A stretch of DNA of 64,000 bases from Halalkalicoccus sp. CGA53. Its GTDB lineage: Archaea > Halobacteriota > Halobacteria > Halobacteriales > Halalkalicoccaceae. How positions within the stretch are numbered: position 1 is the first letter of the stretch; every line of letters begins with the position of its first letter. A program made the position numbers and the translations under genes. The notes under the pieces are model-generated. The model made no database searches. It was not told the DNA's origin and saw only the letters and a program-made list of their open reading frames with translations. Below, one piece after another: positions 1-64,000 of this stretch. The stretch lies in assembly GCF_036429475.1 (NCBI RefSeq), contig NZ_CP144125.1, positions 1,054,001 to 1,118,000 on the forward strand, given 5' to 3'.

Positions 1-250
1 TCGCGCTCACCGCGCCCGTCAGACCGGGTCCGCCGCGGTAGCTCAACCACCCATTCGTCGCGATCTCCGTCCGCCCGCCTCCCACATCGCTCTCGTCCCC
101 CGTCCGGTCATCCCGGTCGGTCGGTGGGGCCGGCTCGTCCGCTCCGCCCGTTGTTTCACCCGCTCCGCGCAGTCGACGCAGCCCGTACACCCCGCCGAAG
201 GGGAAGACGCCCCCGACCGTGGCGATCACGGTCCGTCTCGATCGTTCCAT
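1..250 (-). CDS. Secreted or membrane-anchored PQQ-propeller-like protein, N-terminal part
   Basis: The gene runs off the left edge, so only the first 83 residues are visible. An ATG at 250 opens a frame with no stop down to base 1. It begins with a basic stretch (MERSRRT) and a hydrophobic, glycine-rich segment, like a signal peptide or membrane anchor, then an acidic Asp/Pro/Thr linker typical of exported haloarchaeal proteins. Residues near 68-78 read WLSYRGGPGLTG, which resembles the W-x-x-F/Y-R-G-x-P-x-x-T-G start of PQQ-type beta-propeller blades (BamB-like). The propeller assignment is an inference from this one motif; the rest of the protein lies outside the window. Confidence 0.6.
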   Translation of the reverse strand, partial: MERSRRTVIATVGGVFPFGGVYGLRRLRGAGETTGGADEPAPPTDRDDRTGDESDVGGGRTEIATNGWLSYRGGPGLTGAVSA

Positions 251-373
251 GGTCTCCGTACCTTACCACTACGGTTAGTTATCACGAGGGTAAGAAACCG
301 GACGACAGGAGACGGCTCTATCCTCTCGGATGAGGCGATTAAACGCACGCTAACCCCGGGTGGCCGGAACCGC

Positions 374-556
374 TCACCCGGCGAGCGTTCGGTAGAGCGC
401 GACCGAGAGCGCGAAGCCGAGGCCCGCGCCCGCGCCGACGACCAGCCCCCACTGCAGATCGTCTGCGAGGACGCTCGCGACTGCCGCGACGACCACCGGC
501 ACCGCCAGCAGGACGAGGACGCCGACCGGGTATCGACGCTCCGTGGACTCCCCCAT
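374..556 (-). CDS. Small two-helix membrane protein
   Basis: A 60-residue protein with two hydrophobic segments (about residues 10-30 and 36-56) separated by a short DDLQWG loop, so probably a helical hairpin in the membrane. Its ATG overlaps the stop of the upstream PitA-like gene in an ATGA arrangement, which suggests the two are co-transcribed and translationally coupled. No catalytic motif is visible and I do not recognise a function. The tight coupling and G/C-rich codon use support a real gene rather than a chance frame. Confidence 0.7.
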   Translation of the reverse strand: MGESTERRYPVGVLVLLAVPVVVAAVASVLADDLQWGLVVGAGAGLGFALSVALYRTLAG

Positions 557-2307
557 CAGGCGAGGAAGACGTGTCGCGGTCGGTCCGCGAGCACGTCACG
601 GCCCCAGCGGACCGTCTCGCGGAACGCCTCCGACCCGAAGAAGGCCATCGCGTCCTCCTTCGCGCGCCACTGGCTCGCGATGAACATGTCGTTCTCGTCG
701 TCCTCGTTCACGAGGAGTTCGGTCCCGTGGTGGCCCTCCATCCCCGAGAGCACGTCGGCCACCTCGTCGAACGTCCCGACGAAGTCCGTCCTGTGTTCGG
801 GTTTCACCGTGTAGAACATCCCCATCGTGCCGAAGCCGCTTTCGGCCTCGCCGAGCACCCCGTCCTCGTCGGCGTGCGCGACGATCCCCGGGAGGTCGGC
901 CAGGAAGCCGCTCGCGGTCTCGGCGGCGGACTCGGTCTCCCAGATGCTCACGACCGCGAGGCGGTCGCCGTCGTGTCCCTCGTACACCGCGGTCTTCACG
1001 TGCGTGTCGTAGCGGTCGAACCCGTCTCGCAGATCGCCGACCTCCTCCGAGAGTTCCTCACGATCGGCCTCGGAGTAGAGCACGAGCGCGTAGACGTCCT
1101 CGCCGTGGGGCTTCCCGCCGTAGATGTCGAGCTCCGCCAGCTCCTCTCTGATGTCGCTCCCGCCGTCCCCATCTCCCTCCCCGTGGGCCTCGCCGGTCTC
1201 GTGGCTCTCGACCTCGCTTCCCACCGCTCCGGAGATCACCTCGGTGACGCCCGGAAGCTCCTCTAAGAAGCCGCTCGCGGTGTTCGCTGCGCCCTCGTTC
1301 GCCCAGACGCTCACGACCGCTGCTCCGCTTTCGCTCCCGTGGACCTCTGTCAGCACGTGGCTGTCGTAGTGCTCGAAGCTCCCGCGCAGGGAGTCCACCT
1401 CGCTCTCGACCTCCGCGCTACCCGCCTCCGTGTGGATCACGAGGCCGTGTGCGCCCTCCGGAGCGTCGACGGTGACGCCCAGCGCGCCGAGTCCCTCCGC
1501 GAGCGCTGCCGCGGCGTCGGCCGACTCGTCGACGGCGACCGCCTCACCCGCCATGAACGCCTCCAGCTGCGTGGGCGCGAACCGCCGCCCCACGTAGAAC
1601 GGGCCGAACTCGGCGTACCGGGAGGAGACGGGGTCGTAGCGCATCTCGGTGATCAGCTCCTTGATGTCGGTCATCTCGTCGGAGAAGAGCGTCACCCCCC
1701 ACTCCCAGTCGTCGAAGCCAATACTCCCGGTGATGACCTGCTTCACCCGGCCGGCGTAGCCCTTGCCGACCTCGCCGTGGCTCTCCATCATCTCGGCGCG
1801 CTCGGAGAACGGCAGGTCGTACCAGTTGTACTCCGGGTCGCGGCGCTTGTCCATCGGGTAGAAGCAGACGAACTCCGTCTCGGGGAGTTCGGGGTCGATC
1901 CGCGAGTCCATGTAGCGTTTCAGCCCCGGGTCGGCCTCCGCGTTCGGATCGAAGTAGTCCGCCGAGGCCTCGGTGTAGCCCGACGCCTCCGTCACGGAGA
2001 GGTAGGAGTACACCGGCTCGGTGAACTCCGCGAACGTGGTTCGCTCGAACTCCCGCGAAGCGGTGTCGAGGTCGGCGATCGACGGGCGCAGCGAGAGCAG
2101 GAGCAGATCGGCCTTGTGCCCGAGCACGCTGAAGATCGCGAACTCGCCGTCGGCGTCGGACTGTTCGGTCAGGAAGCCCAGCGCGTCACCGAGTGCGCGC
2201 TCGTGCGTTGCCTCGTCGACCTCGTTCCAGGCCGGCCAGTCGACGCGGCGGAAGTCGTGGAGCGCGTACAGCCCCTCCTCGGTTCGCGGTGGCTCGCGTC
2301 GTTGCAT
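556..2307 (-). CDS. pitA: PitA-like chlorite dismutase/antibiotic-biosynthesis-monooxygenase fusion
   Basis: A 583-residue multidomain protein. The first ~240 residues are a chlorite dismutase/HemQ (coproheme decarboxylase) fold: the YPMDKRR motif (Tyr near 150), a conserved SHGEVG with His near 177 that fits the heme-ligand position, and the TGSIGFDDWEWGVTLFSD signature. Two related ~75-residue segments follow (each with an E-V-x-x-L-R-x-x-F-x-x-Y-D-x-H-V core), then a C-terminal antibiotic-biosynthesis monooxygenase-like domain ending in RHVFLA. This architecture matches Haloferax PitA. The role is probably heme synthesis or heme-dependent redox chemistry; the exact reaction cannot be read from sequence. 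An in-frame ATG lies 24 bases upstream, but the second ATG fits family N-termini (short run into EEGLYALHDFR). Confidence 0.88.
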   Translation of the reverse strand: MQRREPPRTEEGLYALHDFRRVDWPAWNEVDEATHERALGDALGFLTEQSDADGEFAIFSVLGHKADLLLLSLRPSIADLDTASREFERTTFAEFTEPVYSYLSVTEASGYTEASADYFDPNAEADPGLKRYMDSRIDPELPETEFVCFYPMDKRRDPEYNWYDLPFSERAEMMESHGEVGKGYAGRVKQVITGSIGFDDWEWGVTLFSDEMTDIKELITEMRYDPVSSRYAEFGPFYVGRRFAPTQLEAFMAGEAVAVDESADAAAALAEGLGALGVTVDAPEGAHGLVIHTEAGSAEVESEVDSLRGSFEHYDSHVLTEVHGSESGAAVVSVWANEGAANTASGFLEELPGVTEVISGAVGSEVESHETGEAHGEGDGDGGSDIREELAELDIYGGKPHGEDVYALVLYSEADREELSEEVGDLRDGFDRYDTHVKTAVYEGHDGDRLAVVSIWETESAAETASGFLADLPGIVAHADEDGVLGEAESGFGTMGMFYTVKPEHRTDFVGTFDEVADVLSGMEGHHGTELLVNEDDENDMFIASQWRAKEDAMAFFGSEAFRETVRWGRDVLADRPRHVFLA

Positions 2308-2341
2308 ACGTCGATCTAGGCGAGCCGCCACATAGGCGTTT

Positions 2342-2821
2342 TCAAACCCCGGATCCGCTCGCCGCGAGGGGGAGCGAGCGGGGGCCGACGACCGCGGTCA
2401 GCCAGCCGAGCGCGAGGCCGTAGAGCAGCCATCCGATCAGCGAGACCAGCCCGAGGTTCGCGAGCGTCGGCCCCCCAGCGACCGTCCAGAGCGCTTCGCC
2501 GACGAGCCAGATCGAACCTCCGTACCAGAGGCCGATCAGTGCCGCGGTCGTGGCGTCGCCCGCGTACCGATCACGCACCACGAGCGCGCCGAAGCCCGCA
2601 CCGAGCGCCGTCGTCAGCGACAGGTGGAGGGCCCACCCCAGCGAGCTGCCCTCCGCACCGACGAGGGCCGAGAGCGCCGCGAAGAGACCGAGGAGCCAGA
2701 AGAGGACGCCGACGAGCAGCCCTGCCGAGAGCCCCGCGAGCGCGCCGAGGACCGCTCGGCCGGCGTCGTCGCTCCCGGAGGCGGGCCACCCCTGGATCGG
2801 CACGAGACGTCGTGGGTCCAC
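2342..2821 (-). CDS. Four-helix membrane protein, unknown function
   Basis: The C-terminal ~130 residues contain about four hydrophobic, Ala/Gly/Leu-rich segments and end shortly upstream of the pitA-like gene on the same strand. An open frame continues back to an ATG at 2980, but that extension would overlap the divergent PadR gene and its promoter and is low-complexity and basic; I prefer the GTG at 2821 (159 residues, VDPRRLVPIQGW). A further GTG lies 18 bases downstream. The divergent PadR-type repressor may control it, an arrangement common for PadR genes and neighbouring membrane proteins. I do not recognise a function. Confidence 0.6.
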   Translation of the reverse strand: MDPRRLVPIQGWPASGSDDAGRAVLGALAGLSAGLLVGVLFWLLGLFAALSALVGAEGSSLGWALHLSLTTALGAGFGALVVRDRYAGDATTAALIGLWYGGSIWLVGEALWTVAGGPTLANLGLVSLIGWLLYGLALGWLTAVVGPRSLPLAASGSGV

Positions 2822-2948
2822 GCGAGAGGGTACGCGTTCGTCGGTGATAACCCCGTCGCGTGGCCCTCTCCGAGATGGCCCGAGAACCGGGTTCTCGGGC
2901 GTCCTGTGAATCGAAACGCTTTCACCCCGCCCACCTGAAACGAGGACA

Positions 2949-3464
2949 ATGCGAAAGAGCGGCCCGCCGAAGGGCCTCATCTCGTATCTCGTCCTGGAGC
3001 TCCTCGCGGAGCGACCCCGCTACGGCTACGAGATACTCAAGGAGATCAAGGGACTCAGCGGGGGCCACTGGGAGCCGTCGTACGGCTCGGTCTACCCGAT
3101 CCTCTACAAGTTCGAGGAGAAGGGCTGGGCCGAGCGGATCGAACGCGAGGACGAACCCGACCGGAAGTACTTCGAGCTGACCGACGCCGGCCTCGAGGAG
3201 CTGGAGGCGAAACGCGAGCAATCAGGGGGGAGGGGTCGGGACTTCGCGGACGTGATCCTCGGCTTCTACCACGTCTTCGCGACGTTCGCGACCGACGACC
3301 GGTTCGACCTCCCGGCCGAGGAGGGCGAGTGGCACTTCGACGAGACGTTCAGCCGGTGGATCGTCGAGCAGATCACCCGCCACCACGAACACTACTTCGG
3401 GGAGTTCGAGCGGATCGAGGACACTCCCGAGGAGTTCTACGAACGCCAGGGCGTCGACCGCTGA
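2949..3464 (+). CDS. PadR-family winged-helix transcriptional regulator
   Basis: The 171-residue protein has a textbook PadR N-terminal domain: PKGLISYLVLELL, then RYGYEILKEI, then the wing region with SYGSVYPILYKFEEKGW and R-x-Y-F-E-L-T-D-A-G. The C-terminal half (about 95-171) is helical, rich in acidic and aromatic residues, and probably forms the dimerisation arm. PadR proteins usually repress an adjacent gene and respond to small molecules or redox state. Here the divergently oriented four-helix membrane protein gene is the obvious candidate target; the short shared intergenic region would hold the operator. Ligand unknown. Confidence 0.92.
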   Translation: MRKSGPPKGLISYLVLELLAERPRYGYEILKEIKGLSGGHWEPSYGSVYPILYKFEEKGWAERIEREDEPDRKYFELTDAGLEELEAKREQSGGRGRDFADVILGFYHVFATFATDDRFDLPAEEGEWHFDETFSRWIVEQITRHHEHYFGEFERIEDTPEEFYERQGVDR

Positions 3465-3532
3465 ACCCCCCGGTCGGGCGCCGTCCGGAGCACTCCCGAG
3501 GGGTGACGGGGAACCGATCGACGTAACGGTTC

Positions 3533-5287
3533 CTACGCGAGCAGGCCCTGTCCGAAGATCATCAACAACAGCGCGAGCAGCATCGTCACGCCGACGGAGA
3601 TGGTGACGGTCTTCGTGAGTTCGTAACCGGTCGAGACCGGGAGCCGGGAGACGACCGCCTCGGTGCTGTTTCTGAGGATGTGCCCACCGTCGAGCGGGAA
3701 GGCGGGGATACAGTTGAACAGCGCGAGGTTGAAGTTGATCCAGCCGGTCCAGAACAGCGCGTTCGCGAGCAGGAAGACGGTACCGGCTCCGAGCAGCGAC
3801 AGCGGTCCCTCCACGACGTAGAAGTTCGTGATGTGGCCGGTGAAGCCGGCGAAGTTAAAGGGCAGGCCGATGTCGAGCAGCGAGGCGATCGGCAGGATCA
3901 GCGCCGAGACCACCAGCCCGAAGAAGTCGCCGCCGGCCGCCGCGCCGCCGTCGTCGTCGCCGCCGCCGAGTGCCGCGAGGTACGCGCTCGACGGGTACTC
4001 CTGGATGCCGAAGTCGCTCACGCCGATCCCGCTGATGCCGGCCTGGAGGAAGACGCCGAGCTGACCGTCCTCGCGCTCGACCTCGTAGCTATCGCGCTCG
4101 CCGTCGACGTACGCCTCGATCACGACCGTCTCGCCAGCATCCTCGAGGGTCGCACTGAGTTCCTCCCTGGTGAGCACGCGCTCGTCGTCGACCGCGGTGA
4201 TCACGATCCACTCGGCGTCGGTGGGCGCGCCCGCCTCGTCGAACGGCCCACCCTCCACGACCTCGGGGACGAGCGCGCCGGCGGCGAACGTCCGCTCCTC
4301 GCCGTCGGCGGTCCCGACGGTCACCTCGGTCCGCTCGCGGAGCAGGTCCTCGAACTCGCGTTCGGTGTGGATCTCGTCGCCGTCGACTGAGACGATCGTG
4401 TCGTTGGTCTCCAAACCGGTCGGCCCGTCGGGGACCGCCTGTACCACCAGCAACGAGCGCTCGACCTCGACCTCGCGTTCGTCGTCGATCGTGACCGAGA
4501 CGACCTCCTCGTCGGTCTCCGCGAGCGTCTCGGTCAGTTCGTCCGTGGTCGCGACGGCCACCCCGTCGATCGCGGTGATCCGGTCGCCCTGGTCGATCCC
4601 GGCGTCGGCGGCCGCGGAGCCGGGGAACGTGCCGCCGACGGCCGCGCCTGGTGCGACCGCGATCGCACCCACGACGGGGCCGAACAGCAGCGCGAAGGCG
4701 ACGACGGTGACGACGACGTTCGCGGTGACGCCCGCGGCGAACATCCGGGTCTGACCGCCCCTGTCCGCCGCCTGCTGGCTCTCGTGGTCCGGCTCGACGA
4801 ACGCCCCGATCGGGATGAACGCGAGTACGGCGAGGCCCATCGACTCGATCTCGATGTCCTCGACCCGGCAGAGCAGTCCGTGTGCGCCCTCGTGGAAGAC
4901 GAGCGCGACGAGCAGGCCGAGGACGATCTCCGGGGCGACCGACAGCGGAAGGAACTCGTTTACTCCTGGAATGACGAGGACGTTCTGCGGTTCGGTGACG
5001 GCGGTCGACTCCGGCGAGCGCATCTGCCCGTAGGCGGCGGTGACGACGAAGACGAACGCGATCACCATGATCACGAGCGCCATCCCGACGCCGAGGTTGG
5101 CGAACGCCCGCCAGAACCGTTTGGGAGCCGAGAGCCGGTCGAGGAACTCGCGGCCGCGTTTCGTGTGGAGCGTGATGATGGGTCCCTGCGTGCCGACGTA
5201 GCCGGGGAGCAGCCCCCGGTTCCGGGCGGCGATCAGCGCCAGCCAGTAGAGGCCGACCCCGAGGAGGATCCACGTCAGCGTACTCAT
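3533..5287 (-). CDS. Site-2-protease family (M50) zinc metalloprotease with PDZ domains
   Basis: A 584-residue integral membrane protease. Transmembrane segments flank the zinc motif HEGAH (about 132-136), with a second metal/active-site motif NCIPAFPLDGGH near the C-terminus (Asp of LDGG). Two PDZ-like regions lie between roughly residues 220 and 400 (recognisable from D-x-I-x-x-V-D-G repeats such as DRITAIDGVAV and DTIVSVDGDEI). Such enzymes cut substrates within the membrane, typically anti-sigma or regulatory membrane proteins; the haloarchaeal substrate is unknown. The start is the ATG at 5287 (MSTLTWILL); an upstream ATG gives a Pro-rich extension of eight residues. Confidence 0.9.
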   Translation of the reverse strand: MSTLTWILLGVGLYWLALIAARNRGLLPGYVGTQGPIITLHTKRGREFLDRLSAPKRFWRAFANLGVGMALVIMVIAFVFVVTAAYGQMRSPESTAVTEPQNVLVIPGVNEFLPLSVAPEIVLGLLVALVFHEGAHGLLCRVEDIEIESMGLAVLAFIPIGAFVEPDHESQQAADRGGQTRMFAAGVTANVVVTVVAFALLFGPVVGAIAVAPGAAVGGTFPGSAAADAGIDQGDRITAIDGVAVATTDELTETLAETDEEVVSVTIDDEREVEVERSLLVVQAVPDGPTGLETNDTIVSVDGDEIHTEREFEDLLRERTEVTVGTADGEERTFAAGALVPEVVEGGPFDEAGAPTDAEWIVITAVDDERVLTREELSATLEDAGETVVIEAYVDGERDSYEVEREDGQLGVFLQAGISGIGVSDFGIQEYPSSAYLAALGGGDDDGGAAAGGDFFGLVVSALILPIASLLDIGLPFNFAGFTGHITNFYVVEGPLSLLGAGTVFLLANALFWTGWINFNLALFNCIPAFPLDGGHILRNSTEAVVSRLPVSTGYELTKTVTISVGVTMLLALLLMIFGQGLLA

Positions 5288-5345
5288 TGCGAACGGTAGG
5301 GGACGCGCCACTCAAAGCGGTTGTGGGTCGTCGCCCGTCCGCCGT

Positions 5346-7016
5346 TCACCGCTCGCGCCGGAGCCGTGCGAGGACGAACTCGCGGTCGAGCCGCGCGAGG
5401 AACGGGCCGAGCTGCGGTCCCTGTTCCTCGTCGAAGAAGAGACGATAGCCCGTCGAGAAGAACTCCCCGACAGGGATCCCGTGACGCTTCGCGCTCTCGT
5501 AGATCTCGCCCTGGATCGCCTCCGGGTCGTCCTCACGCTCGACGAACGCCGCGAGTTCGTCGAGCGCCCGTTCGGTGTCCTCGTCTAGATCTACGGTGGG
5601 TAGCTCTGCCCGTTTCAACTCGTAGTTGTACTCGTTGTCGGTCCGGCGCGCCCAGTTCCGCGCGCGGTCGACCCGCGCGAGCGCCCCCTCGACGGCCCCT
5701 TCGGAGGCGTCCTCGGGGATGTGACCCTCCCGTCTGGCGATCTCCTCTCGCAGGTCCGGATCGTCGGTCATCCCCAGTACCGCCGCGAACCGGAACGGGA
5801 TCCGAACCCGCTCGGGGTCGGGATCGGGGACGACCAGTGGGTAGACCCGCTCCGCGAACCGTCTCTCGCGTTCGTCGGCCTCGACCTCCCCGAAGTGGAT
5901 CGCCTCGAACCGGTCGAACTCGTCGACCAGCAGGTCGAGACGCTCGATCGAGAAGTCCCGGGCGCGCGAGGGGTCTTTCGCAAAGAAGTATCGGAGTACG
6001 TCGACTTCGACCAGCTCCAGCACCTCCGAGACGAGCACGACGTTGCCCTCGGAGGAGGAGAAGGGCTCGCCGTCGAGCGTGAACCACTCGTAGACCATCG
6101 GCACCGGCGGCTCGAAGCCGAAGACGTTCCGCGCGATGTCGACGCCGGAGGGCCACGAGCCCTCGGCGTGGTCCTTGCCGAACGGCTCGAAGTCGACTCC
6201 CAGCAGCTCCCACTGCGCGACCCACTCGAAGCGCCACGGGAGCTTCCCCTCGCTCAGGGACGCCTCACCCTCGTGACCACAGCCCTCGATCGTACGGCCG
6301 CCGGCCTCGATCGCCGTACAGCGATACGAGACGGTTCCCGCGTCGAGATCGATCTCTCTCACCTCGCCGGTGAGCTTCCCGCACTCCGCACAGATCGGTG
6401 TGAACGGGACGTAGGACTCGTCGGCGGTGTCCTGATAGCTTGAGAGCAGCTCGCTCGCCCGCTCGCGCTCTTCGAGGAGGAAACGGGTCGCGGCCTCGAA
6501 CTCGCCGGCCTCGTAGAGTTCGGTGTTCGAGACGAGCTCGATCGGCACGCCGAGCTCCTCCGCACCCTGCCCGATCAGGTTCGAGAAGTGCGCCCCGTAG
6601 GACGCACAGCACCCGAACGGGTCTGGGATATCGGTGTAGGGCGCGCCGAGGTTCCGCCCGAGCGCGCCCGCGTCCACCTCTCCCAGATCGGCGAGCGTTC
6701 CGTCGAGGTCACAGAGCGTCCGCGGGAGCTTCCGCAGCGGATCGCGGTCGTCCGCCGTGAACACCTGTCTCACCTCGTGACCCCGCTCCCTGAGGACGGC
6801 GGCGACGTAGTAGCCGCGCATCACCTCGTTCATGTTGCCGAGGTGCGGGACGCCCGAGGGAGAGATGCCGCCCTTCACGACGATCGGTTCGTCGGCCTCG
6901 CGCTCGCCGTTCGCTCTCTCGTCTGCCACCCGTTGCTCGACCCTGTCCGCGACCTCGTCGGCCCAGAAGACGTGTCGGTCGTCGCTCTCGCCGAGGAGAT
7001 AGGGGGAGTCGCTCAT
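5346..7016 (-). CDS. lysS: Lysyl-tRNA synthetase, class I
   Basis: The 556-residue enzyme charges tRNA-Lys in the cytosol. It is the archaeal class I form, unrelated to bacterial/eukaryotic class II LysRS: a HIGH-type motif appears as PSGVPHLGN (near residue 57) and the KMSKS-type motif as FSSSEGN (near 318). A cysteine cluster around 213-252 (CAEC and CGHE region) fits the zinc-binding insertion of the family. Length is normal. The start overlaps the stop of pyrH by four bases (ATGA), so it is the second gene of a pyrH-lysS transcript. Confidence 0.97.
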   Translation of the reverse strand: MSDSPYLLGESDDRHVFWADEVADRVEQRVADERANGEREADEPIVVKGGISPSGVPHLGNMNEVMRGYYVAAVLRERGHEVRQVFTADDRDPLRKLPRTLCDLDGTLADLGEVDAGALGRNLGAPYTDIPDPFGCCASYGAHFSNLIGQGAEELGVPIELVSNTELYEAGEFEAATRFLLEERERASELLSSYQDTADESYVPFTPICAECGKLTGEVREIDLDAGTVSYRCTAIEAGGRTIEGCGHEGEASLSEGKLPWRFEWVAQWELLGVDFEPFGKDHAEGSWPSGVDIARNVFGFEPPVPMVYEWFTLDGEPFSSSEGNVVLVSEVLELVEVDVLRYFFAKDPSRARDFSIERLDLLVDEFDRFEAIHFGEVEADERERRFAERVYPLVVPDPDPERVRIPFRFAAVLGMTDDPDLREEIARREGHIPEDASEGAVEGALARVDRARNWARRTDNEYNYELKRAELPTVDLDEDTERALDELAAFVEREDDPEAIQGEIYESAKRHGIPVGEFFSTGYRLFFDEEQGPQLGPFLARLDREFVLARLRRER

Positions 7017-7735
7017 TCGCCGTCGACCCAGTAGGTCGGTTCCGCTCCCATCCCCTCCGGGATCACGTCGGTGCCGTCGTGGTCGCCGTATCGCACGGCG
7101 GAGGCGATCCGGTCTGGGTCGGTACCGTCGAGGACGATCGTCCGCATCCCCGAACGCTCGATCACCTTCGCCGCGAGCAGGTCGACCGGCGCGGAGGCGC
7201 CGGCGTTCATCTCGATGCCCGCGATCACGTCGACGAGTTCGCCCGGCGTCAGTTCGTCGAAGCGGGTCGCCTCGCCGTCCTCGTTCGGGTCGGCGTCGAA
7301 CACGCCGGGGACGCTCGTCGCGTAGACGAGGAGGTCAGCACCGACGTACTCCGAGAGCGCGGCGGCGACGGCGTCGGTCGTCTGCGCGGGCGTGACCCCG
7401 CCCATCACGCAGACGTCGCCGTGTCGGATCGCCTCGCCGGCGTCCTCGTACGTGCGCGCGGGAGACGGGACGACCTGGTCCCCGAGGGCGGCGATCAGCA
7501 GCCGGGCGTTCAGTCGTGTCGCCCCGATCCCGATCTCGTCGAGTTCGATCTCGTTGGCACCCAGCGCCCGGGCGGCCCCGATGTACTCACGGGCGACCCC
7601 GCCGCCCCCGACGACAGCGCCGACGGCGACGCCCTCCGCGGCGAGCTCCTCGATGACGGACGCGTGTGCCGCGACGCGTCCGGACCCGAGATCGGGCACG
7701 AGGACGCTTCCACCCACAGAGATCACGACTCTCAT
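7013..7735 (-). CDS. pyrH: UMP kinase, archaeal type
   Basis: A 240-residue amino-acid-kinase-fold protein that phosphorylates UMP to UDP in pyrimidine nucleotide synthesis. It opens with MRVVISVGGSVLVPDLG, the glycine-rich phosphate-binding start of the family; VVGGGGVAREYI is the second glycine motif, and TTDAVAAALSEYVGADLLVYATSVPGVFDADP is the nucleotide-binding region (quoted parts are short pieces of it). Size fits archaeal UMP kinases, which are a little shorter than bacterial PyrH. It is the first gene of the pair with lysS, with a four-base overlap. Confidence 0.95.
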   Translation of the reverse strand: MRVVISVGGSVLVPDLGSGRVAAHASVIEELAAEGVAVGAVVGGGGVAREYIGAARALGANEIELDEIGIGATRLNARLLIAALGDQVVPSPARTYEDAGEAIRHGDVCVMGGVTPAQTTDAVAAALSEYVGADLLVYATSVPGVFDADPNEDGEATRFDELTPGELVDVIAGIEMNAGASAPVDLLAAKVIERSGMRTIVLDGTDPDRIASAVRYGDHDGTDVIPEGMGAEPTYWVDGE

Positions 7736-7821
7736 TGAGAGCGCGTAGCCCGGAGTCTCCCTTAAGGGTTGTCACCGCCAGCCGACGACACCTACAAGTG
7801 TCCCAGCGACCACCACCGCAC

Positions 7822-8649
7822 ATGAAACCGCTGGGCGTCGTCGGTCCGTCCGACTCGGGGAAGACGACCCTCGTCGAACGGCTCACCGAGCGCCTCTCCG
7901 AGGAGGGTCGGGTCGGGACGATAAAACACATGACCCACGCCCCCGAGATCGACACCGAGGGCAAGGACACCGAACGCCACCGCGAGGCCGGGGCGACCGT
8001 CACCTACGGGCTGACCGACGAGGAGAGCTGGTTCGCGACGGGCGACGACCTCTCGCTCGGCGAGGCGCTCGACCGGCTGGCACCGACCCACGACTACGCG
8101 CTCGTCGAGGGGTTCTCGGAGGCACGGATCCCGCAGGTCGTCCTGGGTGGCAGGGAGCACGCGGGCGAGGCGCTCGCCGAGGCGGAGACGGCCGACGGCG
8201 TGGACCTGGATGACGTGATCGACGCGCTCTCCGGGACCGAACCGTACGTCACCCTCGAAACGCTCGTCGCGCGGGCGAAACGCTCGCCGAGGGCGGACCG
8301 GGCGGGGGCGATCGCGACGTTCACCGGGCGGGTGAGAGAACGAGACGGCGAGGAGGACGATCCCACCAGCTACCTCGAGTTCGAGACGTACGAAGGGGTC
8401 GCCGAGGGGCGGATGCGGGCGATCGAGGAGGAACTCGCCGCGCGCGAGGGTGTCCAGGAGGTGCTCAGCCACCACCGGACAGGCGTCGTCGCCTCCGGCG
8501 AGGACATCGTCTTCGTGGTCGTCCTCGCCGGTCACCGCGAGGAGGCGTTCCGCACCGTCGAGGACGGGATCAACAGGCTCAAGGACGAAGTACCGATCTT
8601 CAAGAAGGAGGTCACGACCGACGAGGAGTTCTGGGTCCACACGAAGTAA
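7822..8649 (+). CDS. moaE: MobB-MoaE fusion: molybdopterin synthase large subunit with GTP-binding domain
   Basis: The 275-residue protein joins two molybdenum-cofactor domains. Residues 1-~150 are a MobB-type P-loop domain (GPSDSGKTT Walker A, then GTIKHMTH and DTERHREAGA), which binds GTP and is thought to help attach nucleotide to molybdopterin. Residues ~155-275 are MoaE, the catalytic subunit of molybdopterin synthase (GAIATFTGRVR, FETYEG, HRTG, and the terminal IFKKE with the conserved Lys pair). MoaE acts with the thiocarboxylated small protein MoaD/SAMP, which is not encoded nearby. The ATG at 7822 was chosen because it starts directly at the MobB fold; an upstream basic extension overlaps the pyrH promoter. 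Confidence 0.93.
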   Translation: MKPLGVVGPSDSGKTTLVERLTERLSEEGRVGTIKHMTHAPEIDTEGKDTERHREAGATVTYGLTDEESWFATGDDLSLGEALDRLAPTHDYALVEGFSEARIPQVVLGGREHAGEALAEAETADGVDLDDVIDALSGTEPYVTLETLVARAKRSPRADRAGAIATFTGRVRERDGEEDDPTSYLEFETYEGVAEGRMRAIEEELAAREGVQEVLSHHRTGVVASGEDIVFVVVLAGHREEAFRTVEDGINRLKDEVPIFKKEVTTDEEFWVHTK

Positions 8650-8850
8650 CAGTTCATTTCTAACGATAAAAAGAGATTTAAACGTCCGACGACCCGGATC
8701 GACCCACTCCTTTCCACGCGATCACCCGTTCGAAACGACGGGTTCTATGGCGACATTAAAACGTTTAACGTGATTTACATCCTTCCTAAACCTATCGTTT
8801 TACGACAGTTTCAGCGAATCCGACCGAAGTAATGCTAAGCGTCTTGACGG

Positions 8851-8866
8851 TATAAGGGGATCCCCG
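8851..8866 (+). promoter_or_regulatory. TATA-like box and adjoining palindrome before the 79-residue gene
   Basis: A tataagg box lies 31-37 bases before the ATG at 8888 and runs straight into the ten-base perfect palindrome ggggatcccc, which would sit close to the transcription start and could serve as an operator. The preceding intergenic part (8650-8850) is unusually A/T-rich, with another ttaaa-type box and a short aaacgttt palindrome. Confidence 0.45.
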
Positions 8867-8887
8867 AGAGAGCGTCTCTGAGTCACG

Positions 8888-9127
8888 ATGAGCACTTCCG
8901 CACACCACAGCCCGAACAGCAAGGAAGCCCGACTGAAACGGTACCTCGAGGAGCAGGCCGCCGACGGCGACCTCTACTTCAAGGGGAAGTTCATCGCCGA
9001 CGACGTCGGACTGTCGCCGAAGGAGATCGGGGCGTTGATGGTGAAACTCTCCGATTCTGCGTCAGGTTTAGAGATCGAAAAGTGGTCGTACACGAGCGCG
9101 ACCACGTGGCGCGTCAGCTCCGCGTGA
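8888..9127 (+). CDS. Small haloarchaeal winged-helix-like protein
   Basis: A 79-residue soluble protein. The core (about 14-75) has the pattern of a winged helix: R-L-K-R-Y-L-E-E-Q, then YFKGKFIADDVGLSPKEIG (a recognition-helix-like segment), then a strand region ending in TTWRVS. It resembles small conserved haloarchaeal proteins of the DUF7123 type, but I am matching from memory. A DNA-binding role is an inference from the fold pattern only. It has its own promoter and no operon partner. Confidence 0.78.
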   Translation: MSTSAHHSPNSKEARLKRYLEEQAADGDLYFKGKFIADDVGLSPKEIGALMVKLSDSASGLEIEKWSYTSATTWRVSSA

Positions 9128-9181
9128 GTCACACCGACCCGCGGATAAGGGTTAATGAGCCTGCGCCCTAAGGCGTGGTAG

Positions 9182-10300
9182 ATGCAGCAGCCGGAGTCGC
9201 CCGTCGATGGACCGCCGCTTTCGGCGCTCTCCGACGTCTTCTGGGTCTACGAGGTCGGACGCGACGGCGAGTCGATCCGCTACTACGGCGAACCGATCGT
9301 CGACGGACGGACCCTGATGCGAGAGCTCTGGCCCCTCTTCCGCGAGTCGGGCTACGAGATCCGGCTCACGCGTGAGCGCGGGGAGTGGCTCCTGATCGCC
9401 GAACCCGTCTCGCTCGGCGTCGACGGGATACCCTGGACGCACCTGATCCTGTTCGGCCTCACCGTCGCGTCGACGCTGTTCGCCGGCTCGCTCTGGTACC
9501 ACTACGATCCGTTCTCGCTCGAGGCGCTCCGGGCCTGGCCCTTTACCGTCGCCGTCCTCGGAGTGCTCGCGGTCCACGAGCTCGGTCACTACGCCATGGG
9601 CCGGTACCACAAGGTGCAGGTCTCGCTGCCCTACTTCATCCCGATCCCGACGCTGATCGGGACGATGGGCGCGGTGATCAAGATGAAAGGACAGATCCCG
9701 AGCCGCCGAGCGCTGTTCGACATCGGCGTCGCGGGTCCGCTCGCGGGGCTTCTCGCGACGATGGTCGTCGCGATCATCGGGCTCCACCTCCCGCCGGTGA
9801 CCGCCCCCCAGGAGCTGATCTCGGACCCCGACGCCGGCGTCTACATCCAGCTCGGCTATCCACCGCTGCTCGAGTTCCTCGCGTGGCTGTTCGACCGGCC
9901 GCTTCACTACGACGACCCCGCGGTGGCGGTGAACCCGGTCGTCGTCGGTGCGTGGGTCGGGATGTTCGTCACGTTCCTCAACATGATCCCCGTCGGCCAG
10001 CTCGACGGCGGCCACATCACGCGGGCCATCCTCGGCGAGGACGCCGATCGGATCTCCGCGTTCGTCCCCGTGGTGCTCTTCTCGCTGGCGGGCTATCTCT
10101 ACTACCTCGCTGGCGTTCCGGGCGACGCGGCGTTCATCTGGGCGTTCTGGGGCTTTCTCGCGCTCGTCGTCGGGTTCATGGGCTCGGCCCAGCCGATCGA
10201 CGACGCCGAACTCGGCACCGGGAGGGTCGCCGTCGGCGTCCTCACCGTGGTCCTCGGACTGCTCTGTTTCACCCCGGTGCCGATCCAGGTCGTCGGCTGA
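9182..10300 (+). CDS. Site-2-protease family (M50) zinc metalloprotease
   Basis: A 372-residue polytopic membrane protease without PDZ domains, thus distinct from the M50 protein at 3.5-5.3 kb. The zinc motif VHELGH is at residues 131-136 and the second active-site motif NMIPVGQLDGGH is near 270-280. About 80 N-terminal residues form a small soluble domain, followed by six or more hydrophobic segments. The conserved G-x-x-G-A-V-I motif after the zinc site (GTMGAVIKMKGQIPS) is typical of the plant EGY/archaeal S2P branch. It probably performs regulated intramembrane proteolysis; the substrate is unknown. Starts at an ATG about 50 bases after the previous gene. Confidence 0.92.
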   Translation: MQQPESPVDGPPLSALSDVFWVYEVGRDGESIRYYGEPIVDGRTLMRELWPLFRESGYEIRLTRERGEWLLIAEPVSLGVDGIPWTHLILFGLTVASTLFAGSLWYHYDPFSLEALRAWPFTVAVLGVLAVHELGHYAMGRYHKVQVSLPYFIPIPTLIGTMGAVIKMKGQIPSRRALFDIGVAGPLAGLLATMVVAIIGLHLPPVTAPQELISDPDAGVYIQLGYPPLLEFLAWLFDRPLHYDDPAVAVNPVVVGAWVGMFVTFLNMIPVGQLDGGHITRAILGEDADRISAFVPVVLFSLAGYLYYLAGVPGDAAFIWAFWGFLALVVGFMGSAQPIDDAELGTGRVAVGVLTVVLGLLCFTPVPIQVVG

Positions 10301-10310
10301 GCTCTCGGGG

Positions 10311-11177
10311 TCACTCGTGGGTGTAACCACGGTCCACGAGCGGTTCCCCGTCCATCCTCACGCCCCCGTCGGTCACCTCGCCGATCACGCCGATCGGGGT
10401 TTCGCTGCCGGCCTCGACCGTCTTCAGTTCCCCTTCCGGGATCGTGAAGACTAGTTCGAAGTCCTCGCCGAAGGTGACGGCTAGCTCCTCCGCACGGTCC
10501 GGTACGAGTTCCAACAGCGCCCTGTCGATCGGAATCGACTCGCGCTCGAGTTCGAACCCACAATCGCTCGCCTCCGAGAGCTGGTGGAGCGACCGGGCGA
10601 GGCCGTCGCTCGAGTCCATCATCGCGCTCGCTCGTCCGGAGAGCGCCCGACCCGTCGCGACCCGCGGCGTGAACCGAAAGAGCTCGTTTCCGGTCCCGTG
10701 ATCGCCCGTCTTGAACGCCTCTACCCCCGCTGCGCTCCGCCCGAGCGTTCCGGTGACACAGACCAGCTCTCCTGCACTCGCACCCGACCGGGGGACCGGC
10801 TCCTCGACGCGACCGAGGGCGGTCGTCGCCACGGTGAACTCCGCGTGGGTGTCGAGGTCGCCGCCGACGTACGCTGCACCGACCGCTTCCGAGACCTCGC
10901 TCGTCCCGCGCACGAACGCCCGGATCTCGCCGTCGTCGAACTCGGGTGCGGCGTAGACGGCGACCGTGGCGACCGCCTCGGCGCCCATCGCGGCGAGATC
11001 GGAGAGCGAGGCGCCGACCGCGCGCCAGCCCGCGGTGTAACGCGTGGTGCCGGGAGGGAAGTCGGTCGTCTCGTGGAGCATGTCGGTCGTGAGGACGCAA
11101 CCGTCGATCACGGCGGCGTCGTCGCCCGCGTGGTGCAGTTCGTCTGAGAGCATCGCGAGCGCGGCCCGTTCGTCCAT
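10311..11177 (-). CDS. thiL: Thiamine-monophosphate kinase
   Basis: A 288-residue AIR-synthase-fold kinase converting thiamine phosphate to thiamine diphosphate. Diagnostic parts: GDDAAVID near residue 18 (Mg/nucleotide binding), TTDMLHETTDFP, the GWRAVGASLSDLAAMGA helix, GGDLDTH, GTLGRSAAG and MMDSSDGLARSL. The ATG at 11177 starts at the usual MDERAALA N-terminus; the open frame continues upstream across the rps19e promoter and is rejected. A ThiD-ThiN gene at 52.5-53.8 kb supplies the preceding thiamine steps. Convergent with the M50 gene, only ten bases apart. Confidence 0.94.
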   Translation of the reverse strand: MDERAALAMLSDELHHAGDDAAVIDGCVLTTDMLHETTDFPPGTTRYTAGWRAVGASLSDLAAMGAEAVATVAVYAAPEFDDGEIRAFVRGTSEVSEAVGAAYVGGDLDTHAEFTVATTALGRVEEPVPRSGASAGELVCVTGTLGRSAAGVEAFKTGDHGTGNELFRFTPRVATGRALSGRASAMMDSSDGLARSLHQLSEASDCGFELERESIPIDRALLELVPDRAEELAVTFGEDFELVFTIPEGELKTVEAGSETPIGVIGEVTDGGVRMDGEPLVDRGYTHE

Positions 11178-11283
11178 GGAGGCGGTTCGGCGGTGGGGAC
11201 GAAAAGGGAGGTGGTCGGAAACCGACCCACAGAACCGCCTCGCTCTCGACGCACGGGCCTGCTCGAACGACGACAACGACGGA

Positions 11284-11289
11284 TTTAAA
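11284..11289 (+). promoter_or_regulatory. TATA box of rps19e
   Basis: The box tttaaa lies 25-30 bases before the ATG of rps19e, so the transcript is probably leaderless, as is usual for haloarchaeal housekeeping genes. Confidence 0.6.
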
Positions 11290-11313
11290 CGCGCCACGGG
11301 CGAATCGCGGGCA

Positions 11314-11763
11314 ATGACGACGCTCTACGACGTCCCGGCGGAGGCGCTCGCCGAGCGACTGGAGGATCGACTCGAGGAACCGGAGTGGGCCGCCTACGCG
11401 AAGACGGGCGCGAACCGCGAACTCCCCCCCGAACAGGACGACTTCTGGTCGATTCGCGCGGCGAGCCTGCTGCGTCGGGTCGCGGTCGACGGCCCCGTCG
11501 GCGTCGAGCGGCTCTCGACGCACTACGGCGGCGCGAAACGCGGCTCGACCCGCTACCGCGTCGCGCCCGCCCGCCACGCCGACGGCTCCTCGAACGTGAT
11601 TCGAACGATCCTCCAGGGGCTCCAGGAGGAGGGGCTCGTCGAGGAGCACGGCTCTGAGGGCCGCGAGGTGACCGGCGAGGGTCGTGCGCTCCTCGACGAG
11701 GTCGCCGACGAGGTCATCTCCGAGCTCGCCGAGGAGCACCCGGAACTCGAACGATACGCCTAG
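11314..11763 (+). CDS. rps19e: 30S ribosomal protein S19e
   Basis: A 149-residue archaeal/eukaryotic-specific small-subunit protein. Signature segments include TLYDVPAEAL at the start, EPEWAAYAKTGANRELPP, FWSIRAASLLRR, STHYGGAKRGSTRYRVAP and IRTILQGLQEEGLVE. It starts a short cluster with the PDCD5-like gene 38 bases downstream and the PP-loop ATPase, an arrangement common in Archaea, so the three probably share a transcript. The ATG at 11314 is favoured by the TATA box 25-30 bases before it and by the family N-terminus. Confidence 0.97.
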   Translation: MTTLYDVPAEALAERLEDRLEEPEWAAYAKTGANRELPPEQDDFWSIRAASLLRRVAVDGPVGVERLSTHYGGAKRGSTRYRVAPARHADGSSNVIRTILQGLQEEGLVEEHGSEGREVTGEGRALLDEVADEVISELAEEHPELERYA

Positions 11764-11801
11764 CGTAACCGTTTTCACGACGGCAGAGAGAGTTCACGAG
11801 T

Positions 11802-12152
11802 ATGAGCGGCAGCCCCGAGGACGACCTCGACGAACTCCGTCAGAAGCGCCTCGAACAGCTCAAAGAACAGGAGCAGGGCGCAGCACAGCAAGAGGAGGCA
11901 CAGGAACAGGCCCAGCAGCAGGCCGACGCACAGAAACAGGCGATCCTCCGCCAGTTCCTCACCGACGGCGCGAGGAAACGGCTCAACTCGGTACGCATGA
12001 GCAAGCCCGACTTCGCCGAGCAGGTCGAACAGCAGCTTGTCGCGCTCGCCCAGAGCGGCCGCGTCAACGGGAAGATCGACGAGGAGAAGATGAAGGCGCT
12101 GTTGAAGGAGCTGCAGCCAGATCGCAAGCGCTTCGACATCAAACGCCGGTAG
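11802..12152 (+). CDS. PDCD5/TFAR19-family DNA-binding protein
   Basis: A 116-residue, highly charged helical protein. Residues ~8-50 are Glu/Gln-rich and likely form a long helix ([13 protein letters not shown]); residues 50-116 hold the family core: [40 protein letters not shown], and the [14 protein letters not shown] end. Archaeal PDCD5 homologues bind DNA in vitro and are conserved next to rps19e; their cellular role is not settled. It touches the next gene: the stop is directly followed by the ATG at 12153. Confidence 0.93.
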
Positions 12153-12749
12153 ATGGACTGCGGACTGCTGTACAGCGGAGGAAAGGACTCGACGCTCGCC
12201 GCGCTCGTACTTGAGCGCTTTTACGACGTCACGCTCGTCACCGCACGGTTCGGCCTCACGGAGGACTGGCGACACGCCGAGGAGAGCGCGGACCGTCTCG
12301 GCCTCCCGTTCGAGACGCTCGATCTCGATCCGGCGATCGCCGAGACCGCCGTGGATCGGATGGTCGAGGACGGCTACCCGCGCCACGGTATCCAGGCCGT
12401 CCACCGCGCGGCGCTCTCCGCGCTCGCGGAGGAGGGCTTCGACGCGGTCGCCGACGGTACCCGCCGTGACGACCGCGTGCCGTCGATCTCCCGGGCACAG
12501 GCCCAGAGCCTTGAGGACCGTCACGAGGTGGACTACCTCGCGCCGCTCTCGGGCTTCGGTCGGCGTGCGGTCGACCGCCTCGTCGAGTCGACGCTGACGG
12601 TGGAGGTCGGCCCCTCCGAGGAGATCGACCGGGCGGACTACGAGGCAGAACTCCGGGCGCTGCTCGCCCAGCGCGAGGGCGAGGAGGCGATCGCCGAGGT
12701 GTTCCCCGCTCACGACCAGACCACCGTCACCGGTCGCCGGGACCGGTAA
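12153..12749 (+). CDS. PP-loop ATPase, asparagine-synthetase-like alpha hydrolase
   Basis: A 198-residue N-type ATP pyrophosphatase. The PP-loop SGGKDS is at residues 8-13, immediately after the start, followed by an alpha-hydrolase Rossmann core with DGTRRDDRVPSISRAQAQSLE in the middle and a C-terminal helix. Relatives activate a substrate by adenylation (as in tRNA thiolation or asparagine synthesis). The target here is unknown; linkage to rps19e and a PDCD5 homologue hints at a role in translation or RNA modification. No zinc-ribbon or THUMP domain is present. The start abuts the preceding stop with no gap. Confidence 0.88.
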   Translation: MDCGLLYSGGKDSTLAALVLERFYDVTLVTARFGLTEDWRHAEESADRLGLPFETLDLDPAIAETAVDRMVEDGYPRHGIQAVHRAALSALAEEGFDAVADGTRRDDRVPSISRAQAQSLEDRHEVDYLAPLSGFGRRAVDRLVESTLTVEVGPSEEIDRADYEAELRALLAQREGEEAIAEVFPAHDQTTVTGRRDR

Positions 12750-12756
12750 GGACACC

Positions 12757-12762
12757 TTTTAC
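12757..12762 (+). promoter_or_regulatory. TATA-like box of hisS
   Basis: The box ttttac sits 25-30 bases before the hisS ATG at 12787, indicating an independent, probably leaderless promoter inside the cluster. Confidence 0.5.
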
Positions 12763-12786
12763 CCACCCAGTCGCGAACGCCCTCCC

Positions 12787-14091
12787 ATGTACGACCGGAT
12801 CAAGGGGTTCCGTGACTTCTACCCCGAGGAGATGGGCGCCAACCGGCGGGTGATCGACACGATCGAGTCGGTCGCGAGCGGCTACGGTTTCCGCGAAGTC
12901 GCCACGCCCGCACTCGAACGCACCCAGATGTACGTCGACAAGTCGGGCGAGGAGATCGTCGACGAACTCTACAGTTTCACCGACAAGGGCGGCCGCGAGG
13001 TCGCGCTCACGCCCGAACTCACACCGACGGTCGCGCGGATGGTCGTCGCGAAGGGCCAGGAGCGCTCGAAGCCGATCAAGTGGTACTCGACGCGGCCGTT
13101 CTGGCGCTACGAGGAGCCCCAGCAGGGCCGCTTCCGCGAGTTCTACCAGACGAACGTCGACTGTTTCGGTTCCTCTGAACCCGAGGCGGACGCCGAGATC
13201 CTCGCGTTCGCTGCCGACGCGCTCTCCGAACTCGGACTCTCCCCCGCTGACTTCGACTTCCGGGTTTCACACCGCGACATCCTCGGGGGGCTGCTCGCCG
13301 CGTTCGACGCGGACGTGGCGACCGCGGAGGCGATCCGAGCGATCGACAAGAGTGCCGATCTGGAGCGTGCGGAGTACTACGACCTGCTCGTGGAGGCAGG
13401 ATTAGAGTACGACCAGGCCGAGACGTTCGACGACCTGCTCGCGACCGACGACATCTCGGAACTCACCGACTTCGCGGGCACCGACCGGGTCGACGAGGCG
13501 GTGGGCAACCTCCAGGCGGTGCTCGACGCGGCCGAGGATTTCGGCGTCCGCGAGGCGTGTACCCTCTCGCTCGAGACCGCCCGTGGGCTCGACTACTACA
13601 CCGGCGTCGTCTTCGAGTGCTTCGACGCCGAGGGCGAGGTGGGCCGCTCGGTCTTCGGCGGCGGGCGCTACGACGACCTGATCGAGAGCTTCGGCGGCCA
13701 GCCGACGCCCGCGGTGGGCGTCGCTCCCGGCGTGATGAACTCGACGCTCCCGCTGCTGCTCAAGCGTGCGGGCGTCTGGCCCGAGGAGACGCTCTCGACG
13801 GACTACTACGTTCTGCAGGTTGGCGACACCCGCGAGGTGGCGGCACGGATCGCCCGCGACCTGCGAGAGCGGGGCCACGTCGTCGAGGCGGACGTCTCGG
13901 GGCGCAGTTTCGGTGGCCAACTCGAGTACGCCGACTCGATCGACGCGGAGACGGTCGTGATCGTCGGCGAGCGCGACCTCGCCGAGGGCGAGATCACGGT
14001 GAAGGAGATGGCCGGCGGCGAGCAGGTCTCCGTTCCGGTCGACTCGTTCCCCGGCGAGTCCGACCGGCCGACCCACGACGACTTCGTCTGA
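12787..14091 (+). CDS. hisS: Histidyl-tRNA synthetase
   Basis: A 434-residue class II synthetase charging tRNA-His. It opens with MYDRIKGFRDFYPEEM; motif 2 is around FWRYEEPQQGRFREFYQ, the histidine-specific motifs appear as LETARGLDYYTGVVFE and GGGRYDDLIESFGG, and the C-terminal ~90 residues form the anticodon-binding domain (YVLQVGDTREVAARIARDLR). Length and order are normal for archaeal HisRS, with no insertions. It has its own TATA-like element and stands between the ribosomal cluster and the sulfatase. Confidence 0.97.
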   Translation: MYDRIKGFRDFYPEEMGANRRVIDTIESVASGYGFREVATPALERTQMYVDKSGEEIVDELYSFTDKGGREVALTPELTPTVARMVVAKGQERSKPIKWYSTRPFWRYEEPQQGRFREFYQTNVDCFGSSEPEADAEILAFAADALSELGLSPADFDFRVSHRDILGGLLAAFDADVATAEAIRAIDKSADLERAEYYDLLVEAGLEYDQAETFDDLLATDDISELTDFAGTDRVDEAVGNLQAVLDAAEDFGVREACTLSLETARGLDYYTGVVFECFDAEGEVGRSVFGGGRYDDLIESFGGQPTPAVGVAPGVMNSTLPLLLKRAGVWPEETLSTDYYVLQVGDTREVAARIARDLRERGHVVEADVSGRSFGGQLEYADSIDAETVVIVGERDLAEGEITVKEMAGGEQVSVPVDSFPGESDRPTHDDFV

Positions 14092-14173
14092 GGTGAGCGC
14101 TCGGGGTTGGAGACCGGAGCAACCGCGCGCGCAGGCGGTCGTTTGACCGGGGTCGCCCGCGAACGGTCACCGA

Positions 14174-15523
14174 ATGCCGACCGATCGTCCGAACGTCGTC
14201 CTCGTTCACTGTCACGACCTCGGCCGCCACCTGGGCTGTTACGACAGGGCAGTCGAGACGCCGCGGATCGACGCGCTCGCCGACGAGGGCGCGTGCTTCG
14301 AGAACCACTTCACGACCGCGCCGCAGTGTTCGCCGAGCCGCGCGAGCCTCTTTACCGGCAGGCACCCGCACGCGAACGGGCTGATGGGCCTCGCCCACGG
14401 CGGGTGGGAGATGCACGAGGACGAACGGGTGCTCCCCGAGTACCTCTCCGAGGTCGGCTACGAGACCCACCTCTTCGGCCTCCAGCACCTCACCGAGTAC
14501 CCGAACCGGCTGGGCTACGACGAGATTCACACCGAGGGCGTGCTCACGCCCGACGTCTCCCCCGCGGTCCACGAGGTCGACCGGGCACACGAGGTGAGCG
14601 AACGCTTCGCCGAAGGGCTGTCCGAAGGTGGACTCTCCGAACCGTTCTTCGCCTCGGTGGGTTTCTTCGAGTGCCACCGGATCGAGGACGACGACGAGAC
14701 CTTCGTCTTCGACGACGACCGCTACGAACCGGCCGACCCCGAGTCGGTCGAGGCGCTCCCCTACCTGCCCGGCACGGCCGCCGTCCGCCGCGATATCGCC
14801 GAGATGCACGGGATGATCCACCACATCGACGACGGCGTGGGGATGGTGCTCGACACGATCGCCGATGCCGGGATAGAGGAGGAGACGCTCGTGCTCTTCA
14901 CCACCGAACACGGTCTCGCGATGCCGCGGGCGAAGGGAACGCCATACGACCCCGGCATCGAGGGCGTCCTGCTCCTCCGGTACCCGCCGCTCACCGAACC
15001 GGGGGCTCGATACACCGACCTGGTGAGCAACGTCGACGTCCTGCCGACGCTGCTCGACCTGCTGGACGAACCGATCCCCGACCGGGTGGAGGGTCGGAGC
15101 CTCCTCCCGCTTCTGCGGGGTGAGAGCTACGACGAGCGCACGGAGCTGTTCGCGGAGATGACCTGGCACGACACGTACAACCCGTTCCGGGCGATTCGGA
15201 CACCCCGCTACAAGTACGTCAGGAACTTCTGGCACCTCCCCGAGGTCTACATGAGCAACGACGCGAAGCACAGCCCCGCCGGCCACGAGGTGATCGAGGC
15301 GTTCGACCGGCCGACCCAGCCGTACGAACAGCTCTACGACCTCGAAACCGATCCGGACGAACGGACGAACGTCGCGGGGGAGGAGGGGTACGAGGAGGTC
15401 CGTGTGCGGCTTCGGACACGACTTCGCGAGTGGATGGAGACCACCGACGATCCACTGTTGGAGGGACCGGTCCCACCGGGGGACTTCGACGAGATCATGG
15501 CCTGGCTCTCCGAAGACGGGTGA
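14174..15523 (+). CDS. Sulfatase (alkaline-phosphatase superfamily)
   Basis: A 449-residue arylsulfatase/sulfamidase-like hydrolase. The catalytic signature CSPSR is at 52-56; Cys52 would be converted to formylglycine. The N-terminal metal-binding segment is HCHDLGRHLGCY, ETPRIDALADEG follows, and TTEHGLAMPRAKGTPYDPG (around 240-260) carries further metal and substrate residues. No signal peptide is visible, so it is probably cytosolic. Substrate unknown: sulfated sugars or glycans of the cell surface are plausible in haloarchaea. No formylglycine-generating enzyme is encoded in this window. The gene is flanked downstream by an inverted-repeat element and a membrane methyltransferase. Confidence 0.9.
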   Translation: MPTDRPNVVLVHCHDLGRHLGCYDRAVETPRIDALADEGACFENHFTTAPQCSPSRASLFTGRHPHANGLMGLAHGGWEMHEDERVLPEYLSEVGYETHLFGLQHLTEYPNRLGYDEIHTEGVLTPDVSPAVHEVDRAHEVSERFAEGLSEGGLSEPFFASVGFFECHRIEDDDETFVFDDDRYEPADPESVEALPYLPGTAAVRRDIAEMHGMIHHIDDGVGMVLDTIADAGIEEETLVLFTTEHGLAMPRAKGTPYDPGIEGVLLLRYPPLTEPGARYTDLVSNVDVLPTLLDLLDEPIPDRVEGRSLLPLLRGESYDERTELFAEMTWHDTYNPFRAIRTPRYKYVRNFWHLPEVYMSNDAKHSPAGHEVIEAFDRPTQPYEQLYDLETDPDERTNVAGEEGYEEVRVRLRTRLREWMETTDDPLLEGPVPPGDFDEIMAWLSEDG

Positions 15524-15559
15524 TCGAGACCCGGGTCGCGGCGATGTCTCGGGCCTCTG

Positions 15560-15640
15560 ATACGGACTGCTGTCCGTCCGTACCGACCAGACCGGACCCG
15601 CCGCTCGGTCCGAGCGGTACACTGGTACAGCAGTCCGTAT
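15560..15640. repeat. Long inverted repeat with internal palindrome (possible small mobile element or terminator)
   Basis: Two perfect 14-base arms, atacggactgctgt at 15560-15573 and its complement acagcagtccgtat at 15627-15640, enclose 53 bases. Inside the loop is a second perfect dyad, ccgctcgg/ccgagcgg at 15601-15617, and a possible gtacc/ggtac pairing around it. The element lies 36 bases after the sulfatase stop and 60 before the methyltransferase. It could be a transcript-end structure, a regulatory RNA fold or a short palindromic repeat of the MITE/REP type; a genome-wide copy count would decide. Confidence 0.7.
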
Positions 15641-15700
15641 GACGACTCCCGACCCGTCTCGATCGGAGGGGTTTACGTGATCGGTCGTCGACCCTCGCCC

Positions 15701-16954
15701 ATGTCGACGACCAGCTCTCCGGGGTCGGTGTGGCAGTACGACGCGCCGTCGTGGCTCGTGATTGCCTTCGGGCTCTGTCTCGGCTCGATCGGGATCGGCT
15801 ACCAGATCGTCCACCCGGAACCACCTGCCGTCTGGCTGTTCGAGGTCGCACTCGTCGTCGTGCCGGCCGCGGTCGTCGTCTACGGGGGGTACTGGATCGC
15901 GACGCGGCCGCTCGATCGGGAGAACCGCTGGCTGATCGCTGGTTTGACCGTCGGCGGCGCCGTCGTCGCGGACGCGGTCATCGGGGGTTACATCCTCACC
16001 GAACAGTTCGGCGGCGAGACCGTGGGCGAGCCCGGTCGGCTGGCGCTGCTCGGGGCGCTGGGAGGGTCGGTCGTCGCGCTGTTCGCGACGGTTCCGGTCC
16101 AGCGTCGCAGCCTCGGGATCGGTGGCGGCCTGCCGTCGAGCGATCCGGCGAGAGCCACCGGGACCGTTCCGTCTCCGACGATGCCCGAGGACGAGGGCTC
16201 CGATACCGGATCCCGGCTCCCGTTCGGCCGGCTGGTCGCGCGTGCGATCGAGATCCAGCGCCAGGAGGGAGTACGGTCGTTGCTGGGGTCCACCCGCGGG
16301 GCGGCCAGGGTGCGGCTGGCGCGAACGGGGCTGGTCCACCGACGACCGTACCACGAACGGAAGCGAACCGACAGCGACGACCGGTGGGAGATGATCGCAC
16401 CCCACGTCTCGGCGACCGACTCGACGGCACTGGACATCGGGTGCGCGAGCGGCTTCTTCACGGCGAAACTGGCGGGGAAAGGGCTGCTGTCGATCGGTAT
16501 CGACGGCAACCGAGAGCGGCTGCGGACCGCGAAACGGCTCTGGGGCGACGAGGAGGGGGTGGGCTTCGTCCGCTACACCCTCGGCTCCGAGGACGTCGCG
16601 ACGCTCCCGACGTTCGACGTCGTTCTCCTGCTGACGGTCTACCACCACTGGTGTAGCCAGTTCGGGCGCGAGGGCGCCGAACGGGCGCTGCGGGAGCTCG
16701 CGACCCGAACCGAGACGCTGTTCTTCGAGCCGCCCGGAGAGGGAAGCGGCGGGTTCCACCGCGTGACTGACAGACCCCTCGCCGACGACGAGTCGATCGT
16801 CGAGTACTACACCGAACTGCTGAGGACGGTGTTCGACGACGAGGTCGGGGTCGAGTACCTCGGTGAAGCGGCCTACCCCTCGAACCGCGACCGGACGGAT
16901 CCCGTCTTCCTGCTCGACTGTCGGGGCTACACGGGCTCGCGATCGGAGGGGTGA
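15701..16954 (+). CDS. Membrane-anchored SAM-dependent methyltransferase
   Basis: A 417-residue protein with two parts. Residues ~15-130 contain four hydrophobic segments separated by short loops, resembling the four-helix N-terminal membrane region of haloarchaeal sensor kinases. After a linker comes a class I methyltransferase domain (about 225-400): motif I ALDIGCASGFFTAKLA, acidic end of strand 2 in GIDGNRERLRTAKR, and FDVVLLLTVYHHW as motif IV/post-motif. The last parts (LFFEPPGEG) recall CmoB/DUF1698-type enzymes. Substrate unknown. The ATG at 15701 is preferred over one 24 bases upstream because the first eight residues of the longer form look random. Confidence 0.82.
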   Translation: MSTTSSPGSVWQYDAPSWLVIAFGLCLGSIGIGYQIVHPEPPAVWLFEVALVVVPAAVVVYGGYWIATRPLDRENRWLIAGLTVGGAVVADAVIGGYILTEQFGGETVGEPGRLALLGALGGSVVALFATVPVQRRSLGIGGGLPSSDPARATGTVPSPTMPEDEGSDTGSRLPFGRLVARAIEIQRQEGVRSLLGSTRGAARVRLARTGLVHRRPYHERKRTDSDDRWEMIAPHVSATDSTALDIGCASGFFTAKLAGKGLLSIGIDGNRERLRTAKRLWGDEEGVGFVRYTLGSEDVATLPTFDVVLLLTVYHHWCSQFGREGAERALRELATRTETLFFEPPGEGSGGFHRVTDRPLADDESIVEYYTELLRTVFDDEVGVEYLGEAAYPSNRDRTDPVFLLDCRGYTGSRSEG

Positions 16955-16996
16955 CAGGCGGAAGGGATACCATCTCACCTGCCCTATAGGTACGGC

Positions 16997-17170
16997 GTGA
17001 GTACCACGTACGACATCGAGAGAGGGATCGAAACGGCCGACCACCGCCGACCGACCAGACGGGACGGACGACGACGGCTCTTCCTGGTCCTGGGTGCGAG
17101 CGTCCTGCTCTCGGTCCTGGCCCTCGAACTGTTCGTCCTCCAGACGTTCGGGATCTTCTTCCCGCTCTGA
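16997..17170 (+). CDS. Small single-pass membrane protein, 57 residues
   Basis: A GTG-initiated frame of 57 residues (STTYDIERGIE, then a basic stretch RRPTRRDGRRR, then a hydrophobic helix of about 25 residues rich in Leu/Val/Phe ending in FFPL). The basic flank followed by a C-terminal helix predicts a tail-anchored or N-in membrane protein. It lies 42 bases after the methyltransferase gene and 42 before truA on the same strand, fills the gap precisely and shows the local G/C third-position bias. Function unknown. Confidence 0.68.
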   Translation: MSTTYDIERGIETADHRRPTRRDGRRRLFLVLGASVLLSVLALELFVLQTFGIFFPL

Positions 17171-17212
17171 GCGTGACGACGGCCCTTTCACGACCGACCC
17201 GAAACCCGTGAC

Positions 17213-18013
17213 ATGCGCGCGTTCCGGATCGCCTACGACGGCTCCCCGTACTTCGGCTTCCAGCGCCAGCCGGAGGTCCCGACCGTGGAGGACGCCCTCC
17301 TCTCCGCGCTCTCTGCACTCGGCGTCGCGGACGGCCTTCCGGCGGGCTATGCCGCGTCGGGGCGAACGGACAGGGGCGTCTCCGCGCTCGCGCAGACGGT
17401 TTCGTTCGAGTGCCCGGAGTGGCTCACGCCCGCCGCGTTCAACTCCGAACTCCCGGCTGACGTGCGGGCGTGGGCGTCGACGCCGGTTGGAGACGACTTC
17501 CACGCGAGATACGACGCCGAGAGCCGCGCGTACGTCTACCACCTCCACGCACCCGAGTTCGACGACGGAGCGGTGTCCGAGGCGCTTTCGAAACTCGCCA
17601 GGGAACACGACTTCCACAACCTGACGCCGGAGACAGAGCGAACGGAGAGAGCGCTTTACGACGCCTCGGCAGCGCGAAACGGACCGTTCCTCACCCTACG
17701 GTTTCGAGGCGATAGCTTCTGCCGCCACCAGATCCGCCGGACGGCCACGCTGCTCGCGGAGATCGGCAGCGGCGAGCGCGACGCGGGGTCCGTCGACCGA
17801 GTTCTCTCTCCGGAGTCGCTCTCGGGGGGCGAGGGGATCGGGGCCGCACCCGCCGAAGCGCTCGTCCTCACGGACGTCTCCTATCCCGACACCTCGTTCG
17901 AGGTCGACCCGGAGGCGGCCGAGAGCGCCCGCGCGGTCTTCGAGACGAAACGGGTGGAGCGTGAGACGGCCGCGCGCGTCGCGGGGACGGTGAGCGAGGG
18001 GATCGGCGAGTAG
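17213..18013 (+). CDS. truA: tRNA pseudouridine synthase A
   Basis: A 266-residue TruA-family enzyme that isomerises uridines in the tRNA anticodon arm (positions 38-40). The N-terminus MRAFRIAYDGSPYFGFQRQP is typical, the catalytic aspartate is in ASGRTDRGVSA near residue 52, and FRGDSFCRHQIRRT (about 165-178) is the conserved C-terminal-domain motif. The length matches archaeal TruA. Same strand as, and 42 bases after, the 57-residue membrane protein gene; convergent with the MFS gene. Confidence 0.95.
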   Translation: MRAFRIAYDGSPYFGFQRQPEVPTVEDALLSALSALGVADGLPAGYAASGRTDRGVSALAQTVSFECPEWLTPAAFNSELPADVRAWASTPVGDDFHARYDAESRAYVYHLHAPEFDDGAVSEALSKLAREHDFHNLTPETERTERALYDASAARNGPFLTLRFRGDSFCRHQIRRTATLLAEIGSGERDAGSVDRVLSPESLSGGEGIGAAPAEALVLTDVSYPDTSFEVDPEAAESARAVFETKRVERETAARVAGTVSEGIGE

Positions 18014-18069
18014 ATGGATTTCACTCGGCCCGGTGGGGGATCCCTCGAGCGGTGACGCGACCGGATCGA

Positions 18070-19287
18070 CTACCCACGTCTCGTGATCAGGTAGCCGGCC
18101 AGGACCAGTCCGGCGGTCGGAAACGCGGCGAGGGCGACGAACAGCAGGTCGACCCCGCCGTAGGTGAGCGCGATCCCGGCGATCGAGGCTCCGGCGGCAC
18201 CGATTCCGAAGACACCGAGATACGTGTAGCCGAACGAGAGTCCGTGGATGTCGGCCGCCGCGTACTTGCCGATCAGCGCCTGGTGGATCGGCGCCTCCAT
18301 GAAGACGAAGAACCCGAGTGCGCCACAGATCACCAGCGTCGCGAGCAGGCCGGCGCCGACGAAGAACGGGAAGAGCAGCGAGACGAGTATCAGTGCCGTG
18401 AACGCACCGACGATCGCCCACTCCGGCGACCGGCGGTCGCTCAGCTTCCCGCCCACGTACTGTCCGGCCCCGCCGATCAGGAGCAGTCCGGCGTAGACGT
18501 ACTGGCTCGATTCGATCGTCTCGTCCGCGACCTCGAGCGGGCCGAAGACCGGGAGGTCGGCGAGGACCTCCGGGAGGAAGGTGAACACCCCCCGGTAGTA
18601 CGTCCCGGCGAGCATGGCGATCGCGAAGACGACGACGAACCCGCCGACGAACAGCGTCCTCGACTGTCGTAGGAACTTCGCCCACCCGTCGAGCTGGCTC
18701 GCGATCGCTCTCTCGCCCTCGAGATAGGTGTCACCCCGTTCGTCGAAGTCCAGCCGGTAGGCGACGACCACGCCGACGAGCGCCGGGAGGATGAGGACCG
18801 CCGCGACGAGCCGCCAGTCAAGGACGGTGAGCATGAGGACGGCGAGCAGCGGGCCGACCGCGGTGCCGACGTTCCCGGCGACTCCGTGGTAGGCGAGGGC
18901 GGTTCCCTGTCGCTTCGTCCCCCGGGTGATCAGCGAGAGCCCCGCCGGGTGGTAGAGGCTCGCCGCCGCGCCCCAGACGACGAGCGCCGCGCCGAGCAGC
19001 CAGATCGAGGGGGCGAGGCTGATGAGGACGAACCCGCCGGCCATCCCCGCCATCGAGAGGACGACGAGCCGCTTCGATCCGTACCGGTCGGCCAACGCCC
19101 CGCTCGGGAGGGCCCCGACACCGATCAGCCCGTAGCCGACGGCGACGACGGTCCCCAAGAGGGCCGGCGAGACATCGAAGGCGTCCAGCCAGATCACGAC
19201 GAACAGGGGGATCACCATCTCGTAGACGTGGAACGTCGCGTGACCGATCATCGTGAAGAGCGTGATCGTCCGGTCGTTCTCCTTCAT
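18070..19287 (-). CDS. MFS transporter
   Basis: A 405-residue polytopic membrane protein with about twelve predicted helices and the MFS loop 2-3 signature as GALADRYGSKR. It starts directly with a short cytosolic MKENDRTITLF before helix 1; the ATG at 19287 was chosen over an upstream one that adds a short non-hydrophobic extension. Specificity cannot be assigned from sequence; the family exports drugs or takes up small solutes by proton-coupled exchange. The bat-like regulator gene upstream, on the same strand, could control it (94-base gap). Confidence 0.88.
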   Translation of the reverse strand: MKENDRTITLFTMIGHATFHVYEMVIPLFVVIWLDAFDVSPALLGTVVAVGYGLIGVGALPSGALADRYGSKRLVVLSMAGMAGGFVLISLAPSIWLLGAALVVWGAAASLYHPAGLSLITRGTKRQGTALAYHGVAGNVGTAVGPLLAVLMLTVLDWRLVAAVLILPALVGVVVAYRLDFDERGDTYLEGERAIASQLDGWAKFLRQSRTLFVGGFVVVFAIAMLAGTYYRGVFTFLPEVLADLPVFGPLEVADETIESSQYVYAGLLLIGGAGQYVGGKLSDRRSPEWAIVGAFTALILVSLLFPFFVGAGLLATLVICGALGFFVFMEAPIHQALIGKYAAADIHGLSFGYTYLGVFGIGAAGASIAGIALTYGGVDLLFVALAAFPTAGLVLAGYLITRRG

Positions 19288-19380
19288 GAGTGAGTGAAGC
19301 ACAGTGCGGGCAAAACGGCCGTCCCCTCCCATGGGAGGGTCGCCTCCCTCGTCGGGGAGCCGTTCGCATACCGGTCGACC

Positions 19381-20109
19381 TCAGAAGGGGTCGATCCCGT
19401 TCAGCAGTTTCGCCTCGGCCTTCCGGAGATGTTCGAGGAACGTCGTCTTCGATATCCCGAGGTCGGAGGCGAGCGCACGCGCGGTCGTCGCCCGCGGATA
19501 CTCGTAGTAGCCCCGCGACCGGGCGAGCAGGAACGCTTCGCGCTGTCTCGACGAGAGATGGCCTCCGAGCGCCGGTTCGGCCGCCTCCCCCGAGCGAGCG
19601 GGGGGTCCGCACTCGCTCGCGACCGTGGTGAGGCTGTGGACGCAGATGTCGGCGTCGTACTCGGACTCGACCTCGTCGAGCGCCCGTCGCACGCTCGGCC
19701 GGTCGGATCGGACGAGCAGCGAGCGTCGTTCGCGGCCGCCTTCGTGTCTGGTGGGCCCGTAGTGGACGAACCCGCGCGAGGTGAACGCCCGTCTGATGCT
19801 CGGGGCGGAGTCGAACTCGACCAGTACCCGCCGCGTCGCCGACCCCGTCGAGACGAGCGGCCCCGTCGACGGCGGGAGGACGGTGACCGACTCCGTCAGC
19901 GACGACTCCCGGACGCCGTCGGTGAGCGCGGAGAGCGCGTCCCGGGACCGTCCGTAGACCGTGTACAGCCCGACGCTGCTCTCGGCCGCCGGCACCGTGG
20001 TGTGTGCGTAGAGTCCGGCCTCGGCCTCTCGGGTCGTCTCGAGCGTCCAGCAAGAGGGGTGCCAGAGTTCGACCGTGAGGTGGAGGAGTTCGACGTCGTT
20101 CGAGTCCAT
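19381..20109 (-). CDS. Bacterio-opsin-activator (HTH-10) type transcriptional regulator
   Basis: A 242-residue protein of the large haloarchaeal Bat-like family. The C-terminal ~55 residues carry the HTH-10 domain: LSSRQREAFLLARSRGYYEYPR, then ARALASDLGISKTTFLEHLRKAEAKLL. The N-terminal ~180 residues are a sensory/bat-type region with alternating strands but no clear PAS or GAF motif. Such proteins activate or repress nearby genes; the MFS transporter immediately downstream on the same strand is the most likely partner. The promoter region to the right has a weak TATA-like element. Confidence 0.88.
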   Translation of the reverse strand: MDSNDVELLHLTVELWHPSCWTLETTREAEAGLYAHTTVPAAESSVGLYTVYGRSRDALSALTDGVRESSLTESVTVLPPSTGPLVSTGSATRRVLVEFDSAPSIRRAFTSRGFVHYGPTRHEGGRERRSLLVRSDRPSVRRALDEVESEYDADICVHSLTTVASECGPPARSGEAAEPALGGHLSSRQREAFLLARSRGYYEYPRATTARALASDLGISKTTFLEHLRKAEAKLLNGIDPF

Positions 20110-20281
20110 ACCTGGTACCGACCGCTTTCGTACGGGGGGACAATCATACTATGCGGAGCTGTCACCGACGCGTGAGGTCGTCGAGATCCGACGGCCGCAG
20201 AAAGCGTTTCGACGATAGGTCGCGCGCTTCGTGGATCGAACGTCCTCGGGCGGGCAGGGAGTTCGCTCCGCGAGTCCTCGC

Positions 20282-20716
20282 CTACTCGAACTGACTCCTC
20301 ACGTTCGTGAGCAGCCGTTCGAGCTCGTGGCGGTTGTACCGGACGAAGAGCGGTCGCAGGAGCCGTCCGAGCGGTCCGAACCGGTGGAGGTCGTACTCCG
20401 CGCGGTACTCGTACTCCGTTACGCTCCCGTTCGACTCGAACGTCTCCGTGATCCGGCCGGAGACCGTCCCCGACAGATCGTGGACCATCCGGTTCGGCGG
20501 GTCGTAGGCGGAGTCGCGAAGCTCGCCCCGGAAGGGGACGCCGAGGATGCGGTAGTCGAACGCGGCGCGCTTGCCGCCGTTCTCGACCCGTTCGATCCCC
20601 TCGACCGAGCGGAGGCTCGGCGTCACCCGGACGTGATTCTCCGGATCGTCCATGAACGAGAACACCTCGGTGACCGGTGCGTCGATCGTCGTCCTCCCGA
20701 CCATCGTGACGCTCAT
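20282..20716 (-). CDS. SRPBCC-family protein (polyketide cyclase/START-like)
   Basis: A 144-residue helix-grip-fold protein. The start MSVTMVGRTTIDAPVTEVFSFMDDPENH is the classic SRPBCC entry (strand, helix, D-x-P/E-N), and the C-terminal helix LGRLLRPLFVRYNRHELERLL is typical of the CoxG/polyketide-cyclase-like group. Such proteins bind hydrophobic ligands or lipids. It lies eight bases downstream of the M28 peptidase gene on the same strand, so the two are probably co-transcribed; no functional link is evident. Confidence 0.85.
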   Translation of the reverse strand: MSVTMVGRTTIDAPVTEVFSFMDDPENHVRVTPSLRSVEGIERVENGGKRAAFDYRILGVPFRGELRDSAYDPPNRMVHDLSGTVSGRITETFESNGSVTEYEYRAEYDLHRFGPLGRLLRPLFVRYNRHELERLLTNVRSQFE

Positions 20717-20724
20717 CGACGCCC

Positions 20725-22038
20725 TCACTCCCAGCTCTCCGGCCAGATCTCTGCGGCGCGCATGCCCGGCTCCAGGTCCGCCGCCTCCATGCCCTCTCTC
20801 AGGTCGGCTTCCTCGATACGCGGGACCTCGCTGTGGGTGAGTCTCTGCACTAGCAACGCCGTCAGGATCGCGTGCTCGCGCAGGTTCCGGGGGTCGACCT
20901 TGTCCCGGGTGTCCGCGTGGGTGTGGCCCCAGCCACGGCCTCGCTCGCCGCTCTCCGAGTGCAACTGGAGCGCGGGCACCCCCCGATTGAGGAAGGGCCA
21001 GTGGTCGCTGTAGGGATGCGGGTCGCGCTCGAAGCCGACCGGTTGGTCCCACTCGTCACAGGTCGCTTTCACCAGCTCCTCGACCGCCTCCGAGCCGTGG
21101 GTGTACGTCTTGAGGTCGCGGAACCGACCCGCGCCGTCGACGTTGACGACCGTCTTCACCGCTTCGAGGTCGAGTTCCTCCGCGAGCGCCTCCGCGCCGA
21201 TCAGTCCGATCTCCTCGGAGCCGACGCCCGCGACGCGTACCCGGCAGCCGAGGTCGAGCTCCGCGAGCAGTCGCGCGGCGGCGGCGACGACCGTGATGCC
21301 ACAGCCGTTGTCCAGTGCACCCTCCGAGATGTCGTGCGCGTCGAGGTGTCCGAGCAGGACGACCTCCTCCTCGCCCGATCCGAGCGTCCCGTGGACGTTC
21401 ACGCTCTCCCCCCGCTCGGTGACGGCGTCCACGCTCAGGCGAACTCTCGCCCCTCGCTTCGCGTAGTCGGTGAGCCACGCGCCTGTCTCCGCCGAGACGC
21501 CGACGCCGGGCATCGCCGCCTCCGCGTCGAAGCGCAGCGACCCAGTGGGCGGGAGCTGGCCGGGGACGTGGTTCGCGAACACGAACGCCTCCGCACCCGC
21601 CGCCGCCGCGTGGCCGAACTTCTCCATCCGGTGGGCGAAGCGGCCGCGCCCCGGGGGCGTGTCGGTGCTCGCGACGACGACGGCACCCGACACGTCACGT
21701 TCCTCGATCTCGTCGGGCGTGCCGTAGCCGACGTCGACCAGCGGGGCGCTCACCTCTCCCGGGGGAGAGTACGGAAGCGCGATCGTCTCGAACGAACGCT
21801 CGATCGGCTCGGTGACCGCGAGCGCGGCGCTCCCTCGCTCCCAGCGCTGGACCGAGAACCCCTCGATCTCCACGTCCTCGACCCCCGCCTCGGAGAACGC
21901 TTCCCCTGTAATCTCCGCCGCCCGTCGCTCGCCGGGGTGACCGCCCATCCGGTTCTCGATCTCGGTCAGTTCGGTGAGGAACTCCCAGGAGAACGGGTCG
22001 TGCCACGCCCGACCGAGCACCTCGTCTGCGTCGTCCAT
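20725..22038 (-). CDS. M28-family zinc aminopeptidase/carboxypeptidase
   Basis: A 437-residue metallopeptidase. Zinc-ligand motifs: LLGHLDAHD (His and first Asp), GALDNGCG (bridging Asp), GSEEIGLIGA (catalytic and metal Glu), NVDGAG (Asp) and PYSDHWPF (His). A protease-associated-like insertion lies in the first half (VVVASTDTPPGRGRFAHRMEKFG region). No signal peptide is seen, so it is probably cytosolic and acts in peptide turnover. ATG at 22038 was chosen since it gives the family-like MDDADEVLGRAW start; an upstream frame extension lacks similarity to anything and crosses the promoter. Confidence 0.9.
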   Translation of the reverse strand: MDDADEVLGRAWHDPFSWEFLTELTEIENRMGGHPGERRAAEITGEAFSEAGVEDVEIEGFSVQRWERGSAALAVTEPIERSFETIALPYSPPGEVSAPLVDVGYGTPDEIEERDVSGAVVVASTDTPPGRGRFAHRMEKFGHAAAAGAEAFVFANHVPGQLPPTGSLRFDAEAAMPGVGVSAETGAWLTDYAKRGARVRLSVDAVTERGESVNVHGTLGSGEEEVVLLGHLDAHDISEGALDNGCGITVVAAAARLLAELDLGCRVRVAGVGSEEIGLIGAEALAEELDLEAVKTVVNVDGAGRFRDLKTYTHGSEAVEELVKATCDEWDQPVGFERDPHPYSDHWPFLNRGVPALQLHSESGERGRGWGHTHADTRDKVDPRNLREHAILTALLVQRLTHSEVPRIEEADLREGMEAADLEPGMRAAEIWPESWE

Positions 22039-22394
22039 ACCACCTGAACGGAGTCCGGGATCAAACCGTTGTGCATAGAGGTACGCTGTCGGCCGTACAC
22101 GCGCGGTGTCCAGTGTCACGGGACGCGGTCACTCCGCGACGACTACGTGGTCGTCGACCGGGTCGGAGGGAACGATCCGACCGCCGAGTATCCGGATCTA
22201 GCTGTTCGTTTCCCGACCACTCTCTCCGTACGACCTATCGTCTCACCGTTCGGAAGCCGTGACCGGGGACGCTCGCGCGGTCACCCGACCCCCCCTCCGA
22301 TTGTGGATCGTTACTCCCCAAATATCGGAACGAGAGGTCCTGAAACGCTCGAGACGCTGGTTTATCCTCCTCCGTGTCGTACGTACTCGGTGCT
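22039..22394. other. Divergent intergenic region, no gene seen
   Basis: These 356 bases separate the divergent M28 peptidase and FAD oxidase genes and should hold both promoters. A ggtttga stretch in minus-strand orientation lies about 30 bases before the M28 start. Frames here are short and lack haloarchaeal codon bias. I see no RNA gene or strong hairpin. Confidence 0.5.
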
Positions 22395-23801
22395 ATGATG
22401 GCACACGGTGGATCGGACCTCGACCGGAGCCTCTCCGCCCTGCGAACGCGGCATCGGGGGGAGCTCATCGGCCCGGAAGACGAGGGCTACGACGACGTAC
22501 GGGCGGTCTGGAACGGGATGATCGATCGTCGACCCGCTGTGATCGTCCGACCGACGGGGACCGCTGACGTGGTCGCAGCGGTCGAGTTCGCACGCGAGAG
22601 CGACCTCGAGATCGCCGTCCACGGCGGCGGGCACAACGTGGCCGGTCTGAGCACCGTCGACGGCGGCGTGGTGATCGACCTCTCCGAGATGAACGGGGTG
22701 GTCGTCGACCCGAGTGCGAGGAGGGTCCGGGTCCAGGGCGGTGCGACGCTGGGCGACGTCGACCACGAGACACAGCTCCACGGCCTCGCGACCGCCCTCG
22801 GGGCCGTCTCCGAGACCGGCGTCGCGGGGCTGACGCTCAACGGCGGCTACGGCCACCTCAGCCGCGAGTTCGGTCTCGCGGCGGACAACCTGCGCTCGGT
22901 CGAAGTCGTGACCGCCGACGGGCGGGTTCGGACCGCGAGCGAGAACGAACACGAGGACCTCTTCTGGGCGATCAGGGGTGGCGGTGGGAACTTCGGTATC
23001 GTGACGACCTTCGAGTTCGCGCTCCACGAGGTCGGACCCGAGGTCTCCGCGCTCTTCGTCTGGTTCCCCGGCGACGATTCGGTGACCGTGCTCGAACGGT
23101 TCCGGGAGTGGGGCGAGTCCGCACCACGGACGGCCGGCGTACTCCCCTTCCTCGGACACGTCCCCGAACTGGAGGGGTTCCCCGAGGAGCACTGGGGCGA
23201 GCCCACGATCGCCTGTCTCGGCTCGTTCCGCGGGGATCCCGCGGAGAGCGAGGCGGTCTTCGCGCCGCTCGTCGAGGGTGCGACGCCGATCGCCGACTTC
23301 AGCGGGCGGATGCGCTTCGAGACGCTCCAGTCGATGCTCGACGAGGACTACCCGGACGGGTTGCGCTACTACTGGAAGTCGATCTTCCTCGACGACATCA
23401 CCGACGAGGTGATCGAGATCGCGTGTCGGTACAACGAGGACGCTCCCTCCTCGCTCTCGACGATCGACATCTGGCTCCTCGGAGGCGCGGTCGCCGACGT
23501 TCCGCGCGAAGCCACCGCGTTCTGGCACCGCGAGAAGCCGTACATGATCAACTTCGAGGCGAACTGGGAAGACCTGGCCGACGACGACGAGAACGTCGCG
23601 TGGGTCCGCGAGGGGTTCGCGGAGGTGGAGGCGCTCTCGGTCGCCTCCGGACGGTACGGCAACTTCCCGGGCTTCGCGAACGACCCCGCACGGCTGCTCT
23701 TCGGCGAGAACTACGACCGACTGGTCGAGGTGAAGACGCGCTACGACCCGGAGAACCGGTTCCGGCTGAACCAGAACGTCCCGCCGAACGCGGACGCCTG
23801 A
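22395..23801 (+). CDS. FAD-dependent oxidoreductase, berberine-bridge-enzyme-like
   Basis: A 468-residue PCMH-type flavoprotein. The FAD domain includes AVHGGGHNVAG, whose His (near 83) is the expected 8-alpha covalent attachment site, and GGYGHLSREFGLAADNL. The C-terminal BBE motif is FGENYDRLVEVKTRYDPENRFRLNQN. At the place where doubly linked members carry a cysteine, the sequence reads GAVSETGVAG, so a single covalent link is predicted. Relatives oxidise alcohols, sugars or amines using oxygen; substrate unknown. The start is one of two adjacent ATG codons (22395, 22398); the frame extends to a GTG at 22374. Confidence 0.88.
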   Translation: MMAHGGSDLDRSLSALRTRHRGELIGPEDEGYDDVRAVWNGMIDRRPAVIVRPTGTADVVAAVEFARESDLEIAVHGGGHNVAGLSTVDGGVVIDLSEMNGVVVDPSARRVRVQGGATLGDVDHETQLHGLATALGAVSETGVAGLTLNGGYGHLSREFGLAADNLRSVEVVTADGRVRTASENEHEDLFWAIRGGGGNFGIVTTFEFALHEVGPEVSALFVWFPGDDSVTVLERFREWGESAPRTAGVLPFLGHVPELEGFPEEHWGEPTIACLGSFRGDPAESEAVFAPLVEGATPIADFSGRMRFETLQSMLDEDYPDGLRYYWKSIFLDDITDEVIEIACRYNEDAPSSLSTIDIWLLGGAVADVPREATAFWHREKPYMINFEANWEDLADDDENVAWVREGFAEVEALSVASGRYGNFPGFANDPARLLFGENYDRLVEVKTRYDPENRFRLNQNVPPNADA

Positions 23802-23876
23802 TCGGCCTCCCGATCCCGCTCTCGGCGCCGTCCCGGAACCGTCAGCGTTTAGCGACGTAACGCCCTATCGCGGCCC

Positions 23877-25667
23877 ATGAGTTCGGTTCCCGAGCGCGTC
23901 GAGATCGAGGAGGAGTACACCTGGGATCTCGAGAGCGTCTACACGAGCGACGAGGACTGGGAGGCCGCTTACGAGGCGGTCGAGAGCCGTCTCGACGAGA
24001 TGAGGGCTTACGAGGGGAGAGTCACCGAGAGCGCCGAGACCCTCCACGAGGTGCTCGAACTGGGAGAGGAGCTCTCGCGAGCCGTCTCGCAGGTCGCGAT
24101 GTACGCCCGACTTCGCCGGGACGAGGACACCCGGGACCAGGAGTACCAGGCACTCACCGCACGGGCACAGTCGCTGGCCGCCGACGCCTCCAGCGCGTCG
24201 AGCTTCGTGGAACCGGAACTTCAGGAGTGCTCGCGCGAGGAGATCGAGGCGATGATCGAGGACGAGCCCGCTCTGGAGTCCTACGACCACTACTTCGACG
24301 ACGTGCTCCGGATGAAGCCGCACACCCGATCCGCCGAGATCGAAGAGCTCCTCGCGGAGCTGAGCGAGGTGACCGGCGCCACGAGCGACGTCTACACGAT
24401 GCTCACGAACGCCGACATGACGTTCCCCTCGGTCGAGCACCCCGAGGACGGCCCGACCGAGATCACGCTCTCGAACTTCGTCACGCTCCAGAAGGAGGGC
24501 GACAGGGAGTTCCGCCGCGAGGTGCACGAGGCCTTTTACGACGAGTGGGCCGACGTGAGAAACGCGGTCGGCGCGGCGTACAAGAACAGCGTGAAGACCG
24601 ACATCAAGCTCGCCAGAGCCAGGAACTACGAGACCGCCCGGGAGGCGGCGCTCGACGGGCCGAACATACCAGTAGAAGTGTACGACACGCTGGTCGAGAC
24701 GGTGGGCGAGAACCACGACCCGCTCCACCGCCACGCGGAGCTGAAACGCGAGGCTCTCGGGGTGGACGAGCTCCGGATGTGGGACCTCTACATGCCCGTG
24801 GCGTACTCGGAGAGCCCGGAACTGGAGTACGACGAGGCGGCGGAGTACGTCGTCGAGGCGGTCGAACCCCTCGGTACGGAGTACCGATCGCGGCTCGCCG
24901 AGGGGCTCGACTCTCGCTGGGTCGACGTCTACGAGAACGCCGGCAAGCAGGCGGGCGCGTACTCCTCGGGAACGTACGACACCCAGCCGTTCATCCTGAT
25001 GAACTACCAGGACGACGTCGCCTCGATGTACACGCTCGCACACGAGCTGGGTCACTCGCTGCACTCGGAGTTCACGAAGGAGACCCAGCCCTACGTCTAC
25101 AGCGGCTACGAGATCTTCGTCGCGGAGGTCGCGAGCACGGTGAACGAGACCCTGCTCACCCACCACCTGCTCGAGACCGTCGAGGACGACGACCTCCGCC
25201 TGCACGTGCTCAACGAGTACCTAGAGCGCTTTCGCTCGACGCTCTACCGACAGACGATGTTCGCCGAGTTCGAACACCGCGCCCACGAGATCGCGGAAGA
25301 GGGCGGTGCGCTCACGCCGGACGCGCTCGACGAACTCTACGGGGAGCTGAAGTCGGAGCTCTACGCCCCCGCAGAGGTGGACGAGCGGATCGCCCGCGAG
25401 TGGATGCGCATCCCGCACTTCTACCGGGCGTACTACGTCTTCCAGTACGCGACGGGGATCAGCGCCGCCGTCGCCATTGTCCAGTCGATCCTGCAGGAGG
25501 GCGAGCCGGCCGCCGAGCGCTACCTCGAGTTCCTCTCGGCCGGCTCTCGGGACTACCCGCTCTCGTTGCTGGAGATCACCGGCGTCGACATGACCTCGTC
25601 CGAACCGGTCGAGGAGGCGCTCTCGGTGTACGAGACCTACGTCGACGAGATGGCGGAGCTGGTCTGA
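23877..25667 (+). CDS. pepF: Oligoendopeptidase F (M3 family)
   Basis: A 596-residue cytosolic zinc peptidase that degrades short oligopeptides. The zinc motif HELGHSLH is near residue 389, with the third ligand in EIFVAEVAST about 25 residues later; family segments include YSSGTYDTQPFILMNY before it and FYRAYYVFQYATGISAA near the C-terminus. Length matches PepF. A gtttagc box is about 25-30 bases before the ATG at 23877, so the gene is likely leaderless and monocistronic. Confidence 0.95.
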   Translation: MSSVPERVEIEEEYTWDLESVYTSDEDWEAAYEAVESRLDEMRAYEGRVTESAETLHEVLELGEELSRAVSQVAMYARLRRDEDTRDQEYQALTARAQSLAADASSASSFVEPELQECSREEIEAMIEDEPALESYDHYFDDVLRMKPHTRSAEIEELLAELSEVTGATSDVYTMLTNADMTFPSVEHPEDGPTEITLSNFVTLQKEGDREFRREVHEAFYDEWADVRNAVGAAYKNSVKTDIKLARARNYETAREAALDGPNIPVEVYDTLVETVGENHDPLHRHAELKREALGVDELRMWDLYMPVAYSESPELEYDEAAEYVVEAVEPLGTEYRSRLAEGLDSRWVDVYENAGKQAGAYSSGTYDTQPFILMNYQDDVASMYTLAHELGHSLHSEFTKETQPYVYSGYEIFVAEVASTVNETLLTHHLLETVEDDDLRLHVLNEYLERFRSTLYRQTMFAEFEHRAHEIAEEGGALTPDALDELYGELKSELYAPAEVDERIAREWMRIPHFYRAYYVFQYATGISAAVAIVQSILQEGEPAAERYLEFLSAGSRDYPLSLLEITGVDMTSSEPVEEALSVYETYVDEMAELV

Positions 25668-25832
25668 GTCGGTTCGCGCCCGAACGATCCCGAGCGTGGG
25701 AGACGACGGGGTCGTCGGACGGTAATGGCCGATCCTATTTCCCCTCCACGGAATCGGGTGGGGTATGCACTCTGTCGTGACCGCGGCGACCCGGTCCGTC
25801 GGAGCCGGCGATCACCCCCGCTGTGTGAGGTG

Positions 25833-25859
25833 GCACCACCCGAACGAACCGGGTGGTGC
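25833..25859. terminator. Hairpin between pepF and the DUF5518 gene
   Basis: Perfect nine-base arms gcaccaccc (25833-25841) and gggtggtgc (25851-25859) flank a nine-base loop. It lies ten bases past the stop of the minus-strand DUF5518 gene and in the convergent gap with pepF, so it could end or stabilise either transcript. There is no T-run after it, so a classical terminator is not certain. Confidence 0.5.
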
Positions 25860-25868
25860 GTCTCGCGT

Positions 25869-26273
25869 TCAGATCTGTGGTCGTGCGGTCTCCGCGGCGG
25901 TCCGGCGGCCCTTGATCCACGATCCGACGGCGCCGCCGACGGCACCGGGGATGGCGTAGAGCGCGAGCATGAGCAGCCCGAGGCCGAGGACGCCGAGCGC
26001 CGGGACGATACCGGCGAACAGGAGCCCGGTGACCGTCACGACGGCCAGCAGGACCAGCCACCCGAAGACGGTCGCGAGCCCGCCGTGGACGGCGCCCGAA
26101 CGCACGGTTCCACCGGCGACGAAGCCGGCCGCGATCCCACCGAGCGCCCCGACCAGCCCCCAGGAGATCGCCGGCGTCGTGGCGTCCGCTCCCGCGACGA
26201 TCAGCCCGCTCGCGACGCCGAGCGCGACGGTCACGACGAACCCGAGTACGACAGCTCTCCAGTCGATTCTCAT
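25869..26273 (-). CDS. DUF5518-type membrane protein
   Basis: A 134-residue protein with four Ala/Gly/Val-rich hydrophobic segments (approx. 8-28, 35-55, 65-85, 92-115) and a short basic C-terminus. The pattern MRIDWRAVVLGFVV, GGIAAGFVAGG and GAVGGAVGSWIKG fits the DUF5518 membrane family that is abundant in haloarchaea. No function is known for the family. Convergent with pepF and divergent from pan. Confidence 0.8.
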   Translation of the reverse strand: MRIDWRAVVLGFVVTVALGVASGLIVAGADATTPAISWGLVGALGGIAAGFVAGGTVRSGAVHGGLATVFGWLVLLAVVTVTGLLFAGIVPALGVLGLGLLMLALYAIPGAVGGAVGSWIKGRRTAAETARPQI

Positions 26274-26591
26274 CGTGGGACGAACTAGGCGTCCGTCGGC
26301 AATAAGGTTGATTTACCGACATCCGATCGGAAACCCTCTCGATCACATACCGGTGGCCGATTGGGTTTTCCCGCGGCCACGAAAGACCATCTCCGGGCCG
26401 GGGTAACGGTTGCGTTCGACGCGAGCGACGTTCGGTCGGGTTCGGCCGGGATCGAAGCGTCCGGTCACCGGGGAACCGAGCGGGACGACCGCGTGCCCGG
26501 TGACGATTCGATCGTCTTCCCGGTCTGTTAGCTCCGTTCGGCCGCCGACGGGCGTCTGACGCCCTCGCACCATCCACCGAGACCCAAAGGC
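26274..26591. other. Divergent intergenic region between DUF5518 gene and pan, no gene seen
   Basis: About 320 bases with no frame that looks coding. It contains a moderately A/T-rich stretch just before the DUF5518 start (promoter side) and the pan promoter at its right end. No RNA gene or long repeat was recognised. Confidence 0.45.
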
Positions 26592-26599
26592 ACTTTTAA
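26592..26599 (+). promoter_or_regulatory. TATA-like box of pan
   Basis: The box acttttaa lies about 23-30 bases before the pan ATG at 26622, indicating a leaderless transcript. Confidence 0.55.
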
Positions 26600-26621
26600 C
26601 CTCGCTCCCCTACGCCGAGTG

Positions 26622-27842
26622 ATGGCGCACAGCCCCTCCATCCCGGACCGACCACGGCTCGACCTCGACCCCGAGATGTCGGAGGGCGAGCGACTGGAGG
26701 TCCTGGAGGACCACTACGTCGAACTCGTCCGGATCCGCGATCAGCTCGAAGATCGCCTCTCCGACACGACGGGTCGAAAGGACTCCCTCCGTGACGACGT
26801 CGATCGGCTCGAACGCGAGAACAGCGCGCTCAAGACCGCCTCGCTCTACATCGCGACGGTCGAGGAGCTGACCGACGACGGCGCGATCATCAAACAGCAC
26901 GGGACGAACCAGGAGGTGCTCACCGACGTCACGCCCTCGCTCTCCGCGGACGTCGACTCCGGCGACCGCGTCGCGATCAACGACTCCTTCGGCATCGAGC
27001 GGATCCTCGACGCCGAGACCGACGCCCGCGCGCAGGCGATGCAGATCGACCACCGCCCCGGGGTCTCCTACGCCGACATCGGCGGGATCGACGACCAGGT
27101 CCGCGAGGTGCGCGAGGCGGTCGAGGAGCCACTCGTGAACCCCGAGCAGTTCGAGGCCGTCGGCATCGAACCGCCGGGCGGCGTGTTACTCCACGGCCCG
27201 CCCGGTACGGGAAAGACGATGCTCGCGAAGGCCGTCGCGAACGAAACCGACGCGACGTTCATCAAGATGGCCGGCTCCGAACTGGTACAGAAGTTCATCG
27301 GCGAGGGGTCGCGGCTGGTGCGCGACCTCTTCGAACTCGCGCGGAGCCACGAGCCGGCGATCGTCTTCATCGACGAGATCGACGCGATCGCCTCCAAGCG
27401 GACCGAGTCGAAGACCTCGGGCGACGCCGAGGTCCAGCGGACGATGATGCAACTCCTCTCGGAGATGGACGGCTTCGAGGAACGCGGCGAGGTCCGGTTG
27501 ATCGCCGCGACCAACCGCTTCGACATGCTCGACCCCGCGATCCTCCGGCCGGGTCGGTTCGACCGACTCATCGAGGTGCCCGACCCCGAACTGGAGGGCA
27601 GACGCGAGATCCTGCGGATCCACAGCCGAGAGATGAACGTCGCGGAGGGAACCGACTTCGAGTCGATCGCGGAGGAGACCGAGGGCTTCAGCGGCGCGGA
27701 GTTAGAGAGCCTCTGTACCGAGGCGGGGATGTTCGCGATTCGCGACGACCGAACGACGGTCGGGCAGGCAGACTTCGAGGCCGCCTACGAGAAGATCGCG
27801 AACGAGGCCGACGAGACCGACGCTCACTACTACGTCCACTGA
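26622..27842 (+). CDS. pan: Proteasome-activating nucleotidase (PAN, AAA+ ATPase)
   Basis: A 406-residue hexameric ATPase that unfolds proteins and feeds them into the 20S proteasome. Residues ~20-75 form the N-terminal coiled coil, ~75-130 the OB ring, then the AAA module: Walker A GPPGTGKT, the pore loop KFIGEG, Walker B IVFIDEIDAIA, and the arginine-finger region RPGRFDR. The last residues are DAHYYVH; the last three (Y-V-H) do not match the usual hydrophobic-Tyr-X tail used to dock on the proteasome. The ATG at 26622 is used; a GTG directly before it is also in frame. Confidence 0.96.
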   Translation: MAHSPSIPDRPRLDLDPEMSEGERLEVLEDHYVELVRIRDQLEDRLSDTTGRKDSLRDDVDRLERENSALKTASLYIATVEELTDDGAIIKQHGTNQEVLTDVTPSLSADVDSGDRVAINDSFGIERILDAETDARAQAMQIDHRPGVSYADIGGIDDQVREVREAVEEPLVNPEQFEAVGIEPPGGVLLHGPPGTGKTMLAKAVANETDATFIKMAGSELVQKFIGEGSRLVRDLFELARSHEPAIVFIDEIDAIASKRTESKTSGDAEVQRTMMQLLSEMDGFEERGEVRLIAATNRFDMLDPAILRPGRFDRLIEVPDPELEGRREILRIHSREMNVAEGTDFESIAEETEGFSGAELESLCTEAGMFAIRDDRTTVGQADFEAAYEKIANEADETDAHYYVH

Positions 27843-27920
27843 GCGACGGCCTCCCCACCGGCGACGAGTCGCCCACGCCGAACCGCAACCGATTACTCGA
27901 CCGATAGCCGAGGGCTCTCC

Positions 27921-28391
27921 ATGGAGACGATCCGGGTCGTCTGGGGTCACGCGAGCGCGCCGACGGCGATAGCGGCCTACGACGCCGCGCTCGCCGAGGC
28001 CGGCGTCGAGAACTACAACCTCGTGAGCGTCTCCTCCGTGATCCCCGCCGAGGCGAGCGTCGAGGCGGTCGGCACCGCCCCGGACCTCGGTCCGATCGGA
28101 GGTATCCTGACGGTGGTCGAGGCACGCGCGACGAGCGTCGACGAACCCGTGAGTGCGGCACTCGCGTGGTCCGTGAGCCGCGAGGGACCGGGGCTGTTCT
28201 ACGAGACCGGCGGCGAGTTCGACGAGGCGACCGCTCGCGAGCGGGTCGAGCGGGGGATCGAAGCGGGTCAGGGGCTGCGGGAGTGGACGTTCGAGGAGCC
28301 CTCGGTCGTCACGGTGCGAGCGGAGCCAGCGGGCGAATACGCGTGCGCGGTCGTCCTCGCGGTCTACGGTCGGGGTCGCTCTCCGTTCTGA
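27921..28391 (+). CDS. pdaD: Pyruvoyl-dependent arginine decarboxylase
   Basis: A 156-residue proenzyme that makes agmatine from arginine. It should self-cleave between Ser38 and Ser39 in NLVSVSSVIP, turning Ser39 into the pyruvoyl group and yielding beta and alpha chains. Other family parts: TIRVVWGHASAPT at the start, GGILTVVEARA, and FYETGG in the alpha chain. In haloarchaea agmatine is needed for the agmatidine modification of tRNA-Ile2 and for polyamine supply. It follows pan on the same strand with a separate short upstream region. Confidence 0.94.
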   Translation: METIRVVWGHASAPTAIAAYDAALAEAGVENYNLVSVSSVIPAEASVEAVGTAPDLGPIGGILTVVEARATSVDEPVSAALAWSVSREGPGLFYETGGEFDEATARERVERGIEAGQGLREWTFEEPSVVTVRAEPAGEYACAVVLAVYGRGRSPF

Positions 28392-28465
28392 GAGTTCTCG
28401 AAACTCCTCGGATCGACCGACGGGTTTTTCGATACGGGTCCCCTACCGGCGAGCGAACCGCTCTC

Positions 28466-28852
28466 ATGCACGGAAACACGCCGCACGCCGGCTCACGGGG
28501 GACGACCGACGCGGGACAGCGAGCGACCGCGGACGTCCCGGACCTGTCGCCCGAACAGAAACGTATCCTCCAGCACGACGCCGCGCGTATCGCGCACGCG
28601 GTCCGGGAGTACCTCCCCCAGGAGTACGTCGTCGGCTCGGACGTCGGTCAGGGGATGGGCGGCCCGGAGGCGACCGTCGCCGTCCAGCCGCCCGCCGGCG
28701 ACGTGGTGAGCGCCGGGTTCGCCGCGGACCCCGACGAGACGCCGACGGTGAGCGACGAGGACAGGACCGAGGTCGCTCGCGAGCTCGCCGCGAGCGCTGC
28801 CTGGCAGGTCAAACGCGCGGTCGGCTCCTCCTTTACGCCCGCCGGGCGCTGA
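28466..28852 (+). CDS. DUF5811-type haloarchaeal protein
   Basis: A 128-residue soluble acidic protein. After a disordered ~30-residue start (MHGNTPHAG) it has a helix-strand core: EQKRILQHDAARIAHAVREYLPQEYVVGSDV, then GPEATVAVQPPAG and a final helix AASAAWQVKRAVG. It matches the DUF5811 proteins of haloarchaea, which have no assigned role. Its stop overlaps the start of the JAMM gene by one base (TGATG), so the two proteins are co-translated and may act together. Confidence 0.85.
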   Translation: MHGNTPHAGSRGTTDAGQRATADVPDLSPEQKRILQHDAARIAHAVREYLPQEYVVGSDVGQGMGGPEATVAVQPPAGDVVSAGFAADPDETPTVSDEDRTEVARELAASAAWQVKRAVGSSFTPAGR

Positions 28853-29268
28853 TGCGGACGCTCTCGGTCCCCGGAGCGAACCGAGAGGCGATGATCGACC
28901 AGGCGCGAGCGGGCGCACCGGAGGAGGTCTGTGGCGTCCTCGGCGGTCGTCGTGAGGGGAGGGAGGCGACGGTCGGGACGGTGATCCGCGTTCCGAACGT
29001 CGCGAGCGAGCCACGGCGGCGATACGAACTCGACGCCGAGGGACTGTTCGCCGCGATCGAGCGGATCGAAGGGGCGGGCGACTCCGTCGTCGGCTTCTAC
29101 CACTCGCATCCGGCCGGTCCCCCGGCGCCGAGCGCGACCGATCGGGCGCTGGCGAGCTGGCCGGGTCGATCCTACGTGATCGTCTCGCTCGCGGGTCCTC
29201 CCTCCCTCTCCTCGTGGTGCTGGGACGGCGAGCGCTTTCGCGAGGAACGGGTCGCGTCGGTCGCGTAG
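28852..29268 (+). CDS. JAMM/MPN+ metalloprotease, desampylase-like
   Basis: A 138-residue Mpr1/Pad1-fold zinc protease. The JAMM motif is complete: Glu in EEVCGVLGG near residue 25, then the H-x-H-(x10)-D set in YHSHPAGPPAPSATD (around 84-97). Archaeal members such as HvJAMM1 of Haloferax remove SAMP (ubiquitin-like) proteins from targets and free MoaD/ThiS-type SAMPs. Proximity to pan and to the MoaE gene 20 kb away is compatible with that role. It overlaps the DUF5811 gene by one base. Confidence 0.93.
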   Translation: MRTLSVPGANREAMIDQARAGAPEEVCGVLGGRREGREATVGTVIRVPNVASEPRRRYELDAEGLFAAIERIEGAGDSVVGFYHSHPAGPPAPSATDRALASWPGRSYVIVSLAGPPSLSSWCWDGERFREERVASVA

Positions 29269-29280
29269 GCGTGGCCCGGA

Positions 29281-29287
29281 TATATAC
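29281..29287 (+). promoter_or_regulatory. TATA box of the 62-residue zinc-ribbon gene
   Basis: The box tatatac lies 25-31 bases before the ATG at 29312, so this small gene has its own leaderless promoter. Confidence 0.6.
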
Positions 29288-29311
29288 CGCTCCGTGGACG
29301 ACTAGTGGGCC

Positions 29312-29500
29312 ATGTGGCGTCTCACCGCCGAGAACACCAACTCCCTCGCCCACCGCGTGGCCTCGGACACGCTCGTCTTCTCGTGTCGACACTGCGAGCA
29401 CGGCGAGGTCGTCCTCACCGACATGATCGAGGAGGCCGCCGGTAGCTGTTCGGAGTGCGACGCGCGCTACGAGCTCTACGTCGAGGACCACGACGCGTAA
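29312..29500 (+). CDS. Small zinc-ribbon protein, 62 residues
   Basis: A single compact domain with two CxxC knuckles, CRHC (near 30-33) and CSEC (near 50-53), 17 residues apart, the layout of a zinc ribbon. The N-terminal half (MWRLTAENTNSLAHRV) is a short helix-strand lead. Small zinc-finger proteins of this type are numerous in haloarchaea and act in regulation or RNA/protein binding; this one has no assigned role. A clear TATA box precedes it. Confidence 0.8.
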   Translation: MWRLTAENTNSLAHRVASDTLVFSCRHCEHGEVVLTDMIEEAAGSCSECDARYELYVEDHDA

Positions 29501-29813
29501 CCTCCCCGACCCGAGAGAACCGGTATACGTCGGCTGTCACCTCGCGTCGAACCCGTCCTCCCCCGGACCCACTCGTTTCGACTCGAACACGACCCGTGTG
29601 ACCGTCCCCCGAGGCGTCGTCCCGACCCCGGACCCGGGTTCGGCGCGTCCCGGTCGCCCGTGGACCTCTCCGATTCTCCATCCGAAACCGTGGATCGAAC
29701 TCCCCTCTCGCGTCAGACAATCGTTTCGTATCCGAGACGTCACACCGAGGGTCGTCTCCCCCGTAAACCGACCCGTCCGAACGACCGTCGGTACCGGTCT
29801 ACGACCGCCCCCA
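29501..29813. other. Convergent intergenic region, no gene seen
   Basis: 313 bases between the zinc-ribbon gene and the DUF3006 gene. It is C-rich on the plus strand, and frames through it encode low-complexity Arg/Pro/Thr-rich peptides without similarity to known proteins. It contains the local palindrome ggtaccg-type and several cgac runs, but no hairpin strong enough to name. Confidence 0.4.
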
Positions 29814-30092
29814 TCAGTTCTCCGGGTCGTCCGGCCGGCGCGAGAGCCGGTCAAACCGGCTGCGGGCCGACTCCCGACGCTCGTCGGTCGCCGTCCGATC
29901 GGGTTCGATCGCCTCGATCGCGTCGTCGCAGACGGTGATCTGACAGACGGCCCCCCCGGAGACGCCCTCCGGAAGCTCCTCGGGGCCGAGGTGGAACTCC
30001 TCGATCGGCTCGCCCTCCGACTCCACGATCACCACCGCGAGGCCCTCCTCGATCCGGTCGACGACCGCCGTGTACTCCCCGTCGTCGATCAC
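29814..30092 (-). CDS. DUF3006 domain protein
   Basis: A 92-residue protein beginning with a GTG (VIDDGEYTAVVDRIEEGLAVV) and containing a small beta-rich core (EEFHLGPEELPEGVSGGAVCQI) plus a basic Arg-rich tail. This is the DUF3006 pattern. The start overlaps the stop of the metallo-beta-lactamase lipoprotein gene by four bases (GTGA), a pairing that recurs in other prokaryotes. A longer frame to an ATG at 30137 is possible but less like the family. Role unknown, possibly an accessory to the hydrolase. Confidence 0.85.
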   Translation of the reverse strand: MIDDGEYTAVVDRIEEGLAVVIVESEGEPIEEFHLGPEELPEGVSGGAVCQITVCDDAIEAIEPDRTATDERRESARSRFDRLSRRPDDPEN

Positions 30093-31372
30093 GCGATCAC
30101 CGCCGGTCCCGGGAGCCAAGTCGCGTCTGTCTCCCACGCGATCGGTGAAACGGGCGGAGCGCTGACCGTGGCTTCCGACTCGTCGTACAGCGCGAGCGGG
30201 TCAGTCGTCGCCTCGCTCTCGGTCTCGACCGCGAGGTCGGAGCCGTCGCTCTCGATCACGACCGTCCCGTGGACGGCCGTCCAGTAGCTCTCGATCCCCC
30301 GGTCGGCGAATGCATCTAGCACCTCGTCGTGCGGGTGTCCGTACTGGGACTCGTAGGCGGCCGAGATCAGCGCGATCTCCGGTTCGACGCTATCGAGGAA
30401 CGCGGGCGTCGAACTCGTTGCGCTCCCGTGGTGGCCCGCGTGGTAGACGTCGGCGGCGAGTTCGTCGCCGTGGGCGTCGACCATCCGTGCCTCGGCGTCC
30501 TCCTCCGCGTCGCCGGTGAAGAGGAACGCCGTCTCCCCGAACGCCAGGTGGACCGAGAGGCTGTTGTAGTGGAGGTCGTCCGGTCGGTCGCTCTCCGCCG
30601 GCGGGTTCAGCACCTGAACGTCGACGCCCTCGATCGGTATCTCGTCGCCCTCCTGGGCGTCGATCAGGTCTACCTCGTGCTCCTCGACCGCGTCGAGATA
30701 CCGGTCGTACGTCGCGGAGGTGTGGGGCACGCCCGAGTCCCACGCCTGACCGATCCCGTCGCCCTCGGTCTCGAAGTGCTCGATCACCGCGGCGTGGCCG
30801 CCGATGTGGTCGGCGTGGCCGTGCGTCGCCACGAGGTAGTCGATCCGATCGATTCCCTCCCCTTCGAGATACTCGATGACCCCCGAGCCGTCCTGCCGCC
30901 AGTCGCCGGTGTCGATCAGCATCGTCTCCCCACCCGGCCCGATGATCAGCGTGGCGTCGGCCTGTCCCACGTCGATCATGTGGACCTCGACCGACCCGTC
31001 GACCGGTTCGGTCTCCGTCTCCTCCTCGGCGTCGGTCGTGTCGTCAGGGGTTTCCTCGTCGGGGGACTGTTCGTCGTTCGCCTCCGTTCCCTCGTTCGCT
31101 TCGGCACCGTCCTCAGCGTCGGCGTCCGACGCCGGGTCCTCGTCGTCCGAGTCCACGGCCGTATCGACCTCCTCGGCGGTACCGTCGTCGGCTTCAGCGT
31201 CTCCGTCGTCGACTCCATCCGCCGCGTCGTCCGCATCGTCAGCGGCGTCCTCGATACCCTCCGGCGTCTCCGTCTCCTCGGGTGTCTCGTCGCCGTTCGT
31301 GACGTCCTCCCCGGCACAGCCGGCGAGCACGAGACAGAGGGCGACGACCACGACGAGGAGGTGACTGCGCAT
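30089..31372 (-). CDS. ComEC/Rec2-type metallo-beta-lactamase-fold lipoprotein
   Basis: A 427-residue exported lipoprotein: an N-terminal hydrophobic stretch ending in the lipobox LAGC (Cys19), then about 110 residues of Asp/Glu/Thr-rich linker, then a ComEC-type metallo-beta-lactamase domain (about 130-380) with VHMIDVGQADATLI, LIDTGD and the metal motif THGHADHIGG; further ligands come in YHAGHHGS and the STPAFLD region. ComEC hydrolase domains degrade DNA during uptake, but no ComEC channel is present, so it may be an anchored extracellular nuclease or phosphodiesterase. Coupled to DUF3006. Confidence 0.9.
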   Translation of the reverse strand: MRSHLLVVVVALCLVLAGCAGEDVTNGDETPEETETPEGIEDAADDADDAADGVDDGDAEADDGTAEEVDTAVDSDDEDPASDADAEDGAEANEGTEANDEQSPDEETPDDTTDAEEETETEPVDGSVEVHMIDVGQADATLIIGPGGETMLIDTGDWRQDGSGVIEYLEGEGIDRIDYLVATHGHADHIGGHAAVIEHFETEGDGIGQAWDSGVPHTSATYDRYLDAVEEHEVDLIDAQEGDEIPIEGVDVQVLNPPAESDRPDDLHYNSLSVHLAFGETAFLFTGDAEEDAEARMVDAHGDELAADVYHAGHHGSATSSTPAFLDSVEPEIALISAAYESQYGHPHDEVLDAFADRGIESYWTAVHGTVVIESDGSDLAVETESEATTDPLALYDESEATVSAPPVSPIAWETDATWLPGPAVIA

Positions 31373-31427
31373 ACACCGGGGAGGGCGGCGTCGAATGTAT
31401 AGCTTCAGATAGCTCTTTTATCCAAGG

Positions 31428-31438
31428 TGTAAAAAGGC
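31428..31438 (-). terminator. T-rich end of infB transcript
   Basis: Read on the minus strand, a run of T residues (ccttttta type) occurs about 30-40 bases after the infB stop at 31469, consistent with archaeal intrinsic termination at oligo-T. Confidence 0.45.
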
Positions 31439-31468
31439 CTCAGAATGGGGCGGGGGCGGACGGCCGCC

Positions 31469-33262
31469 TCACTTGCCCCAGAACGGGTCGCGCTTTCTGC
31501 GCTTCTCCAAGTACATCGAGAGTACCTCCCGCTCGTCGGCGGCGATCTCCTCAACCAGCTCCTGTTCGAGGATCTTCGCGTGTTTCTCGGGCAGTTCGAT
31601 CCAGAGTTCGTCGCCCTCGTCGATCTGGCGTCCGACCGTGGGTCCGTCGATGGCGACGCTCACCCGGTCGCCGCGGGTCGCGACTCCCACGTCCTCGCCC
31701 TGCTCTTGAATCCCCTTGATCTCGCCGACGCGCTTTGGTTCCTGGCCCTCGAACAGCGCGACGTGGGCGTTGGTCTTGATCCGCCCGCCGAGCACCTCGA
31801 CGCCGACGACCGCCGGGTTGTTCTGCCGGAAGACGTGATCGCGGAGGATTCGAAAGCGACCCGGACGGGCGATCTTCTCGAGGATCGTCTCCTGCTGGGA
31901 GCGCGCGCGTTCGGTGACGAACTCGTCGTACTCCTCGACCAGCTGGTAGATCACCTCGTCGTCGAACAGCCGTACCTCCGACTCCTCGAGAGCGCGCTCG
32001 GCGTCGGCGAGCACGTCCACGTTGAACCCCAGGATGACGCGGTGGGCGGGGTCGTTCGCCGTCCCCGCGACCGTCACGTCACGGGGGGCGACGTCGCCGA
32101 CCTCCGCACGCATGATCGGCACCGCCGCCTCCTCCAGCGCGTCGGCCATCGCCTCCAGACTCCCCAGCGTGTCGGCCTTCACGACGACGCCCTCGTCCTC
32201 GGTGCCGACGTCGATCTCCGCGAGTTCGGCCTCGACCTCCGCGATCACGTCCTCGAGCGGACGGTCGCGAACCACGCGCACCGGCGCGCCGGCCATCGCC
32301 GCGTCCAGATCGGGCGCGGCGATCTTCAGTCCCGCCGCCGCGGTGACCGAGTCGACCCGCTCGAACCGCTTTTCCGTGCGGATCTCCGCGAGCGGACGCG
32401 GCTGGAGCAGCGCCCGCACGTCGGTGACGATCGGGTCGTCCTTGCCCCCGACGACGATCGTCTCGTCCTCGCGCACCGTCCCGTCGTAGAGCACGACGTC
32501 GAGGGTGGTCCCGAAGCCCTTCTCGTCTTTCACCTCGAGGACCGTCCCCGCGCCCGGTCCGGCGACGTCGATCTCCATCTCGGTCTTCATATACCTTTGA
32601 GAAAGGCCCATCAGCACGGTGAGCAGGTCGGGGATCCCCTCGCCGGTCTCGGCGCTCACCGGGACGACGCCGACGTTGCCCTGGAAGTCGGTCACCCGCC
32701 AGTAGAGATCGGCGGAGAATCCCATGTCGCTCAGGTCGCCGATGATCTCGTAGAGCCCCTCGTCCAGCCGCCTCCTGGTCCGGTCGCTCTGGGACTCGTA
32801 GGTGCCCTGGATCGGGGCGTTCTCGGTCGGGTTCCACCCCGGGGTGGTGTCCACCTTGTTCGCTGCGACGATGAACGGCGTCTGGGAGTTCTTCAGGATC
32901 GTCACCGCCTCCTCGGTCTGGGGCTGAAACCCGTCGTTCACGTCCACCACCAGGATCGCGATGTCCGCGAGCGCCCCGCCCCGGGAGCGAAGCGTCGTAA
33001 AGGAGTGGTGACCGGGCGTGTCGATGAAGAGCAAGCCAGGTAAGTCGAAGTCGGTCGGGTCGACGAGGCTGCCCGCCACCTGCGAGACGGTTTCCAGGGG
33101 CACCGCGGTCGCCCCGATGTGCTGGGTGATCGCGCCGGCCTCGCCGGAGGCGACCGCCGAGCCGCGGATCATGTCCAAGAGGCTGGTCTTGCCGTGGTCG
33201 ACGTGGCCGAGGACGGCGACGATCGGCGTTCTGAGCGACTGTGAGTGGGTCGTTTCTGCCAT
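31469..33262 (-). CDS. infB: Translation initiation factor IF-2 (aIF5B)
   Basis: A 597-residue GTPase that joins the ribosomal subunits and positions initiator tRNA. G1 is [10 protein letters not shown]3 is DTPGHHSF, G4 is ANKVD; beta-barrel domains II-IV follow and the C-terminus ends in [11 protein letters not shown]. No intein is present, although some archaeal infB genes carry one. The following genes on the other side, a PRC-barrel protein and nob1, are separated from infB by a three-gene accessory block that looks inserted. Confidence 0.97.
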
Positions 33263-33412
33263 GAGAGATCACCGAGAAAGGGTCGTTATCGTTCTCACGC
33301 GCCGGATGGACAATAAGGCTTTCAACTCGATTCGTACGCAGAACCCACCCGTTCCGCTCGTCCGTGTCGCCGCGAGTTCAAATACGATCGCGAAGCAGAC
33401 TCGGCGAGTCAC

Positions 33413-35329
33413 ATGAAACGAAATGGTGGCTGGAACCTGGAGAACAGGACGAGACGATCGGTACTGCGGGGGTCCGCCTCGATCGGACTGCTCGGCGTCG
33501 GCTCGTCGGTCGCGTCCGCGGACGGGAGGTCGACCCACCCGAACGACGCACCGACCACCGTTGGAGATCGAGTCGAACCGACTGAACGGATGGGTGTGGG
33601 TATCGCCACGACGAGCACCGACCAGACCGCGCTCGTCATCAAGGACTGTCACCCGTGGGACGCGACGGCCAACGAAGACGCCCTCGCCGAGCATGGTGTC
33701 GACGCCTCCGTGAGCACGACCGGGACACTGGGCGAACACGACCTCACGGCGTACGATCTGATCGTGATTCCTTCGACCCAGAGCGAGGACTACTACGAGG
33801 CGCTCGCGGCCCAGCGCGACAGCCTGACCGAGTTCGTCGAACGCGGCGGCGTGCTCGTCGCACACGTCGGCATCGCAGGCTACCCCTGTACCGCCTGGGA
33901 GGTCGATCTATTCCTCCCCGGGGGTGTGGGCTCGCACCTCGAGTACTACGAACCGGTCTCGGTCGTCGATCCCTCGCACCCGATGCTGGGGGAGTTCTCC
34001 GACTCGGACCTGAGCGACTGGGGCTCGTCCACACACGGCTACCTGACCGACCTCCCCGCGGGTGCCTCGGTGCTCGCCGGTCTCGGCTTCGATCCCGAGG
34101 GGTACCCGACGGCGATCGAGTACGAGGTCGGAGACGGCGTGGTTCTCGCGACGACGCAGACGATCGAGTGGCCCTGGTCGCCGATCAACACCCACGGTGC
34201 GGGGACGAAGGAGTTGTTGCGAGCGGAGTTGGGGTATGCGAAGGAACTAGCCGGTGATGCTCTCCTCGATGAGATTCGAGAGCGAAAACGAGCGAAACTC
34301 GAACTGGCCGAGAGTGTAGACCGCAACGGAATTGGATTCGTCTCGGACCGTGCGCTGGCGGCTTCGGCACTCGACGGTCTCCTCGCTTCGGTTGAGGATG
34401 GTTCACTTGACGGTGAAATTGTCGACGAGGCTATCGAGCGAATGATTCTTGGAGAACAAGTCACTGATATGGTTCTCGCAGGAGCGGGTCCTGGAGAGTC
34501 CGAATTTCTTGATTCGGATGCCAACCTCTCGAGCCAGACGGCGATGAACGCGGTCAACCCCGTCCTCGAACTCCTGTTTGCTGGCATTTCCGTTTTGAGA
34601 GCAGCACGAGCGATACCGATGGTACGGGGTTCGGCTGATCGTGCTGTCAACGCAATCGCGGATTTCGTCGCCGACACCGCGGGGCGGTTCAGTGCATCGT
34701 TAGAACGACTGATCAGACGACGTGGCGAGTCTGCAGGGTATGAGATCCTCGGTGCCGCAGAGAGTGAAGCGTCCTCGAAAGGGAAGGAGTTGGCTGAAGA
34801 GGAATTCAAGGAGATTCGAGACGACGGAGCAACACTATTTCTCGAAGACGACAGCGACGTGATCTTCGAGGATTTTCTATTCAACGAGGAGTATGATTAC
34901 GAAGGGTACGACACTGAGCCCCTCACCGAGAGTCTTGAATACTTGATTTCTGCGTTGGATCATACCGATGGAGGCCCTGATTACTCTGGAACTATTTCCG
35001 CGGCTGAAAGATCGGCAAAAAACGCGATTGAAGGGATCAACGAGATCTGTGATACTATCTCGACCGATTTGGAGGAAGGACTGATGACTAGTATCCTCAC
35101 TCGGCTTGATATTCTCGTTCCACTAATGACGGTTGTCGCTTTTCTTGCCGGCGTCACTGGAGTATTAGCGGTGCCAGGCGCGATTGCAGCGTTCGCTGCG
35201 GGGTTAGCAAGTCTTACCGTTGGAGTTCTCTTCGGCATGGCGCAGTGGGGTAAGGGGACCACTGCTATTTTGAATATCAGGTACAGAAACCAGTGGGCGA
35301 TGCGAGCTATCACGGAGCCCTCAGCATGA
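33413..35329 (+). CDS. Tat-exported ThuA/glutamine-amidotransferase-like protein with C-terminal membrane anchor
   Basis: A 638-residue protein. The N-terminus has a Tat-type signal ([17 protein letters not shown], then A-S-A). Residues ~60-265 resemble a ThuA/class I amidotransferase-like flavodoxin fold ([55 protein letters not shown]), without an obvious catalytic Cys-His-Glu set. Residues ~266-570 are mostly helical and acidic, and 580-625 hold two hydrophobic segments. Codon usage changes abruptly near residue 266: the first part matches the genome, the rest is A/T-richer. First gene of a three-gene block; its stop overlaps the next ATG. I do not recognise the full-length family. Confidence 0.8.
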
Positions 35330-36366
35330 ACACACAAATTCTCAAGACTCTGGAGAATCTGGAAGAAGCGATTGAGGGTAACGCATACCATGATGCAATC
35401 GACATTACTGAAGCCCTGTACAATGCGTACGATAACCATCAGCCGAGAGAGCGTCTTCTAATAGAGCGAGCGAAGACTGTTGAGCGTACCGTAGGTGAGC
35501 CTGATCCGAAGGTATCGAAGTACTTAGATCAAACGACGACGGCTGCCCTCAATCGTGCTGGGCTCTCGTTGGGTCTCGGTGTTGGCTTAGCCGTGCCATC
35601 GGAGAGATCCTCAGAGCTGGTCGGGATCGTGGCCGACCTTCATCACAGGGAATCAGAAGTACTCGCTGCCTCCAAGGACGTAACGGATGTACTATGGTCG
35701 AAATCAATCCCTGCGGCTGTTACGGTTGGGTCCGCAATCGTCTCCCCATCTCCCGTGCTACGTGGCCAGGATGCGTTGGTTTCATTCACTCTTGTCAATC
35801 CTGGTGACGAACCTGCAGAGGGCGTCACGGTGTCCGCTGAGCTCTCGTCGGGAGGCGACTATCAGGAAGATGAACTAATTATTGATCCCGTCACCACCGA
35901 GTCCGTGGAATTTCGGTTCGAAGATCTCTCTGGAAGTGGATTTGAGGTGGTGCTAACCGCTACAACCGACGACTTGCGAACGGCCGAAAAGAAAATTATT
36001 GTTGAGACGTTCTCGAAGTCCATGATCGTAGAACTGGTTTCGGACCACCTACATCACTTAGAAACTACTGTCAATCGATCACGATTAGCCAATCGGGGGA
36101 AGAAGCGACGGATTCTCTCTCGAATTGACGCGAGCAAGCAGAGTGTATCACGCGCTGAAAAGCTGTTGATTGAGGGACGGGTTTCTCAGTGTGATTCACA
36201 ACTCGAGACGGCGAGCAGGCAACTTGGCTCTCTCCTCAATTATATTGAAGGAAGTACGAACCCCGACCGAGAGGAGAACGCGAAGCCATATGTCAGTCTG
36301 TTCCTGACCGTTGAGGAGACTATCGATCTCTTGTTCGACGCACAAAAGGCGTCAGTAGAGGCTTGA
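35326..36366 (+). CDS. CARDB-like domain protein flanked by helical regions
   Basis: A 346-residue protein without signal peptide or clear membrane helix. Residues 1-~60 are helical and TPR-like in rhythm (LENLEEAIEGNAYHDAIDITEALYNAYD), ~120-230 form an immunoglobulin-like CARDB/adhesion-type strand region (SPSPVLRGQDALVSFTLVNPGDEPAEGV, then VEFRFEDLSG), and ~240-346 are charged helices, possibly coiled coil. CARDB domains are normally extracellular, so their presence in a protein without an export signal is unusual. ATGA overlap with the upstream gene indicates an operon. Function unknown. Confidence 0.82.
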   Translation: MNTQILKTLENLEEAIEGNAYHDAIDITEALYNAYDNHQPRERLLIERAKTVERTVGEPDPKVSKYLDQTTTAALNRAGLSLGLGVGLAVPSERSSELVGIVADLHHRESEVLAASKDVTDVLWSKSIPAAVTVGSAIVSPSPVLRGQDALVSFTLVNPGDEPAEGVTVSAELSSGGDYQEDELIIDPVTTESVEFRFEDLSGSGFEVVLTATTDDLRTAEKKIIVETFSKSMIVELVSDHLHHLETTVNRSRLANRGKKRRILSRIDASKQSVSRAEKLLIEGRVSQCDSQLETASRQLGSLLNYIEGSTNPDREENAKPYVSLFLTVEETIDLLFDAQKASVEA

Positions 36367-36369
36367 ACG

Positions 36370-36717
36370 ATGTCGATCATCGCACCACTCGTAGTCGCGA
36401 TTCTGTTCTCCCTTCCGCTCATAGGTACGATCACATACGTGGTGTGGCGTAATCCAGAGATCCGTTCTCATTCTCAGTTCTCGAGGGCGATCGGGATCTT
36501 CGTCGCGGGGCTGCTTTTTACAGCCGTGTGTGCGATCGCTACAGTCGGGGTTTCTTATAGGGCTGTCGCTGGAAGTGAGTTAGTCGACCTTGCTCTCCTT
36601 CTTCAGTTGAGCGAGTACCTTGCGGTCGGCATACTCGTCGGGTTCTGTGTCACCCTAGGTTCCTGTGTCTATATACTACGATTGCCGAAACGTGCAAGAG
36701 CACCCGATCGAGTATAG
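36370..36717 (+). CDS. Three-helix membrane protein of the cassette
   Basis: A 115-residue protein with three hydrophobic segments (about 4-25, 40-62, 78-102) and a basic C-terminus (LPKRARAPDRV). It starts three bases after the stop of the CARDB-like gene, so it is the third member of the same operon, and shares its A/T-rich codon usage. No known family is evident. It may anchor or assemble the other two proteins at the membrane, an inference from the operon only. Confidence 0.8.
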   Translation: MSIIAPLVVAILFSLPLIGTITYVVWRNPEIRSHSQFSRAIGIFVAGLLFTAVCAIATVGVSYRAVAGSELVDLALLLQLSEYLAVGILVGFCVTLGSCVYILRLPKRARAPDRV

Positions 36718-36799
36718 ATTCATCATTCCATCTGTAACTATCTATCGTGGCTGATAAATCGAGCGTTCGGAGCTTCCGGATTGACGCCCGCCCGTGGCG

Positions 36800-36807
36800 T
36801 TTATTAC
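36800..36807 (+). promoter_or_regulatory. TATA-like box of the PRC-barrel gene
   Basis: The box tttattac lies 26-33 bases before the ATG at 36833. It marks a native promoter right after the atypical block and implies that the PRC-barrel/nob1 pair is transcribed independently of it. Confidence 0.6.
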
Positions 36808-36832
36808 CCACGCCTCGTATCTCCGAGGTACG

Positions 36833-37078
36833 ATGCCGGACATCTTAGCCGAGAACCTCTCCGGGAAGTCGGTGATGGGCTCGGACGGAACCGAACTGGG
36901 CATGCTCTACAACATCACGGTCGACCTGAAGACCGGCGAACTCCACGATCTGGTCGTCACGCCGGACGGCAACTCACAGATCGGCGAGGTCGGCTTCGAG
37001 GCCGACGACGAGGGCAGGTATCGAGTCCCGATCAGCCAAGTGCAGGCGGTCAAAGACTACATCGTCGTCAAACGGTAA
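36833..37078 (+). CDS. PRC-barrel domain protein
   Basis: An 81-residue single-domain protein: ENLSGKSVMGSDGTELGMLYNITVDLKTGELHDLVV is the PRC-barrel core, ending in strand residues KDYIVVKR. The fold recurs in RimM and in photosynthetic reaction-centre subunit H; small archaeal versions are conserved next to nob1/infB and probably assist ribosome or RNA processing, though this is not proven. Its stop is followed directly by the nob1 ATG with no gap. Confidence 0.93.
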   Translation: MPDILAENLSGKSVMGSDGTELGMLYNITVDLKTGELHDLVVTPDGNSQIGEVGFEADDEGRYRVPISQVQAVKDYIVVKR

Positions 37079-37537
37079 ATGTACGTCCTCGATTCTTCGG
37101 CGTTCATCCACGAGTACCACACCACCGAGCAGACGGCGACGATCCCGCTCGTGAGAGAGGAACTCGCCGACGAGCCCTCGTACCGCTACGACGCGATGGA
37201 GGGGTCGGGGATGCACATCCACCTCCCGAACGACGAGACCGTCGAGACGATCCGCCGGGCCGCCCGCGAGTCGGGCGACCTTGAGGTGCTCTCCGATACC
37301 GACGTACGACTGCTCGCGACCGCGTTCGAGTTGGACGGAACGCTCGTCACCGACGACTACGCGATGCAGAACGTCGCGGAGCGACTCAACGTCTCCGTCG
37401 AGGTGATCGCCCGCGACGGGATCGACGAGGCCCGCGAGTGGATCTTCCAGTGTCAGGGCTGCGGTCGCGAGTACGACGAACACCACGATCGGTGTGACAT
37501 CTGCGGTACCGAACTCGCCCGGAAGAACCCGAGCTAG
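37079..37537 (+). CDS. nob1: rRNA maturation endonuclease Nob1
   Basis: A 152-residue PIN-domain nuclease that trims the 3' end of 16S rRNA. The PIN acidic residues are in MYVLDSSAFIHEY (Asp5), LVREEL, and LSDTDVRLLA/LVTDDYAMQN. A C-terminal zinc ribbon has CQGCG (near 125) and CDICG (near 140). It is coupled to the PRC-barrel gene upstream. An intact, normally sized Nob1 with both modules. Confidence 0.95.
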   Translation: MYVLDSSAFIHEYHTTEQTATIPLVREELADEPSYRYDAMEGSGMHIHLPNDETVETIRRAARESGDLEVLSDTDVRLLATAFELDGTLVTDDYAMQNVAERLNVSVEVIARDGIDEAREWIFQCQGCGREYDEHHDRCDICGTELARKNPS

Positions 37538-37580
37538 CTCGGACCGATACGACCTAACCCCCGGCGCCCGACCGTCGGGT

Positions 37581-39314
37581 ATGCGTCTCGTCGACTACTG
37601 GGGTGTCGGCCCGAAGACCGCGTCGCTCCTTGAGGAGTCGCTCGGCACCGACCGGGCGATTGAGGCGATCGAATCCGCCGACGTGCGCGCGATGGTCGAT
37701 GCCGGCGTCCCCTCCGGACGGGCGACGCGCGTACTCCGCCGGGCGAATGGCGGTGCCGGGATGGACGTGCTCGCGACCGCCGACACCCGATCGGTCTACC
37801 GCGACCTGCTCGCGCTTGCCAGAGAGTTCGCCGTCACCGAACGTGCAGAGGACCGGATCCGGGTACTCACGCCGATGCTCGACCGGGAGGCGATGACCCG
37901 GCGGCTCGACCGGATCGAAGCGACGAGGAAGACCTGGCGGGCGCTCGACGACGAGACCCGCGAGGCGGTCGTCGACGCCTTCTCCGAACCCGAGGCCGCC
38001 ACGAGCGAGCGTGCTGCCGTCGAGACCGCGCGTGCGCTCTCCGATCTCGGCGTCTCGGAGGGTGTCTTCGAACCGATCGTGGACCTCCCGGACGAAGAGC
38101 TCCGGGACGCGGCCAGGGCACTCTCCGCGCTCGGCGAGCGCGTCGAACCCGGTGCGGACAGCCGACTCGACACCCTGCGAGAGGGACGGACGGCGATCGA
38201 GACGCTTCGGGGAAACACCGTCGACGTCGTCGAGTCGATCCGCGAGGGCGGCGTCGGCGGGAGCGAGGAGTTCCGCGAGGCGTACGTCGAGTACGTCGTC
38301 GGGGAGACGGGAGTGGACGCGACGCGCATCAGAGACCACACGCCGGACGGGGCGACGGACGCCGGCGAGTTCGTCGACGAGGCGCTCTCTGCGCTCGCCG
38401 GTGACATCGAGACGGCGCTCGAGGAACGCGAAGCGGCGGTCGAGGCCGATCTCAGGGCGGCGCTCTCGGAATCCGCGGGGACTGTCGAGCGGGCGACTCA
38501 CCTCGTCTCCGATCTCGCGCTCTCGCTCTCACTCGCACGGTTCGCGGAGGCCTACGAACTGGTCCGGCCGACGTTCACCGGGAACGGGGTCGCCGTGGAG
38601 AACGCACGAAACCTCTCGCTGGTCGCCTCGGGTGCCGAGGTCCAGTCCGTCACCTACGGGATCGGAACGCACGGGATCGGGGGACCACCCACGGAGGACC
38701 GAGTGACGGTCGTGACGGGCGCGAACAGTGGGGGGAAGACGACGCTGCTCGAGACGCTTTGCGAGGTTCAGTTGCTCGCACAGATGGGGCTGCCGGTGCC
38801 CGCCCAGCGCGCGGAGGTGAGCGTCTTCGACGCCATCGTCTTCCACCGCCGGCACGCGAGCTTCAACGCTGGGGTGCTGGAGTCGACGCTCCGCACGGTC
38901 GTTCCACCGCTGTCCGACGACGGCCGCACCCTGATGCTCGTCGACGAGTTCGAGGCGATAACCGAACCGGGGAGCGCCGCGAACTTACTCCACGGCCTCG
39001 TCACGCTCACCGTCGACCGCGGGGCGCTCGGCGTCTTCGTCACCCACCTCGCCGACGACCTCGAGCCCCTCCCGGAGGAGGCGCGGGTCGACGGCATCTT
39101 CGCCGAGGGGCTCACGACCGACCTCGAACTGGACGTCGACTACCAGCCACGGTTCGAGACGGTGGGGCGCTCCACCCCGGAGTTCATCGTCTCGCGGCTG
39201 GTCGCGGGTGCAACGGACCACGGCGAACGGGCGGCGTTCCAGACGCTCGCGACGGCGGTCGGCGAGCACGCCGTCCAGCGGACCCTGCTCGACGCGGAGT
39301 GGACGGAGGACTGA
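37581..39314 (+). CDS. MutS-family ATPase with N-terminal helix-hairpin-helix
   Basis: A 577-residue protein of the archaeal MutS5/MutS2-related group. Residues ~5-55 form a helix-hairpin-helix-like region (DYWGVGPKTASLLEESLG, DAGVPSGRATRVLRRA); 60-370 are lever/core helices with acidic coils; the ATPase follows with Walker A GANSGGKTTLLE (near 383), a Q-loop/Walker B LMLVDEFEA and FVTHLADDLE. It lacks the mismatch-recognition domain of MutS1 and has no C-terminal Smr domain, so a role in recombination or structure-specific DNA binding is more likely than mismatch repair. ATG at 37581 is 43 bases after nob1. Confidence 0.9.
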   Translation: MRLVDYWGVGPKTASLLEESLGTDRAIEAIESADVRAMVDAGVPSGRATRVLRRANGGAGMDVLATADTRSVYRDLLALAREFAVTERAEDRIRVLTPMLDREAMTRRLDRIEATRKTWRALDDETREAVVDAFSEPEAATSERAAVETARALSDLGVSEGVFEPIVDLPDEELRDAARALSALGERVEPGADSRLDTLREGRTAIETLRGNTVDVVESIREGGVGGSEEFREAYVEYVVGETGVDATRIRDHTPDGATDAGEFVDEALSALAGDIETALEEREAAVEADLRAALSESAGTVERATHLVSDLALSLSLARFAEAYELVRPTFTGNGVAVENARNLSLVASGAEVQSVTYGIGTHGIGGPPTEDRVTVVTGANSGGKTTLLETLCEVQLLAQMGLPVPAQRAEVSVFDAIVFHRRHASFNAGVLESTLRTVVPPLSDDGRTLMLVDEFEAITEPGSAANLLHGLVTLTVDRGALGVFVTHLADDLEPLPEEARVDGIFAEGLTTDLELDVDYQPRFETVGRSTPEFIVSRLVAGATDHGERAAFQTLATAVGEHAVQRTLLDAEWTED

Positions 39315-39427
39315 TCCCCGACCCACACCGAGCGGGACGGCGCCGAAACGGGCTGCTCGACCGATGTAGACTCAGCTCAGAATCGTGAGAAGGGGGGGCC
39401 GGGTGGCTTACTGGTGACTCCGGTGTT

Positions 39428-39745
39428 CTATCGGTGGTGGCCACGGTGTTCGGAGTGCGGTCCGCGGTCGTGGTGTGCGGCATCGTGGTGGTTCGGGCTA
39501 TTGCCCCGGTGTTCTCCGCCGTCGTGGTGCGGTCCGTCACCGTGGTGTCCGCCGGCCGCGTGTCCTCCCGCACAGTCGGCGTGATCGCCCACCGAACCGC
39601 CTCCGGCCATCGGACTATCACCGTTCAGCGGACCGTCCCCGACCGTCGGTCCGTCGGCCATCGCTCCGGCGTCCGCGGCGGCCAGTCCGACGCCGACGAG
39701 CGCGAGCGCAACGAGGGCCGCGATCAGGAGTGCTGTGGTTCGCAT
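39428..39745 (-). CDS. His-rich secreted protein, putative metal-binding
   Basis: A 105-residue protein with a signal peptide (MRTTALLIAALVALALVGVGLAA) and a mature part of very low complexity. The last ~50 residues hold about 15 His, mostly as HH pairs (GGHHGDGPHHDGG, PNHHDAAHHDRG), interspersed with Gly, Asp and Pro, plus one Cys. This looks like an extracytoplasmic metal chelator for copper, nickel or zinc. It has a strong ribosome-binding site (ggagg, about ten bases before the ATG), rare in haloarchaea. A membrane winged-helix regulator lies 124 bases upstream on the same strand. Confidence 0.75.
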   Translation of the reverse strand: MRTTALLIAALVALALVGVGLAAADAGAMADGPTVGDGPLNGDSPMAGGGSVGDHADCAGGHAAGGHHGDGPHHDGGEHRGNSPNHHDAAHHDRGPHSEHRGHHR

Positions 39746-39812
39746 GTGGATTTCCTCCGAGTGAACGGAGACGTCCTCGCGATTTGAGGCTGTGGGCGAG
39801 AACGAGCGTCAG

Positions 39813-39843
39813 AGATCGGCGTAAAACGTTCGTACACCGATCT
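39813..39843 (-). promoter_or_regulatory. Putative operator upstream of the His-rich gene
   Basis: Perfect arms agatcgg (39813-39819) and ccgatct (39837-39843) are separated by 17 bases and, in minus-strand orientation, lie just after an A/T-rich TATA-like stretch (taaaaag type, about 39850-39857), i.e. over the expected transcription start. A leader of about 80 bases with a ggagg site follows. A binding site for the adjacent membrane winged-helix regulator is an attractive but untested idea. Confidence 0.5.
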
Positions 39844-39869
39844 AAGCGTTCTTTTTACTACGCAAACGT

Positions 39870-40418
39870 TCACCGCTCCCGTTCGCGGGGGGTCGCCAGT
39901 TCGCCCGGGTAGATCCGATACGTTCGACCCTGCCGTTCACGGTAGAGTAACCCCCTGTCCTCGAGTTCGCTCACCGTCTGGCTCACCTTCGCCTTCGAGA
40001 AGTCAGAACGCCCTCGCAGCTCGACCTGCGTCAGCCCCGGCGTCTCCAGTACCGGTTCGAGCACCCGACGTTCGTCCTCCGGGAGGACCGAGAGCACCCG
40101 GTCGACGTCGTCGGTCCTCCCCTCTCCGACCGATGCCGTCAGTTCCGTCCCGTCTTCGGCCGACCCGTCCGTCGCCGTCTGCCTTTCCTCGCCGTCCCTC
40201 CGAGGCTCCGTCAGTCCGTCCCGACCGATCGCGTAGAGGCCGACGACGACCGCCGCCGCGATCAGACCTCCGAAGAGGTAGACGGCACCCGCAGCGCCAG
40301 CTCCACCGTGCATCCCGTCCATCCCCGTTCCTCGGCTGGTCCACCAGCCGATCACTCCGAGAAGGACCAGCGCACAGGAGGCCGCTCCGACGAGCAGGTC
40401 GGCACTCGCTCGTTCCAT
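39870..40418 (-). CDS. Membrane-bound winged-helix regulator
   Basis: A 182-residue protein with two transmembrane helices (about 9-27 and 45-66), an acidic linker, and a C-terminal winged helix (about 105-172): EDERRVLEPVLETPGLTQVELRGRSDF, SKAKVSQTVSELEDRGLLYRER and GRTYRIYPGEL. The short loop between the helices, facing outside, is rich in Met/His/Gly (GMDGMHGG), a possible metal-sensing site. The architecture suggests a one-component regulator that senses an extracellular signal and controls adjacent genes such as the His-rich protein. Confidence 0.85.
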   Translation of the reverse strand: MERASADLLVGAASCALVLLGVIGWWTSRGTGMDGMHGGAGAAGAVYLFGGLIAAAVVVGLYAIGRDGLTEPRRDGEERQTATDGSAEDGTELTASVGEGRTDDVDRVLSVLPEDERRVLEPVLETPGLTQVELRGRSDFSKAKVSQTVSELEDRGLLYRERQGRTYRIYPGELATPRERER

Positions 40419-40444
40419 CGTCTCCCCCTAAACGACGCTTCGAC

Positions 40445-41749
40445 CTACGGCTTGCGGTCGCCCTCGCTCGCCGCCTCGATCGCCTGCTCCAGATCCGCGA
40501 CGATGTCCTCGGGGTCCTCGATCCCGACCGAGATCCGAACCATGTCGTCGGTGGTGCCGCTCGCGAGCTTCTCCTCCTCGGTGAGCTGCTGGTGGGTCGT
40601 GCTCGCCGGGTGGATGATCAGCGTCTTCGCGTCGCCGACGTTCGCGAGCAGGCTCGCGAGTTCGACCTCGTTACAGACCCCACGCCCGGCCTCGTAGCCA
40701 CCCTCCAGCCCGAAGGTGATCATCCCGCCGTAGCCGCCCTCGAGGTACCGCGTGGCCATCTCGTGAGTCTCGTGGCTCTCTAACCCTGGATAGTTCACCC
40801 ACGCGACCTCGGGGTGATCCTCCAGGAACTTCGCGACACGCTGGGCGTTCTCGCAGTGTTTGGCCATCCGGAGAGGGAGTGATTCGAGCTTCTGCAGCGT
40901 CGTCCAGGCGTCGAACGGCGACTGCTGGTTGCCGAGGTCGCGGAGCCCGCGGGCGCGGGCGGCGAAGGCGAACGCAGCGTCGCCGAACGTCTCCCTGAAG
41001 TTCAGCCCGTGGTAGGCCGGGTTCGACTCGGTGATCTCCGGGTAATCTCCACCCTCCCAGTCGAAGTTCCCGGAATCGATCAGCGCCCCGCCGACCGTCG
41101 TTCCCGCGCCCGTGAGCCACTTCGTCGTCGACTCCCAGACGAGGTCCGCGCCGTACTCGATCGGTTTACAGAGCGAGGGCGTCGCGAACGTGTTGTCCAC
41201 GAACAGCGGGACGTTGTAGCTGTGTGCGATCTCCGCGATCCGCTCTATGTCCGGGGTGACGAGCGCCGGGTTTCCGATCGTCTCGCAGTGGACGTACGCC
41301 GTGTCCTCGTCGATCGCTTCGTCGTAGGCTTCGTAGTCGAGCGTGTCGACGAACCGCGTCTCGATCCCGCGGCGGTCGACCGTGTGCGTGAGGTAGGTGT
41401 AGGTGCCACCATAGAGCGCGCTCGCCGAGACGACGTTGTCGCCCGCCTCCGCGAGGATGAACGTCGCGAGGTCGAACGCGGCCATCCCGGAGGCGGTCGC
41501 GAGCGCCGCGACGCCGCCCTCGAGGCTCGCCAGTCGCTCCTCGAGCATCGCGTTCGTCGGGTTCATGATCCGCGAGTAGATGTTGCCCGGCTCCTCCAGC
41601 GCGAACAGCCGCGCGGCGTGGTCGGTGTCCTCGAAGACGTAGGATGTCGTCTGGTAGATCGGCGGCGCGCGCGCGCCGGTCGTCGGATCCGGCTCCTGGC
41701 CCGCGTGGACGCTTCGCGTGTCGAACCGCCGGTCTGAGTCCTCGCTCAT
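40445..41749 (-). CDS. metY: O-acetylhomoserine sulfhydrylase-type PLP enzyme
   Basis: A 434-residue Cys/Met-metabolism PLP-dependent enzyme making homocysteine (or methionine precursors) from O-acetylhomoserine and sulfide. It begins RFDTRSVHAGQEPDPTTGA; the PLP lysine is in ESTTKWLTGAG (near 217), and IYSRIMNPTNAMLEERLASLEGG, FVDNTFATPSL and LIIHPASTTHQQL are family landmarks. The length, above that of cystathionine gamma-synthase (about 380), favours MetY. The metX partner was not seen in the window. Confidence 0.94.
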   Translation of the reverse strand: MSEDSDRRFDTRSVHAGQEPDPTTGARAPPIYQTTSYVFEDTDHAARLFALEEPGNIYSRIMNPTNAMLEERLASLEGGVAALATASGMAAFDLATFILAEAGDNVVSASALYGGTYTYLTHTVDRRGIETRFVDTLDYEAYDEAIDEDTAYVHCETIGNPALVTPDIERIAEIAHSYNVPLFVDNTFATPSLCKPIEYGADLVWESTTKWLTGAGTTVGGALIDSGNFDWEGGDYPEITESNPAYHGLNFRETFGDAAFAFAARARGLRDLGNQQSPFDAWTTLQKLESLPLRMAKHCENAQRVAKFLEDHPEVAWVNYPGLESHETHEMATRYLEGGYGGMITFGLEGGYEAGRGVCNEVELASLLANVGDAKTLIIHPASTTHQQLTEEEKLASGTTDDMVRISVGIEDPEDIVADLEQAIEAASEGDRKP

Positions 41750-41793
41750 ACCCTCCCCTCACGGGCGACCGACGTAAAACCGCCCTCCGATCC

Positions 41794-41994
41794 TCACCCC
41801 TCGCGCCAGGGCTCGGGGGCGATCCCGAGCGAGAGGACGAGCGGACGGTAGGCCGCTCCGACCACCAGCGCGACGAGGACACCGACCCAGAACGGGATCG
41901 CGAACAGCACGTCGAGGACCACGATCACGACGAAGACGAGCGCCATCACCGCGAGGTAGTGGGGTGCGACCGCACGGAGACCGTCCCGATCCAT
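41794..41994 (-). CDS. Small two-helix membrane protein
   Basis: A 66-residue protein: MDRDGLRAVAPHYL, then two hydrophobic segments (about 14-34 and 37-57) and a short EPWREG tail. It sits between metY and the disulfide oxidoreductase gene on the same strand, close to both. It has normal codon usage and no recognised motif. Function unknown. A much longer frame through this locus continues antisense to other genes and is rejected. Confidence 0.68.
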   Translation of the reverse strand: MDRDGLRAVAPHYLAVMALVFVVIVVLDVLFAIPFWVGVLVALVVGAAYRPLVLSLGIAPEPWREG

Positions 41995-42017
41995 GTCGAG
42001 GAGACGTCGGCGAACGC

Positions 42018-43424
42018 CTAACCCCTTCCGCGTCGCTCGATCGTCCGAGCCGCCTCGCGGAACAGCCCGTCGAGTATCTCGGGGGTCGTCGGGTGGTACG
42101 CTCTGTCGGGGAGGTCGCGGACGTCGAGGCCGAGTTCGATCACGACCTGCATCGTCTTCGCCATCGCGTCGGCGTGGTAGTGCATCCCCTGGTAGCCGAT
42201 CACCGTTCCGTCGGTCCCGACGACGAGCGTCGCGAGACCCTCGGGGACGTCTTTCGTCTCGAACACGCCGTCGTCCGACGCCTCGCGGGTGACGGCGACG
42301 TGGTCGATTCCCGCCTCCTCGACGGTCCACTCGGCGTGACCGAGTCGGACGTACGGGTAGATCCCGAGCCCCGAGAAGATCACGTGGTGGTGGAGGGGCT
42401 CGTACTCCCGGAGCGCTTCCCCCCGGGCGTGCGCGAGGAGGTTCTCGGCAGCGACGAACCCCTGTTCCTTCGCGACGTGCAGGATCGGCTCGTGGCCGTT
42501 CGCGTCCCCGACGACGAACACCGTCGGATCGTCCCTGGCCTGCATCGTCGGGCCGACCCACTCCCCTTCCGGGTCGATTCCGGCGTTCTCCAGGCCGAGC
42601 CCGTCCAGGTTCGGTTTCCGCCCCGTGAAACAGAACAGCTGATCCGCCTCGATCTCCGCGTACTCGTCGTTGCGGTCGGTGTGGAGTCGAACGCCGCCGT
42701 TCGCGGTCGCTTCGATCCGCCTCTCGTCCGTCTCGGTCAGGACCGTGATCCCGAACTTCTCCCGGTAGAGATCGAGCAGCCGGTCGCCGTAGGTCGGATC
42801 GGCCTCGTCGATCGGCCGTTCGTCGTGTTCGATCACGGTGAGCTCCATCCCGGCAGCCTCCGCGAGGTACGGGACGAGTTCGATCCCGACGTAGCCGAAG
42901 CCCATCACGACGCCGTTCTCTCCGAACTCGGCCGTCGAGAGCACGTCCGCGCTCGTCAGGAACTCGACCTCGTCGATCCCCGGCAGGTCCGGGACGTTCA
43001 CCGACGACCCGGTCGCCACGACGACGTAGTCGGCGTCGATCTCCCGGTCGGCGACCGTTACAGTGCTCGAATCGACGATCCGGGCGGTCTCGTGGAGGAA
43101 CTCGACGTTCTCGCGTTCGGCGAGGTCGTCGACGGCCGCGCGGCGGTGGGAGGCGAAGCCCGAGACGTGGACGTCCTTCGTTTCGACGACCGCCTCCAGG
43201 TCCACCTCCGGGGTACCGACCACCCGGTGGTCGTCCCTGGCCTGGAACCGATGGGCGCCCGCCGAGAGCACCTCCTTCGAGGGCATACAACCACGGAGAA
43301 TACAGAGGCCGCCGCCGGGGTCGCCGTCGTCGACGAGCGTGAGCGTCACGTCCTCGTCGGCGAGTCCCTGTGCGACGGCGACGCCAGCGCTCCCGTACGC
43401 ACCGATGATCACGACGTGGGTCAT
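42018..43424 (-). CDS. Class I pyridine-nucleotide-disulfide oxidoreductase (dihydrolipoyl-dehydrogenase-like)
   Basis: A 468-residue FAD/NAD(P) protein. The N-terminal FAD motif is VVIIGAYGSAGVAVA; the redox-active pair is C-I-L-R-G-C (C-x4-C) in GGGLCILRGCMPSKE near residue 41; NAD-binding is around GFGYVGIEL; and the C-terminal HPTTPE carries the His-Glu pair of the active site. All four features fit dihydrolipoyl dehydrogenase or a mercuric/CoA-disulfide-type reductase. No lipoate or 2-oxoacid dehydrogenase genes lie nearby, so the substrate is open; a thiol such as bis-gamma-glutamylcystine is one possibility. Confidence 0.9.
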   Translation of the reverse strand: MTHVVIIGAYGSAGVAVAQGLADEDVTLTLVDDGDPGGGLCILRGCMPSKEVLSAGAHRFQARDDHRVVGTPEVDLEAVVETKDVHVSGFASHRRAAVDDLAERENVEFLHETARIVDSSTVTVADREIDADYVVVATGSSVNVPDLPGIDEVEFLTSADVLSTAEFGENGVVMGFGYVGIELVPYLAEAAGMELTVIEHDERPIDEADPTYGDRLLDLYREKFGITVLTETDERRIEATANGGVRLHTDRNDEYAEIEADQLFCFTGRKPNLDGLGLENAGIDPEGEWVGPTMQARDDPTVFVVGDANGHEPILHVAKEQGFVAAENLLAHARGEALREYEPLHHHVIFSGLGIYPYVRLGHAEWTVEEAGIDHVAVTREASDDGVFETKDVPEGLATLVVGTDGTVIGYQGMHYHADAMAKTMQVVIELGLDVRDLPDRAYHPTTPEILDGLFREAARTIERRGRG

Positions 43425-43616
43425 ACCGTGTAGATGGAGCGGCGGTGGTTAGCCGTTTGGTCGGTCGTGCGCGGCCGACGAACACGCGCTCGGGATCGAC
43501 GCACCTCTCCGGCGCACCTCCTCTCGGAGGGGTTCTCCTCCACGACGGCGACGACGATCGTTCGTGCGGACGGGACCCCACCACCCCCGCCCGTCCGGTA
43601 ACCCGTACCCCGAGCG

Positions 43617-44570
43617 TCAGCGCGAGATGTCCGTCGTCTCCTCTCCCCGTACGCGTTCGACCTCCTCGGGACCGACGAGCGCCACGTCGCCCGGGATCGT
43701 CCGACAGAGCGCTGCGGTCGCCGCCCCGTACGAGAGCGCGCGCTCGATCCCGTCTCCCTCGATTCGGCGGGCGAGGAACGCCCCGACGAACGCGTCGCCC
43801 GTTCCGATCGGATCGATCGTCTCCGTCTCGAACGCCCGCTGTTCGATCGCCTCCCCCTCGCTCACCGCGAGTGCCCCCTTCGCTCCCCGGGTGAGGACGA
43901 CGGTCTCGAAGTCCCACTCCTCGGCTAACCCCGTCGCGATCCCCTCCGCTTCGCCGTCGGTTCCGAGCACCTCCCTCGCGTCCCGCTCGGCGACGACGAG
44001 CGTGTCGACCGACGCGAAAAGACCCTCGCAGACCTCTCGTGCCTCCGCCGGCGACCAGAGCTTCGAGCGGTAGTTCAGGTCGAACGCGGTCTTCACCCCG
44101 GCCTCGTTCGCCCGAGAGAGCGTCTCGGCCGTCGTCCCCGCCAGGGTACCGGAGAGTGCGGGCGTAATCCCGCTGGTGTAGAAGACCTCCGCACCTTCGA
44201 TCCGCTCCATCGGGAGCTCCTCCGTCTCTGCCGTCGTGACCGCCGCGTCGGATCGGTCGTAGATCACGTTCGTTCCCCGGGGATCGCCCGCGAACTCGAG
44301 GTAGTAGGTGCCCTGACGGCCCTCGTCGGACCAGACGACGTCGGTCTCGATCCCGTAGCGTGCGAGATCGGCGACGACCCGCTTTCCGAGTACCGAAGCC
44401 GGGAGTTTCGAGGTCCAGAGCGACGGCGTTCCGAGCCGGGAGGCGGCGACGGCGACGTTGCTCTCGGCGCCCGCCGCCCGCACCTCGAACGCCTCCGCTA
44501 CCTCGATCCGGTCGTGTCGCGGCGGCGAGAGCCTGAGCATCGTCTCGCCGAAGGTCACGAGCTCTGTCAT
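43617..44570 (-). CDS. kdgK: 2-keto-3-deoxygluconate kinase (PfkB family)
   Basis: A 317-residue ribokinase-like sugar kinase: [13 protein letters not shown] at the start, [16 protein letters not shown] (substrate lid region), and the anion hole/catalytic Asp in [13 protein letters not shown] near 247. The best match by organisation is KDG kinase of the haloarchaeal semi-phosphorylative Entner-Doudoroff pathway. ATG at 44570 was selected because of a TATA-like box 24-30 bases upstream. A regulatory segment with dyads lies about 300 bases upstream. Confidence 0.88.
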
Positions 44571-44593
44571 GGTCGGCGTTCGCGGCGTGCGAT

Positions 44594-44600
44594 AAAAACA
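44594..44600 (-). promoter_or_regulatory. TATA-like box of kdgK
   Basis: On the minus strand, tttttat ends 24 bases before the kdgK ATG at 44570, so a leaderless start is likely. Confidence 0.5.
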
Positions 44601-45053
44601 CCGCCTACTCGGTGCGTGTCCCCCCGCCCGGGAGTGACGAGAACAGGTACGGGTCGATCCGTCTCTCGTGGGATCTCTGTTCGAAACCCCTCGCCCACGC
44701 CCTGGACGAGCTCTATTCACACCGATCGAAAACCCGTGGCCGTACGAGTGCCACGGAGACTCGTTCCCCGCGATCGCCCCGAGACGACGCCAGAGGCACG
44801 GCGAGGCGACCTCCCTCGTGTGGCCGCTTTCACTGTCCGTACAGTACCAGCGCCCAGTCTCACATGATCATCCGTGAGAAAGAGCACGGTGGTTTACCAG
44901 TAAACCAATCTCGAACACCGTGGTTTACTATTCAACCGAGGGGTGGTGTACGGTGGACGGGTCCTCTCTCGGTCCGGAAATAAGGACCCACCGCTCGGGT
45001 TCGGAGACGGTGTACCGCTGGAATCACTGTCACACCATCCGACCAGCGACGCC
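44601..45053. other. Intergenic region upstream of kdgK, no confident gene
   Basis: About 450 bases between the kdgK promoter and the end of the lipoprotein gene. Frames here are short and lack the Asp/Glu-rich, G/C-biased look of real genes. The right half (44830-44940) is rich in dyad symmetries, listed separately; it could be a regulatory region or an unannotated small RNA. Confidence 0.5.
44858..44938. promoter_or_regulatory. Tandem dyads upstream of kdgK
   Basis: tggtttac/gtaaacca forms a perfect 8-base dyad at 44890-44907; a diverged copy starts with tggtttac at 44921, exactly 31 bases later, about three helical turns, so two proteins would bind the same DNA face. Just to the left, tctcac/gtgaga (44858-44863, 44874-44879) surrounds the palindrome atgatcat. 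The layout suggests an operator pair or a regulatory RNA. The target is probably kdgK or an unseen transcript. Confidence 0.5.
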
Positions 45054-45575
45054 TCAGCGGTCGGTCCGCAGGTCGTGATCGCTGTTCCCACCCCGGTGGA
45101 CGTGTTCGGCGACGATCTGGTCGTCGTCCCCGGGATCCACCCTGATCAAGAACGTGTAGAGGAAGGCGTCGTCGTGTCGCGACGGTCGGGTCACACAGCT
45201 ATAGGAGCGGAGACCGTCGTCGATCGTCTCGACGCCAGTGACGTGCAGTCCCGAGGAACTGCCCGAGCCGATCACCTGCGCGACGAGCAGACACTGCTCA
45301 TCGAAGTCGGTCCGCACGACGAACTTGTTGCCCGCGTTCGAGAGCTCGGTCGAACGGCGTTCGCTCGCCTCCTCGGCGTTCGTAAACAGCGCGAGCGCGG
45401 GCCGGTACCCAGATCCGAGCGTATCGGCGTCTCCCTCGACTCTGTACTCGTACTCCAGACTCTCGGCCGGGCGCGGACAGCCCCGAACCCGAGCGAGCGC
45501 GGCGGTACAGCCGGCTGTGACGGCCAGCGCACCGGTCCCGACCGTGGCGAGGAGGCGACGTCTGGTGGAGGACAT
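45054..45575 (-). CDS. Tat-type lipoprotein, unknown function
   Basis: A 173-residue protein whose signal is STRRRLLATVGTGALAVTAGC: twin arginines, hydrophobic core and the lipobox TAGC, with the lipidated Cys near residue 22. The mature part is alpha-beta in pattern, with EQCLLVAQVIGSGSSSG and HDDAFLYTFLIRV as hydrophobic strands and several Cys. The ATG at 45575 fits the signal; an in-frame ATG 48 bases upstream does not give a signal peptide. TATA-like gatatatc precedes it. Not recognised; it is downstream of mutL's strand partner only by position. Confidence 0.8.
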   Translation of the reverse strand: MSSTRRRLLATVGTGALAVTAGCTAALARVRGCPRPAESLEYEYRVEGDADTLGSGYRPALALFTNAEEASERRSTELSNAGNKFVVRTDFDEQCLLVAQVIGSGSSSGLHVTGVETIDDGLRSYSCVTRPSRHDDAFLYTFLIRVDPGDDDQIVAEHVHRGGNSDHDLRTDR

Positions 45576-45619
45576 CGGCCGAGCTATGATATATCGGAAA
45601 ATAACACTTTTCCCGAGCG

Positions 45620-47719
45620 TCACTCGCTTCGGCGATCCGCGTGGCCGGGGTAGTCCCGCTCGAACCGGTCACCGATCTCCTCGCCGTCGATCCGGACGAG
45701 CACGGGTCGGCCGTGCGGGCAAGCGTAGGGGTTCTCGCAGGCGTCGAGCGCGGCCAGTAGCTCCACGACCGAGCCCTCCGTGAGCGAGGTGTTGCCCGTG
45801 ATAGAAGGGTAACAGGCGAGGTCGGCGAGCAGCGCGTCGGCGGTCGCCTCGACGGTCGTCTCCGGATCGCCGTCGAGGACCGCGGAGAGCGCGTCACGGA
45901 GCAGGTCGGGACCCAGCGTCGCCGAGGCGACGCTCGGAACGGTGGTCACGGTCACGTCCCGGGCCTCGCGGCTCGCGGTGAATCCTACCCGCGAGAGCGC
46001 CTCGCGATAGTCGTCGAACAGTTCTGCCTCGCGGGCGGTCAGCTCCACGCTCACGGGCTCGACGAGCGCCTGCGTGGTCGTGGTCTCGGCGAACTGATCG
46101 CGAAGACGCTCGTAGTTCACCCGCTCGTCGGCGGCGTGCTGGTCGACCAGCACCAGTCCGTCCTCGGCCTCGCAGACGAGGTAGGTGTCCGCGAGCTGGC
46201 CGAGCACCCGGAGCGACGGGAGCTGTTCGAACTCGCGGTCCTCGACCGGCCCACCCTCGATGGTCGTCTGCGTCGTCGCCTCGAATCGGGAGTTCTCCGC
46301 TCCTCCCACCGAACGGTGGCCGTCCCCCTCGCCCTTCAGGAGCGTCCAGTCACTCCCCTCCGAGCCGGTCCGGCTGACTCCCCTCTCCGACCCGTCCCGT
46401 TCGTCGGATTCCGGAGCCACCCCGCCCCGTGTCTCCCCCGACCTCGGTTCCCCCGTACCCGATCGCTCTCGTCCCGCCCGAGCCTCCGTCGTATCGCTCG
46501 CGCCCGAGCGTTCTCTGCCCTCGTCGTCCGGCTCTCCCGGACCCGACGAGATAGCGCGATCGGACTCGGACTCGACCGTATCCCCTCTTCCGTCGTGCCC
46601 GGTGGTCTCTCCCACGTCCCCTCCTCGGTTCTCCACCGATTCGGGTTCGACCGCCGTCTCCTCGGGTTCGGATCGTCCCCGCGGGGCCGACCGTCGGATC
46701 GACCCGCGTTCGCGCAGGGCCGCTTCGACCGCCCGTTCGACCGCTCGTTTCACTCCGTTTTCGTCGTCGAACCGGACCTCCATCTTCCGGGGGTGGACGT
46801 TCACGTCGACGCTCTCGGGGGGAACCGAGACGAACAACACCGCGAACGGGTACCGACTCGGCGAGAGCTGCCCCTCGTACGCCGAGAGCACGGCCTCGCG
46901 TAGCAGCTTCGATCGGACGTACCGCCCGTTGACGTACGTGGAGAGGTAGGTCGAACCCGCGCGCGTTACTTCGGGTTCGCTCACGAGCCCCGACACCGCC
47001 GAGAGCGACTCCGTCTCCGGCTCCGCGTCCACGTCGACCATCCCCCGGGCGACCTCCCGCCCGTAGACCGAGAGCACGGCGGTCCGGAGGTCGCCCTGGC
47101 CGGTCGTGGCGAACACCTCCCGACCCTCGTGTTCGAGCGAGATCGAGGTATCGGGATTCGCGAGCGCGTAGCGCGTGACGACCGTGTTCACGTGGTCGAA
47201 CTCGGTGGGCTCGGTCTTCAGGAACTTCTTCCGGGCGGGCGTGTTGTAGAAGAGGTCGGTGACCTCGATGGCGGTCCCCTCTGGCGGTCCGGCCGGTTCG
47301 ACCGACTCCACCTCGCCGCCGACGAGCGTGAGCGTCGTCCCGGCTCCCTCGCTTCCCCTCGGTCTCGTGGTGATCCGGGTCCGCGAGACCGCGCCGATCG
47401 TGTGTAACGCCTCGCCACGGAACCCGAGCGTCTCGACACCCGCCTCCAGATCCGAGATATCTCGGATCTTGCTCGTCGTGTGCTGGCGGACCGCCTCGCG
47501 CACCTCGCTCTCGCTCATCCCGATCCCGTCGTCCGCCACTCGAATCCGGTCGATCCCTCCCGAATCGACCTCGACGGCGATCCGGCTCGCGTCGGCGTCG
47601 AGGCTGTTCTCGACGAGCTCCTTCACGACCGAGGCGGGGCGTTCGACCACCTCGCCCGCGGCGATCCGATCGACGGTCTCGGGATCGAGCCGGCGGATCC
47701 TCGGCTCGTCGTCGCTCAC
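45620..47719 (-). CDS. mutL: DNA mismatch repair protein MutL, endonuclease type
   Basis: A 699-residue GHKL ATPase: ENSLDADASRI (ATP/Mg), DDGIGMS, GFRGEALHTIG and the dimer region in the first ~330 residues, a long acidic/Ser-Arg linker (about 340-480), and a C-terminal domain with DQHAADERVNYE, an exact DQHA-x2-E-x4-E endonuclease motif, plus ACPHGRP. It nicks DNA in mismatch repair. Start: the GTG at 47719 overlaps the mutS stop by four bases; a longer frame continues antisense into mutS territory and is rejected. Confidence 0.95.
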   Translation of the reverse strand: MSDDEPRIRRLDPETVDRIAAGEVVERPASVVKELVENSLDADASRIAVEVDSGGIDRIRVADDGIGMSESEVREAVRQHTTSKIRDISDLEAGVETLGFRGEALHTIGAVSRTRITTRPRGSEGAGTTLTLVGGEVESVEPAGPPEGTAIEVTDLFYNTPARKKFLKTEPTEFDHVNTVVTRYALANPDTSISLEHEGREVFATTGQGDLRTAVLSVYGREVARGMVDVDAEPETESLSAVSGLVSEPEVTRAGSTYLSTYVNGRYVRSKLLREAVLSAYEGQLSPSRYPFAVLFVSVPPESVDVNVHPRKMEVRFDDENGVKRAVERAVEAALRERGSIRRSAPRGRSEPEETAVEPESVENRGGDVGETTGHDGRGDTVESESDRAISSGPGEPDDEGRERSGASDTTEARAGRERSGTGEPRSGETRGGVAPESDERDGSERGVSRTGSEGSDWTLLKGEGDGHRSVGGAENSRFEATTQTTIEGGPVEDREFEQLPSLRVLGQLADTYLVCEAEDGLVLVDQHAADERVNYERLRDQFAETTTTQALVEPVSVELTAREAELFDDYREALSRVGFTASREARDVTVTTVPSVASATLGPDLLRDALSAVLDGDPETTVEATADALLADLACYPSITGNTSLTEGSVVELLAALDACENPYACPHGRPVLVRIDGEEIGDRFERDYPGHADRRSE

Positions 47720-50358
47720 TCCGAGTCCTCCAGTCGGTCGCGCCAGCTCTCGACCCGTCGCATCAGCTCGATCGGCGGGGTCGAATCCAGGTCGAGACCT
47801 CGGATCTCCCCGATCACGTCCTCGACCTCGGGATCGGCTTCGGGCTCCGGACTCCCCCCATCCGGCTCGTCGTCGCCGTCGGCCGTCGCCGTCCGCATGC
47901 TCCCCGAACCGACGTCGAAGACGACCTGTTGCGTCCCTCGAGACCCGCCGCGGGCCTCGATCGGCTTCTCCTCGCGCAACCGGTCGAGCACGTCCCGCGA
48001 GCGCTCGACGACCGGTGCCGGCACGCCCGCCAGATCCGCGACGTGGACGCCGTAGGAGCGATCGGTCGGGCCCTCGCGCACCGTCCGGAGGAACGTCACG
48101 TCGCCGTCGCGCTCCTCGGCCGCGACGTGGACGTTCGCCACGCCATCGAGGTGGTCGGCGAGCGCCGTCAGCTCGTGGTAGTGCGTCGCGAAGAGCGTCG
48201 TCGCGCCCACCTCGTTGTGGAGATACTCGGTGGTGGCCCACGCGATCGCCACCCCGTCGAACGTCGAGGTTCCCCTGCCCACCTCGTCCAAGATCACCAG
48301 CGACTTCTCCGTGGCTCCGTGGAGGATGTTCGAGAGCTCGGCCATCTCCACCATGAACGTCGAGCGCCCACCCGCGAGCTCGTCGAGCGCGCCGACGCGC
48401 GTGTAGATCCCGTCGACGAGGCCGATCCGCGCGGACTCGGCGGGCACGAAGCTGCCGATCTGCGCCAGTAAGAGGATCAGCGCGACCTGCCGCATGTAGG
48501 TGGACTTCCCGCTCATGTTCGGCCCCGTCACGAGCAGCACCCGTCTCTCCCCGTCGAGCCGGGCGTCGTTCGGGACGAATTCGGTACCTGCCTCGACGAC
48601 CGGGTGTCGACCCCTCTCGATCTCGATCGACCCCGATTCGACTACCTCGGGTCTGACCCAGCGGCTCTCGGCGGCGTGTGTCGCGAGGCTACAGAGCGTA
48701 TCGACCGCCGCGAGCGCCCGACCGGCGTCCTGTAGCAGTTCGGCACGTCCGGCGACCCGGTCCCTGAGCTCGCAGAACAGTTCGTACTCGAGTTCGCCAC
48801 GGGACTCCTCCAGCCTGAGGACGTCGCGCTCGCGTTCGGCGAGTTCGGGTATGGTAAACCGAACCGAGTTCTTCAGCTCCTTTACCCGCTCGTACTGCTC
48901 CGGAACGTCGTCGGCCGCCGACCGACCCACCTGGATGGTGTACCCTTCCGTGCTGTTCCGGTTGACCTGGACGTGGCTCAGCCCGTGCTCGCGCTTCTCC
49001 CGGTCGGCGAGCGTCTCGATCCACCCCAGTGCGTCCTCGTGGCGTTCGATCAGATCGTCGAGCTCCTCGTCGTACCCCCGTCGGATCAGCCCGCCCTCGC
49101 GCAGCGTCTTCGGCGGTTCCTCCGCGAGCGCCTCCTCCAGTTCGTCGTGGAGCACCCTGGCCGCCTCGCTATCGAGGTCCGCGAGGACCTCGCGAAGCGG
49201 GGAGTCGGCGAGCCGCGGGTCACGTTCGACAGTCTCCCGCACCCGCGGGAGGACCGCGATGCTGTCGCGGACCCGGAGCAGCGCGTTCGCGTCGGCGCTG
49301 CCGTGGCTCGCGCGGCTCGCGAGCCGCGCGAGGTCGTAGGTCGTTCCGAGCACCTCCCGAAGCTCCTCGCGGGCGAGCGCGGACTCACAGAGCGCCGCGA
49401 CGCTCGCCTGTCGGCGCTCGATCGTCGCGAGCGAGCGTCTCGGTCGACGGAGCCACTCGACGAGCAGCCGACCGCCCGCGCTCGTGACCGTGTGATCGAT
49501 CGTCGCGAGCAGCGAGCCCTCCGTCCCGCCGGTCATCGTCTCCGTCAGTTCGAGGTTGCGCTGGGTGGTCGCGTCGAGCGAGACGTGGTCCTCCCCGGTG
49601 TAGGGAGTGAGCCGCGTCATCGACGCGAGCACGCCCACGCCGGTCTCCTCGACGTACGCGAGCACCGCTCCCGCGGCCGTGACCGCCGGTCCCTCGTCCT
49701 TCAGGCCGAGACTGGAGACCGTCTCCCTCCCGAACTGCTCTCGCACCCGGTGGGTCGCCCGACCGGGCGCGAACGCCTCCTCGTCACACGTCGCGGGCGA
49801 GGCACCCGTCCGTTCGCACAGCTCGTCGAGGAGTCCGTCCTCCTCCCGGACGCCGGGCCCGCAGAGCACCTCGACCGGGGCGAACCGGTAGCACTCCGTG
49901 ACCGCCCGCTCCGCGCTCTCGACGTCCGTCACGAGAAAGCGCCCGGTCGTCACGTCCGCGAACGCGAGGCCGTACCGGTCACGAGAACGGACGACGCTCG
50001 CGATGTACGTCGCCTCCGCGTCGCTCGTTTCGAGCAGCGTGCCGGGCGTCGCGACCCGGACGATCTCGCGTGCGAGACCCTCCTCCGTCTCGTACTGCTG
50101 GGCGACGGCGACCCGGAACCCGCGCTCGACGAGCGCTTTGAGGTAGGGCGTGAGCTCGCTCACCGGCACGCCCGCCATCGGATACGACGAGCCGTGCGAG
50201 GACTTCTGTGAAACCCGCAGGTCGAGCTCCGCAGCGACGCGCTCTGCGTCCTCGCCGAAGAACTCGTAGAAGTCCCCACACTGCATCATCAGCAGGTCCG
50301 CGCCGCTCTCCTCTTTGAGCGAGAAGAACTCCCCCACGATCCCCGTCACCTCCGTCAT
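47716..50358 (-). CDS. mutS: DNA mismatch repair protein MutS
   Basis: An 880-residue MutS1-type protein that recognises mismatches. The Phe-x-Glu mismatch-wedge motif is present in GDFYEFFGEDA (near 28-38); connector, lever and clamp domains follow; the ATPase has Walker A GPNMSGKSTYMRQ (near 609), signature EMAELSNIL, Walker B LVILDEVGRGTSTFDG, and the ATHYHEL motif. The C-terminus is acidic. It is the first gene of the mutS-mutL pair, joined by a four-base GTGA overlap that suggests translational coupling. Confidence 0.97.
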   Translation of the reverse strand: MTEVTGIVGEFFSLKEESGADLLMMQCGDFYEFFGEDAERVAAELDLRVSQKSSHGSSYPMAGVPVSELTPYLKALVERGFRVAVAQQYETEEGLAREIVRVATPGTLLETSDAEATYIASVVRSRDRYGLAFADVTTGRFLVTDVESAERAVTECYRFAPVEVLCGPGVREEDGLLDELCERTGASPATCDEEAFAPGRATHRVREQFGRETVSSLGLKDEGPAVTAAGAVLAYVEETGVGVLASMTRLTPYTGEDHVSLDATTQRNLELTETMTGGTEGSLLATIDHTVTSAGGRLLVEWLRRPRRSLATIERRQASVAALCESALAREELREVLGTTYDLARLASRASHGSADANALLRVRDSIAVLPRVRETVERDPRLADSPLREVLADLDSEAARVLHDELEEALAEEPPKTLREGGLIRRGYDEELDDLIERHEDALGWIETLADREKREHGLSHVQVNRNSTEGYTIQVGRSAADDVPEQYERVKELKNSVRFTIPELAERERDVLRLEESRGELEYELFCELRDRVAGRAELLQDAGRALAAVDTLCSLATHAAESRWVRPEVVESGSIEIERGRHPVVEAGTEFVPNDARLDGERRVLLVTGPNMSGKSTYMRQVALILLLAQIGSFVPAESARIGLVDGIYTRVGALDELAGGRSTFMVEMAELSNILHGATEKSLVILDEVGRGTSTFDGVAIAWATTEYLHNEVGATTLFATHYHELTALADHLDGVANVHVAAEERDGDVTFLRTVREGPTDRSYGVHVADLAGVPAPVVERSRDVLDRLREEKPIEARGGSRGTQQVVFDVGSGSMRTATADGDDEPDGGSPEPEADPEVEDVIGEIRGLDLDSTPPIELMRRVESWRDRLEDSE

Positions 50359-50418
50359 GTCTCACCCTGTCGCCGGGTCGGGTGAAAACGCTGTGGTTTG
50401 CGCTCCGGAAGTGAACCG

Positions 50419-50619
50419 CTACTCGCCCTCGGCGTAGAGCCGCACCAGCCCACACTCCGGACAGACGTAGCCGTTTACCGGGAGCGTCTTCTTCGCGAAC
50501 CGACCCAGAAACCCCTCGCTCGGTTCCTCGGTCCTGAACCGGACGGCGCTGGTCCCGTGGTCGACCACCTCGCCGCCTGCCATCGTCACGCCGCAGTCGG
50601 GACAGCGCCGCTCGTTCAT
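50419..50619 (-). CDS. Small zinc-ribbon protein, 66 residues
   Basis: A 66-residue protein with two CxxC pairs: CPDC at residues 6-9 and CPEC near 53-56. Between them is a beta-rich segment (VVDHGTSAVRFRTEEPSEGFLGRF). The pattern is a zinc ribbon of the nucleic-acid/protein-nucleotide binding kind. Its ATG overlaps the stop of the cupin gene by four bases, so they form an operon. Function unknown. Confidence 0.82.
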   Translation of the reverse strand: MNERRCPDCGVTMAGGEVVDHGTSAVRFRTEEPSEGFLGRFAKKTLPVNGYVCPECGLVRLYAEGE

Positions 50620-50990
50620 TCCTCGATCGGTCGGCCGTCGCCCTCGACCGCCGGCGCGCCGACGATCAGCCACCGGTGGATCCCCTCTCCGGTGTCGTTG
50701 AGCACCTGTCGCGGCGTCTCCGGCGGGATCCGCACGGCCGTCCCCTCCGGTACGTCGTGGACCTCGTCGCCGATTCGGAGCCGCCCGGGTCCGTCGAGCG
50801 GGAGATAGACCTCCTCCTGTTCGGCCTGGCGGTGATAGCTCATCGCGTCCCCCGGCGAGAGGTACCACACCTTCGGGACCATCTCGGTACAGCCGAGTTC
50901 GCCCGCCAGGTCCACGTGGTCGGTGCCCGACCCTGCGGACGGTTTCGGGTCGACGTCGCCGATCGCCACTGTGCTGAACTCGTGTGCCAT
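50616..50990 (-). CDS. Cupin-domain protein
   Basis: A 124-residue single cupin: WYLSPGDAMSYHRQAEQEEVYLPLDGPGRL is cupin motif 1 (metal His and Glu), and PPETPRQVLNDTGEG is motif 2 (with Arg/Gln rather than His). The fold can hold a metal for isomerase, oxygenase or sugar-binding roles; the reaction is unknown. The ATG at 50990 is favoured over 51044 because the shorter form starts at the family-like MAHEFSTVAIGDVD. Upstream of the zinc-ribbon gene, overlapping by four bases. Confidence 0.85.
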   Translation of the reverse strand: MAHEFSTVAIGDVDPKPSAGSGTDHVDLAGELGCTEMVPKVWYLSPGDAMSYHRQAEQEEVYLPLDGPGRLRIGDEVHDVPEGTAVRIPPETPRQVLNDTGEGIHRWLIVGAPAVEGDGRPIEE

Positions 50991-51056
50991 ACCCCGCCTA
51001 CTCGTAGCCGCGCCATAGTTCCACAGGATTGAGGTGAGGGCCACCCTCTACCCGAT

Positions 51057-51758
51057 ATGAACAAACAGGCGCTTCGCGATCGAGTCTGGGACGCGCTCGA
51101 AGAAAGCGGGGAGGCACGGTTCCCGTTCCCGCCACACGGCCGGATCCCCAACTTCGCGGGGGCGGCGGAGGCCGCGGATCGGCTCGCCGAGCAGGAGGAG
51201 TGGCGGGACGCCGATACACTGAAAACGAACCCGGACGCCCCACAGCTCCCGGTTCGCAGACGCGCACTCCGCGAGGGGAAGACGCTCTACATGGCCCAGC
51301 CCCGACTGAAGAGCGAGAAACCGTTCCTCAGGCTCGATCCCGCGGCGGTGACGGACGTCGACGAGGCGACCACGGTTTCGGGCGTCTCGAAACACGCCGT
51401 CCCCGTGGGTCCGGAGGCGGTCGAACCGATCGAACTCATCATCGCTGGGAGCGTCGCCGTGACCGAAGACGGTGCCCGGATCGGGAAGGGCGAGGGCTAC
51501 TCCGATCTGGAGTTCGCGGTGCTCCGGGAGTTCGATCTCGTGGACGAGGAGACCACCGTCGCGACGACCGTCCACGGGATGCAGGTCGTCTCCGAGCGGG
51601 TCGAGACCGACGATCACGACGTCCCGATGGATCTGATCGCGACACCGGAGCGTAGCCTGCGGCCGGCGCCGGGATCGAAACCCGCGGGTCTCCTCTGGAA
51701 CCGGCTGGACGAGGAGCGAATCGCGGAGATCCCGGTGCTCTCGCGTGTCCGTCGGTAG
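51057..51758 (+). CDS. 5-formyltetrahydrofolate cyclo-ligase family protein
   Basis: A 233-residue protein of the MTHFS/5-FCL family, haloarchaeal type: it resembles the larger MTHFSD-like branch more than bacterial YgfA. Landmarks: MNKQALRDRVWDALEESGEARFP, PPHGRIPNFAG, LPVRRRALREGKTLYMAQPRL and the glycine-rich IGKGEGYSDLEFAVL near 140-155. The role may be interconversion of folates, or RNA-associated in the MTHFSD-like group; the latter lacks an RNA-binding domain here. Divergent from the cupin gene. Confidence 0.87.
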   Translation: MNKQALRDRVWDALEESGEARFPFPPHGRIPNFAGAAEAADRLAEQEEWRDADTLKTNPDAPQLPVRRRALREGKTLYMAQPRLKSEKPFLRLDPAAVTDVDEATTVSGVSKHAVPVGPEAVEPIELIIAGSVAVTEDGARIGKGEGYSDLEFAVLREFDLVDEETTVATTVHGMQVVSERVETDDHDVPMDLIATPERSLRPAPGSKPAGLLWNRLDEERIAEIPVLSRVRR

Positions 51759-51825
51759 GGAGGGAAACGCCAGCCCTTGCAGGCCTGCGGGTTACCCGTC
51801 TCGCGACGGTACGTGGCGGTGAATC

Positions 51826-52500
51826 ATGTCCGAGAGACGACTCAGCAGACGGCGATTCGTCGAGGCGACCGGTGCGATCACGCTCGTCGGCCTCGCGGGC
51901 TGTGCCGACGACGAGGAGGACCCCGAGGAGACGGACGACGATCCCCTCGACGAGGAGGACGACGACGTCGAGGACGACGGCGTCACTGACGACGAAGAGG
52001 ACGACGGCATCACCGACGACGAAGAGGACGACGGCATCACCGACGACGACGAAGAGGACGACGGGATGACGGACGACGAGGAGGAAGACGACGAGGAGGA
52101 GTACACGCTCACGGTCACCGTCGAGGACGACATGGGTGAGCCCGTCGAGGACGCGACCGTCACCGTCGAGGACGAGGAAGGATTGCTCGGGGGTATCTGG
52201 CCCGACGAGGAGGACGAGGCCCAGACCGACGCCGACGGCGAGGCGGAGGCCACCGTCACCGACGGCGAGTACACCGTCGTCGTCGAGCACGACGAGTACG
52301 ACGAGGCCGAAGAGGAGGTCGAGGTCGACGGGATGGACGAGGAGGTCACCGTTACACTCGGCGACGAGGAAGAGGACGACGGCATCACGGACGATGACGA
52401 AGACGACGGTGTCACGGACGACGAGGACGAGGACGAGGACGACGGCATCACGGACGATGAAGACGACGGCGTGACCGACGACGAAGACGACGACGCCTGA
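51826..52500 (+). CDS. Extremely acidic Tat lipoprotein with DDGITDDE repeats
   Basis: A 224-residue lipoprotein: SRRRFVEATGAITLVGLAGC gives a twin-arginine signal with lipobox LAGC. Residues ~28-90 and ~185-224 consist of near-identical units (DDGITDDEE and variants) made almost only of Asp, Glu, Gly, Thr and Ile. Between them (about 90-185) is a carboxypeptidase-regulatory-like beta domain (YTLTVTVEDDMGEPVEDATVTVEDEEG, then DGEYTVVVEHDEYDEAEEEVEVDG). The repeats could bind cations or form a polyanionic cell-surface layer. The gene copy number of units may vary by slippage. Function unknown. Confidence 0.82.
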   Translation: MSERRLSRRRFVEATGAITLVGLAGCADDEEDPEETDDDPLDEEDDDVEDDGVTDDEEDDGITDDEEDDGITDDDEEDDGMTDDEEEDDEEEYTLTVTVEDDMGEPVEDATVTVEDEEGLLGGIWPDEEDEAQTDADGEAEATVTDGEYTVVVEHDEYDEAEEEVEVDGMDEEVTVTLGDEEEDDGITDDDEDDGVTDDEDEDEDDGITDDEDDGVTDDEDDDA

Positions 52501-52511
52501 TCGTCGGTCGC

Positions 52512-53810
52512 CTATCTTCTCGCGTCGAGAACGATCCCGACCCGCTCGACGAGCGTCTCGGCGTCGGGTGCGAGGACGGTCGCGGTCGGCTCTCCGCTCT
52601 CGCTCCGGTCGTACACAGCGAGGGCGACCGCCGCGGAGTCGAAGGCATCCCGGGGCGGTCGACGTGGGTCGGCGAGATTCACGACGGCTCCGTCGAGGCT
52701 CTGGAGTCGATCTTCCACGCGCTCGTCACGGGCGACGGTCGCGGCGAACCTGACCGTCGTCTCGCCCTCCCTGGCGAGGAGCAGGTGGTCCACGGTGTGA
52801 CACGCGAGCCCGTACTGGACCGCTCTCCCCCCTGTCTCCGAACCGTCCCGGGCGAGCGTCGCCCCCGCGGTGTCGGAGACCGTCTCGGCGTAGGGGGTCG
52901 CTCCGACGACCCCTCCCTCGGATGCGAGCCGCGTACGGTCGAGATCGAGAAATCGATCGACGAGCCACGAGACCGTCTCGGCGGTCGTCGCGCGTTCTGC
53001 CCGGTCGCGGAGTTCCACCAGGTGGTGGACCGGCCCGGGACCCGAACCGACGTCTACGGGATAGCGCACGGCGCGCTCCATGAACGCGAGCGCGCTCGAG
53101 ACCGACTCGGAGAGCGACTCGCCGCGTGCGAGCCGTGCGGCGATCGCCGCCGAGAGCGTACAGCCCGACCCGTGGGTCGCCTCCGTCTCGATCCGCGCGT
53201 GACGGTAGGTCCCGATCGCGCCCTCCGTGACGAGGACGTCGAGGACGTCCTCGGTCGGCATGTGTCCGCCCTTCACGAGCGCGGCGTCCGCGCCCATCTC
53301 GCAGAGCGCGTCTCCCGCCTCGATCGCGCTCTCCTCGTCGACCGGTTCGATCCCGGTGAGCACGGCAGCCTCGTCCGTGTTCGGCGTGACGAGCGTCGTC
53401 TCCGCCAGCAGCGCCTCGTAGGCGTCCTCCGCTTCGGGCTCGAGCAGCCTGTCGCCCGTCGCCGCGACCATCACCGGATCGACCACGGTCGGGAGATCCC
53501 GGTCGGAGAGGGCGTCCGCGACGGTCTCGATCACGTCCACCGTCGCGAGCATCCCGGTCTTCACGGCGCCCACCTCGAAATCGGAGAGGACGGCGTCGAT
53601 CTGTGCTTCGATCTCCCGTGTGGGGAGGACGTGCGAGGAGTGGACGCCGCGGGTGTTCTGTGCGGTGACCGCGGTGATCGCGCTCGTCCCGAAGACGGCG
53701 TGGGCCTCCATCGTCTTCAGGTCGGCCTGGATACCCGCACCGCCGCCGGAGTCGCTCCCGGCGATCGTGAGCCCAACCGGGAACGCGACCGGTGCGACCC
53801 GGCGGCTCAC
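52512..53810 (-). CDS. thiD: ThiD-ThiN fusion: HMP(-P) kinase and thiamine-phosphate synthase
   Basis: A 432-residue bifunctional enzyme of thiamine synthesis. ThiD (about 1-270) has [39 protein letters not shown] and [12 protein letters not shown] with the catalytic Cys-type anion hole; ThiN (about 275-432) condenses HMP-PP and thiazole phosphate, replacing bacterial ThiE. A ThiL at 10.3-11.2 kb completes the route to thiamine diphosphate. Initiated by GTG at 53810 in a GTGA overlap with the upstream AIR-synthase-like gene. Confidence 0.93.
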
Positions 53811-54838
53811 CGTGTCTCCCCCCGTTCCCCGATCCCTCGCTCGAACGCCGCCCAGAACGGGTCGCGCTCGGGCGGTGTCGCGAACTCGCCGTCGACGGAG
53901 AGTCCGCTCCCCTCGCTCACCTCACCGACCTCACTTGCGACGATCCCCTCCGAGGAGAGCGCGTCGAGGACGTCGTCGACTCCCTCCGGGGGCACCGTCA
54001 GCAACAGCGTCCCCTCGCTAATCGAGACCCAGGGGTCGATCCCGAACGCCTCGCAGACGGCCTCGACGCCGGGTTGGATCGGGATCCGCTCCGTGCTGAC
54101 GTCGATCCGCACGCCCGCCGAGCGGGCCATCTCGGTCAGCCCGCCGACTACGCCACCCTCGGTCGCGTCGTGCATCGCGCTCACTGGACCCGCGGCCGAG
54201 GCGACCAGCGCGTCCCGGACCGGGCTCATCTCCGAGAACCGTTCCTTCCCCTCGTCGATCGCCGCCTCCTCGACGCCCCACTCGCGCAGCAGCTCCTCGA
54301 ACTCGACGGCCAGGAGCGCCGTCGCCTCGATCGCCGGTCCTTTGGTCACGAGGACGCGGTCGCCCGGTCGGGCGCCGTCGGGTCGGACGAGATCCTCGGG
54401 CTCGCCGACGGCGATCGAGGTCGCCCCGCCGACCATCGGGTAGTTGCAGCCGGCGTAGCGGGCGGTGTGGCCCGTGACGACCGAGACGTCTACTTCCCTG
54501 GCCTCCCGGTCGAACGTCTCCCACACCGTCGCGAACTGCTCGTCGGTGATCTCGGGGGGCAAGTTGAAGTCCACCGAGAGGTGCGTCGGGGCGATCCCGC
54601 TCACGGCGACGTCCGCGAGCAGGATGTGGATGGCGAACCAGGCCGCCCGCTCGAAACCGAGTGATGGCATGACGAACACCGGATCCGTCGCCAGTACGAC
54701 GACCTTCCCTCCGACCTCGATCGCGCCGAAGTCGACGCCGTGCTGTGGCGAGACGACGACGTCCTCGCGCTCCGCGCCCAGATGCGGGTAGATCCGCTCG
54801 TCGAAAAAGGAGCGGTCTACCTTCCCGAGTTCTCCCAT
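53807..54838 (-). CDS. AIR-synthase-related protein (HypE/ThiL-like fold)
   Basis: A 343-residue PurM-superfamily protein. The nucleotide/metal-binding parts are [29 protein letters not shown]-like [13 protein letters not shown], and [19 protein letters not shown], the HypE/AIR-synthase pattern. It has no hydrogenase genes around it, so HypE function is unlikely. Coupling to thiDN by a four-base overlap suggests a role linked to thiamine or another phosphorylated cofactor. The exact substrate is unknown. Confidence 0.86.
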
Positions 54839-55042
54839 GAACGGACGAGACTACCCGAAACCACTTATACGGCCGGTTGTGGCCACTCGCTGGCAGGAGC
54901 CGGTCGAGTGACGATGGGCGGCTCTCGGACACACCCGTCCGCACGGCGGATCGTGGATCCTTCGCACGTCTCGACAGCTGGATCGCGGTCGCAATCGAAC
55001 CCCCTCTCCGGGGACGGGTGAACGGACTCGCTCCGAACGACG

Positions 55043-55186
55043 CTACTCCACGACGTCCGCGATCGGGGAGATCGAGTCCGCCTTGCACTCGTAACAGAAC
55101 TCGGGTTTCGACGCGTAGGGAGTGCCACAGCGCCGGCACGCGAACTCGTAGCGGCCCCCGTCCGGATCGACCGTTTCGTGTGTCAT
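55043..55186 (-). CDS. Small zinc-ribbon protein, 47 residues
   Basis: An ATG at 55186 opens a 47-residue protein (MTHETVDPDGGRYEFACRRCG...) with CRRC near residues 17-20 and CYEC near 31-34, a compact zinc ribbon, ending in PIADVVE and a TAG stop. Codon usage and acidic character are genomic. It is divergent from gshA, 195 bases apart. Such micro-proteins are frequent in haloarchaea. Function unknown. Confidence 0.72.
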   Translation of the reverse strand: MTHETVDPDGGRYEFACRRCGTPYASKPEFCYECKADSISPIADVVE

Positions 55187-55381
55187 GATCGCACCCTACA
55201 GAGAGACTGATCGACCGCGTATTAGCGTGTTTCGCCTGCAGGGGACCGGATCTGCACAGGCAAGGAGAGGGAGCTTCCCGATAGGGGATGTGGAACCGTT
55301 ACGGTCGACGACGATTCGGTCGACGGCGTCGACCTCCGTATCGAAACGCGACCGCACCACGTGCGGCGAGCTACTACCACC

Positions 55382-56485
55382 ATGCAACTCAGCCTCGAAC
55401 TCGAATACTGGACGATCGACGAGAGGGGTGCACTCGCACCTGCGAAACCGGTGCTCGACCGCGTCGACGATCTCGACGCCGAGAGCGCAGACCCCATGCT
55501 CGAGGTCGTCACCGAGCCCTGCGAGGACGTGATCGAACTCCGCGAGGAGGTCATCAAACGCCTCCGGGAGGCGATCGGTGTCGCCAGGGAGGAGGGGCTT
55601 CGCCTCGTTCCGCTCGCGACGCCGCTCGATAGCGACGAGATCGGGACCAGCGACGGCCCTCGAACGCAGATCCAGCGGTGCGTGCTCGGGGAGACGTTCG
55701 CGAACGCCACCCACTGTGCGGGCACGCACCTTCACGTCGATCGGATCGACGGCGCCGAGGTGGACCAGCTGAACCTGCTGACCGCGCTGGACCCGGCGTT
55801 CGCGCTCGTCGCGAGCTCGTCTCACCACCGGGGACGCAGGGTCGCCGGCTGTGCGCGCCCCCACGTCTACCGGCGGGGGTGCTACGGGGACCACCCCCAC
55901 CTCGGCCGACTGTGGCCCTACGTCGAGGACGTCGACGAGTGGGAGGAACGGATCGACACCACGTTCGATCGGTTCCGTCGGGAGGCCATCGCCGACGGGA
56001 CCGATCCGGAGACGTTCGACCGCCATTTCACGCCGGAGGACACGACGTGGACACCGATCCGCCTGCGCGACGAGTTCGACACGATCGAGTGGCGTGCGCC
56101 GGACACGGCGCTCCCGGGACAGATCCTCCGGCTCGTCGGCGACGTCCGGGACGCGCTCTCGTTCGCCGTGGACCGGGACGTCGAGGTCGGGAACTCGCCC
56201 GGCCTCGGCGAGGACGCCGTGACGATCCCCGAGTTCGATCGGCTGCGTCGGCTCGTCGGAGAGGCCATAGATCGTGGGCTCGACGCGCCCGCCGTCTCGC
56301 GATACCTGGACGCGATGGGGTTCGATCCGACGACGTACCGTCCGGTCGCGCGGGAGATCGGGGACACCGCATCGCTGTCGAGGGGACGGGCACGACGGCT
56401 CCGACTCCGATACGCCGACCGGCTCGAACGCGAAGTCGACGCGTTCGCCGGACCCCAGACGTCGAGACGGACCGTCGCGACGTAA
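55382..56485 (+). CDS. gshA: Glutamate-cysteine ligase-like protein (haloarchaeal GshA/GCS2 type)
   Basis: A 367-residue carboxylate-amine ligase. The start MQLSLELEYWTIDERG matches the GCS2 active-site start (G/L-E-x-E), with ADPMLEVVTEPCEDVIELREEV, a His/Asp-rich metal region HCAGTHLHVDRID, and IEWRAPDTALPG later. It would make gamma-glutamylcysteine, the main low-molecular-weight thiol of haloarchaea. The ATG at 55382 is preferred as it gives the family N-terminus directly; an upstream in-frame ATG adds seven residues. Confidence 0.85.
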   Translation: MQLSLELEYWTIDERGALAPAKPVLDRVDDLDAESADPMLEVVTEPCEDVIELREEVIKRLREAIGVAREEGLRLVPLATPLDSDEIGTSDGPRTQIQRCVLGETFANATHCAGTHLHVDRIDGAEVDQLNLLTALDPAFALVASSSHHRGRRVAGCARPHVYRRGCYGDHPHLGRLWPYVEDVDEWEERIDTTFDRFRREAIADGTDPETFDRHFTPEDTTWTPIRLRDEFDTIEWRAPDTALPGQILRLVGDVRDALSFAVDRDVEVGNSPGLGEDAVTIPEFDRLRRLVGEAIDRGLDAPAVSRYLDAMGFDPTTYRPVAREIGDTASLSRGRARRLRLRYADRLEREVDAFAGPQTSRRTVAT

Positions 56486-56551
56486 CCGGCGACGGTTCAC
56501 GGAGGCCACTCACCCGCGGGTCCAGGGTGACGACCTCGAGAGCTCCCCGGT

Positions 56552-57613
56552 TCAGAACTCGGTGATCACCGGGATTCCGTACGTCTCGAAGTCGGTCATC
56601 GACGCGAGCGTCTCCGAGGTTTCCTCGAGGGACACCGTCTCGGTGATCACTGCACCGGGATCGAGGTTCCCGGCTGCGACCATCCGGAATATCTCGCCGT
56701 ACCGTGCCGACGGCATCCCCTTCGAGCCCACGATGGTGAACTCGTTGTGCACCATCAGGTCCGTGGGAAGCGCGATCTCGCCCGCTTCGGCCTCGGTCGT
56801 CAGCCCGATCTGGACGTGCGTCCCGCGCCGGCGGAGGCTGTACACCGAGTTTCGACAGGTGGCTGCGATCCCGAGTGCGTCGATCGACACGTGCGCACCG
56901 CCGTCGGTGAGCGCCTCCACGGTGGCGGGAACGTCGTCGGTCTCGGTCGCGTTGACGACCTCGCTCGCCCCGAGATCCGTTGCGATCGCCAGCGTCCCGT
57001 CGTCCAGATCGACCGCGACGACGTTCGCACCGAGCGCGTCCGCGATGTGGACCGCCGAGAGGCCGACGCCCCCGCAGCCGTGGATCGCTACCCAGTCGCC
57101 CGCCGAGACCTCGGCCTGGTGGACGAGCGCGTGGAACGCGGTCACGAACCGGCAACCCAACGAGGCCATGTCGACCGACGAGACGCCATCGGGCAGCGGT
57201 ACGAGGTTGACGTCGGCGAACGGGACCGAAAAGCGCTCGGCGAACGCACCGGGGAGCGCGTCGTGGAACCCCAGCCCCATGCCGTGGTCACAGACGTTCG
57301 GATGTCCCGCCCGACACTGTGGGCAGGCCCCCTCTGCGACGTAGAACGGCACGGTAACGTGATCACCCTCCGTAACCTCTCCGACCCGATCGCCGACCTC
57401 CACGACCCGTCCGGCGATTTCGTGGCCGAGGATCTGGCCGGGAGCGAGGTCCATGCCGGCCCAGGTCCAGTCGCCCGTCCAGGCGTGCCAGTCCGAGCGA
57501 CAGATCCCGCAGGCCTCCGTTTCGATCACCACGCCGGTCGGGTCGAGCGTCGGCTCGTCGACCTCCCTAACGTCGAGCGGTTCGCCGTACTCCGTGAAGA
57601 CTGCTGCGCGCAT
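56552..57613 (-). CDS. Zinc-dependent alcohol dehydrogenase (MDR family)
   Basis: A 353-residue oxidoreductase. Catalytic zinc ligands: Cys in EACGICRSDWHAW (near 37) and the GHEIAG motif (His/Glu near 64-65), with Cys in SLGCRFVTAFHAL. The structural-zinc loop is ACPQCRAGHPNVC; the first of the usual four Cys is replaced by Glu. NAD(P) binding: GCGGVGLSAVHIADALGA. Substrate unknown, perhaps an alcohol or formaldehyde-like compound. The AhpD-like and DUF1059 genes upstream on the same strand make a small oxidoreductive cluster. Confidence 0.92.
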   Translation of the reverse strand: MRAAVFTEYGEPLDVREVDEPTLDPTGVVIETEACGICRSDWHAWTGDWTWAGMDLAPGQILGHEIAGRVVEVGDRVGEVTEGDHVTVPFYVAEGACPQCRAGHPNVCDHGMGLGFHDALPGAFAERFSVPFADVNLVPLPDGVSSVDMASLGCRFVTAFHALVHQAEVSAGDWVAIHGCGGVGLSAVHIADALGANVVAVDLDDGTLAIATDLGASEVVNATETDDVPATVEALTDGGAHVSIDALGIAATCRNSVYSLRRRGTHVQIGLTTEAEAGEIALPTDLMVHNEFTIVGSKGMPSARYGEIFRMVAAGNLDPGAVITETVSLEETSETLASMTDFETYGIPVITEF

Positions 57614-57729
57614 GTCACGATCGCTCCGTCCCCGCGCCGGCCCCTCGCGATCCGTCGAACGCTTTTCGGTTCGTCACCCGTCCCCCGGCCGTGTCCCGTT
57701 CGACGATCACGAGTGGACCGTCCGGTAGA

Positions 57730-58131
57730 TCAGTCGGCATCCGCCGCGTTCGCCCGCTGTTCCTCGATGTGGTCGACGATCCCCGCCGTCTCCTCGACGA
57801 ACTCGTCGAGATCGACCTCCGCCCCGTGCAGGACCGTCGAGAAGTACCGGATGTCCGCGGCGACGTTCACCGCCTCTGCGATACCCTCTCCCGAGACCGC
57901 TCCCAGTTTCGCCTCCTCCCGGTGGAAGTGAATGCAGTAGGGACACCCGATCGCGGCGGCCGCCCCGAGCGCGACAAGCGCTTTCTCCCGGTTCGGGAGC
58001 TCCGTCTCCTCGAACTGGAGGTCGCGGGCGAGTCGCCAGCTGTGGTCGGCCGCCGGCTCCGCGATCGCACCTATCCAGCTCGGCACCCCTCCGAGGTACG
58101 CTTCGATCTCCTCTCTCGTTCGTTCTTCCAT
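57730..58131 (-). CDS. AhpD-like carboxymuconolactone-decarboxylase family protein
   Basis: A 133-residue all-helical protein with the redox/proton-relay motif C-P-Y-C-I-H-F-H near 62-69 in AAIGCPYCIHFHREEAK, typical of AhpD-type peroxidase partners. It probably reduces peroxides or acts in oxidative stress. Neighbours are an alcohol dehydrogenase downstream and a DUF1059 protein upstream, same strand. Confidence 0.92.
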   Translation of the reverse strand: MEERTREEIEAYLGGVPSWIGAIAEPAADHSWRLARDLQFEETELPNREKALVALGAAAAIGCPYCIHFHREEAKLGAVSGEGIAEAVNVAADIRYFSTVLHGAEVDLDEFVEETAGIVDHIEEQRANAADAD

Positions 58132-58168
58132 GTTGTCTATGTCCTCTTTTTGATTCCCGACTGGTCGT

Positions 58169-58336
58169 TCAGACGTCCCGCATCAGGGCTCTCACGTCGG
58201 CGTCGGCGACCGCCTGTCCGTGCGTTCGTTCCGCGTGCTGCTGGACGAACCGGATCAGCTCGTCCACGTTCTCCGACCGGACGAGGAACTCACAGTCCTC
58301 GTAGCCGGCGCTCTTGCAGTTGACTTCTCGTGCCAT
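58169..58336 (-). CDS. DUF1059 small protein (copy 1)
   Basis: A 55-residue protein: AREVNCKSAGYEDCEFLVRSENVDELIRFVQQHAERTHG with two Cys (near 7 and 15), then a short C-terminal helix. It matches the small DUF1059 family. A second copy of the same length lies at 59400-59567 on the other side of the frameshifted regulator; the two share the CxxAG-F/Y-EDCEFL-x-RSEN core. Function unknown. Probably in a transcript with the AhpD-like gene. Confidence 0.88.
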   Translation of the reverse strand: MAREVNCKSAGYEDCEFLVRSENVDELIRFVQQHAERTHGQAVADADVRALMRDV

Positions 58337-58460
58337 TGGTCGTCTCCAGTCGCCAGGTATCTGGCGACGAACGAGGAGAGGTGGCCGTGAGTCGTATACG
58401 TACCTGCCGAGAAATCTCACTCGCTGAGCGATCTCGGGCCGTGAGAGGACCCGCGAGATA

Positions 58461-58471
58461 CGGCTATATCG
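58461..58471 (+). promoter_or_regulatory. TATA-like box of the FilR1-type regulator gene
   Basis: The sequence ggctatatcgg lies about 22-32 bases before the ATG at 58493; the shared region with the divergent DUF1059 gene is only 156 bases, so regulation of both from here is possible. Confidence 0.5.
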
Positions 58472-58492
58472 GAGAACCCCGTGTGTTGGACC

Positions 58493-59318
58493 ATGAAGAA
58501 CTCGTTCGAGGCCGAGACCGACGAACTCGTCCGGGTCCTCAGACATCGACACGTATTCGCCCAGCTCCAGGAGGAGGCCCTCGAGCGACGGCAGTTAGAG
58601 GACAGGCTGGACGTGTCCCGAGCCACGAGCCACCGGTACGTCCGGACGCTCGACGAACTGGGCCTCGTCGAGAGGACCGACGGACGGTTCTCGCTCACCG
58701 ACCTCGGCGAGGAGATCGCTGCGACGGTGGCCACGTTCGAGACGGAGGTCGGTGCACGCCTCCGCCTCGCCCCGATGGTGGACGTACTGGACAGCGCTAC
58801 CCCCCCCACCCGACGTCGAGGCGTTCGTCGGAGCGAGGGTGACGCACGTCGAGCGTGGCGACCCGTACGCACCGTTGACGCGCTTCGTCTCGCTCGTCCA
58901 AGCGACCGAGACGCTCCGCGGGATAAACACCTGTCGTATCGCACCGACCTACATGGAGGAGTTCCAGGGACGCATCCTCGCCGGCATGCGGACGGAACTG
59001 AACGACACCCCCCTCGTGCTCGCGGACGTCATGGATCGCTACCCGGAGAAGTGCGTGCAGATCTGCGTATCGGAGAACCTCACGCTCTGGATCCACGAGG
59101 ACCGCGACGCGTTGCCCTTCGGCCTGGTGCTCTTCGACGACCGCGTCGGGATCGGGCTCTTCGATACCACGAAGGGGGCCCTGGAGGCGTTCGTCGACAC
59201 GGACGAGCAGGCGGCCGTCGAGTGGGCGAACGCGGTGTACGACCGGTACACCGCGGAGTCGAGTCGTCTGGATACCTTCACCAAGAAAGGGCTGAACGAA
59301 GCGCTCGCACGGTGCTAG
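58493..59318 (+). pseudogene. FilR1-type HTH regulator, disrupted by a +1 frameshift in a C8 run
   Basis: The first frame (58493 to about 58800) encodes an ArsR/FilR1-like winged helix (LRHRHVFAQLQEEALERRQLEDRLDVSRATSHRYVRTLDELGL). It then runs into an unrelated tail. The +1 frame from about 58800 to 59318 encodes the typical FilR1 C-terminal sensor domain (DVEAFVGARVTHVERGDPYAPLTRFVSL, INTCRIAPTYMEEFQGRIL, LTLWIHEDRDALPFGLVLFDDRVGIG). The switch falls at eight consecutive C bases (58800-58807); seven would restore one 274-residue frame. It may be a sequencing error, a decayed gene, or a phase-variable switch. Confidence 0.85.
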
Positions 59319-59399
59319 CCGATCGATACGCCCCCGGTGGAAGAATCTAGAGTACAACTGATACAAAGGGATAAGACGTGTTACCATGTGATACGGTAC

Positions 59400-59567
59400 A
59401 TGGCGAAAGAGATCAGCTGTATCAACGCCGGGTTCGAGGACTGCGAGTTCCTGATCCGCTCGGAGAACGAAGAGGAAGTGATAGAGTTCGCACAGCAACA
59501 CGCGAAGAACGTCCACGCCACGGACGCTCCCCGAGACCACATCGAAAAGGTACTGGTCGAGGTCTGA
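59400..59567 (+). CDS. DUF1059 small protein (copy 2)
   Basis: A 55-residue paralogue of the protein at 58169-58336: AKEISCINAGFEDCEFLIRSENEEEVIEFAQQHAKNVHA, same two Cys and same length, with lower GC in the upstream region. It follows the regulator on the same strand, 81 bases downstream. The duplicate flanks suggest a local duplication around the regulator. Function unknown. Confidence 0.88.
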   Translation: MAKEISCINAGFEDCEFLIRSENEEEVIEFAQQHAKNVHATDAPRDHIEKVLVEV

Positions 59568-59755
59568 TCTCGAGGTACCGGGTGACCTCCGATTCCCTGT
59601 CGGGTAGTTCGATCTCCCAGCCACCGTGGGTCCCCGATGGTCGGTCCTCGACGCCGGATTCGTCGTCCAGGCGTCTCTCTCCCGGGGATAGAGGACGCTC
59701 GGAACGATCGGGAAACCCCGAAGGTTAAATACGTTCAGCGCCCTGCTGACAGGTA

Positions 59756-60157
59756 GTGAGCGAGGAAACGCCGAAACGGCCGTGGCTCGCTGTTCTCCTG
59801 GCACTCGTCTACCCGGGGCTCGGACACGCCTACCTCCGGGCCTGGCTCCGGGCGCTGCTCTGGGTCTGGATGGCGGTCCTCGCGGTCGTGCTCTTCGTCC
59901 CCGACGGGACGTTCGACGGCGTCGGCTCGCTCTCGGCGCTGCCCGCCGTCGTCACCGGCCTGCCGACCGAGGCGCTGGTCGCACTCGGGATGGTCGCCGC
60001 GTTCAACGTCGTCGACGCCTACTGGCAGGCGACACAGACGATCACCCAGCCCGGCATGAGCCGCTGTCCCCACTGCGGGAAGGAGATCGACGACGACCTC
60101 GGGATCGACTTCTGTCACTGGTGTACGAGCCCGATCGAGTCGGAATCGGCCCCCTGA
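59756..60157 (+). CDS. Membrane protein with C-terminal zinc ribbon
   Basis: A 133-residue protein starting at GTG: two or three hydrophobic segments (about 10-28, 35-50, 60-85) and a C-terminal zinc ribbon with CPHCG (near 101) and CHWC (near 119). The TATA-like ggttaaa lies about 30 bases before the start. Family pattern of haloarchaeal small zinc-ribbon membrane proteins; function unknown. Convergent with aroB', three bases apart. Confidence 0.84.
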   Translation: MSEETPKRPWLAVLLALVYPGLGHAYLRAWLRALLWVWMAVLAVVLFVPDGTFDGVGSLSALPAVVTGLPTEALVALGMVAAFNVVDAYWQATQTITQPGMSRCPHCGKEIDDDLGIDFCHWCTSPIESESAP

Positions 60158-60160
60158 AGA

Positions 60161-61345
60161 CTACTTCTCGATGATCGACTCCTCGACCGCCTCGCCGAAG
60201 TGTCGGGCGACCGCCTCGTAGTAGACGAGCAGTTCGTCGCCCTCCTCCAGATCCGTCACCGCGGTCTTGCCCTCGCCCGTCTCGACCTTGATCGTCTCCG
60301 CGTTCTGGAGGAGCGTCCCGATCCGGTCCGTTCCCTCCTCGGTCTCGAGTTCGGCCTCGACCCTGAACATCGGCCGTTTCTCGATCTTCGCCCGGCCGAC
60401 GATCGCCTCCCTCGTCTTCCCCGCCGTATCGACGACCTGCACCTCGTCGCCGCTCTCGATCTCCGAGAGGTACTTCGTCCCGCCGTTGGGCGTCCGGACG
60501 TAGGCGTGGACCGCACCCGCGTTCACCCGAAACGGCCGGGAGGCGACGTACGGCGACTCCGCGGTCTCGGCGTGGACGAAGAAGAGTCCCCTGCTCATCG
60601 ACCCGACGAGCATCCCCTCGTTCGGCTCCAGCAGCGAGCCGGTATCGACGCAGACCCGGTCGGCCGAACCGACCTGCTCGATCTCCCTCACGGTCGCCCA
60701 CCGCAGGTCGAGGCTCTCTCGCCCGGCCTCGTCGCGCACCTCGCAGGTCGCGCGGATCTCGTCCGGGTCGTCGGAGTCGAGCAGTACGCCGTCGGCCCCG
60801 GTTTCGAGCGTCTCGAACGCGGTCTTCGTGTCGGCGGCGGTCTCGACGCCCGCGATCAGCGTCGTCTCCTCGCCGATCCGCGCGATCAGGTTCTCCAGGG
60901 GGATGATCGTCCAGTCCTCGCCGACGACGATCGTGTACTCGGCCTCTTCGGCGGCGGTCTGCGCGAACGCCTCGTACTCCCGTCCGAGGATCCTGACGTA
61001 CGCGCCCCGTTCGAGGTCCTCCTCGCCGCGACGCAGCGTCGAGAGGTCGGCCGACCCCGAGTAGTCCTCCGGGAGGTCGACGGTGCCGTCCCCCTCGCCC
61101 TTCTTCCCGATCACGACCGCGTCAGGGGGGGCTCGCTCTCCCTCCTCGGCGTCCATCACGTGGACGTCGCCGGCGGTCCGGAACGCCGCGACGTTCACGG
61201 AGCCGAGCTCGCGAACCCGCCCGACGTCGGCTTCGTCGACGAGCACCCAGTCCACGCCGGCTTCGAGGCCGGCGGTGATCCGGCGCTTTCTTGCCTCCCA
61301 GTCGCCGACCGCGTCGTCGGCTTTCAGCCACACCGATCGTTCCAT
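60161..61345 (-). CDS. aroB': 3-dehydroquinate synthase II, archaeal
   Basis: A 394-residue enzyme of the archaeal shikimate route, which forms 3-dehydroquinate from an aminodideoxy-sugar-acid made by ADTH synthase, not from DAHP. The family markers are KADDAVGDWEARKRRITAGLEAG at the N-terminus, EDWTIIPLENLIARIG, MLVGSMSRGLFFVHAE, PFRVNAGAVHAYVRTPNGGTKYLSE and GEGKTAVTDLEEGDELLV near the end. ATG at 61345 gives MERSVWLKADD, like relatives; the longer frame is rejected. The partner aroA' gene is not in the window. Confidence 0.94.
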   Translation of the reverse strand: MERSVWLKADDAVGDWEARKRRITAGLEAGVDWVLVDEADVGRVRELGSVNVAAFRTAGDVHVMDAEEGERAPPDAVVIGKKGEGDGTVDLPEDYSGSADLSTLRRGEEDLERGAYVRILGREYEAFAQTAAEEAEYTIVVGEDWTIIPLENLIARIGEETTLIAGVETAADTKTAFETLETGADGVLLDSDDPDEIRATCEVRDEAGRESLDLRWATVREIEQVGSADRVCVDTGSLLEPNEGMLVGSMSRGLFFVHAETAESPYVASRPFRVNAGAVHAYVRTPNGGTKYLSEIESGDEVQVVDTAGKTREAIVGRAKIEKRPMFRVEAELETEEGTDRIGTLLQNAETIKVETGEGKTAVTDLEEGDELLVYYEAVARHFGEAVEESIIEK

Positions 61346-61460
61346 GCCGAGGACTCTCGTGGATCGGGCTTGAACGTGGCGGATCGGGTCGAACGATCGA
61401 GTTCGAGAGCGATTTACGCGAGCCCGGTCTCCGTTCGGAGAGGGCCGATCAGAACGCGAG

Positions 61461-62198
61461 ATGGTGGACACGGAGACGAGCGATCGGGCGAGCGAGCGAG
61501 GCGGGGCCGAGAGCGTGACGTTCACGCGAGGCGGCGTCGTCGCGGGCTTTCTCACCTGCCTCCCGATCACGTTCGGCGTCGCCGGCTACGGGGTCGCCTT
61601 CGGCGTCCTCGCCGACCGGGTGGGACTGAGCGCGGCCGAGGCGGCGCTGATGAGCGCGACCGTCGTCGCCGGTGCCTCACAGATCGTCGCCGTCGAGCTC
61701 TGGGCCGATCCCATTCCCGTCGTGACGATCCTGCTCACGACGTTCGCGATCAACCTGCGCTACTCGCTGATGGGCGCGGCGCTCGAGCCGTGGTTCCGTC
61801 ACCTCTCCGCAAGACGAGCGTACGGCAGCCTCTTCCTCATGGCCGACGAGAACTGGGCGCTCACCATGCGGGACCTGAAGACGGGGAGCGGCCGCGGCGC
61901 GTTCCTGCTCGGCAGCGGGATCGCGGTCTGGAGTTTCTGGGTCGTCTCGACGGTCCTCGGCGTCATCGCCGGGGGCGCGATCGGCGACCCGGAGACGTTC
62001 GGCATCGACTTCGTCCTCGCGGCGGTGTTCGTCGCGCTCGCAGTCGAACTCTGGGAGGGGGCGTCGAACTCGCTCGTGCCGTGGCTCGTCGCGCTCTCGG
62101 TCGCGCTGGTCTCCTCCGAACTGCTCCACGGCCACTGGTACATCCTGCTCGGCGGGTTCGCCGCCGCTGGGGTGGAGGCGATCCGTCATGGCCGCTAG
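61461..62198 (+). CDS. azlC: AzlC-type branched-chain amino acid exporter, large subunit
   Basis: A 245-residue membrane protein with the AzlC pattern: a short soluble start, then FLTCLPITFGVAGYGVAFGVLADRVGLS (shorter pieces of it being characteristic), FAINLRYSLMGAALEPW and ADENWALTMR near the loop, with about five to six helices. With AzlD it exports branched-chain amino acids such as azaleucine. The next gene overlaps it by 11 bases. It lies divergent from aroB'. Confidence 0.9.
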   Translation: MVDTETSDRASERGGAESVTFTRGGVVAGFLTCLPITFGVAGYGVAFGVLADRVGLSAAEAALMSATVVAGASQIVAVELWADPIPVVTILLTTFAINLRYSLMGAALEPWFRHLSARRAYGSLFLMADENWALTMRDLKTGSGRGAFLLGSGIAVWSFWVVSTVLGVIAGGAIGDPETFGIDFVLAAVFVALAVELWEGASNSLVPWLVALSVALVSSELLHGHWYILLGGFAAAGVEAIRHGR

Positions 62199-62505
62199 CG
62201 CGCTCCTGCTCGACCCGCTCGTCGTCGGCGTGATCCTCGCGATGGCGCTCGTCACGGTGCTCACGAAGGTCGGGGGGCTCTGGCTCCTGAGCACGACCGA
62301 CGTGAGCGAGCGCGTCGAGGCTGGACTCTCGGTGCTCCCCGGTGCGATCGTGGTCGCGCTCCTCGGACCCGAACTCGCGAGCGGCGGGCCCGCCGAGTGG
62401 GCCGCCGCGGGAGTCGTTTTGCTCACGATGTGGCGGACCGAGAGTATCCTGCTCGCGCTCTGTGCCGGTGTCGGCGCGGTCGTCCTGTTCAGGGCGATGC
62501 TGTGA
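62188..62505 (+). CDS. azlD: AzlD-type small subunit of amino acid exporter
   Basis: A 105-residue protein with about four hydrophobic segments, including TVLTKVGGLWLL and the family's V-x-x-A-L-L-G-P-E pattern (GAIVVALLGPELASGG). Partner of AzlC, translated in a different frame from the overlapping region, so the pair is coupled. Size is normal for AzlD. Confidence 0.88.
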   Translation: MAASALLLDPLVVGVILAMALVTVLTKVGGLWLLSTTDVSERVEAGLSVLPGAIVVALLGPELASGGPAEWAAAGVVLLTMWRTESILLALCAGVGAVVLFRAML

Positions 62506-62666
62506 TCGAACCCCGCCCAGCGTCCCCCTCGAACCGGGTCGAGCCGTGGGCGACTTCCCGTCCGGAATCGTCCACCAGAGATCCGAGTTCTGCCACGATC
62601 GTGGTCTCCCTGGGACGCTGGATACCCATCCGAAATCCATATCACCTCTTCGCTCGACGGACCTCC

Positions 62667-62909
62667 ATGTACGACGGAATCGCCGAACTCCTGATCGAGG
62701 CGCTGGTCCTCGCCGGGTACGCCTCGATCGCCCTCGTCCTCGTACTCGTCGGCCTCCTCGTCGAGTACTCGACGCTCTCGCTCGCGCTCTCGGGTGAGTT
62801 CCTCCTCGCGGTCTGGGTCGGCGGGTTCGGGGCCATCGCGCTCTGGTCAGCCTACCTCGTCTTCAGCCGGAAGCTCTTGCCGCTCCTGGGACGGACCGTC
62901 GCGGCGTAG
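62667..62909 (+). CDS. Small two-helix membrane protein
   Basis: An 80-residue protein: YDGIAELLIEALVLAGYASIALVLVLVGLLVE is the first helix region, GEFLLAVWVGGFGAIALWSAYLVF the second, and a basic tail RKLLPLLGRT follows. It sits between azlD and a minus-strand gene, without operon partner. Function unknown. Codon usage is genomic. Confidence 0.7.
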   Translation: MYDGIAELLIEALVLAGYASIALVLVLVGLLVEYSTLSLALSGEFLLAVWVGGFGAIALWSAYLVFSRKLLPLLGRTVAA

Positions 62910-62925
62910 ACCCCCCGTTCCGTCC

Positions 62926-63171
62926 TCACGTCCCGTCGAACTCGTACTCGTCGGCGAACAGTGTCACCCGCTCGCCGGGGCGAAGCCCGTCGACGACGAG
63001 GCCGAACTCGTCGCCGCCGGAGAACGGTCTGAGACGCGGCGGATCGGCGTCGGCCTCCGTCCGCTCGCAGACGAGTTCGATCGACCCGGTCGAGTCCGCC
63101 CTGAGTTCGATGCCGTTCATGGCCACCGCTACGCGCTCGGTGTGCTTCACGGTAGCCCCGCGAACGCCCAT
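62926..63171 (-). CDS. Small acidic protein, unknown function
   Basis: An 81-residue frame with strand pattern: GVRGATVKHTERVAVAMNGIELRADSTGSIELVCERTEADADPPRLRPFSGGDEFGLVVDGL (quoted in short pieces), ending in ADEYEFDGT. Its acidic make-up and codon bias support a real gene; a GTG at 63150 is an alternative start. A longer frame extends antisense into the arsA-like gene and is rejected. No domain recognised. Confidence 0.55.
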   Translation of the reverse strand: MGVRGATVKHTERVAVAMNGIELRADSTGSIELVCERTEADADPPRLRPFSGGDEFGLVVDGLRPGERVTLFADEYEFDGT

Positions 63172-63240
63172 AGAGGCGTCACGAACCGCCTCGAACCGAA
63201 CGGACCGACAGTATAGGTTCGTCCGGCCCTTCTCCCCGAC

Positions 63241-64000
63241 GTGACCGAATTCGTCCTCTACGGCGGGAAAGGAGGCGTCGGCAAGACCACCTGTGCGGCG
63301 GCGACGGCGCTCGCCGCCGCGGCGGGGGGAACCGACACCCTCGTCGTCTCGACCGATCCCGCCCACTCGCTGTCGGACTCGTTCGAAGCCGACCTCGGCC
63401 CCGACCCGACCGCGCTCGGGGAGGGGCTCTGGGCGGTCGAGATCGACCCCGAGGTACAGAAAGACGAGTACCGGGAGATCCTCGAGGCGCTCGCGAAGGA
63501 CCTCCGTTCCGTCGGGATTCGAATGGACGACGAGGACGTCGCCGACGTCTTCTCCGCAGGGATGCCCCCTGGCGGCGACGAACTCGCCGCGCTCGACCGG
63601 CTCGCCACCTACGCCGAGGACGACCGCTTCGACCTGATCGTTCTGGATACCGCGCCAACCGGCCACACCCTCAGACTGCTCGACCTCCCGGACGTGATGG
63701 ACACCGCCCTCGAGAAGACGCTCTCGCTCCGGGGGCAGGTACGGAGGATCGGCGACTCCGCCCGCCGGGTGATGCTCGGGCCGGCCTCGTACTTCGGGAG
63801 TTCAGGACGGAACGACAAGGACATCCTCGTGCTGAAAGCACGGATGGAGCGTGCCCGTGACACGCTCACCGATCCCGAGAGGACCGAGTTCCGTGTCGTG
63901 TTGATCCCCGAGGCGATGGCGATTTCGGAATCCGAACGGCTGGTCGCTCGCCTGCGCGAGTATGGGATGCCGGTCCGAACGCTCGTCGTGAACAGGGTGC
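63241..64000 (+). CDS. ArsA/Get3-family ATPase, N-terminal part
   Basis: The gene runs off the right edge (253 residues visible). GTG start; the deviant Walker A is GKGGVGKTTCAAATALA at residues 9-25, followed by STDPAHSLSDSF (switch I) and DTAPTGHTLRLL (switch II). Archaeal members resemble Get3/TRC40, which targets tail-anchored membrane proteins, rather than true arsenite pumps. No ArsB or ArsR gene is seen nearby. The missing C-terminal part should hold the tail-anchored-protein-binding groove or the rest of the second domain. Confidence 0.9.
   Translation, partial: MTEFVLYGGKGGVGKTTCAAATALAAAAGGTDTLVVSTDPAHSLSDSFEADLGPDPTALGEGLWAVEIDPEVQKDEYREILEALAKDLRSVGIRMDDEDVADVFSAGMPPGGDELAALDRLATYAEDDRFDLIVLDTAPTGHTLRLLDLPDVMDTALEKTLSLRGQVRRIGDSARRVMLGPASYFGSSGRNDKDILVLKARMERARDTLTDPERTEFRVVLIPEAMAISESERLVARLREYGMPVRTLVVNRV

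Follow-up and report, generated by a model that had tools for sequence, protein, structure and literature searches.

An exchangeable-head gene pair inserted beside infB in Halalkalicoccus belongs to a recurrent haloarchaeal family of predicted surface modules

The window, a 64,000-nucleotide stretch of the Halalkalicoccus sp. CGA53 genome, holds a cassette of three genes between infB (31469-33262, minus strand), its divergent left neighbor, and the PRC-barrel/nob1 pair (36833-37537) on its right. Gene A (33413-35329, plus strand) encodes a protein of 638 residues that, by motif, hydropathy and homologues, appears to be Tat targeted and to consist of an exchangeable head and a conserved tail. 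Gene B (35326-36366, plus strand) overlaps A by an ATGA and encodes a signal-less partner of 346 residues, predicted to form a four-helix bundle, a CARDB-type Ig domain and a second four-helix bundle. After a gap of three bases, gene C (36370-36717, plus strand) encodes a small membrane protein of 115 residues. Gene starts were taken from mechanical ORF calls, which reproduced the three same-strand genes, the overlap and the gap of the original prediction. Signal peptides and transmembrane segments were judged by motif and Kyte-Doolittle scores.

The cassette probably has a leaderless promoter (33376-33412, plus strand), with the TATA-like TTCAAATACG approximately 25 to 35 nt upstream of the A start. 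This element is kept at equal spacing in two relatives of the same genus, G001 and G002, and its assignment as a promoter, likely in our view, follows from haloarchaeal promoter spacing and this conservation. At the right edge of the insertion (36718-36832, plus strand), the PRC-barrel promoter block GCCCGTGGCGTTTATTA / CCCGTGGCGTTTATTA is found at cassette-free sites of sister genomes as well. Downstream of infB, the ORF at 30089-31372 on the minus strand encodes a protein that resembles a lipoprotein and contains an acidic linker and a domain of the metallo-beta-lactamase type, and similar ORFs lie at the matching place in both sister metagenome-assembled genomes (MAGs; loci L021 and L031).

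The cassette had been proposed to interrupt a usual infB and PRC-nob1 neighborhood. We searched 40 relatives for nob1 and, in the loci retrieved, determined the positions of infB, PRC and nob1. In all seven sister-genus genomes, infB is adjacent to PRC-nob1, with a gap of approximately 130 to 150 bp that holds the promoter region only; within the fetched 1.5 kb, infB accompanies nob1 in 22 of 29 non-window haloarchaeal loci. This adjacency is the ancestral arrangement. The cassette is absent from this site in the seven sister-genus genomes and present in every genome of the window's genus in which the site is visible, three in total: that of the window (G000), G001, whose contig stops within gene A, and G002, a Halococcaceae MAG (record SKWB01000047). 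The insertion proposed from the window is thus borne out by the locus comparison, and genes A, B and C are one inserted operon. A sister MAG encodes an A protein 87% identical at the same site, and comparison with G002 indicates purifying selection on all three genes (dN/dS of 0.14 for A, 0.32 for B and 0.25 for C). As the cassette has been kept vertically in the three genomes of the genus, its arrival was not very recent.

A mobile element was considered and rejected: there is no tRNA in the window, the cassette edges carry no telling direct repeats, and we found no relative of the cassette in plasmid records or of B in the viral contigs searched. A viral origin was also rejected, as PHROGs matches were weak (E values of 0.035 to 0.046 only).

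The AT-rich block noticed in the original prediction is real and is the sole such island within the 64 kb, with GC content dropping from approximately 0.67 to 0.51-0.55. The AT-rich part starts within gene A, near the junction of head and tail. The maximum-likelihood change point of GC3 in A falls at codon 274 (approximately position 34232), where GC3 goes from 0.84 to 0.53, and none of 1,000 shuffles gave an equally strong change; the head/tail junction is at codon 284, some 10 codons later. At an unrelated locus, the A gene of G070 also shows a sharp GC3 change, from 0.73 to 0.40 at codon 317, which is a looser fit, being 36 codons into the tail from a junction at codon 281. In the A genes of G017 and G006, GC3 changes elsewhere in the gene. 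The composition of the window's A gene fits a GC-rich, genome-like head joined to an AT-rich, foreign-looking chassis. The same pattern might be read as resident genes of drifted composition, neither inserted nor part of a shared system, and the shared site in the three genomes of the genus agrees with that. However, the site is empty throughout the sister genus, the GC3 break is sharp and inside one gene, and it is contradicted by homologous A-B pairs that other genera carry at unrelated sites, so that this reading is almost certainly wrong.

The A protein begins with a putative twin-arginine signal peptide (approximately 33413-33523, plus strand), in which TRRSVLR is combined with a hydrophobic stretch; by motif and hydropathy, such a combination is found in all 31 A proteins of the family described below. 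Next comes the GC-rich head (33626-34163, plus strand), which AF2 modeling and Foldseek indicate to be a class I glutamine-amidotransferase-like alpha/beta fold. The model, of medium confidence, matched 2gk3 (E value of 5.8e-6), as well as 2a9v and 1i7q, the matches including anthranilate synthase GATase subunits. Searches of the head against Pfam and NCBIfam gave no match above the cutoff, including to the ThuA and GATase families. The ThuA-like label first given to A therefore stands for the fold and falls for the family: as modeled, the head has the class I amidotransferase alpha/beta fold and, by profile, lies outside the ThuA and GATase families. Its only relative is the head of G017 (44% identity), and a PDB sequence search with the head and the A tail returned chance-level matches only.

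The tail of A (34262-35326, plus strand) is helical and contains two hydrophobic stretches, one at residues 377-395 and another at approximately 560-610. Motif, hydropathy and model thus agree with the Tat signal, helical tail and C-terminal hydrophobic segments first ascribed to A. Across the family, the C-terminal half of A is conserved where intact, comprising approximately 350 residues with hydrophobic segments close to the end. The hydrophobicity of the tail is moderate in some homologues and pLDDT is below 50 over residues 558-589 of the model, making the topology uncertain.

The fold of B is predicted with confidence (AlphaFold pLDDT of 92.4) as a helix bundle, an Ig domain at residues 133-229 and a second helix bundle. 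In the PDB, no structure matched B over its full length, only its Ig part being matched. B of the window (P0002) gave no CARDB profile match, its best family being TRAP_beta (E value of 0.17). CARDB was matched in five of seven close homologues (best E value of 7.5e-7) and scored above the cutoff in several B homologues, and a B profile matched the CARDB structures 2kl6/3idu weakly (E value of 0.012). Judging from the homologues and the modeled Ig fold, the Ig domain is of the CARDB type, as originally predicted. The C-terminal domain is weakly FIMAH-like (family E value of 0.03, and in two of seven homologues). By motif and hydropathy, a signal peptide is absent from all 31 B proteins, in keeping with the missing export signal reported for the window's B, and B has no transmembrane segment in the window and in nearly all homologues.

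The ends of the B homologues bear on where the protein works. Dockerin type I scored above the cutoff in B of G140 (2.5e-8), and we recognized dockerin-like repeats by eye in approximately 15 further homologues. B of G222 has a PGF-CTERM-like end, below the cutoff (E value of 0.025), and that of G388 ends in a transmembrane tail. The dockerin and PGF-CTERM-like ends belong to subtypes other than the window's and are indirect signs. Because B homologues carry such ends, B probably works outside the cell. It might instead stay in the cytoplasm, on the inner side of A's hairpin or of C, and relay ligand binding inward, with the exported and anchored A acting as a transmembrane sensor. This would suit a protein without a signal and, nearly throughout, without a transmembrane segment, and four-helix bundles could pass signals on, next to a C gene that in the window subtype encodes a small multi-transmembrane protein. 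Yet the dockerin, PGF-CTERM-like and membrane-tail parts are normally extracellular, the remaining three CARDB proteins in the window's genome, used as a control, all bear export signals, and no signaling domain (kinase, HAMP or HTH) was identified in B. We consider such a sensor unlikely.

The original prediction found no known system matching the trio. This holds for the set of three genes, and we reject a known anti-phage defense, as none of the window's three proteins is matched in PADLOC. It needs amending in that a widespread, recurrent A-B family, invisible from one window, includes this trio. The family was searched for with single proteins and then with A-tail profiles. We read 31 A-B loci across haloarchaea, at many unrelated genomic sites; as several share one genus, such as the five-genome G165 group, locus counts are not counts of independent events. 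With the A-tail profiles A1 and A5, the module was found in 27 to 28 of 392 sampled haloarchaeal genomes and 20 of 86 genera; the lowest-scoring few matches are marginal. Among 295 sampled genomes of the phylum, for which first-look candidates only were scored, all matches were haloarchaeal and none fell outside Halobacteria. A full-text literature search found no paper describing the A-B module.

An independent search with a B profile gave 30 loci of at least 116 bits, above the drop to generic CARDB scores; only these were counted because at low thresholds the profile matches CARDB domains in most haloarchaea. A Tat-type A gene lies directly upstream of B in 29 of the 30, among them the loci of G163, G235 and G282, which we read after this search, and the module of G163 had been missed by the A-tail profiles. 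The one B locus without A (L024 in G208) is a module remnant with an N-terminally truncated B and two small membrane genes. Of 27 measured loci, 25 have an A-B spacing of -8 to +3 nt and the remaining two are frame disrupted. In two species of the sister genus (G006 and G004; L105 and L106), a module with a LamG head lies next to alaS and includes a four-transmembrane C gene unlike that of the window, and the A gene of G004 is broken by a stop or frameshift. G285 has three A-B modules, two of them in tandem on one contig (L098 and L099), with propeller-type and BspA-like heads.

The heads of A differ widely among the loci. The amidotransferase-like fold occurs in the window and G017, VWA in G244, G163 and, together with PKD, G122, LamG in G031, G070, G004 and G006, and PKD arrays in G052, G015, G363 and the G165 group. 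PQQ propellers head the A proteins of G252, G189, G285 and G079, and FG-GAP that of G140; by eye, we assigned BspA-like repeats to the third copy of G285 and Ig-like heads to G235 and G282. Heads and tails have conflicting nearest relatives. The window's tail is closest to that of G244 (46% identity), and their heads are unrelated. G017, with the head nearest to the window's, has a tail approximately 20% identical to the window's and nearest to that of G235 (30%). The VWA heads of G244 and G163 (55% identity) sit on dissimilar tails. In such conflicting pairs, B follows the tail, not the head. Mantel correlations over 21 loci, with the nearest duplicates left out, were 0.71 between tail and B (P = 0.0005), 0.13 between tail and head (P = 0.05) and 0.22 between head and B (P = 0.007). 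Since similarities of tail and B correlate and those of tail and head hardly do, tail and B form a chassis that moves as a unit, onto which heads are swapped.

Varied binding-type heads on one anchored chassis suggest an adhesin or receptor whose specificity would be set by the head. A catalytic head, amidotransferase/deglycase-like or carbohydrate active, with the rest serving as its anchor, would make A a surface enzyme. The head's fold is like that of class I amidotransferases and, according to Foldseek, also resembles alpha/beta domains found in glycoside hydrolases; nevertheless, no family matched the head above the cutoff and the same chassis elsewhere bears VWA, LamG, PKD and propeller heads of the binding type, which makes an enzyme improbable.

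The third gene varies as well. The hydrophobic stretches of the window's C protein are consistent with three transmembrane helices, as first described. Weak relatives of C occupy the equivalent position in G244 (24% identity) and G208 (18% identity), and comparisons with distant families (DUF5367 and others) all remained below the cutoff. At loci of the helical type, small multi-transmembrane genes lie downstream in 8 of the 12 that can be judged. Nine dockerin-type loci (seven from two genera) are instead followed by a C-terminally anchored Ig/DUF11-type protein with a Sec signal, some of the anchors being PGF-CTERM-like. In L091 (G122), the position expected for C, after B, is taken by a MoxR-type AAA ATPase gene. 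In L103 (G292) and L022 (G031), small genes for two-transmembrane proteins are convergent to the A-B pair, not downstream, and may be C equivalents in opposite orientation.

Swappable targeting heads, a hydrophobic hairpin in a helical tail and a small transmembrane protein downstream could also be the parts of an antagonistic system, for which a precedent exists in the conflict role proposed for hypervariable archaeal Ig modules (PMC8416519). A would then be a secreted pore former or toxin aimed by its heads, with B as a second component and C as a small membrane protein conferring immunity. But no toxin family was matched, no pore former was among the best 50 Foldseek matches of A, and the variable part is N terminal in A and C terminal in polymorphic toxins. 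Moreover, the product of the third gene in the dockerin subtype is often a secreted, anchored Ig protein, unlike an immunity protein, and no spare immunity genes were seen. We regard antagonism as improbable.

The reading that we favor, with modest confidence, is that the products of the cassette form a modular complex at the cell surface, in which B is co-exported on A via Tat and the head binds a ligand, as in an adhesin or receptor. A surface role of the module is in itself probable. Folding of A would take place in the cytoplasm, where B would bind the helical tail. Tat would then recognize the twin-arginine signal of A and export the folded pair, with the signal-less B carried out as a hitchhiker. 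On the outer face of the membrane, the complex may be held by the hydrophobic tail of A, with help from C in the window subtype; at other loci, the anchor would be part of B or of a distinct secreted Ig protein. The N-terminal head would point outward and bind its ligand, and recombination exchanges heads on the conserved chassis of A tail and B. Co-export of B with A by Tat is the simplest account of these features, and we lean slightly toward it. TatC is present in the five genomes checked, including that of the window, and haloarchaea route an unusually large share of their exported proteins via Tat. We know of few documented cases in which a signal-less partner is co-exported without a cofactor.

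There is about an even chance that these loci constitute an undescribed haloarchaeal family of cofactor-free Tat hitchhiker complexes for polymorphic surface recognition, with swappable ligand-binding heads and a signal-less CARDB partner, some self-anchored. The family offers approximately 30 natural variants as a ready test case for cofactor-free hitchhiking. The exchange between head and chassis points to a polymorphic recognition system on the surface of archaea. Little is known about how archaea recognize other cells, viruses and substrates at this surface.

Several known systems resemble parts of this module. CARDB proteins (PF07705; 2kl6 and 3idu) share the Ig domain of B, which here sits between two four-helix bundles in an arrangement with no full-length PDB match. 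As in cohesin-dockerin assemblies, dockerin-like repeats form the end of several B homologues, and nine of these loci have a downstream anchored Ig/DUF11-type protein; however, B of the window has no dockerin, and the downstream proteins match DUF11, CARDB and PKD, with Cohesin at an E value of 0.32 only. Polymorphic toxins likewise carry an exchangeable domain on a conserved export chassis with small downstream genes. The A-B module varies at the N terminus, the opposite polarity, and has no Pfam/NCBIfam toxin match and no immunity-gene array that we could find, and we rejected its assignment to these systems.

VARTIG of Thermococcales (PMC8416519), the published system closest to the A-B module, is an archaeal surface module as well, with CARDB-type Ig domains, small membrane-protein genes after it and domain-swapping recombination. 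VARTIG varies the C-terminal Ig of one large protein, whereas A varies its N-terminal head and keeps its C-terminal chassis, and the CARDB protein of the A-B module is a separate signal-less gene product. Membership in VARTIG was rejected, as the A-B module has no large Ig protein with a hypervariable C-terminal Ig domain; gene neighborhoods surveyed in other archaea contained no modules closely like VARTIG (PMC8416519). In bacteria, hitchhiking of a signal-less partner on a tail-anchored Tat substrate is established, and C-tail hitchhikers are hard to find by bioinformatics (PMC10924467). Like the hitchhikers of hydrogenase and formate dehydrogenase (PMC10924467), the A-B pair has a Tat signal on one subunit, a linked gene for a signal-less partner and a C-terminal hydrophobic anchor, here on A or, in G388, on B. 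Unlike them, it is archaeal, it has exchangeable heads and a helical-CARDB partner, we found no cofactor-binding or redox domains, and its co-export is inferred. The module combines known kinds, Tat hitchhiking and domain-swapping surface modules, rather than introducing a new principle.
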